Positions 1-64,000 of a stretch of DNA of 64,000 nt are shown one piece after another. The stretch is from Tubiluchus corallicola (Eukaryota > Priapulida > Priapulimorpha > Priapulimorphida > Tubiluchidae). The notes beneath the pieces were generated by a model. It searched no databases, was not told the DNA's origin, and worked only from the letters and a program-made list of their open reading frames with translations. Position numbers and translations under genes: made by a program. Location of the stretch: assembly GCA_030141605.1 (NCBI GenBank), contig JAQGDQ010000003.1:2499501-2563500 (forward strand). The letters are read 5' to 3'. Each line of letters starts with the position of its first letter. The first letter of the stretch is position 1.

Positions 1-146
1 CTCTGGCATTTATTCACCATTAACATCTCTATACGTATTAAAAACCCTTGTTTGAAAATATGTACTTACTTTCATTATGGTTCATGTTTAAATGGTGACT
101 GTTATAAAAAACGATGAGGCGAATAAGAATCGCGTTTTTAAAATTT

Positions 147-456
147 AATTATTATTATTATTATTATTATTATTGTTATTGTTATCGTTACCGTTACCGT
201 TACCGTTACCGTTACCGTTACCGTTACCGTTACCGTTACCGTTACCGTTACCGTTACCGTTACCGTTACCGTTACCGTTACCGTTACCGTTACCGTTACC
301 GTTATCGTTATCGTTATCGTTATCGTTATCGTTATCGTTATCGTTATCGTTATCGTTATCGTTATCGTTATCGTTATCATTATCATTATCATTATCATTA
401 TCATTATCATTATCATTATCATTATCATTATCATTATCATTATCATTATCATTATC

Positions 457-499
<43 letters not shown>

Positions 500-500
500 C
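147..500. repeat. Graded hexamer microsatellite (ATT / GTTACC / GTTATC / ATTATC)
   Basis: An ATT run passes through single GTTATT (175-180) and GTTATC (181-186) units into 19 GTTACC units (187-300), then 13 GTTATC units (301-378), 17 ATTATC units (379-480), and back to ATT (481-499). Each block differs from its neighbour by one base. Long open frames across it (Arg-Tyr, Ser-Leu or Ile-Thr dipeptide runs) are repeat translation and not genes. Confidence 0.95.
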
Positions 501-2697
501 TTTTATTATTAACTATTAACTATTTTAAATAACAGACTACAATTTTATGCATTGTATTACAAAATAGCTACAGAAGCGCACTGTTGAAACCGTTTGGGTT
601 TTTAATAAAGTGGTATTTAAATTAAGCAGTAAGATAAACTGCACTTATGTATCACTGTCATTCAGCTAATGGCACTTAAGATGGTTAGTGGTTATAAAAG
701 GCCTACAATAATTAGCCTGAGAATTATGAAGCTTGTGGATTGGGAAGCATCAGCCAATGTGCAAAGTAGTCAACTCGCTTTGCCATCTCTTGTCAAGGTT
801 ACTAGGCTTCAGGGCGAACCAAAACCCTTCGCCGGTTAAACAAATGAAAATGAATGGCGAGAGGAAAACATCAAAAGCCACTTTATTTTATGGATGTTCG
901 CGTTGCATGTAATAATACATGTATGATTTTATTGTATAAGTATAATGCTGTGTAGACAGTAGACAGCAAGTTGTTATTGGTTAAAGGTGAGTAACTGTAA
1001 GACTAAAAAGACTTGGATTCGTATTGTAAAAACACAGCAAACGACTTCATTCAGAATTTCAGTAACCAAAAATGTTGCTTTCCCGGTGGCATGCAAACAG
1101 GTTGAGCCAGCCACAATTCTGCGTTTTCGAGCATATCCAGAGTTTTTCCCTCGCAATTTCAGCTAGTTTTTAATGGCAATAAAGTCAGCCGTGGTTGTAA
1201 AAGATGGCGTGAAGTTTTCTTCTCCATGAAAATAAGAATTTAAGTTGCTAAATTAAATAATAAGTTTAATTTTAGAACTCGTTTTGATCTAGGAGCACCA
1301 ATAGGTTAGCTTTTACAATACACGTCTAATATATTTATATTTATTTCTACAAGACTTAATAAATATCTTCTTAATTTTAGCGTTAGATCTAATGTACATG
1401 CTTAATGAAAATATCGTGAAAATCAAGGTAAATGCTTTCTTGAACTTGGACTTTATTGATGGGAAACCGTGCGGAGCGCTTGTTAATTTTATGTTAATCA
1501 TTGTAAACGTCTCCGTCTCTTCGGTCTGACTGCAGCTTTCAACAAATTACTTCTGCGTAGAGGACGCTCGCCTGACCTTGGGGTCTAAATTGCATCCATG
1601 GACTCCAAAGTCCGGATCAGAACAAATGACGGTAAGTTATCTTCTGAATTCAAAGCGGTATTTGCATAAACGAAATTAATCACTAGTGCAAGATGGGATC
1701 GACACAAAAACTTAATTCATTACATCATTGCCTTAAAAGCGCTGGCCATTAAGTGCTGCATCAATCTTTATCCGTATTTGCACAACCATCAAAAGAGTTA
1801 AGATTACATGAAATAACTAGCCGTTCAGTGCTTACTAAAAAACACAGATTACTTTCTTCTTTCTTTTTTTATCTTTTTAAAAGTAGAAATTTGCAATAGA
1901 TGCTATAGGGCCTATATATTACAGCCTGCATGTACATTAAGGCAGGATTTAAATGCTAACTGTCTTTTCAGGGCAGCGCCGGCACTAGTCCGGTCTGATC
2001 TGTTAGTGCGAATAATCGAATCATTTTATCAATGTCGGCTCGATTACGGACGGAATACATCAACATTTAAACACAAGCGGGACAAAATTCACCGAGAAAA
2101 AGGCAATTATTTTAAAACGGTTAAAACAAAGTTAGTATAGATCTTAAAAAGCACAGAAAGGGTTAGGTTTTCAATTTCGGCTTAAGATTTTAAGTTATTT
2201 TCTCGAACAGATTTTTCGAGTTTATGAGAGACAGTGTGGTTAATAGTTTCCATTTAAATTAAAAAATTTGAACCAAGTAACAAAGCAGATCTAGATCTAT
2301 ACGTCTGGGTTGAATAATATCCATATGTATCGTGTAACATAGATATGCTTAGTGTCACTTTTCTGAAAAATAATAGTTTTTGGTGCATGTTGTTAATTGT
2401 TGACGTATTAATTAATTCTATAGGTATTATACAGTCATAAATTACATATATTAAGGAAGACAAATAGATGCTTTAACGTTTAACGATAAACGTTTGCAGA
2501 ATTGTCCTCGTGTAGCCTGCTATAAAAATTAAATTGCAGTAAACTTTTGCTTAACATGCACCATTGGTAAAAACTCGAAAAACAAATGTTATATAAATGA
2601 TGATTAATTGTGTCGATCTAAATGAGTTGTTAATATTTATCAGGCACATGTAAGAAGCGTTTGCTCTTTGTCTCTTCCCCACACCGCGCCTCCTTGT
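501..2697. other. No recognised gene; one possible first exon
   Basis: AT-rich sequence without a recognisable gene. The only suggestive item is an ATG at 1598 followed by 11 codons (MDSKVRIRTND) and a consensus donor at 1632 (G|GTAAGT), preceded by a less AT-rich leader. No matching downstream exon could be joined to it. Confidence 0.4.
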
Positions 2698-3086
2698 CAG
2701 GGCCTATTTCAAGGGGGGAAGTGGGGATACTTCCCCGGGGCCTCACCCTCCAGTGGTAACAGCGGTTACCCGCCAAGGTAACATTTTTTGCTTTATGCGA
2801 ACATACTGCCTCCTCTCTCCCTCTCTTGCCGCACGCGCGCCGTTTGCCAGTATTGACAAGTATTAAGGACTGGTCTTGAGAATAAAACCTTTTAATTGTT
2901 CTTTCCTTTAACAACTGTATAACTCCATATTTTCTCTTTGAAAATGCTTCTCCGGCGTTCTAGCAGTTCAAAAAGTTTCTGGGCGCCAACAATGGTGGCG
3001 CCCGCCCCCTGGCGCATCGCCCCACCCCCGATGAGGCCTCACACGCCCCACTTCCCCGGGCCTCGCCTAGGCTGAAGTAGGCCCTG
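2698..3086. mobile_element. hAT-like MITE, copy 1
   Basis: A 389-bp GC-rich block in AT-rich surroundings. It starts CAGGGCCTATTTCA and ends with the near-perfect reverse complement (TGAAGTAGGCCCTG). Flanking octamers CTCCTTGT and CTCGTTAT agree at 6 of 8 positions, consistent with an aged 8-bp target duplication. It is closely similar to the block at 5668-6045, apart from small internal indels (for example near 2755-2775). No transposase frame is present, so it is non-autonomous. CAGGG ends plus an 8-bp duplication are typical of hAT elements. Confidence 0.85.
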
Positions 3087-5667
3087 CTCGTTATTATGTT
3101 ACATTTTATGTGTGTACGTAATTAAATGCACATGTGTTTTCATATGATCACACATATGTATGTATGAATATAATTTAATGTATATTGTATACTTCTTGTT
3201 TGGTTAAAATAAACTTAAACTAAGGACCTTTTTTTACAAAAAAATGGGTTTCGATGGTTACTTTAACTAAACCACTAAATTACTGATCTCTTTATTGAGT
3301 AATTAATTATGGAGCACGTTAAATCTACGTGCTCTCATACTCCTGTTAACGCTTGGAGAATGCTGTAAATTTGCGACCTGACATTAGCATATTAAATCTG
3401 TTCACGACATTACCAGAGCCTGGGCGCACTAATTGCGCACTTGACGCAACAGTAATTAAGTATATTTTATGGGCTGAAAACCTTCAACAGCTTGCCAATG
3501 AACGCGTTAAATATGCAAAACTCAAACAAAAAACGCTTGTGAAAGAGAAATGAGCGCTGGCAAAAGTGTTGACTTCACAATCAACGAGCACATTATTGGA
3601 AACTTGTGCAGTTTATTCAGATTTATCGAGTTTAATTAACTTTTGTGAACAAACTTATTCGAGCAAAAGTAAATAATGTGTTTTAGGTGCACGAGAAACG
3701 GTACTGAAAGCGCAATTAAATCATAGATGTTTGTGAGATTGTGAATTTAGCGCAAATAAACACAATGACTGGATTCACGCAAGACATTAGATTCTAGAAA
3801 ATCTACCACTAGTATATATGCTGCTGCAGGGCAAGGCTAAGTGAATAGCAATTTTATTATGACATCGCCAAGTAACAAAAAATAATACTATAACAGTGTA
3901 ACAATTGCCATCACACTAATTAGGTGACTCATAAATTATAATAATCGTATTAATAATAATAAATGTGTCATGGTACCGCATAAATTGTTGCTTGCCTTTT
4001 AATCATAAGCACAGCTTATGGACTATGATAATGCAATTATTAATAGCAAAGCCCACCTGCAGATTCAGTGGCTCAGCTTAGAAGATTATCCTTGGTACAG
4101 TTGGTACTGGGCTAGGTCTGGTCTCGCCAGTACCATTTACTGATCGTCAGTTTGCACCAGTTTAGTTTACAGCGTGTCAAACTGATAGTACAAAAACTAC
4201 TGATGGCTTTTATGAATTAATGAATGAATAAATTACTAGATGAATGCGTAATTCGACAATGAATGAATGAGCAACGGACAAATAAATAGACGGACAAACG
4301 GTAGAGCTAACTGATCAATTAAATAAGTGAATACCAGGCAATCGGGCTTTTCAAATGGTCTGACAATTGATCAACCGATTAGCCAAAATCTACCAAGGTA
4401 AACACTGCCGCTCGACACGAGTCAGTTCGCTAGATAGCCATTCGAAGATCGCCGATCCATCAATCAGTCGGTTATTCTGGTTAGCGAGTCAGTCTGTCTT
4501 ACAGTATTAACGTACACAACTCAATTTTGATCAGAACTGCAGACCATTCAGCGTTTTAGATTTTGAATTTACCAGCAGCATATTGATTGAGTTTAGGAAA
4601 TGGGTAACCAACTGTTTTACTTCAAGCGAAATAATAAGTCAAGTAATGTATTAATGATTGAAAAATCTGTGAACGCGACAAAGCGACAAGTCTCTGACTT
4701 TGCCTAAGCAAGTTTTAAATTTGGAAACATGAAAAAACGTTGACTGTCTAATTAGAACAAGAATATTTCCCCGAAATAAAATTAAGCGAAAAATAAACGA
4801 TTGTACAAAAAATTTTGAAGACACATTGCACCTAGTAATTTTACATATTGCAGTTTTATGAGCTACGAAAAACCTACAAATAAACAAAATGATCTCATTA
4901 TCAACATTGTGATTATTGTTGTTTACCTTCCTTTGATTTATGAGCGTCCAACAAACAAATCTGTAGGCCACGTGATCTTCTTTACACCAAGCACATAGTA
5001 AGGTAGCTGTTTACGCATTCTTGCCTAGATTTTGTTAAATGGTTTCATCGTAAATCTTAGATTTAATTAACACTAAGCAACAGAGTGAGAAGACTTGAGT
5101 AGACCATTGCCATTAAAGATTTATCACACTAATGCTGAAAGATTACAGGCGTGGTAGGTTTAACTTTTTTTTTTCAAATTCATTCAGGTTGACAGCTTGA
5201 AACTTCCGAGCACTAACTGAAAAAAATGTAAACAGTATTTAATAAGTCACTCAGCCAGCCACCGAAAGTTTAGTCAATTAAAATCATTAGCTTAGTCAAT
5301 TAAAAAGCTAGCTAGCCAACCAACAACCTAATAACCTGCCCACCTGGTGATCAACAAATTAAGCATGCCAGACAACCAACCAACCATTCATCTGGTCACA
5401 TGAGTAATCATTTTTTGACATTAGAACCAAGTCAACCAATAGACTGATCCTTGTTTTGCATACAGTCCAGCTGCTTGAGCAATGATCGATTACATCAGCT
5501 TGTAATCACTCGAGGACCTCGGTTTGCATGAGATAGAACTTACTGACCCGGCAAATTAGACCACAATAAAACCAAACTCATGAATTATTGAGGTGGCTGA
5601 AATTTCTGCCAAGAAATGTCTCTCTGTACATTGAGGGAGTTAGTACATGTATATAAACTGCGACGTA
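3087..5667. other. No recognised gene; tetranucleotide-rich sequence
   Basis: A 66-codon frame without ATG (3353-3553, plus) has a reasonably protein-like composition but matches nothing I know and has no convincing splice partners. About 4200-4300 and 5280-5400 are enriched in degenerate GAAT, GGAC and CAAC tetranucleotides. Nothing else is supported. Confidence 0.4.
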
Positions 5668-6045
5668 CAGGGCCTATTTCAGGGGGGGGGGGAAGTGGGG
5701 ATACTTCCCCGGGGCCTCACCCTCCAGGGGGCCTCGCGCCAAGGTAACATTTTTTTGCTTTATGCGAACATACTGCCTCCTCTCTTGCCACACGCGCGCC
5801 GTTTGCCAGTATTGACAAGTATTAAGGACTGGTCTTGAGAATAAAACCTTTCAACTGTTCTTTCATTTAACAACTGTATAACTCCATATTTTCTCTTCGA
5901 AAATGCTTCTCCGGCGTTCTAGCAGTTCAAAAATTTTCTGGGCGCCTACCATGGTGGCGCCCGCCCCCCGGCGCATTGCCACACCCCCGATGGGGCCTCA
6001 CACGCCCCACTTCCCCGGGCCTCGCCTAGGCTGAAATAGGCCCTG
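5668..6045. mobile_element. hAT-like MITE, copy 2, with perfect 8-bp target duplication
   Basis: A 378-bp copy of the element at 2698-3086. Its ends CAGGGCCTATTTCA and TGAAATAGGCCCTG are perfect 14-bp inverted repeats. It is flanked on both sides by GCGACGTA (5660-5667 and 6046-6053), a perfect 8-bp target-site duplication, which fixes the boundaries and supports hAT-type insertion. No coding capacity. Confidence 0.93.
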
Positions 6046-6053
6046 GCGACGTA

Positions 6054-9000
6054 TAATATTTATATATGATACTAAACAGAGTTATAACAATAGTACAAAG
6101 CAATGCGCTGAAACGTGAACCAAGGCGGCTTCAGATTAGACACCATGCTTTTACCAGGACCTGCGACCTGCTGCGTTGCTATCTAATGCCTCTCCCGAAA
6201 TAAAAAAGCCATGTGGCGTTTTTTTAAACGAAAGCTGGCAAAGAAATTCATTAGATCAACAATAACAAAGAAGTCTACACTTTCCAATAGCACAGGACAT
6301 ACTAATTTCCTGCATAATTTTACACGGCAATATTACAATATCGGCCAAGCATTCTATTGAAACCAGACCACGCCAGCATTCCTTACAGCTTACTTGCATT
6401 TGGCTTTTCATCTTTCTGAGTAATTGTATGTCGTTTTCGTTAAAAATATGAAGTTACTCCAAAAGCCTTGACACCAAAAGCATGTTTTAACTGCAACAAT
6501 TACAATTACAGGAATGGCATTAACAGTAGATACAAAGGACCTCTATGCCAAAGAAGTCCAGGAAGCCAATTAACCTATTCCGCAACCAGTGAACCGCTGA
6601 CGCATCACCTGATAGACGGCAGTACTGCGCTCCACATCATTCATAATTATACTGGTTTTTGTGGTTTTCTCTTTTTACATTCAAGTTTAATGCGTTTCTG
6701 TATGTGCTCAGGATTCTGTTATGCCTTCCAAAATGAGATGCTAACAGCTGAAATAGAACATTAATGATCTGAGCTGTTTGACCAGGTATTTACTCTTTCC
6801 AGCACCTGGTTAAAGGGAAATTCCTACAGAGTAACACTGTCCGTCTAATTGCCAGCACTAGAGTTACGCCAGCTCAACAATTACAAATCAATATTGCTTA
6901 TAAATATTTGAGTATAGGTAGCAAAGTGCCGGAATACGCCACATACAGAGAGCAAGCTGAGTCGGCGTGATTGATGTCCATATAAGGGCCCAGTTTAATG
7001 TGTTGCATGAATGAAGCGAATATGTGTACATTGAAGAAATAATACGCCAGAGTATATAAATGAAAATTACAGGGTAGGTCTACGTAAAACATTAAGATAT
7101 GAGACGGCTTCGCTTTTTAGTAGTATATCGACCAGGGCAATTAAAATCGCAGTAGGCAAATTGTTATTGTAATAGAATTTTTTCTGCTATACGAATGTTC
7201 ATTATTTCAGTAATTATTTTAATATGCAGTAATACTGGGTTTATTGCGTCGGCTCGTTCAGTTACTTTGTTTGTTGGTTTAAGTACTTTCCTCAAGATTT
7301 CTATTGTACCCTAAGGTTTTAATTAGACGCTGATCGCTTTGAAAGAAGACAAAAACACCGAAAAGATAAATTCTTGACGCACAGCACTTTCAAACAAAAT
7401 ATATAAATAGTTTTCATTTCATATTTGAGTCATTTAAGTAAAAAAAATATTGTGTGGCTAATCAGGAAGATAAGAAAATTTGGCAAAGCTAGCAATTAAC
7501 AGCAAGCAAGAGCGCACATTAACACTGCTTACCTGTCATTTTCTATCAAGTTTATAATTAATAGTCTGAGTCTAGGTGTCAGTTTTGTTAAAGGCACTTG
7601 CCTACATAGTGTATGTATTTATATGCAGTATGCAAACATGTGTTTATATGTGCAGAGCCTAACATTAGAATTCACATTCCATGAGACAGTAATGTGCCTG
7701 TGTCCACAGTATAAATTAAACAGGCTGCATACATACTAGGCTGCAAAAAATACCTATGAATTTTGGAAAAGTACTGTAGCTAATTAGAGAGAAGGAAATA
7801 ATATGTTACGCAGACGTCGCTAAGGCAAACTTTATTACATCAACATCGGCAAAAACAATGCTATCACATCATTTTAATACGCTAACCTGCGGTACTCACT
7901 AACTGCCTACACAGTAAAGAGACACTGCTACCCCATCTTTGAAACACTAACGTTTTGACCTTGACAAAATCGTCGAGTGTAGCAATTTTTAATGAATTTC
8001 AATCTTGCTAAGAAAGTTGATATGGTTGTCGTGTCAGCTTCATGCTGCGTTGTGTCGACATCTGTAGCCTGTATAGATAAACTTAGTAGAGAAGAGAATA
8101 AAAATGATTTATCCTATCATCTCGGAAAAAGGAACGAGCAATTTAGCCTTGAGGCTTTGCCCAAATAGGTCTAACAGCTTCACATTAATTAGAATACTGT
8201 ATGTGAAAGAAATATATTGAAGTATCCAACTATTAGGGAAATGATTTCTATATTTTTATAAAGTCAATAAGTTGTCAATAACACCAAGAATCAAATTGAT
8301 TGATCACTCAATCTTTCTTAACTAGTTACTGTCATTTAGCTTACACCATAATCAGTAAATGAAAAAAGGAGGATGAGTTAAACTTTAAAGGCTGGGTGCA
8401 GTGGCAAATATATCCACTAAAGTGAATTTACGGTGGCCAATAGCAAGAATAAGCAATCCTATTTACATTATGTTGAAAAGAAACAATGTTCATTTCATCA
8501 AGGATTACCAACAAAGTAATACCAGAATTACATTTCACTTGTATGTAAAAATAACCAACAATTATTATGACAGTCAATAATTTAAATTGTAAAAATTGCT
8601 GAATTTTTAACCAAACAACAATGAACTTTAACTATTACAACAGTTAATCACTTAAGCTAACAACCACCCACCTCCAAATATCTTAGAGAACTCATTTAGT
8701 ACAAAAATGGTGTGTGAAACACAAATGTCAAAATTCCAAGCACTTGCAGAAATAAAACATTATAACTTTGTTTTTACGCTTACTCGCAATACTTCGTTAA
8801 TATTAGATCTACCTGTATAATACTTATTCACAATGCTAAAAATTTTAATTCTGACAATGATCCCTGCACATATGTTTAGGCTAAAATTTGTTCTTGACGG
8901 CTAAAAACAATCTAATACACTATAGGGAACTACACTACATGTCACACCATTTTACGTCTCAAAAATATTATAACACGTCAAAAACATATTAAAAACATCA

Positions 9001-10192
9001 TATTTATTTGTACAATGACATTACTGAAAAGAAAGTGATGGCAATCAATGCATCAGATATTTTATACAAATGTCTTTCCAATTTACTGTATTGTAGAAAT
9101 TTTATGTTAATTATTTCATTGCTGATTTTTACCATTGTTCCATTACTCAACTTTTGTTGCACAAGGCCCTTTTGCAGTTTCCAATAATACATGTGTTTTA
9201 TGCCTTATTAGAGGGCCTTAATAGTCATAATTAATGCTTATCTAAATTTTTTTAAATACTTATATGGCAATAACAACTGTATATTTATAAAACACAACAT
9301 TTAAGAGATGACTTGACTGAAATAAAATAAAATGAGATAAAATAACCTACATTAAACAAAACAGTTATAACAACAGTAGTGCACAATGTTAAAAATGAAG
9401 CATGCCATGAAATTTAGCACACACAATAACATGCAAAGAAGTAAATTCATGGTTTTTGACGCCATAAATGCTTATTTATGGAAAATTCCCTGCTCGTTAT
9501 TTACACATATAAACTTTTCTAACAGACATCAATGATATAATGTGAAAAGTTTAAATGATACAGGTATACTTCTTGTTTTACAACTGGACGAAACAGATGA
9601 AAACCCTTTTCATCACTAGAAAGTCAAAACATATCCTACTAAGCTAACTCAGAAATTTATATGAAATCTGAACAAACCAAAACAATATAACATGCAATTT
9701 ATAATCATAGAAGTAGTCTTTAAGAAGTCTGCAGACTCTATATTAAAATGTTTTAATTTAACGTAGAATAATTATGTTCGATAATTATGTTCGGCAGCAC
9801 AAATCAATATTTCTTTCAAGGCCATGTTATTGTTCTGCGATTTTTAGATGATCCTCCATCATGTTTATAGAATTCCTGAAATTATTAAAATTATTTTAAT
9901 TTCACTTTTAAAATGATGTGCATTGCACCACTAAAAAATAGAAAAATGTTTGCTAAAAAATCAATGTCAGTGTTCTGCAGCTCTATTATGATGCCTAGGA
10001 ATGTTGGAACCTTCTCCTACCAGATGTAAAATCAAAAGCAGCCCTATCAGATGAGATGTGGTGGGCATATGATGGGAGAAACACATTTTATTATGACTGC
10101 TCTAATATGATCAAGAGAATCATCCAAGAACTAAGAAAATTGATTAAGCAGTACATGCAAAAAGGTGTTAAATGCAAGAAATACTAGTGCAG
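6054..10192. other. No recognised gene
   Basis: Very AT-rich intergenic sequence. The few frames of 60-100 codons show no known motif and no supported splice structure. The part just below 10.19 kb probably holds the 3' UTR of the minus-strand Ashwin gene; a TTTATT (AATAAA on the minus strand) lies near 10.09 kb. Confidence 0.5.
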
Positions 10193-12768
10193 TTAATTAA
10201 TGCATACTTCTTTCCGTTTTGTTCCCCTTTCTCTGTCAGAGTACCTGGAGTCATAACCATGCCTGTGGTGGTCATCTATTTCTCTATACATAATTCTAGC
10301 ATGTTTGCTGTTCTGTTCTCGGGCGGAATCAGTGCTGTGTCGTTTGCTGTCATATCTATCAGAACAATCCCGAGAAGTGGAGCTACTTAATGTAATTTTC
10401 CTCTCATACCTGCCATCATGACTCGCACTCGAATGCTTATACGACTGTCTCTTATCATGACTCTCAGCTGAACGTTTGTATGATTGTCTGTTGTCGTAAC
10501 TGTCATTTGAGTGTTTGTGTGAATATCTCGCATCATTGCCGCTTCCAAGTTTTATCACCTTCCGATCATAGTTGATCGTAGATGGAGGAGGTTTGAGTCG
10601 ATCTTCTGCAGTTGAGGAGGAATGGGAAGACCTGGGATAATTCACACCACTCGATTTTTTGGCATTATTGCCTAGCATCCTGTTTTAAAGAAAACACTTG
10701 ATGATAAAAATACAATAAACTGTAATTTAATAACTTTGGTGCCAAAAAAGGTTTCACAAGTTATAAACTGTAGAAATGTGGTGTATTTAAAAAAAAACTT
10801 TTAGATTTTATTGCTGACTTGGAAAAATTGGAAAGTTGATAGTATCAACAACATGTACAAAATTTTAGCCAAGTATGTTACAAGTGAGTAAGAACAAACT
10901 TCAAAAACATACTTTTCTTTCCACTCATCCTTTTCATCCACAATGTTTTTTTTCCAACGCAAGTTGACTTTCTTCTGAAGTCTGCGCAATTTCAATCCAA
11001 TACGATTTTTTCTATTTAAAATACAATAAATGAAAAACATTTAAATGCTCTTTCAAATCAGTGTATAAACGATATAACCAAAGTATTTTATATTACTTTG
11101 GTTAGTTATATATAAAAAATTGCTGTTTTGTACGTGCGATTTATACATTTATGTATTATGCAATATCCAAATCATTATATCATTTTAACAGAGCCGTTAA
11201 TACATGTATTATCCTATTTTGACACAAAATTTGACAGTAGAAATGCATTGCAGACATCTCTTTTTAACTCTTTAAAAAGTGCTATATACATTTTTAGACA
11301 GCTGGGAAAACCTTTCTCACATTTTTTTTATTGCACAAATAAGTTCCCCATTGGATCACTTTGTAGCTTCAATTCAAAATATTGTTCATAATATGTATAA
11401 ATTTTGTTACTGTATAATTTTATTTAAACTCAGTTGTCATTTGTCAAGGGCTTGCCCATACCACAGATTAACTTTAAGTCTTAAAATGAAAATTCCCAAC
11501 TTTAGTAGCTGCATTACTCAACAGCTTTGTGTAGGTCTGTGTTCCCAGTTTGTGTAATCTAGCACCACAAATGGACGATTTTATTCCGGGTAAAGAGAGG
11601 GAATATTCTATGCTGATTTTCCCTGGAGATAGCAGTTGGTGGAAAATTGAAAAAAATATTTCAAAACAGGGAGAAGGAATGATACCATTAAATTAACCTA
11701 ATTAATATTTCTGGCTAAATTTCATGAAAACTACATTTAGCCTAAAAGCAGCAATGATGAGAAAACAGAAAATTGAAATACGCTGCAATAACAAGACAAT
11801 AAAGCTTAAGATACCAGCGACGTTACGCTAAAACTTTTGCATGCTATAGCTCGTTACTAAAATTTTTTTCATCTATCGTATATATTGCATTGAAGTAAGT
11901 GTGGACACGTAATTATGATTTGAGCTTAACAAAAAATGCCTTCAGCATTGCTTTAATATATGCAAGTGTTTCTTCAGATATTTTCAAATGGCCGGCTATG
12001 TGCTACCTTTTTGAAATTTTTTTGATGCACCCACCATTCTACTAAGCCTAGACAGCTAGCAAGACAATTCTGCTAATAATTAAAGTACACAGTTAAACAA
12101 AATTAGATCAAATTATGACCTAATATAATTTATGTCTAACTTAAAGTCAGTCATGATCGACAAAAAAGGTTCAGAAAGTTAGGAGCCTTTACGAGTAACC
12201 TACGTGATAAAAGCCTTTACGAGTAACCTATGTGATACCAAATTTTTGTAGTATGACCTGTGATGCCCAAACTAGTGCATTCATAGTACTGTTTCCGGAT
12301 GTGAAGAACAGTGCCTACAAAAGTGCTGACAATGCGTTCGACCCATTGTTACTATGCTTTTGTTTGGGTAACTTTATCTGCTTAGCACAGAAAAATCAAA
12401 TACCAAATGTTAAACAAACCTTAATTCAGACCAGAAACCACAAGCTCTGGCACAGAAAGTCAGTAGTCATACAAGCAAGAGTTATTTCAGCTGTATAAGT
12501 ACAAGTTTTAAATGAACTTATGCATAGATTTACCTGTATTGTCGCTGTGGAAATGGTAAGACGACCCTGTTGTACAGATCAACTAAGGCTTGTTTTTGCA
12601 CGAGGTTTAAATTAATTCGTTGACAACCCCTCTGAAAAATACAGTGAAATGAACTTATGCATATATTTACCTGTATTGTCGTTGTGGAAATGGTAAGACA
12701 ACCCTGATGTACAGATTAACTAAGGCTTGTTTTTGCATGAGTCTTAAATTAATTCGATGACAACACTT
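10193..12768 (-). CDS. Ashwin homologue (C2orf49 family), 5' end not found
   Basis: Coding exons in transcript order: either of two alternative exons (12671-12768 or 12534-12631), then 10913-11011, then 10193-10679 with the stop at 10193. Phases join without a gap (98, 99 and 487 nt). Recognition rests on two Ashwin signatures: the block reading LVDLYNRVVLPFPQRQYR followed across the splice by KNRIGLKLRR, equivalent to vertebrate LTDLY..PLPQRDLPKNRWG; and DRLKPPP in the last exon. The C-terminal part is rich in Ser, Arg, His, Tyr and Lys repeats resembling SR-like low-complexity sequence and ends KRKEVCIN. Ashwin is a nuclear protein linked in vertebrates to embryonic cell survival and to the tRNA-splicing ligase complex. 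The N-terminal exon with the expected HPELLS-like motif was not located. Divergent to NSUN4. Confidence 0.82.
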
Positions 12769-12783
12769 CTGAAAAATGCAGTG
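12510..12783 (-). repeat. 137-bp tandem duplication containing an Ashwin exon
   Basis: Two head-to-tail 137-bp units (12510-12646 and 12647-12783). Each contains a complete 98-nt exon with acceptor (TTTTTCAG or ATTTTTCAG type) and GTAAAT donor. The exons differ at 10 of 98 bases (7 residues); both frames are open. Only 39 nt separate them, and 98 is not a multiple of three, so including both would break the frame. Confidence 0.9.
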
Positions 12784-13479
12784 AGCACATGTTACTATCA
12801 ATTCATGAAAACCTTTCAAGTACAGAAGTGACATCATCTTATGTACTAAAATAAATACCAAACAGAGTGTTGACCAAGTTGACCAACTTACATTTACCAT
12901 TTGACATTCAAATATAGACACTATATTTCTCATTATAGAGAATCTTGAATGATATAAGGAGAATGTTTAACTTTACTTCTTTAACTGCTCTAGTCTTTGT
13001 TTTATCATTTCCATAAATGAGGATTCTAACTTTCTTGCTTTTGTTCATACCACCATTTTTGCTTTTTTTATGCACTCTCAAAATTTATTTTTTACCATTT
13101 CCTTCCACTGTAACTGTCTCATTCATCATATTTTCTCAATCTCTAGCTGTAAACTCTTCTTCCTATCTAATACATTGATTTCTTCTGCCCACCTCAAAGG
13201 CACAGATCTCTTTTTCCAGTATCACCATTACAAACCCTTTCATTGCATGAGAACTGATTAAATTATGAAAACATCAATTTTTTTATAATGCTCCACCAGC
13301 CATTGTGTAACAACAAACCGTTTTGTTATTAAACCGGATGATTGGTTAGACTCAATCTTATTTTAATTTACTGTCCAAAATATACAATTCCTTGCTTATA
13401 AAAGTTAGCAACCACAGTTTATGCAATGGTAGGCATCTTCCCTGCACATCAAGCACATTTGCATATGCAAAGATTGCTA

Positions 13480-13680
13480 CAAGGCACTGATGTGATGTCA
13501 TGAAAATGAGCTCTACGTCACAATGACGTTACAGACGAACTCTGCAGTTCATGATCATGCTTATCGCAGCACCGCACCTATTTCTCAGCCACGCAAATGT
13601 GACAAAATGGCGCTACTGCTAGTCTTAGTGGATTTGCTAATGTAGTTTTGAGAGTTTAACAAAATTTAACTAAGCGAGGT
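13480..13680. promoter_or_regulatory. Possible bidirectional promoter between Ashwin and NSUN4
   Basis: A locally GC-richer patch between the two divergent genes contains two CRE-like sites (TACGTCA and TGACGTTA near 13514-13531) and ACAAAATGGCGC at 13602-13613, which resembles a YY1 site as found at many housekeeping start sites. A splice donor-like GCGAG|GTAATT follows at about 13677 and could end a non-coding first exon of NSUN4. Inferred from motifs and position only. Confidence 0.35.
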
Positions 13681-13929
13681 AATTATTATTTAATGTAAAC
13701 TTCAATTTTAAAAAAACTATTGTAGTTTTTTAGAAAATATTTTATTTTGAGCTAATATTTACATTGGTCCGGTTTTCCTTTCACTGTGCGAGTATGCATA
13801 TAAATTATTGACAGCAGAAGAGTGGATAATCATCTGATGAAATCTTCTTGTTAGAAGATGCATTTACTCTTTAGTTAGTATATGTGATTTCTCTGAATTT
13901 TGTTTATGTACTTGACATTATTGTCTATA

Positions 13930-14107
13930 CAATCAAATCTCTTTATACCGCCTACTTTGGGACTACAAAATTTTCACGTTATAGCGAGATTTGCATTACT
14001 AGATTATGTGAATGCAAATATATATGTTTTGTTTTGCTAAAATAAAATAAAAATATGGGGGTTAAGTGAAGTAAGCAATACGAAGGGAGACTTTATAACA
14101 ACTATAG
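13930..14107. mobile_element. pogo-like (Tc1/mariner) MITE, diverged copy
   Basis: It starts TA-CAATCAAATCTCTTTATA and ends near AACTATAG-TA. It aligns with the reverse complement of the 36730-36918 element, including the shared ATACCGCCTACT stretch near the end and a central GCAAATATATA followed by TTTTGTTTTGCTAAAA. TA flanks on both sides. No coding capacity; it lies in the probable 5' region or first intron of NSUN4. Confidence 0.75.
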
Positions 14108-14299
14108 TACAAGAGATATACCCTATTGTGTGGTTGTTCACAGTTATGTAGTGCAGTGTTGACGCATTCTTATAAATGTAGCGTCCAGAGAAGATTGGAG
14201 GGTAAAAACGGTCATTTATGCTTAACCTCTATCCACGCTGTAAGCTGTAATCTGTCATGCTCTGACATAATGCTGGCAAGCCACTGGCGTAGCAGTGTC

Positions 14300-15047
14300 T
14301 AGTTTTTTGCTGGATTGCTGCTGCGTTTACCTGTCTGAAGGGCGAAATCTGCCTGCCCTGAATTTTATTTTAGAATTCTGCCTGTCCAATGTCTACAACA
14401 GACGTGACGGGCGGATGAAGATGATGATAATGTCATCAATGATACATAGTAACATAATGACAATGTCAACATGACACATTTTGTTTTCAAAAATAATTGG
14501 ATGGAATTAATAACCTTTTCTAAAAGCTGTAAAAATCTATAAAAGTCGACTCAAATACCTTTTGTAGAAGATAAATTATGGCTTCTTTAACCATAATTTC
14601 GGGATAAAGTAAATCATTTGCAGAAAAATTATCACTGCAGGAGTCTGCCATTTTTATATTACCACACTCAACCAGTTAATAATTATTTTCAAAATTACGG
14701 TCAGCTAACCTTTGGTAGTTGATCTGAATAAAAACTCAAAAAAATTACGTATTGCGCTTGCACGATTGAAAGCATAGTAGTTTTTATTGCAGACAAAATA
14801 TTTTTAAAGAAAAATTTAAAGCGTTGTTTTCAATTGGTTATGTCTGTAAATACAGCACGTTGAAAAACACTGGCACGTTGAGACCGACCATAGTCGTTAA
14901 CGTTTGTTTAGTTTCTAATGTCGTTACAAATGTCTAGTTTTTTCTGTGTTGCTGCTGCGTTTTCCTGTTTTGACAACAGATTTGTTTTATTTTAGAGTTC
15001 TGGCAGCCCAGTTACTACAATGCACGTAATGGGCATATGATGAGAAC
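14300..15047 (+). repeat. Diverged direct duplication, about 110 bp
   Basis: About 14300-14425 and 14930-15047 share TGTCTAGTTTTTT, GCTGCTGCGTTT, CCTGT, TTTATTTTAGA.TTCTG and a following TACAA..GACGT-like segment in the same order. Identity is only moderate. The nature of the unit is unknown; it may be an old dispersed repeat. Confidence 0.5.
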
Positions 15048-15897
15048 CAATACTATTTTTTTGTACATTGAACTCTTGCGTGATCATGAAGGCGTTTGCT
15101 TTGTTACGTTGTGCTAGGAATGTCACCATTTTTCAAATTAGATGTGTTAATGTTCCTCGAAAGTGGAAAGAAAAAGTGGTACGCTTTGCTTTAGTAATAT
15201 TAATAGTAATACTGTAATTTGGTAAGCTTTATAATAGTAGACTCCAAATATGGAAACCACGTTTTTTCCAAACTGTACACACTGAATACAATTCTGTACA
15301 TTTAAATGAATGGAAATGTTATTGATAGAGCAAATTATTTTGACAAATACGCGCATTTTAAATTAGTTTCTATGTAGTCAGTATTCTTTTAATAGCGGTA
15401 CTACTGGTATGTTTTGACTTTTAACTCAAACTTTTTTTATTCTGTATAACTCATAAATTATAAGCGTGGAAACTTCTGTCACAGGCTGTTAATTTTACAA
15501 TAAGCGGTCTAGTAGATTTATAAAATTATTACTGACCACTTAGAGCTATTTCAATTTCAGTTTATTTATTTCGCATCAATTTTATATCATAGTAATTTAC
15601 ATTTTTACATACATGTACATCATTGCATAATGTTAGTTGAAGCTAATAGGTATAATAATTGCAATTAGTATCCATTCATGGTAAAACTACTGCAGCAGCT
15701 CAAAAAGCTTATAATACATGTAGCTGGTACATGTGAAATAGAAACAAGGAGGTAAAAAAGGTATGTATAAAAGGAATTTATATGAGTAAAAAAATGTTAT
15801 GGCTGAATTTAAGAAAGAACAGAAGATGTGACAATTATAATTATTATTATAATAAATTCAGTAAATGAAAAATAATAATTATGTTCTTTATGAACGT

Positions 15898-17176
15898 AGA
15901 TAAAAATAGCACAGGTAAAAGTGGCATGGTAAAATGGCACAAGCGGAAAAGTAGGTAAAATTGGCACAGGAAAAAATTGCGCAAGAAAATATGGCACAAA
16001 TTGAAAAGTAGGTAGAAATGACACAGGAAAAAATGGCACAAGAAAAAATGCTGCAAATGGAAAAGTGGGTAAAAATGGCACAGGAAAAATGGCATGAATG
16101 GAAAAGTAGGTAAAAATGGCACAGGTGAAAATGGCACACTTAGTAAAGTATGAGTTTAGGGTTAGGTTTGCTGTTACCTCTGACAAAGAAGGTATGCTTC
16201 AACACAGTTTGTTTGCTTGTTTAGTTGTTTTTTGTCTGCTATATCAGTAAACCTATTTACACAGAAACCATCTAACAGATTTACACGAATCTTTGTGTAG
16301 AAGTGTGTATATGGTGGCAAAATGGGCATTTTTTGCTATTCTTTTTTCGCAAAATCCACATCGGACAGCACATACAAAAATTATTTGTGAAAGTTGCAAA
16401 ACAAAATATTTTTCTAAAACAAAATTAAAACACAAGGTTGACCCTTTAAACATTGTATCATTTAAACTGATTCTGATTTCTGATAGTCATTAGTCTTAGT
16501 GTTATTGATAATTAAAGAGCAGAAAGAGAGAGAGAAAGAGAGACGAGGGGAAAAGATAAAGACAGGGGAAAAAAGGGAGAGAGAAGGGGAGTAGGAGAAA
16601 GAAAAGAAAAGGCAGCAAGAGACAGATAGGGAAGGAGAGAAGGATCGAGAGAGGAAGAGATAGAAGGAGGAAAAACAGGTAGGAGCGAACAGAAAAAGAG
16701 GAATTAAAGGTTTGACCCACTAAAATGCCTTTTAAAGCAATTAAAAATCTTACCTCGAATATTCTGTTAAACAATCTTACTGGAAAACGTTTTTTCTGTG
16801 ACACGAGTTTTTGAGGAAAAATATTTTCTGGCAAAAAGTATTCCAGAGAAAACATTTTTCTGGGAATGGCGTTTCTGTGAAAAAACTTTCTCGCAGACAC
16901 TTTTTCTGGGTAATAGTTGTTTCTTTTTGAAGTTCTTCCTGCTTTGCAAGAACACATTATCTGAAAGTGATCTTATTAAGTCGTCTACTGTATATTACAT
17001 GTTGCATCATAATTATTTTAATTACTTTCTTATTATTGAAATTATCTGTAACAAAACAAAATATGTGCCATTTTTACCTACTATTCCGTACGTGCCATTT
17101 TTTCTTATACCATTTTTTCCTGTGCCATTTTTACCTACTCTTCCATTTGTGCCATTTTTTCCTGTGTCATTTTTAC
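15898..17176. repeat. Inverted pair of minisatellite arrays with repeat-rich core
   Basis: The left array (15898-16139) has roughly five degenerate units built from GGTAAAAATGGCACAGG and AAAAAATGGCACAA, 40-57 bp each. The right array (17065-17176) contains the same unit in reverse complement. Between them lie a purine-only-like GA tract (about 16517-16700) and a second set of short repeats around TTTTTCTGGGAA (16786-16915). Overlapping frames in both strands are repeat translation. The arrangement resembles foldback-type elements, but no target duplication was found. Confidence 0.7.
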
Positions 17177-17263
17177 TGCACATCGTACTATATACCTTGT
17201 TTGTTTGGCTTAAGGTATGCTGTATACTTAATAAATAAATTTGCTTTGTAATTCAGTAGATAT

Positions 17264-22053
<4,790 letters not shown>

Positions 22054-22495
22054 TATTAAATATACTTTAATTTTAGAGTGGTGTAGCTGTTTTATTATTG
22101 ATGTTTGTTCAACTCAAAACGACTTATAAAAGAGAGAATTTCTATTATGAGGCTATACGTGTGTTAACAGAAGAGCTTACAATGATTCTATAACCTCCCA
22201 GTCCCAGTTATGTGTTGTTTTGTTGTATCCCATTTTACATGAAGTTTTGTTTGAATTGTCACAAAGCTTTTGTTTGAATTTTGTGGCTTTATAAGACTTA
22301 CTGTACAGCATGATAAATTATCTTCAGTGAACACACTGGATGAGCTGCTGAATCATGTTTCATTTTTAAATTAAGAAATCTACAGTGGTTGGGCAATGAG
22401 GATTTGAATTCGAAGCAGGTAAAGGGGACCCCGACTGAGAGTATAGCAGTGAGGGCTTGATTACACCTCAGCTTTTGGTTCATTAGCTTTTGAAT

Positions 22496-24531
22496 TATAG
22501 GGCAATTCCATGGTTAGTAACGTTACATTTTAGGGATGTTCTCATATTTTAAATAAGAGCCATTTCTTTATCTATTAATATTAAGTCTCATGTTACAATA
22601 CATCAACCTAGCCTAGACCTAGAATACAGGAACTAATGAAAACATTTCGTGGAATAATAATGAAAAAAGTATTGTTTTTAATGTCGGTTAAGTAACGTTA
22701 CAAAAATAGGACATAAGAAATTAATGAACATCTTTGAATGAAAAGTTTCCTAAAATGGAATATCCCTCAAAGATATTAACACTTCATCACTTCTAGCTTT
22801 AAGGGCAATATTCAAGCCAAATATCTTTACTCATTATAACTTTGTCTGAAAATTAGAGACGAAAATCATGGTTAGTAACATTACAGTTTGTCCATTGATA
22901 ATGACTTACAAAATTGTGTTAAATCATTACAAGTTTTGTCAAGAGACAATTTAAATAAGAAGAACCATGAGAAAAGAATTATAACTCATGCGGTTATAAT
23001 TAAAAAGGGGGGGAAAGCTTGTTTGTTATTATTAATTAACAAAACTATTAAAAATATCACTTTAAGTGATTGGGCCTAGTCTTAACCACAGATCCATAGT
23101 GATCGCAATCACAGTTAATCATGAATTCATAAAGGCAGTTCATTTCATATGAGCAAAACTTTACCTGTATGCACCTTATTCAAGACTTCCTTAAAAGGAG
23201 AAAGCAATCAAATTAAGGGAACAGTAATGCAAATGTACCTCAATATTAATAGGTATAAGAACCAAATTTAGGCTGTTGTTGTGAAAGTAGTTTACATCAA
23301 ATTCTTCAGCTCGTGTTTATCTAGAGTTAGGTTTATTTTTTCTAAATTGTTTTCAGTGTATGATCTCTGTATTTGTTCTAAATACATTTCTAGCTGTACA
23401 AGAAACATTTAGTCTGACCAAAATGTCCTTGAGATTATTTCACATAGGGATAAAAAATTTGATATGTTCGTGATTGTTCACTATATCTGGTGAATCCAAC
23501 TGGCAATCATTTGATGTCTTATGTAGAAAATAGCATCCTTTACTGAAGGCTATTTCCAGTACTTCCCTACTTGCACCATTACTTTAGTACTACCATGCAG
23601 CAAAAAGTTCTCCTGGAAACTGCTTTCCATCATAATCAACAATGTACCAGTCTCCCCAACGTAATGATTTATCCAAAAAAATAGTAAAAAGTTTGAAGAG
23701 AAGTCCTGTTATGTTGCATGTGAGAATTCGGTATTGACTAGATGCAAGTACACTACCATTGCAAGAATCACATTATGTACTGAAAGATTCTGTACACATG
23801 TATTGAAAAGATCTGCACACTGCTCACAACATATAGCACGCATCAGTCACATGTTTGCACAAGTTAGTCACCTATTGGTTTATGCTGCCCTCTAGTGGCT
23901 GACTTTCACTTTTTTCTTTGACCAGGACCTGTCCACAGGTGTCTTATTCACTCATATCATGGCTTGTAACGTTACAATACGTTCAGCTTGGCTAGTAACG
24001 TTACACATTTTGACTGTTAATATTTTTAACTTCTCTCATAATTAGTGATACTTTTTTTCATATTTTAAATACTAGTCATTGCACACAGTAGGTGAAATAA
24101 TGTGATTCATGGAGATTTTATATTCTCATGAGGTAATTGAATTCACTTTTTGGTTAGTAACATTGCATGGCTTGCAGAGGGTGGGAAATTGCATCTATGT
24201 TGGCATTTTCAAGACATCTTGTCAATTTTACTAATATAAATCCACGAAGCACTACACTGCCTATATGAATATGATACTTCTGATTGGAAAGCATTATTTA
24301 TTTTGATTAGATAGCTTCTTTACCATTGTACAGATTTTGCCAAGGAAATATAGCAAGAAAGTACACTAATTCAAAAGTGGTGAATTCACCATCTAAAACT
24401 AACCATATGCCCTGACAAATACTTTTCCCTGAAACTTCAGTGTGCTTTTTACCAAGTCAAACAGAAAAATCACGGAAAAAACAAATTGAAATTTTAGGGT
24501 CATGTCCCTCTAATTGTGGAATTGCCCCATA
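22496..24531. mobile_element. Putative non-autonomous DNA transposon with internal motif array
   Basis: Imperfect 22-bp terminal inverted repeats: left TATAGGGCAATTCCATGG and onward from 22496; right, read in reverse complement from 24531, TATGGGGCAATTCCACAA and onward. 18 of 22 positions match, with an uninterrupted GGGCAATTCCA core. The interior has no transposase frame but carries six copies of GGTTAGTAACGTTAC or close variants at 22512, 22685, 22870, 23961, 23990 and 24152. TA occurs at both outer edges, compatible with Tc1/mariner-type insertion, but the superfamily is uncertain. Confidence 0.6.
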
Positions 24532-26793
24532 TGTGAAAATAGCTTATCTAATTATTTTTTAAAGTTTGCAATAGCTAATGTATTCGTTTATGAATAGAGT
24601 AACAGATAAACTGACAAAAATGAATGTTTAAGTTTTTATATACATGTGTACTTTACATTATTTGACTTATATTTTTCAGCCGATAGATGGCAGCAGCACC
24701 CTTATATGTAACCTGCCTGTATAACTGCTGCTCAAGTTATCATATTTTGGTCAGTTTGGTGGTTTAGGAATGAGTTGTTTTGTTTGTTTATTATTGCAGT
24801 ATTGACTGTGGTGTCATCAAGATCAGGATTCTGTTGTAATGATTATAGTTAGCACACGCATATGTTCAAGCTCGTTAACCTACATTACATACCATGATTG
24901 TTACTGTAAATTATTATTGAATGCTGCATCCATGAATAATTGATTGATTAGAACTCGTCATTATGCTTAGCTGTCTAGGGCAAATAGCTTGATTTGGGGA
25001 TTTATTTCTTATGTAGTACAGCATTGGTGATGTTTTACATTTTATCTAACTATCTTCCTGTAATTTATCAGCTAGGCATTGTCAATTGCAGGTTAATCTT
25101 TCAAATTGGCATTAAATTAACCATAACTACCTATTATTATCGAAATTCCTATCAGGCAGACTTGTTTTGTTGCAAATTGTTACCAATTTAGTTGATAATG
25201 AATCTTGTAAAATACTTTTAACAGTCATTTTTATGAACAGGGGCGGACATTTCTATAAGCTGTAGATCTGCTCCTAAAAATCTTTAGTTGCTATAGTATT
25301 GGCAGCATTTTGTTTTGATTATTTTCATTTTATGTGTAGTACCCATAAAATTTTAATATTTTAGCACAGTGCCTAGTAATAGTTCAACAAAATAATATTA
25401 AGAATGGCAGATTCTTTGAATCAATTTTCCAACACCCTATTGTACAATTTCCCAAGCACCCTATTAATTTTACCTAGATCCTAATTAATTCAAAAATTGG
25501 CAAGCAATGCTGTTGATGCATTGACTGAATCAATGATTTAATAGTTTTGTATTGGCTCTAAATAGGTCTGGTTGGTTTTAATAGTTCCTGTTAGAGGATG
25601 TAGAATGAAACTTTGTGAATTTAGTAAAAAAAATGAATTGATAAATTTCTTTGATATACTACAGTGACTATATGCAGTGTGCAAATGTCCTGTGACTGTT
25701 CATCTTTGTGTTACTGGGGTTTCTTATAACACTGATGAAGAAAGATGGCAGGTGTTCATGTACTTTTGTTTTTAATTAATATATGTAATGTGACATTTGC
25801 ACTTGCTTTGTATCCGTACAAAATTCTGTTTGTCAAGTTTACGTTCTTTTTTAAAGTATATGTTAGAGCCTACTAGTTTATTGGATTTTATACAACATTT
25901 ATGTATTTTCATGCTACCAATGACAATTGATGAATAAATTACTTATTCATTTACCCTTCACTATAAGTAATAGGGTAGCTTTGTTGTGAATATGTGTCTC
26001 CATTCTTCAGGGCAATGAATTGTCTCTCTAGTACAGCGCCATAGCAATATAAGGTCGTGATGACAATAGCCTAATATGACTGTTGGTGACATATTAGCAT
26101 GTATAATTTTAGAAGCCAGTGGAGCAGACACCCAAGCCTAGTGTGCATTGGTGAGTAAAGTTAATGTATTCTTCACAAATGCAGTAAAGAAACTTCCACA
26201 GTAAAGAAATAAAAATGCTTCAGTAAACCACTATGCTAAGATGAAGTGAAAAAGAAGATTATAGCACAAAAATTCTTAAAGACTAACATTCTTTTTTATG
26301 TAATGACAACACGATGACTAGCTGAACATTGAAGATGCAGCACTGAAATACACAAAGGCACCAAATATCCCTAATAAAGTAGAACATCAGTTGTGAATAA
26401 TAGATATAAATTATAATTTCTAAAGAATAGACTGCTAATATAAAAAAAATTCAGCAAACTATTTGTGCATAAAAAACAGACAAATTGTGTTGTCCAAAGA
26501 AAAAACTTTAATAAATTTTATAGTAAAAAGACAGAAGCAAAAAGTGATTCCCTATACCACCACCACTGCACCGCATCACTTCACTCATTAAATGTTATTT
26601 GTTTTAGTTTCTCACCACATCGCTTCATTAGTCAAGCTATTTAACATAAATTGTAGAGAGAAAGACAGTTCAGTAAAAGATTATTTTGCATTTAAGCAGT
26701 GAACAGAAAGTAAATTTCAAATTTCTGCCTGTAGTTTTATGATCAGCTACTTTTCTTTGTTTCCACTTCCTGTAAATTATTACATCATTTTTT
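24532..26793. other. No recognised gene; upstream region of MPPE1-like gene
   Basis: AT-rich sequence. It may contain the promoter and an unrecognised first exon of the metallophosphoesterase gene, whose first visible exon could begin after an acceptor-like TAG at 26798-26800. CAGGGGCGGAC near 25238 looks like a hAT end, but no partner end was found. Confidence 0.4.
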
Positions 26794-29700
26794 ATGCTAG
26801 GCTTTTCTGTGCTTTGTGTTGTGTTTGTCGACCAGTTTCATTACCTAGCGTATAGATGGAGTTGGCCTGTTGTCACCAGCACAGTTACAACAGACAAACA
26901 ACTGACTTTGTTACTAGTAGGAGATCCCCAATTGATTGGCTACCAAACAGAAAAGTATGAACGTTTGGCACGTTGGGATAGTGACCGGTAATTTTGCGGA
27001 TCTATTATCTAATTTTTGTAAGTTACAAATATATTAAATATTATCAACATCAGTTTTGTAAATCAATGGGTTCCTCATGTATGCAGATACTATTTATTAA
27101 TAGTTCTTATAACACTTTTCTAAAACAGTACTTGATTTTTTCAAAGGACATTATTGTTAATATTTTTATACACATTTTTAATAGCTAAATTAGAAATTAT
27201 CTCTGTTTATACTGCTTACACTGACTGAGGCTAGGCTCAGTACAATTCCTGGGTTGACTTGATGCTTTTAATAATCTTTTTTTGGTATAAATTAGGTAAA
27301 TTAGATATGACCTTAGAATAACAAGCAATATTTTAGTCGTTGAAATTACTAATAACTAACTTCTTTCTACAGTATTATAAATTATAATAAAGGTAACTAA
27401 AAAGTCTAAAAACATTTTTATAATGTTTAGGTATCTTAAGAGAACGTTTGATGCTGCTTACGGTTATTTGCAACCGGACGTTGTAGTGTTTGTAGGGGAT
27501 TTGTTTGATGAAGGAAGCATAGCCACAGCACAGGAATACAACTGGACTGTCAGCAGGTTCAGTCACATCTTCAATGCCAGTCCAGAACAACAAGTAACAA
27601 TTATAATTCTTTACAGAAACCATGTTCGGTTTGGTTTTCTAGATATGAAATAAATTAGAACACAAATGTTGTCCTTTGTCCTACCATTACCAACTGCATA
27701 CACACTCCGTGCTTTTGCTGTAAGCTTGAAATACTGCAGCTAAACTGTCTTGAAGAATGAAAGCAGCCATCACTGAATCAAACTGACATTCACAATAATG
27801 CCACTGTTTAATGTCCGAGTAATTATTATAGTTGTATAGGTATAAGCACTTCACTGCTAGGTCGGTTTCACTGTGCATGGACTGCTCAAGCTTCTTTGAC
27901 TAGCTTGTTCCTGTTGTAATCTTTGTTCCTATTTGTCATACAAATAAAAGGGTCTTCTGTAACACGTGACCCGCAACCTTTGGCTATATACATGCGTACT
28001 TGTTTAGTTTGCCTTAATTGTGTGTCTAGTATAAGTGTGAAAAGTTCAGAGTCCATGGCAAAGTTCAGTTCACATGTTGAATGCAGATAGATATAACTGT
28101 GTAAATTAGATTTAATCACTAAGTTATGAAAACTGAAATAAAATAAAGAAATGTAGTTCTAAATCTTGAACATGTTTCCTCGCTTAGTAGCCTTAGAATT
28201 TTGTTTTTTAAAGCTCATTAGCTGCATAGCATGGGGTAACTGTTCCAGGTTGTTAAAGGACACTTTGATTTGTAAATACAAACTTGAAATTCACAAGGTG
28301 ACACTGAAGCCTCTTTGCAGCACAAAAAATGCTGCTTATAACTAGCTATGTTGGTAATGGCCCAGTATTCAGTGAGACTGGAAGCGACTGCATCAGCCAG
28401 CTGTACGTCACTACTCAAGATGGAAACTTCAAGGTTTGAGTTTGTCTCTACATGTGTGCTGCAGTTAGAGCAACTCATCTCATATTTTGTCGAATTTCCA
28501 AAGATTTGCATCACATGATGATCAAGTAAATCAAAATATATTAGAAGATGCAAAATTGTGAATGCTTTTAAATTAGTTGCATTCATTTTATGCAGTTTAG
28601 GAATCAAAGCAGTTATTTGCTGTCATTGATTTTAAGAAGCTTAGGAATCAAAGCAGTTGTTTGCTATCATTGATTTTAAGCTGTTTAGGAATCAAAGGAG
28701 ATGTTTACTAGCATAATGTAACTGGAGATGATGTTCAGGTTGTAATTGCAAGACTAACCGCAAAGTACCTTATTAAGGGATGACTTTAACGCTGTGTCAT
28801 TAAGTTCACTAAATGATTGCTGTAACGAATTACATCATGAACATAAGTGTGTGTAAAACCTGACTAATCTTGCTTTGCTTAGAGCTTATTCCAGCCAAAC
28901 CATCAGATAAGTGGGAAAATGAATTTACTTCACATGGTGGGCATTCACTTGTTTGTTTGTTTACACTTCACGACTACTGTTGTTTGGGATCGATAAATAT
29001 GATTCTGACCCCAAATCTCGATCACTAACTTCAAATCTGGAACCCATTCCCAAATATTCTGTCCCGTCCCGAACTCATTTCGGGCACTTCTTATGCCATC
29101 TTGGCCCGGAACTTTAAAAGTTTTCAAAATTTGAAAAACAATGTTTACTTTGGGTTTCTGAGACACATGAAGAAAAATGAGCTATTTCATTAAGTTATTC
29201 ATTGCTTAAATTTCATGATAACATGTTGTTTATTGAAATGTTATTAACCATTTCTGAATAGCACTATTTTTAGGATGTCTTGCAAGTAGTCTAAAGTATT
29301 GAATTTATAAAGCCATATTGTCTGAAAAAAGTATGAAAAGGTCAGAACTGAGGATGGTATGAATGTACAGGTGTGGTGAATTATGTCGCAGTTGTTATAT
29401 CAACTGGGTGGAGCTAAAATTGCTGAATTTCACTGCAATTTTCTTATCTCTATTTTTATGATTCTTATCAGGAACCCTGGTCCCGAACATTTTATCCTGG
29501 GACCTGAACCTCAATCCTGACCACTTGATCTCACACCCCGAAAAGTCCCAACCTCGAACTCAGCATCGTGAGCGATGATCCTCAACAGCTGAATCTGACC
29601 CAAACCTCAATTCCGCCTCGAGCACCCCTATTCTTGACAGACTGCTACTGAAAAACCATAATATTACAATTTTGTAAGTTTTTACAGCTTAATATAATAA

Positions 29701-32700
29701 TTAGTTCTGTAGTTTTTGCTAAACTCCAGTTAGATTTTATTTTTCAGTACGTATTTCGTCACTTTGTCCAGCATTAGGGATCTAAAATGATGATATATAA
29801 TGGTCAACATATTTTAAACATTACGAATGCAAAAACTACGAACATAATTATCCAAACTAAGACAACAAGCAAATTCTTGCAAGAATGATGGCACAAAGTG
29901 CTAATATGTATTGAAGAATAAAATTATTTGATGCTACAGAATGGAGATTAGGCTTTTTCATTTGTTTCTAGGAGAGCCTTCTAATTTACCTTAGTATGTT
30001 ACTTGCACTCCCAAACCTTTTTGCATATGGAAGCCATTTATGTTGCAGAGAGTGTACGTACCTGGAGACAATGACGTTGGAGGAGAAGGAAATGACCTTC
30101 TTACTGCCGAGAAATTAGACAGATTTGCTAAGACATTTAGGCAAGATGACACTCATGTTGAATCAAAGTTTGTGAAATTTTTAAAGGTATGTACACCTCT
30201 TTATACATCGGGAAGTTGTGAAATTCTGCTTTCTCTAAATGTGTTGGTTTGACTTGATTTGCAAGAACGATTATTGTGAAAAAACTTTTAGAGTTTTTCA
30301 TCTTTCGTTTTACTTTATTACATTTTAGAGGTTACATTCTTATTGAAATGACTTTCAGAAGAAGCTTGTGTACTATCATCTCTCGTAGTAATGATAGTAC
30401 ATTGTGCTTTTAATTTCAGTTAATATCTAAGTAAATATTTGCAAAATTCAAATCTGGCTTTCACTTGTTTTTCAAAGTGTTTTGCATTCAATTTGCCAGT
30501 TTTTTTCTAATTAATAGATGCAAATTCAACAAATATTTGCCAAGTATTTGGAAGACAAAGAAGTATGGTTGTATAAAAGCATACTTTTCTTTTTATATTA
30601 TACATAGTTTGTGTTGTTGTATATATAAATTGTTTATAGCTTATATGTTGTGGTTACCATTACTCGTTATTTTATTCTGTGGTTTTAGGTGAATTTTTAT
30701 GCAATGCATATGGGTCATTTGGCAAAAAGCAGAAGAACTCGAAGTGGTGCATTTATTGTGTTATTGAGCCATGTATCTGCATTGCAACAGCGTAATGTTT
30801 TCACGACTGATGTAAGTTTTCAACACTGTTTTGTGTTTTTTTAAGTATTATGTATGGGATTAGGTGGCCAGGGATGAGCGGATCAACTAATTTCCCAATC
30901 TGCAAAAAAATTTGGTCTGCGAACTTGAGGTCGGCAGTCCTCTAAAAATCCACATTTTGCTACTAACATCATTCCGTAACTGCTCTACGACATTAATTCA
31001 AATCCGCGATCAGTATTGTGCTCAGTATTTTGTTAATGTTGGTCTGCATGTTGTGAACCATAACCTCAATAAAAAATCTGGTGCAGCTTGATTTCCTTTA
31101 TTTTACTATGCTCAAAAAAGTGGGGAGGTAGTGGAGGATTTCAACATAATTTGCAGAACACAGTCTTAACAAACTACATTATGAAATTTGAAATCTGAAC
31201 TTTACCATCAGACCATGAAACCTGAACTACTACTGTCCAACATACAATACCCAGATCTCTAATTACACTTCTAACTCTAGTTGAAAAGCCAGTAAATGGT
31301 ATGTGAATAGATAGTACAGTAACAAATAGGTAAATTATTTTTACAGGAAAACTACCAAAAGATGACAGCACCTCCCTAAGATACTAACACTTTCTGCTAG
31401 CATAATTTTCCGTCTGATGTTATTGTATTATTCTAACATTAGTTTTTTTAATAGCAAATAAAAGATTTTACTACTGCTGCTGCTGCTGCTACTACTACTA
31501 GTATAGTAGTATATTCATTTAATGATTAATGAAGCTAATTATTATTTTCATTTCGTTGTTTATTCAACCTGGTAGCTTCTGCTGAGTGAAAGTCTGTCGT
31601 TTGCTTTCCGCAACGTGCACGTTGATATCTAGCATTACAAAAAATTAACACCTGCAAAGATTCGATCTGCCAAGTTTTTGATTCGGATCCAGTCCACATA
31701 ATTCCTTGTTTTAAGTACTAGATCCGCTATCTGATCCGATGTGCGAAAACCTTGCGGGTCTTGGTCAGATCTGGTCTGCAGGATCGTGGTCCGCTCATCA
31801 CTGGGTGTGGTTAATGTTTATGGAATGGTAGCACCAATATACAAGTGCAAATATCAACTTAATCCATGCTTTCTATAAATCTGCCATTGAGGATTCTTAG
31901 TGACAGTGAACAGTGCACGTTCCATTAATTAACAACAGAATATATTCAAGGCGTAGAAAATTTTTACAGATTCTGTGTATTGGATGAATGATGTTTTTGC
32001 TATGCAACTCTTTGTTAAAATACAATGATTTTAAATTGGACGTACACAAAATACATCCTCTTGAATACCACTTACCTCTGCAGCAATGAATTTTTACGAC
32101 ACAGACCATCATGCCTCGTCATCTGTTATTATGTCTAAAAATAGTAGTAGTAGTGGTAGCAGCAGGAGCAGCAGCAGCAGTAGTAGTTGTTGTTACTTTT
32201 GCTTTTCGAGTAATGCTGACCTAGAAGGGGCCTTGCCAGAGTTGCCTAATGAGGCAAAGTCAAAATGGGCCCTCTAGAGACAGTTTTCCTTGGGGCCCCC
32301 TAGAGGCAGTTTTCCTTGTCTCCACTTGGATGATCATATGCCTACTTTATTCTTCTATTACTCCATACTATCAGGATCAAGGACCAAATTGACTTATTAA
32401 TTTGCCATAACAGACAAGTTAAAACAGTACAAATCTATATGCAGTCTACCTCGATCCTCCAGAAAATTTTGTCCTACAAAATACATTACAAACATAAGAC
32501 ACAACATGGGTTCCTCCTACCACAAAAGAAATCAAACCTACTTCAGTATTTTGACTATAATTCACATGAAGTTGTTACCACATTGCAAAGGCAGGTTAGT
32601 TTGTTGTATGACCCTTGCATTAGCTGCAGAATATCTCGCCTTTGGTATGAAAAGCTAAGTAAATATTTACTTGTATTATTAAATCCAATGCATGTGATTC

Positions 32701-35700
32701 CTTAAAACTTTTAAAAAATGATGCACCACCTTCCTGGTTGATTTGCATCAAGTGTTCCTTTAGTTTATTGGTTATGTGAGAGAGTGTTCTATATAGAGGA
32801 ATACTATTCCTAGACATGATGCAATTTAGTTCTTGGGTAAAAAAAGTGTGCCATTTCATGCAAAAAACAGAATAACTGTTTGTTACTTCTGCATGCCAAG
32901 TAAGTCTTTGTAAAGCTGTCTATTATTTCGTAAAATATTTTTTTACAATGTATATTTACTCTCTGCGTCACAAAAACTGCTTTTTTTCCTGCTTTTATTT
33001 GTGGCGTACCGTATGGAAATTTTGTGGCTTTCGAAGAAAAGCCACATGTTTTTAGTTTATTTTTTCAAAAATACTGCCTTCAAACCAGTCAAGTGTCACG
33101 ATTTTCACCTTTCATCGTAACAATTTCATACCATTTTGTAGGGTTTTAACTCTCTGTAAAATAGTATTTGGTTACAAAATATTGTTCTCAATAGTTTGAG
33201 CTTGTCACAAAAGGAAATTGTGCCTCGAAAATCTTAGAATACTTTAATTTCAATTCTTAAAAGCCTGAAATTAATTAATTAATACCTAATAGTAAAGGTA
33301 AAATGACAGAGACAGGTATGTTAACAAAAACATTATTTTGGGAAACCACTTCGTCATTTTCCATAAAATTAATTACATAAAATTCCAGAATTTTACGAAC
33401 CCGAAGAAAGGAGCAGTGATTTCGTGAAATATCATTTTTGTTCACAACTCTTGTTGTGATTTATTATCTGTTTATTTTTACTTGTGGATACATGACACTA
33501 CTCATCAGTTTTTAAAATGGTATCTAATAGGTTAAGAAAATAAGGGTTGGAGTGTTTTTACCTGATGCTGCAAGACTAGATGTAAATAGCAAACTGCAGA
33601 AAAAAATAAAAGTAGTTGTGATGATGTTACATGCAGCATCTAGAATGTCCACAAAATAACAAATGTAACTTTTATTCTTGTGCTTCACTTTGCATTTATA
33701 TTTTTAGGTTGTTGCTACTTTAAAGCCAGATATTGTGATAAGTGCACATTCTCATAAGGTAAGATCACTTGAAATTTACATCTATGCTTTATGGTTTATC
33801 CAAAGATATTTATTTTTTATTCTGTTGTATAATTAATATTTCAACCCAACGGTGATGTTTCACGCAGATCCATTCTAGATGGAATACTGTTTCCGCATTG
33901 TCCGTAAAATTTCATCACTAAATATGTTCATTTCTAAACAACACAACATTTCTTCTGCCATTCCCAAATGCATAGACATTTAAAAAGATCACTATCAGCG
34001 ACATTAATCAAAATTATTAATGCTTAAAATAAATTATTAATTCTTTGAATGCTGGTTTACAAAATTTGAAATCGTCTGTGTTCAATGAAATGACATTGTT
34101 GTAGCTATGAATTTGCTGACTTTGCAGTTGCAGTTGCTCACAAAGAAAATGGGCCTCTGAGGATGAATGAATTAATTACATTTCTTGGCGACTTGGCGTG
34201 CAGAATTACTTTTATTCAAAACAAGGATGTAAATTACATAGTACAGCGATTATAATTAAATGTACCGCTATCTCAGTCAAATGTTCTACTAATAGCCAAA
34301 TCCCAAGGTAATAGTTGCATATGTTTTGTCTAGGTGGATAAGATCTGGTTGTTATAAGCTTATGGCAACTGGATGCATAAAAACTCCAAGTTTTGTTAAA
34401 ACCATTCTGACTTGAAATGGGTTGAGTGCCTCTTTGGCTGAATGTCATTTGTTTTGGATTATTTTTCGAAGTGTTAATAAAAGTTGAAATTGGGTATTGT
34501 ATTACTTTTTGTGCACTTGTATACATATACTTATAATTGTATATTTATACTTATAATATTATTTACACATTTTTTCAATTAGCACATTTCTAAAGAATTT
34601 AGAAAATTTCTTAGGAAATTTCCAAAGAAAAACGAGAAGTAGGTGGTGCTCATGCGGTAGGACAGAAGTTTACAGCACTTTCACAACACCACTCGGCAAG
34701 AGGGCCTTGACCACTTATTTGCTGGGTCCCTTTTAATGCATTATGCCATTGTGAAGCCCAGTTACGAAATGAAAGTAAATTTTGCAGCTGCTTATTTATA
34801 ACACTAGAGCCTTAACTTTACTAGGTTGGTTTAATTGGCACTTGATAGTAGGCAATTTGTGAAGTGATTAATAAAGTCTTTGCATTCACAAACTGCTGTA
34901 ATGTTAGCACTACTTAGATTTACAAAATTGCATGTAGAAACAAGGCAATTAACATATATTTAATGAAAACTATTTACTGAGAGTGACAAGCAAGCACATT
35001 TTTTGTGCTAATATGTATACAGTAAACTAATTTGTTACAGTCTATTATAAGAGAAGTTTTCGTGGAGAAGAATGCCTTTAAAGGAAAAGGTTTTGAGACA
35101 GGTGAAGTGGCAGTTCTAAATTCAACTGCTAGCCTTTACGAAATTGAAGTGCCAACGTGCAGCTATAGGATGGGAGTGTCTAAGATGGGCTATGGTGCTA
35201 TGATTATTGGTAAGAATTGCATAATAGTTTAATAGATTTAGCTCTCTTTCTACATTTAAGATGTTGGAGATGAAAATGTGAAAAAGTGAATATGCAGTGT
35301 GACATTGCCTGCAGAAAAACAGAAAGGAGTTTCTGTCCATTTGTTTGCAAGTGCAACGCATAAATTCATATTACAGTTTATTAATCAGCTTTAAAGAAAG
35401 TATCATTTTTGCATCGAACAAGCGTCTTTCTTTAAAAACTGAGTTCCACTTTTGGTACAGTTATTTAAACGTTTTATTACATACACCATATCTGAATGTA
35501 GGTAAGTCCTCCAAATATCATTACTGCCGCTGTGTTATTTCTAATTAATAGAGCTTCATCTAGCAACAAAGATTGGATAGACAGCTTAGCAAATCAAATG
35601 TATCTCCATGTTTAAAACAGTTAATTACATTGTTTTATCTGTCTAATCACATTTTCCTATTTGATTGGCTTACTATGACTCGGACTTTTTATGCTTTTTC

Positions 35701-36215
35701 TCGTTATGTAGCATCTTCTGTCCAATTTTACTGTGTACATATTACTTAATTGAAAAGTTGAAGTACTATAATTGAACATTTATAATGACAGCTATATTTT
35801 ACTATAACTTTGAGTGTTCATTGAAATCCTTTTTAAAGTGATGTTGCACTGTGATGAGCTAGTCAAGGAGAGAAAAGGTTAACTAATAACTCACAGGTTT
35901 ATTATAGGTAACTTTACATAGAAAGTAAAGCAAGTTACTTCTAAAATGTAAACAGCAAAACCAGACAAATGGCTTTGTAGTATTCAGTTACATAAACATC
36001 TGGGGTAGTCACTTATTCTGCTCTGTCCAATTTCAGAAGATCACGAGAAATATGACATGGTCAAGTATGCAGTACTGTGGTCACCATCTCACTTCCCAGT
36101 GATTTTTACCTACATTTTCATCATGGTACTAGGTGTGCTTTCAGCCCTGGTGGCTAGCTTTTACCATTACCAACGGAGGAAATGGGTAGCAAGAAATTTG
36201 TACAGTAAGCGGTGA
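26794..36215 (+). CDS. MPPE1/PGAP5/Cdc1-family membrane metallophosphoesterase
   Basis: Seven exons with consistent phases: 26794-26987, 27431-27593, 30049-30186, 30689-30811, 33708-33758, 35041-35209, 36037-36215; 338 codons. An N-terminal hydrophobic segment (residues about 2-20) is followed by the phosphoesterase motifs LLLVGDPQLIG, VVVFVGDLFDEG, VPGDNDVGGEG, IVLLSHVSA and IVISAHSHK, then a C-terminal membrane segment (VIFTYIFIMVLGVLSALVA) and a basic tail ending LYSKR. Family members remodel GPI anchors in the ER/Golgi (PGAP5/MPPE1, yeast Cdc1/Ted1) by removing ethanolamine phosphate. The usual GNHD block is GDND here and the first D.H motif is GDPQ. Human MPPE1 has 396 residues, and the region between motifs 3 and 4 is shorter here. 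No clear KKXX retrieval signal. The start is uncertain. AATAAA at 36607. Tail-to-tail with the G-alpha gene. Confidence 0.88.
28599..28715 (+). repeat. 44-bp tandem repeat, about 2.6 units
   Basis: Units begin AGGAATCAAAG at 28599, 28643 and 28687 with a few substitutions; the third is partial. It lies in the MPPE1-like intron between exons 2 and 3. Confidence 0.85.
28950..29640. mobile_element. Probable decayed hAT-like repeat (one end visible)
   Basis: Two stretches (28985-29110 and 29470-29635) are rich in CCCGAACC/CTGACCC-like words, unlike the surrounding intron, as seen in subterminal regions of some hAT elements. The right side reads, in reverse complement, TAGGGGTGCTCGAGG, a plausible end near 29632. 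No matching left end was found. Confidence 0.3.
30869..31803. mobile_element. hAT-like non-autonomous element in MPPE1 intron
   Basis: The left end is CAGGGATGAGCGGATCA; the right end in reverse complement is CAGTGATGAGCGGACCA. These inverted repeats match at 15 of 17 positions. The interior near both ends repeats GATC-containing words (for example GATCCGCTATCTGATCCG near 31725). No transposase frame. Flanking octamers TAGGTGGC and GGTGTGGT are not a clear duplication, so the insertion is probably old. A CTG/CTA trinucleotide tract lies at 31475-31500. Confidence 0.7.
32130..32330. repeat. AGT/AGC trinucleotide tract and a short GC-rich duplication
   Basis: AGT/AGC-type triplets at about 32139-32190 (interrupted). 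At about 32265-32318 a unit of the form GGGCCCTCTAGAGACAG plus TTTTCCTTG is repeated twice. Intronic; no gene role inferred. Confidence 0.6.
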
Positions 36216-36729
36216 CAAATAGTTAGCAGTCATTGTAAATGGTCATTACAGCACGTCTGCAGAATCTCATTTTTTTGGCATAATGTTGTACTTTCAAAAT
36301 TTATGCAACTTTTTTAGTCATTTTAAAGTATTGTTATGAATCATGGTTTTCAGTGTAAATATATTTCTCCAAGAAGAATCTTGTTTTTGCTTGCTGTTGT
36401 TAATGCTAAAGCTTAGTATTATTCAAGTCTTACAACACTTGCTACACAGTTGTAGTATAATAATATTTATACCTCAATCTCTTCACTAGTGAACTAACAG
36501 AAAATGACTCTTTAAGAGCAAAAATTTATTTATTAATGCAGTTTTTGATTTGAATGAGACAATGTATAGGTTTAACTAATGTAAGACAATTTGGCTTATA
36601 TAGGATAATAAATTCTAAGGATATGACTGTTGGAAGTGTCACCACTGTTTTTACACAAGAAATTTGCCAATAGATATTTTTGATGCAGTGGTATTGCAAG
36701 CAATATATTTAATTAAGAAAAATCTAATA

Positions 36730-36918
36730 CAGTCAAACCTCGTTATAATGCCCCCTTTATAATGCCAACCTCACTTAATACCCAAATTTTTTAGCAAAAC
36801 AAAATGTATATATTTGCATAGACATGTATGTATTAATGCATCTGATTATAATGCCAAACTCACGGCAACACCAACTTTTTTGCATTCCCATAGTAGGCGG
36901 TATAAAGATGTTTGACTG
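36730..36918. mobile_element. pogo-like (Tc1/mariner) MITE
   Basis: A 189-bp element flanked by TA on both sides. Ends are CAGTCAAACCTCGTTATAA and, in reverse complement, CAGTCAAACATCTTTATAC. This type of end (CAGTCAAACCTCG) is familiar from pogo/Tigger-related MITEs in many animals. It is related to 13930-14107 in opposite orientation. It sits between the 3' ends of the MPPE1-like and G-alpha genes. Confidence 0.88.
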
Positions 36919-38269
36919 TATGTGTAACTTAATGTGTTCCTAACAGTGTTCAATTTTTGACTTGTCATTGTGCCGTGGGTGTGTACAAGTGTGGATGATA
37001 TGTTTATTAAATGTGATTTTATTGACAGGGCCAGAAAAAGCATCTTTTGAGTAGCTCTGCATATTTAGTTATGGATCAAGAAGAGACTTACAGTTGTTTG
37101 ATATTGTGCTAATAATCCTGTAGAAATTCTCATTTCCCATTCATCGTCGGGTAAAGGATAAAATGTGGGCCAATTATTATTCAGTGAATTAGCTTGTGAA
37201 AGTCTGCCTAGCTGGTTAAGTACACTCTTATCACTAGGGAGCAGAGGTATTGGATTTCACTAAGATTCAGTTGGTGCAGCCAGGGGCTAATTATAGGGTA
37301 TTGAAGCAAAAGTACAAGCAAAATAGAGAAGGATATGTACCTAAAATATTTTCAATGCATTTTACTAACATTAAAAATTGTTCCGACCCTCCTTTTAGAG
37401 AGAAATTTAAATACTGTCTGCTTACTCTGCTGTTTGATTTTATATCAGTGATTATTAAATATAATACACGCAAGTCACATTGTTGCTGATTATATAATCA
37501 TTTATATTTAATGTCATAATATATTCTTAAAATTTTTATGTTATTTTGTCAGTGATTGCCTCATGAGGTTTAAAAAACCCTTTAATATTTTCGTGCTGCT
37601 AAAAAAATTTGCTGCTTTGGCAATATTAAAATTCCACTGACTGACTAGATTAAGCAAATATATAGTCAGTGGCTCACCACAACAAATAATTTAAAACCAC
37701 TGAAACCAGATTTCATGAAATACATTAGGACAATGACCTCATTTACAAGATAAACAGCCAGTATAACATTACATAGAAGCTAGAAGCTACGTACAAAAAT
37801 ACAATAATGTCTTTTTGGTAAGCAAATTACATCGGGTAGCAAATATACGTAGTAACATTATATAGATACACGACATTACAACCACATTGATATAACTGCT
37901 ATCCGTCCATATCCAACAAGACCCGTCAATGCCTTTGTCTCCTTGACATGCAATACATACGTAACTGAGAAACTTCTGTTTAGGAAAGCTGGCAGAACTT
38001 GTAATGTAACCGTTTTTTGCTGTTATTTTTATATACCCTCTTTACGTTTACTTGGTGGACCAACTTTTCACTGACGCAATAATTCATAGGGAACAAGATA
38101 AAGTCAACTCTGTGAAGCACATATTTGTTAATTCTCATTTCCCATTGCAGAATGCCTATACATTTTTTTCACTTTCTTTCTATACAAAACATTCTTTGTG
38201 ATTGAGTCCAAGCCATTAATAGCAGTCATCATATATGTTTAATTAACATAATCAGACAGGCTTCGGATG

Positions 38270-48710
<10,441 letters not shown>

Positions 48711-51700
48711 GTTTAAACAATCTAAAAATATATAATCACTGAATGCTTAAGGCACTAAGTTTTAATTATTTCTAAAATAAACATGGCGGTCTTTGATGAT
48801 ATAGAGAGGACCAAGACGGTTGTATTTTTCTTTGAAGTTCTATTTGTCTGATAATACATGCACAGCAAATGCAACAAGCTTTTTTAAATATGTACATTCA
48901 TACACTGCAAGCAAACTTTGCAGTATTATGTTCCCTCAACCTCACAGACTGAATACTCACTGATTCTTCTAGAATATTTACTTTAAAAAGTCAGAAGCTA
49001 TTGCAACTGTGTGGAGAACGTGCCACCCACCTTATCCGTAAAAGTCGTCACTTGCGTACCTTAACGCTTCAATGCGAATTTTTCCTTCGAAAACTATGGT
49101 TACCTTATTTATGCACAATGATACAACTAGCAAGTTGACTCAACTGAACTAGCTATTGCATGTGCTCACAGTATTATTCTAAAAAATAACGTACATGCAT
49201 TGCATTTGCATGCAGTCCCAAGGAAAGTCCAGCTCAGCTGCTTTAATATGCTGATTATTCAAAAATGATCAAATGAATTATTTAAAGCACATAAGACACG
49301 GAAGTTATTAATAAGTATGGATGCCCAGTAGACATGGATGCCAGATGAAATTCATATATGCTTCACTGCTTTACTAGCAGCAGCTGCAGTTCTCATACTT
49401 CAATCCTACGAAGTGTTGATATTAGGTTATGCTGTTATGGCAGGCTGATGTGTTAAGCTGTAAATTTGTGTTGAATCACTTCTGATGAAACGATGCAACG
49501 ATCAGCCTTATATTCTGTTATCTCGTGCATGATAACAGAAATGCAGACTCATGTTAATCCTGTTTTTTAATTATCATTTAAAAATTCTAGCAATTGCTAA
49601 CGAATTAAATAAGTTTTCCAGACAAGAATTTTAATAAGATAAAAGGCCATAGTGACGAAATTATGTACCCCGGTGATCTACAGGTGATGACTTAACCCAG
49701 TGCTGAAAAGCTATTCAGACAGGTGACAATCTACAAAATTATGAATCAAACGCCTTACAGGATCAACAACAATATTAATTATGAAGGGTTCATTAATCAA
49801 AGCAGGTACAGTTTTTTTAATATTTTCCGTGTGGCTGAAAAAGAGTTCGAAAAATGTAATAATTGTTGGTTAATTCTAGCATTAATTGATTGGATTATAC
49901 ATATTTTCCCAAAGATCATTTTGGGCTCAAAATTTAATAGTGGTAATTACGCAAGCGTGACGAAACTAATACGTGGTAATACGTTGACGAGCTACATGTA
50001 TTAGCATTGAATTCAGGCCTGTGTTAACTTAAATTTTAGTGATTATATAGAAATGGTGTCAAGTTTTTAACACAAGCTGTTATTATTGATGCAGAAATGC
50101 AGTGCTTGGGTTAAGAGGGTCACCAACTTTTCTAACTTGGCAAAATTAGTAAGCCAATGTTACGTACCCCAATTACTTCATAAGATGTGCCCTAAATGCG
50201 CTTAAGAAATGTTTATGACAACCGTTCCTTAGACTCAGAAAACTATTCCCAACAAGAAATTGTTGTCGATAGGATAAACGTATACTTAAAAGCTTTTAAC
50301 TTGATGAGTATGTGGCAATTAACTGCGATGATCATAACGGAAAATATTAGCAGTTATCACGTCATTATAGTGAACATATTTTGCACATACAGCTGCAATC
50401 TTTGTAATAAGACAGAACATCTCAAGAAGCCACACATTTTTCAATCACCCTCACTGTCCTCTGCCCGCGCTCATTTGCCATGACAACAACAGCTTAATCG
50501 CAAGCAACAGTTACTGTAGCAACAAAGGAGGAAAAAGTGAGCGGAAAATATGAGTGCGACGGCGATTAATTTCTCTTATCTGATTTCTCTTTTCGTAAGT
50601 AACAGCTAAGCTGGCGCGTGACATTTTACTTGCTGTGGATAAGACAAGAGAATCTGTAAGTGACACACAAACATGTTTGACGAGACAGGAAAAAATTATG
50701 TCCTTTGGAAAAGGCTTGCATTACGTGTGCCACTATAAGGGTTTACATTAATCGAGTTTTTATTTAGGCAGTATAATAGACACACGTTTTGTGAATACAC
50801 TTTAAAGGGAGGGGGTGGCACTGCGTACGCATCTAAACTAAGTTACGTCCGGCCCTGCCTGCGCCACAAACTTTGTAGAGAATATGTGACAAAATATGGA
50901 CTGTAGCTAAGTTTTCTTCAGTTATATTTAGGCTGTTATACCAAAGCCCATCAGGTACATCCGAAAAAGGTAACGATGCCGAATGCATTTTCCAATATGT
51001 AAGGGGAGCTGAATTTTCTCGCCTTGGCACACGTGATGTGCAATCCAGGAACCGAAATCAGTAGGAACTAGTATTAATGAGGTTCCAGGAAGCTTGTTAA
51101 TGAGGAAGCCAATGTAATAAGTGAATAACATGTTGTGTGAAAATTTATTTGTTTATCTATGTCGTCTTCAAGTTTGGATACTGTCATTCAATTGATCAGA
51201 CTGCATAATCAGAATTACTGTGCCTTTTGATGCCATGACAGCTGAGATTTTCGAATAAAATTGAAATTGCTAACCGCTTCAATAAAACCATACATCATTC
51301 ATCTTAACCAAAGAAATATCTCCTATAGTGGTGTCACAACTACTTCAATAACAGCAGTTTCTGTATTCAGGGATATGCAGCAGACAAACAGCTAGGCGGC
51401 AACGGCGGCGGCAGCAGCAACGACAAAAGCAGTAGCTGTCGACAAATGCAATTACAATGATGACGATATGGCGTGAGACCACAAAAGCACACACTGACGT
51501 GAATTTTTCAAGCAAAAAGAGAAACACTATTCACAGCGATATATATGAGGAAAAATACCACATCAGAGAAAAACGTGAAAACAATCACCTGACACAATGG
51601 TAAAAAGTGACCTTTTTAGTTTGAGCTGTCGAATCTTGTTTACTTTCAAGAAAGTATTAAATGTTCTTTAGCTTTTTGTCATCAACGTGCACTAGTTTCC

Positions 51701-52585
51701 AGTATCATTACTTTCTTGCTGGTGGCTGCTTGTATTAGCTGAGGCTGCAAAAAATTCATGTACAGGCTGCAGATAATTTTTGGCTTAAATTTCGCACGCA
51801 GCGAGGCCTACTTTGCGCAACTTGTGAATTGAACCAAGCACTTTTCTCAGAAATATCTTCCATCACAGAATCGCTTTGCACCAAGTGGATAACCACCATT
51901 GAACAGCCATATCGGTTAAGCCAATAAATGCAAATTTAATTTATTTTGCACGTTCTGCCGTCAGTTTTTATTATGCCATTTTGCATAATCAGTAAATGTT
52001 GCAGATCTTTTTCAAAATCCCATTTCTCTACCCGCGGATAATCAACAGTGATGACTGCATAATAGTAGGCTTCAATAGTGCCGAAGAAAGAGACGAAAAT
52101 TTTACGCTTAGTACTAATGAGCAGAGCAGCTTGCAAGAGAGAAGCCCATGGCGAAATGAGATAAAAACCCATATTGCACTATACTATACCTAATGGTGCG
52201 TTCACACTATAGCTATACTTCCTGAAAAAAGCTGTAATAACTTTAGCAAAATTAACCTTTTGCGAGAAACAAACTACGTGATTGACAAGTTCAAGTTTTA
52301 CAGTTTGCTCGCTAAAAATTTTCTCGAACTAGGCTTCTCTAATGAAATTGTAATTATCAAGGGCTTCAATATAACTACACATCTTTCATCTTTGACAAAG
52401 AAATGCCTCATAGTAGCGTCACACTTTCTTCTGTTAAATGCTTTAGCATAATGTATTTACTTCGGCATTAATAATAATAGTAATAATATTAACCTTTACT
52501 TAAAGTCTGCTTTAACACAACACAACACAAACTGCCATACTATTTTTCGCTGATTGTACATAACAAACTGCAACCACATAACAGG
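48711..52585. other. No recognised gene upstream of G-alpha
   Basis: AT-rich. It presumably includes the G-alpha promoter just above 48710. A 10-bp-arm hairpin (TTCTGTTATC / GATAACAGAA) lies near 49513-49540. Minus-strand frames at 50833-51131 and 51936-52172 look slightly protein-like but are unplaced. A GC-richer CGG/CAG patch lies at 51390-51440. Confidence 0.4.
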
Positions 52586-52587
52586 AA

Positions 52588-52717
52588 TTATTATTGCGCC
52601 AGGGAGGGCAACAGCAGGTACCAATTTTAAAGTCTTAAGCATAGCCCATCTGCAGTATCAAACTAGCGACCTCCCAGACGGAAAGTGTACGCGTTATCAC
52701 TAGACTATACTGTCTGG
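52588..52717 (-). mobile_element. tRNA-derived SINE (degenerate)
   Basis: Read on the minus strand from 52717: AGTATAGTCTAGTGATAACG resembles a tRNA A box region, then TCTGGGAGGTCGCTAGTTTG resembles a tRNA anticodon-to-B-box segment (GGTTCGA-like, mutated). A non-tRNA body and a short AATAATAA-like end near 52590 follow. No intact cloverleaf, so not a functional tRNA. Confidence 0.5.
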
Positions 52718-54270
52718 CGTTCGGTTTTGTTGGGTTTACAGGCATAACAATAATAGCGTGCTACGTTTAGCAGAGGTACGGTCTGTTATCTCTACAGAAT
52801 TAAAAGTATCAGATTTGTTTAGCTATTCTTCGAACTCATGGATTTAAAAGCCATTTAATCTAGTGAGGCACATATAACTTATGTACCAACTATTTTACAC
52901 CTGCAAAACAGACAACAGTGAACAACAAGGGCTTTGCCGTTTTAGTGACTGTTGAAAAAACACTTAATGAAAAGAAGAACACCAAATGACGCTATAAAAA
53001 ACCTTCGTCTAAACGTTCAAGTTGGAAAGAGCAATAGTTCTAAACCGGCATATGAATCTTTGACGAAATGCCTTCCTGGGAGTAATGCGAATTCATGTTT
53101 TTTTAGAAAACATTCGCACGCTTAACATTTTTGCTTAGATGCAACCAAAATAAGTGAAACTGAAAAATACCTGTTAATGAATACTATAAACAAATCGCTG
53201 TGACAGTTAATTAGGTAGAAAGAAAAACACATTTGAGACAAGTTGTACTGTTCGCTCTCGTGTATGATGTAGTCATTGTGCTTTTTCGGTATCCAGAAAC
53301 CTAGATACGCTGATTTTAACTATTGTTTACATTAAAGAGGTGAATCATTTGGCTGCGATTCTGTAAACTAAATTTGCAAAATGTCATTAAGTTCCGAGAA
53401 AAGAAAAACCAAAGTTAGGTTAGAATGCCGAACTTCTTATCTGAAGTTAAGTTCTGCCAATTTAATACCCCCATTCACAGTTACACCTCTCTTAGCAATC
53501 CACGGTTCTACGTTTTTTCTTGACTTATTACTGTCAGAAATGTTTTTATGTCGAACCAATCTGTTTTAATCACGTTAACCAATTTTTTTACTTCAGCACA
53601 ATAAATAAAACCGAATCTCATCGCTTTTAACAAAGTTATAAATATGAGCAACGGTGCCTGCATAAAGTTAGCAACAATAAAATCTCAGCAAACATTTTTA
53701 CGCTCTTTCACGTCAACACGCATTAATCAGGAAAGTCCATAAATTTCCCTGCATAAACTTTAATAAACGACGTGGACAGTAGCTTCTGCGAAAACCTTTT
53801 AGTCGCTAATGAAATTCTATTGTTGAATATGAAAATGTACGCAGTCTGATAATTATAATCACTAGTTGCTTTTTCAAATATCGTACATTTGTTGAGCTAA
53901 GGCTAGTCTAATTGGGTGAAATTGCTATAAGCTACTATGACAGTGCTGAAGAAACCATAGATCTGCTGCATGCATTCAACAGGCAGTTACTAATAAAAAT
54001 CACAATTTTAGTTTGTTTTAAGATTATTGCTATGAGAAGAGTTTTTCTCATTTTAGTGTATGCACGCCGGAACCTTTTCCATGTATGATGTCACTTGCAG
54101 TTATTTCTAAAATAAAAACAATTTAAAAAAATCAAATACCGTTCATTCGCATTCAAGAATTCATTCGGCATCCTTAGCTTTTAAACCATCAAATGGCTAT
54201 TGTGCAGCAAAAAACATTACTTTAAAACGTCATAAATTCACTTTTTATATACCCGGTTCTTAAGCCTACC

Positions 54271-55268
54271 TGCACAAAGAGCCGCAATAGCTGCATCAAA
54301 GTAAAATCTCTGAACAAGGATTGTGAGCTAAGTACCTTTCAATTTTTTCGTACTTTCTAGCAGGATTGTTCGCGGAATGCGATCGACAGATAGTGGTTTG
54401 CTGATAAAGTAGATTCCACGGTTTACTCGATAGAAAAGCAGGAAGGAAGACAGTAGAAAAGGAGATAAAAGAGAAACTAAGAGAATACCAATGATAATTA
54501 TAATTTTTCTGTTTAGCAATGTTCCTATTTTGCAAATACCTTTTCAATTAGCATGAAGAATAAGCAAGTACGCTACTGTTTTTACTATCACTTTTGTTGA
54601 ATGCATGTTATACGGCACAGGCCCATGTAATAAATATTATAACCATAATAAAAAATCATAGAATTACTTACAGTAGCTATTTGAGACCTAGCTGCCAAAT
54701 CAATGGTTTTCTCTCTACATAAAGCTCGCATAGCCAGGCCCTTTCGTAAATTCAGGGCGACGATTATTTGACAAAGCACTTACTATTAACGGCTTCAATA
54801 CGTAATATCATAGCTTTTACGCCAACCACGTCTTCTATTGTGTAAGTAGGGGAATAGCGTGAGAAGCCATCGTCAGCGCTGCAAAATCTAGCAACCGAGG
54901 CGTCAGCCAATAAGCAGAACGAGAAGCAGCTGTAGATTGGTGATGAGTATTCGCTCAACTCGTCAAAGTTCGCTCGCTCGGCAAGTTTATGAGCAAACAC
55001 ACATCGTGAATATCAACGATGCCATAATGAAGGCAATTGTGATTGTTTTAGGAAAAGCAAACATCGTTGATTCCCGTGTAACCAGAAATAATAGCAAAAT
55101 GATGCTTATGAAACACACAAAATATTATAGAAACCAATATTTTCGCCATAAAGCCATCCATTGTATACTTACCATACAATTGAAGCTCTATTTGTGCTAC
55201 AGTTAGAAGATTATCAAAGACGTAATTTTGTTTCAATGGATTTATTTGTAGGAGTGCTTTATATCTCT
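54271..55268 (-). other. Possible exons of an unidentified minus-strand gene
   Basis: The best segment is 55173-55268, a 96-nt phase 1-1 exon with acceptor GGAATTTCAG and donor GGTAAGTAT; it encodes RYKALLQINPLKQNYVFDNL and onward, protein-like and helical. A second segment begins near 54965, encodes NFDELSEYSSPIYSC and onward, and ends at a GTAAGT donor at 54784; it can join in phase if the weak acceptor GAGCGAG is used. Further segments at about 54671-54745 (KGLAMRALCREKTIDLAARS, then a GTAAGT donor) and 54250-54430 (one in-frame stop) cannot be joined cleanly. I do not recognise the family. It may be a real gene continuing outside, or a decayed one. Confidence 0.3.
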
Positions 55269-55729
55269 CTGAAATTCCATAAAAGCATCCAATTTCATTT
55301 ACAAAAAAAATAATTACAAAAAAATTAGGACTTAGGACGTAAGCTTGAAACATGCTCTATCGCTTTGGTATTATTGGTATAATGACACTGGAATTTGAGT
55401 GGTTTCAATCGATGTAGTGAAAATCCCAATTCTGGAGATTCCATTGCAATGTCTTTGGTAAAAGATTACAAGAAGCAACTAAAACAGTACAACCTTTTTT
55501 GGGTGGTCTGCGGTAAGTATTAATCAATGACTTCAAGTCTCACATCACGAGGCATACGTTACACAAACTCTCAGTGGCTCACGTTTCTACAATATACGCT
55601 GCCATTACCTCACGCATGAATCTAAAATACCGCAAATTTGGATTGACAATTTAGGCGATCCGATCAGCAGAAAACTCGAGCGGATTAGAAAGATTTTCTC
55701 CACTTCTTCATTGGCATTCTAATGCAGCC

Positions 55730-57320
<1,591 letters not shown>

Positions 57321-60300
57321 ACTATAAATTATCTCATTTCCTTATTTTCATATTCATGTGCTGTAGACTTATGCATATTACCTATGTTTTAACAGCACAG
57401 GTAAGCTATTGAAGTCTTTAGGAAAGAACATTTTGGTCTATCTTTCCTGCAGACCATCGAAACGCTGAGACCTATTTTTAATACATATTTATACATAGTA
57501 AGAGCACATGTTGGTGGGCTTATTGATCATTTAGTGTCAATTTTAAGTTAAGTTTCATTAAACTACAATTTAGCAGTCACTTACTCTATTAAAATAACCA
57601 AATCATATTTGAGGCGCTTCAAAACTGTCAAACCCAGTATCAGTTTACCGTTGCAAACACATGAAAAAATAGATCGTACACAGATTTGGTATTAAAAATT
57701 TGTCTAGCTTTAATACTTTTTAAGTAATTCTCATATAGCTATTTTCTTAATTGCACCGTATATTAATGAAGATTTAGATAACGTTTTATTTTATTTTGTT
57801 AAGGCTACTGATGGATTTAATTTTGGACGGGAAAATTTTTTTGCTCTTAGCTCTTTTGATCAGCAATCTTGTAGGAAGAGAAAGTTACATAAATGACCCA
57901 AAACGAAGTGAAACCATTGTTATTGTGGAAGCTTGCTTGAATACTACGCCTGTCTGACTCACTCTTCCAGCGAAGTGTTACTTCTTCATTACCTATTATC
58001 TATAGTTAATATTCATTAAGATACAATGAAATTTATTAACTAGTGACGATCTTTCGTGCATGAACATGACAAAGAATCTATTTTTCACTCCATGATGGTA
58101 ATAATGTTCTGTTTAACCAATAATGTGATAAATCTTTGTTAGTAGTTTAACATTTATCTGAATATGGTGTTTCTAGTTACTAAAATATCGCTAGTTGCAT
58201 CCTGTCGCTCGTCTTATCGCTGCACTTTTCCTTTCTTGGTTAATAAGAATACTTTTTTTAAAAATGACAATAAATAATTGAAAGTACAGCATTCATACAG
58301 ATTATCCCATTTCTGACAGAATGCTACAACTTATTACTGTGCTTATGTAATGACGCTGCACTTTTTATTGTATATTTTATTTTACTAGATAAAATACTGA
58401 TTAAAAACAGATGCGCACAAATTTCAGACGACGTTAGAACGACATAAAGATTCTAGTTTTTTTTATTTCTGAAACGAAGAAGTTTGATGTGGTACAATTC
58501 GAAGTTTACTGAAGGTATTACTTATGTCTCATTAAATAATTCCATGTCTATACATGTCAGCTATAAATTCGCGCGATACTGAAACGTGTTTTCTGATAAA
58601 AATGTGCAGCACAGTCTATGTTATGAAATAAAGAACTGCGATATAAGTGAAGCTTTGAATTTACCATAAATGAGGATCGCTTTTCACTCAGGTCACAAGC
58701 TCAATTATTTTAACCGATTTCTTGTTTTACGTTGAAAAAACAGCTAACTAAGCTTCACAATTTCCGAGTAGTTCATCGGTTGTCAAGGCAACGCTGAACG
58801 AGATTTATAAATGTATTCGAGCAGATACAAAATAACTGCAAGAACAATTTTTAAACGGATCGCTTGAGAATTCAGGTGAACTTCAGCAAAAGGAAAAGAG
58901 ATGTCCTATGGCTCCAACGAAGGTGTATCATTGACAATAATTACAGACTGAACAAGCTCGTTCGATTCAAGACATATCTGTGTCTACTCATGTGTTACGT
59001 CGCCATACAATATCTTTCGGCTCCGTTCGTTAATAGTGAATTTTGTTATCCCACTGGCCATTGCCCATTCACTTAGTCAATAATCTAAAAAATAATTAAT
59101 TAGACAACTACGATTGACTAATTAACGAAGGGAATGCTACAGATTTTTTTGTTTTGATCAATGATATCCTAACTAATCATTCTAGCAAATTACAACTCAA
59201 TTAGATAAATACTTTTGAAATTAAAAAAAGTGTGATGGAAAGAGTGAGCAGGTGAAAAAATGAAGGAATCATCGGATTTTTAGGACCCAAGCTGACGCTC
59301 GGAAAAATATAGCAAGGGATAAAATTAACTCACAAAATGCAACTGTGACATGTACCTTTGGAATTGCGCGCAAAATACAGTAATTGTATTATATTATAGA
59401 CCCATTGATCAAAATTTAATATTTTCCCGGTGCCTCTTAATTAGCTATAATGGATATTCGATAATTTCATAACATCAAATATCATTTTCCGAAAACAAAC
59501 ACGTGCTGTGCGCAAGCAAGGAGATGATCGGCTAAAAACCAGCTGGATTTTTCTTGGATGCCCCCTTTGCCTTTTATTTAGTGCTACTATATAAAGCCAA
59601 CTAGCCCAAGAGCGTATAGTATTGACTAATGGATATAATTAAAAGCTCCAATAATTTACATTACCGCTACTGGTAATTACATACTTCTAGCAGTAATTGC
59701 CCTTCTAAAGGCAGGCGCAGTAATTATGACCGGGAAGATTCTGCCGCAAGATAGTCTAACGATCTAAACAGAAAGTTTACTCACACGATTATAATGATGG
59801 ATCGCTTATAGACTAAACTCTAATCAAAGCTGCCCGATTAGTGTTTTACATTTCATGAAAATAGACGCATAAATCCGGGTTTCGGCTAGTATAATCTGAG
59901 CAAAATAACCCATTTGCATGATTAGAAAGCATACTTTGTCAAGTTTGATCACATTTTCCAGTTATTGTTTTAATGTTAGTTATTAAATTTTGGAAAAATA
60001 AAAATAAATTAGCTTATCCTTAATCCATAACCACAGTATTTTTGTACAGTTTGACACTGTAAGCGAGCCCAGTCATTCAGCGGCAGGGTGCAACGTAAAA
60101 CAGACGGCTGCGGCAAGACCGGAATCTACTTTATTATCGATGCTAATCCGCTAAGATGAGATACTGAACTAGAAGAGGTGTCTCGGCCACGTCTGTGTGT
60201 GAATAAATCATTTCTTATCATTATCTTCAGACTGTCTGAACAGTTTAATAATGAATAGTTTACTGTAATCCAGTTACACACGTTTAGGCAAAACAGCGAT

Positions 60301-60335
60301 TTAATGAAAATAAGCTGAAAGTTATCTTTGCACAT
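57321..60335. other. No recognised gene
   Basis: AT-rich sequence without supported coding or structural features. Confidence 0.4.
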
Positions 60336-60486
60336 GATGAAAGTTGTTACTAATAGAAAAACTGTCTTTCACAAAATTACAAACCTAAACACACGAATAC
60401 ATCGTATCATAACCTTAGACTTGTGTTGCAATATTTGATTTTGTGAAAGACACTATCTATCAGTAACAACAGTAACAACTTTCACA
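60336..60486. repeat. Inverted repeat with 40-50-bp arms (hairpin or small MITE)
   Basis: Left arm ATGAAAGTTGTTACTAATAG through TGTCTTTCACAAAAT (60337-60377); right arm is its reverse complement with a small insertion (about 60440-60486), separated by about 62 bp. No clear target duplication at the edges. Confidence 0.7.
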
Positions 60487-63400
60487 CCTTTCTGTTCATT
60501 TCTTATCTACAAAACAAACACTCGAATGATCATAGTAGTAGTGGTCATATGGTAAACATCAATATTGACATGGCCGAGCTCATCAAAGGCCAGGACGTGG
60601 CTAATTTTTTACAGCGCAATGTTATCAATATGCTATACAGACCGCATCATTAGTGAGATGAACATGGCCAACGAAACTGACATCGTAGAAGCCATCATTA
60701 AACTTTTATGAATTCTGGGTTCAAAGATGCAATACTTGAAAGCAATCTGAATAGCGCATTCACTATAGGATCTTAATTATAGATTTACATCACTTATTAT
60801 CACGAGTATCCCTTATGCTTAAACTCGTAATTTTTGAGAATTATGCAAAAATTTGACGTGTGCCGTTAAAACTGAAAATGGCCCATATCCAGTTATTTCA
60901 CTAATCTCTAATTCAATGAGTTATTTTCATGAGCTTGAAAGTTACGCTGCACATTGACTCGCATGTTGCTTTATTTTAACAAAGACGTTATCGTAATCAT
61001 CTCTTCTATCATTTATTTCGATTATATTTCGTTAGCAACGAGCATTTGGTGCATAATTGTGCGAGTTTTTTCAGATAGTCTGTAACTCAATTTCTTTAAT
61101 AACGAAACTGACATCAAATGAAATCCTGTCTTTGATTTAATTTTTGTAAGCACCAAGCGAGCTCATCTTGTGAAAAACCTGCGCTATAGAAAAGGTCACT
61201 AATTTGAAGCAGGATCGATCTGCTTGCACTTTCAGAAAAGGGACAAAATGCTGTCTCGTCATTAACTCATTAAATCACTAATGGTTGTTAATTAGCATAA
61301 TTGTTAATTATTTACACGATGAAATATCTTACAGCGTTACAGGTTTCGTGCACAGTAAATTTGCTAACATTCTGCGGCATTTTGTCAGAGCGGCGCTCTG
61401 GTGAAGCTAGCAGACGTACACTTTTTAGACAAAACTGTTTTTTATCCGACTCGACACTCTGCGAGGCGGGAAGCACTCAACAGAAGGGCATTCAATAATT
61501 GTGGCAGGACATACGGTAAAAAATTTATGACAGTGAATTTTTGTTGTGCAATTTTCAACGAGAACAATGGCAACATCAAGTCAGAACAAGCTTGTTTATA
61601 GATTATTTTACAAATTGCAAGCGATTAACCAAAAATCGATCACGATTTAAGCAGAAGCAATAGCCTTTTTCAAATATCTCACTAATATTTTAGCAAAGAT
61701 ATTCTGCTTTTTATTGGACACCGTAAATATTTTCTTCTTTTAGTGATAATGCACATTCATTGCATGTTCTTCATGTGAATCTCATTTTACGCTGTCTGTC
61801 AGGCACAATCATGTTAACAACCTTGTGATGCCGTCAAAAAGAACTTCATTATTTTTCGTAAGACAGAGCAGGATAAAAAAGTGAGAGAAAAACTGAAGAC
61901 ATGTAATGCATAAGATACAAAGAAAAAAGAAGAAAAAATCTCAGCATGGAAACAAGGAGAGAAGGAAGAATAAGAGACAAACAGAGAAACACAGAGACGG
62001 ATAAAAAGTGAGGAGGCAGTTTGAACCACCGTTTTATTTGGCAGATGAGTAACGCTTTTCTTCAGTAACACATAATTTTATAAAATGTCAAGACTGAATT
62101 GACTAACCGCAGCTGACGAATAACCACTAGGTAGGTAATATATGTAGCTATATTATTAAAAAGACCGCCTGTAATGCTCAATGGGCTACGTCAATCTCTT
62201 GTGGTCAACAAGTTGCGTTTAATTTACGCACCTTGCTAGCGCTTTCGGTAACAATCTTACCTCTGAACAAATCCTGTTCAAGTAATTTGCCGTTTGTTCT
62301 ACAGCTTGGCGAAATTTTTACATTATAAATGAATTTCATTTCTGTCAGCGTAGATTAGTTTTCAGAAATTTACTGACAATAAAGTGAAGCCAAGCGTTCA
62401 GTAAAACTGAGTTTATCTAAGTGATATTACTGCAGGTTGCCATGAGTTGAAACACAGTTGATGAAAATGCTGTTTCACTATGTTGAGGGAAGCAATAATT
62501 ACAAATTCTAGAGAAAGGTGGTCAAATAGGTTTTTTATATGATTTCTGCTGATATTTTGTCATCAATGTTCTATTTCTTTCTACTGAAAAGGAAAACGAC
62601 TTCTGAGTCAGTCATTAATGTTCGTGTGTATGGCTTCATTATAATATTCTCTTACGCCGCTAAAGGTGCTTACAATTATTTTGTGCTTTCAGGCAGCTAT
62701 TAGGCAATGACTGTGTTGAGAGCTTGAGACATGCACATTGCATCAATACACAATTCATCAGATCCTGTAACATGACAAATTGTAATATCACATATAGCCT
62801 GTGGCAAGCTTTTTATTTATTTCAGATTGCTGAAAATGGCTGGCAGCTATATGGGATGATTTCTTTTCACAGTTATAAACAAAAACGCCTACGCTAATAC
62901 GCTTACAACGAAAATGCCCAGGCGTTGGCAGCTACTAATCTCGACATCGAGACTGCGTAGTTGCATACCGAAGTAAATCACTCGGCTACCCAACCCAACT
63001 ATAACGATATTTAAGAAGAACACCAGTAGCAGCAACAACGTCAGCTACAGCAACAGTAATGCTGTTATGGTGACAAAAGTGAAGCTGCGCCACCTATCCC
63101 TACTCCAACGTTCTCAACAATTGAAAACATTGATAAACATACAAGACGCGCAAATTCTAAGGGGTTAAAAATTTCTAGCCGCGGTAATGAAAAATAAAAC
63201 ATAATTACTATTAATAAGCATTAAGCATATGGTACATCTCAGTATAAAAATGTGTTATAATGACACAATGAAATATGGTAATAATACAATCGTAATGGTA
63301 GTGGCGATGACATTCATAACAATGATGATGGCAACTGAGACGCTGTTACAGCATGCCGACAGATCAGGCTTTTGCTTTCTACGCAAGATTTCAAGAAAAT

Positions 63401-64000
63401 CTTTCTCCTGAATTCAGTGGAAACGTAATCCATGAGGTCGATCATTTAGCTCTTTGCCCAGTCGCCCGTTTGCTAAAGGTAAACATCTTCGTCTCCGCTC
63501 GACCTTTCGATTAAGTAATATGAAGGCACTAAAGACGTTTTTGATCTACCCTTGTTAGTTTCTCAGACGGCAAGAGCCGCTAAAATGATATTTTTTACCA
63601 CCTTTCTTCATGTTATATTCTTCGTGTAGAAATCTTATACTCTAAGTTACCTATTGTAATGAGATGTAACAGATTTTATTACAAATAAAGTTTTCAGTGG
63701 TTTTCAAATAAGCTAATCTATTGTTTAATGACTGTTTGGATTTCGTAAAAATATTTTGTAATAACTAAATATTCTAGTCCTACACGTTTCACTGATTATA
63801 AACTCAGTTAATAGCTACTTGTTACATGTTGTATCATAGATCTGTTAACTAAGCGATAGATGTGTTGAAAGAAACCCAGCCTCGATAGGAAGTAACACAT
63901 CAGTGGTTATTGTTGAGAAAGTACTGTGATGTTTTATTGGAGCATTATTGTTTCAGACTGATAGAAACAGTTACAATATTTTTAAACATTAACTGTTGAG
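60487..64000. other. No recognised gene; a few short protein-like frames
   Basis: Short plus-strand frames look protein-like but are unplaced: 60550-60654 (34 codons, begins MVNINIDMAELIKGQDVANF) and about 61395-61520 (contains VKLADVHFLDKTVFYPTRHS). A purine-rich tract lies at 61860-62010. No known motif or convincing splice structure links them. Confidence 0.35.

Follow-up and report, generated by a model that had tools for sequence, protein, structure and literature searches.

Smith and Nadal-Ginard reportedly explained, in 1989, the exclusion between alpha-tropomyosin exons by the closeness of donor and branch point. Exons 4a and 4b of OGDH are mutually exclusive through a donor-branch point distance of less than ~50 nt, as described in the available portion of the source (PMC7969005), and about 50 nt is the steric threshold for mutually exclusive exons in the available portions of that work and of a human survey (PMC7969005, PMC5740500). 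The survey, in the excerpts available, counts 377 (60%) of 629 duplicated exon clusters as frame-protected, and 57 (9%) as having potential steric interference (PMC5740500). Among animal genes, ~10% hold tandemly duplicated exons according to a 2002 study, as cited in a passage of PMC9013439.

For Ashwin, the accessible text on the zebrafish protein describes residues 1-83 as holding an N-terminal part, ordered and helical, by which it binds the CGI99-FAM98B heterodimer (PMC12135372), and according to the excerpted part of a review the FAM98B form of the tRNA ligase complex depends on Ashwin to enter the nucleus (PMC13247085). These two sources together, in the portions available, assign FAM98B-CGI99 binding and nuclear localisation signals to vertebrate Ashwin (PMC12135372, PMC13247085). 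A search of the open-access literature found no account of a duplicated exon in Ashwin/C2orf49.

The window, by which we mean the whole stretch of 64,000 nucleotides of Tubiluchus corallicola DNA that was analysed, carries on its minus strand a gene that we identify from its sequence as Ashwin (C2orf49), a subunit of the tRNA ligase complex, with exon 2 present as two tandem copies. Upstream and downstream are used below in the direction of the gene.

14559-14651, minus strand: Ashwin exon 1, MADSCSDNFSANDLLYPEIMVKEAIIYLLQK, with donor GTATTT, ending in phase 0; newly found
12647-12783, minus strand: upstream copy of the 137-bp unit
12671-12768, minus strand: upstream copy of exon 2, 98 nt, open, KCCHRINLRLMQKQALVNLYIRVVLPFPQRQY + AG
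12632-12670, minus strand: spacer between the exon copies, 39 nt, GT...AG
12510-12646, minus strand: downstream copy of the 137-bp unit
12534-12631, minus strand: downstream copy of exon 2, 98 nt, open, RGCQRINLNLVQKQALVDLYNRVVLPFPQRQY + AG
10913-11011, minus strand: Ashwin exon 3, 99 nt
10193-10679, minus strand: coding part of Ashwin exon 4 with the stop codon; last coding exon, likewise newly found

Joining these exons through either copy of exon 2 gives a protein of 258 residues, which matches the Pfam Ashwin profile (PF15323, curated cut-off 27 bits) at 58.5 bits with the downstream copy and 55.6 bits with the upstream copy; an artificial in-frame form without exon 2 has no Pfam match. 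An earlier note on this DNA had proposed an Ashwin homologue and an exon at 10913-11011, and the full gene model bears out the former, while the latter is present at 99 nt. By sequence alignment only, residues 10-73 align to residues 20-81 of the zebrafish Ashwin chain 9i8v_F (E = 9.4e-4), a chain that went undetected when exon 1 was left out of the query. Exon 2 makes up residues 32-64 of the 258, and aligns within the zebrafish segment that docks on FAM98B-CGI99, because zebrafish residues 1-83 hold the CGI99-FAM98B-binding N-terminal part. Matches to the FAM98 family in this genome lie on at least one contig (C341), where at least four pieces on one strand follow the order of the profile, as a single gene would; a TAG is read through in one piece.

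Other features of the window were recorded alongside the gene. Two related minisatellites with a AAAATGGCAC core (15896-16150 and 17061-17174) lie in opposite orientation ~1 kb apart, between Ashwin and a divergent open stretch (18147-18530, plus strand) that has no Pfam match and may share a gene with an exon at 21733-22053 (plus strand). The latter has a match of 33.3 bits to PF01189, the profile for RsmB/F RNA methyltransferases, and we take it to resemble NSUN4. Farther along the plus strand, the exon at 27381-27653 matches Metallophos below threshold (18 bits) and that at 29995-30252 has the look of a metallophosphoesterase, with no profile match at E 0.01; both presumably resemble an MPPE1-kind metallophosphoesterase. 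A C-terminal exon on the minus strand (38270-38536) resembles that of a G-protein alpha subunit, with a match of 27.7 bits to the final positions of PF00503, below the family cut-off. At 170-485 there is a TTATCG hexamer array of ~53 copies with 98% matches, beside ATT repeats.

The 137-bp unit is present twice, head to tail and with no gap, and consists of the 98-nt exon with 15 nt of intron on its acceptor side and 24 nt on its donor side. The earlier note had called this duplication perfect, which is right for the junction, where abutment is exact, but not for the sequence; 125 of 137 bases are identical (91% identity), leaving 12 differences. A blastn match between the unit copies within the window has E = 2.6e-52, so that chance resemblance is not at issue. 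Each exon copy is complete, with AG/GT borders, runs from phase 0 to phase 2 and keeps its frame open, and PFPQRQYR is kept in both; here the earlier description of two complete exons with both splice sites, open and 39 nt apart, stands as given. The pair thus has the layout expected of mutually exclusive exons: both are open, and they are adjacent, homologous and equal in length and phase. The exon holds ten of the 12 differences and the flank two; of the exon differences, eight are protein-changing and affect residues 1, 2, 4, 9 (two changes), 11, 18 and 21 of 33, and two are silent, at residues 23 and 29, in agreement with the counts first reported.

A DNA search with the exon pair found one place in the assembly (343,548,820 bases in 2344 contigs), which is the window itself (C1915:2499501-2563500). 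Within the window, no further exon copies were found besides the gene itself at E < 0.05 (best stray 0.079 by blastn, 0.29 by tblastn). A retrocopy of spliced mRNA would reveal the copy in use; the DNA search with the pair matched the window only. Relatives by which the changes might be polarised were sought among viral contigs, with eight pattern matches, and genome contigs, with 93, none being confirmed in either set. Judged from its sequence, the tandem duplication in Ashwin is real and looks young, and its layout favours either/or use.

Sampling of 20 stretches of 10 kb on the same contig gave tandem arrays with units of at least 100 bp at four places, which corresponds to 20 per Mb (95% interval 5-51), a rough rate since all four lie in two of the 20 stretches, one of which is the contig end; the count covers neither loci L001-L005, which were chosen by a match, nor the window. 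One of the 10-kb stretches on this contig holds two long arrays, of 252 bp x 6.2 (L018:4448-6022) and 381 bp x 3.9 (L018:6948-8425). Exon duplication itself is ordinary; this case is set apart by how small its spacer is and by the gene in which it lies.

The argument for either/or use comes from frame and spacer. Translation of a form that includes both copies stops after 71 residues, 175 nt before the last junction, as foreseen in the earlier claim that using both would shift the frame; with the spacer retained the stop comes after 64 residues, 235 nt before the last junction. From these translations no productive transcript with both copies is predicted, and since both stops lie far before the last junction, we expect such transcripts to decay. 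The form that skips both copies stops after 56 residues, only 24 nt before the last junction. Within the spacer there are two yUnAy branch-point-like adenines, one at +21 relative to the upstream donor (19 nt ahead of the downstream exon) and one at +26 (14 nt ahead). These candidates fall below the ~50-nt threshold, as would any other branch point inside a spacer of 39 nt; the true branch point may sit elsewhere. An AG at spacer bases 16-17 leaves little space for another in the spacer. Spacer geometry, together with the loss of frame in the both-in, spacer-retained and skipped forms, therefore suggests that either/or use is built into the anatomy, and the either/or logic put forward in the earlier note gains support from both.

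The core signals point strongly to neither copy: the donors are identical over nine bases (CAG|GTAAAT) and the acceptors nearly identical, so no strong preference for either is expected from them. Branch-point-like sites number three over the final 72 nt of the upstream intron and two in the spacer. RNA folding of the 341 nt around the pair was no better than that of shuffles (z = 0.41), and gave no indication of a docker/selector arrangement there.

Divergence between the copies was compared with expectations for drift, each test being weak as there are only 12 differences in total. The exon has dS 0.099 and dN 0.111 (dN/dS 1.13, from the two silent and eight protein-changing differences), and its divergence (10/98) shows no detectable difference from that of the flank (2/39; Fisher p = 0.51). 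A dN/dS of 1.13, with exon divergence not below that of the flank, fits the pattern of unconstrained copies. The earlier note had read the high share of protein-changing differences as a possible sign of diversification or of relaxed constraint; it is no sign of the former, for simulated open copies have a mean of 6.8 residues changed per 10 substitutions and seven are observed. Positive selection is unneeded where eight protein-changing differences in ten are the outcome of random change. Ten random changes in one copy leave the frame open with P = 0.52.

The placement of the changes is less even. With a boundary set post hoc, residues 22-33 have two silent and no protein-changing differences, and the other 21 residues none silent and eight protein-changing (Fisher p = 0.022); given an open frame, and again with the post hoc boundary, zero protein changes in residues 22-33 has P = 0.048. 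Among nine exon residues common to the downstream copy and zebrafish, read off the alignment to 9i8v_F, eight are unchanged in the upstream copy, with residue 1 differing (R downstream, K upstream); at most one change in nine has P = 0.45 in drifting open copies, and this comparison gives no support for constraint.

Family fit was judged against 28 simulated open copies of the downstream exon, each with ten random changes and scored with Pfam, a somewhat severe null as all ten changes are placed in a single copy. These have a mean of 45.4 bits (sd 5.0), the downstream form 54.8 and the upstream form 51.7; the upstream copy has thus lost 3.1 bits compared with a simulated mean loss of 9.4, and two of the 28 simulated copies reach 51.7. 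The downstream copy outscores the upstream by 2.9-3.1 bits. Single swaps into the downstream form at residues 1, 2, 4, 9, 11, 18 and 21 change the score by +0.5, -1.3, -0.1, -0.8, -0.5, -1.0 and +0.8 bits, so that the profile prefers the downstream residue at four sites and the upstream at two, with one near zero; as the signs are mixed, neither copy is superior throughout. At residue 21, where the upstream copy has Ile and the downstream Asn, the former is the better fit to the profile (+0.8 bits). The earlier note had pointed to the downstream copy as keeping the family's DLY where the upstream has NLY; the copies do read so, but DLY is not invariant (zebrafish 9i8v_F has GLY) and the change from D to N costs 1.0 bit only, making this a weak argument for the downstream copy. 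On balance, the sequence appears to lean only slightly toward constraint on both copies.

The likeliest explanation, which we hold tentatively and by a narrow margin, is that some transcripts carry one copy of exon 2 and some the other, yielding two forms of Ashwin. Almost as probable is use of a single copy, the other being the as yet undecayed passenger of a chance tandem duplication, with splice sites that are perhaps silent or outcompeted. A passenger would account for the dN/dS of 1.13, for a count of residue changes like that under random change, for the lack of any sign of constraint when all nine zebrafish-common residues are counted, and for the 2.9-3.1 bits by which the downstream copy is better; with four distinct arrays in the sampled stretches, tandem units of this size are common enough nearby that an exon would be caught occasionally. 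Less expected of a passenger are the open frame, the intact splice borders, the lack of indels and the unchanged residues 22-33, as are a family fit for the upstream copy that beats 26 of the 28 simulated drifting copies and its better residue at position 21. If one copy alone is live, the candidates are nearly matched: the downstream copy fits the family slightly better, and the upstream keeps the original intron and has one extra branch-point-like site.

Two further explanations carry little weight with us. Improbably, the spacer could be spliced as a tiny intron, or be retained, giving a frame-shifted mRNA and lowered Ashwin output. It has GT...AG ends, the both-in and spacer-retained forms stop far before the last junction, and a 43-nt human intron is spliced in cells and in vitro (PMC4463651, as excerpted). 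That study, in which introns 37-65 nt long were screened, gives splicing evidence for 15 of 22, its available text not specifying confirmed lengths below 43 nt (PMC4463651); a spliced 39-nt spacer would undercut the 43-nt human intron described there. Against this, the spacer has five G in 39 bases, unlike the G-rich human introns of 43 and 49 nt, and majority use would lose the gene, so that such splicing would be a side product at most. Very improbable is an assembler's joining of two haplotypes of one exon in tandem. Small tandem errors do occur in assemblies, but a 9% difference that alters seven of 33 residues within a conserved domain is in our judgement far above the usual allelic difference; the join is exact at both ends, and the DNA search gave one place with no separate single-copy contig. 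We set joined alleles aside as unlikely, given the one assembly location found and how much the encoded protein differs.

Use of both copies would then arise as follows. A recent 137-bp tandem duplication would have copied exon 2 of Ashwin along with its nearest intron sequence, 15 nt at the acceptor and 24 nt at the donor. With near-identical splice sites and a 39-nt spacer, the upstream donor and a spacer branch point could hardly be engaged together, and transcripts with both copies, with the spacer or with neither copy would lose the frame. The pair would thus be an either/or set of exons by default, a special regulator being unneeded, and the two Ashwin forms would differ at seven residues in the N-terminal segment that in zebrafish docks on FAM98B-CGI99. 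We regard as a long shot the further proposal of a regulated exon switch, in which the two forms would have different FAM98-CGI99 affinity and would tune nuclear import of the tRNA ligase by splicing, with only one FAM98-family gene found here, where vertebrates use FAM98 paralogues.

Use of both copies would make this a mutually exclusive pair of very recent origin, little diverged, in a subunit of a tRNA-splicing complex, and would show that duplicating an exon with so short a spacer can be tolerable at once, geometry and frame already barring the harmful combinations. If one copy only is used, the duplication is an ordinary passenger.

By Pfam and alignment the gene belongs to the same family as zebrafish Ashwin 9i8v_F, the duplicated exon being the difference here. 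As in OGDH, adjacent homologous exons lie in one gene; the distance from donor to branch point is 25-41 nt in the available account of OGDH and, for the candidates here, would be 21 and 26 nt. OGDH, as there described, differs in that the closeness is due to distantly placed branch points within a longer intron (avian and mammalian lengths 118-131 nt) and in that its two exons are demonstrably used, and the human clusters are RNA-seq validated in the excerpted survey (PMC5740500); the Ashwin pair, a candidate seen in DNA, has a whole spacer of 39 nt, putative branch points and a young duplication. Like the frame-protected human clusters in that source, its exon length is not a multiple of three, making double inclusion non-functional (PMC5740500). 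In these comparisons the Ashwin pair looks like a candidate young case within a known class, the mutually exclusive duplicated exons.
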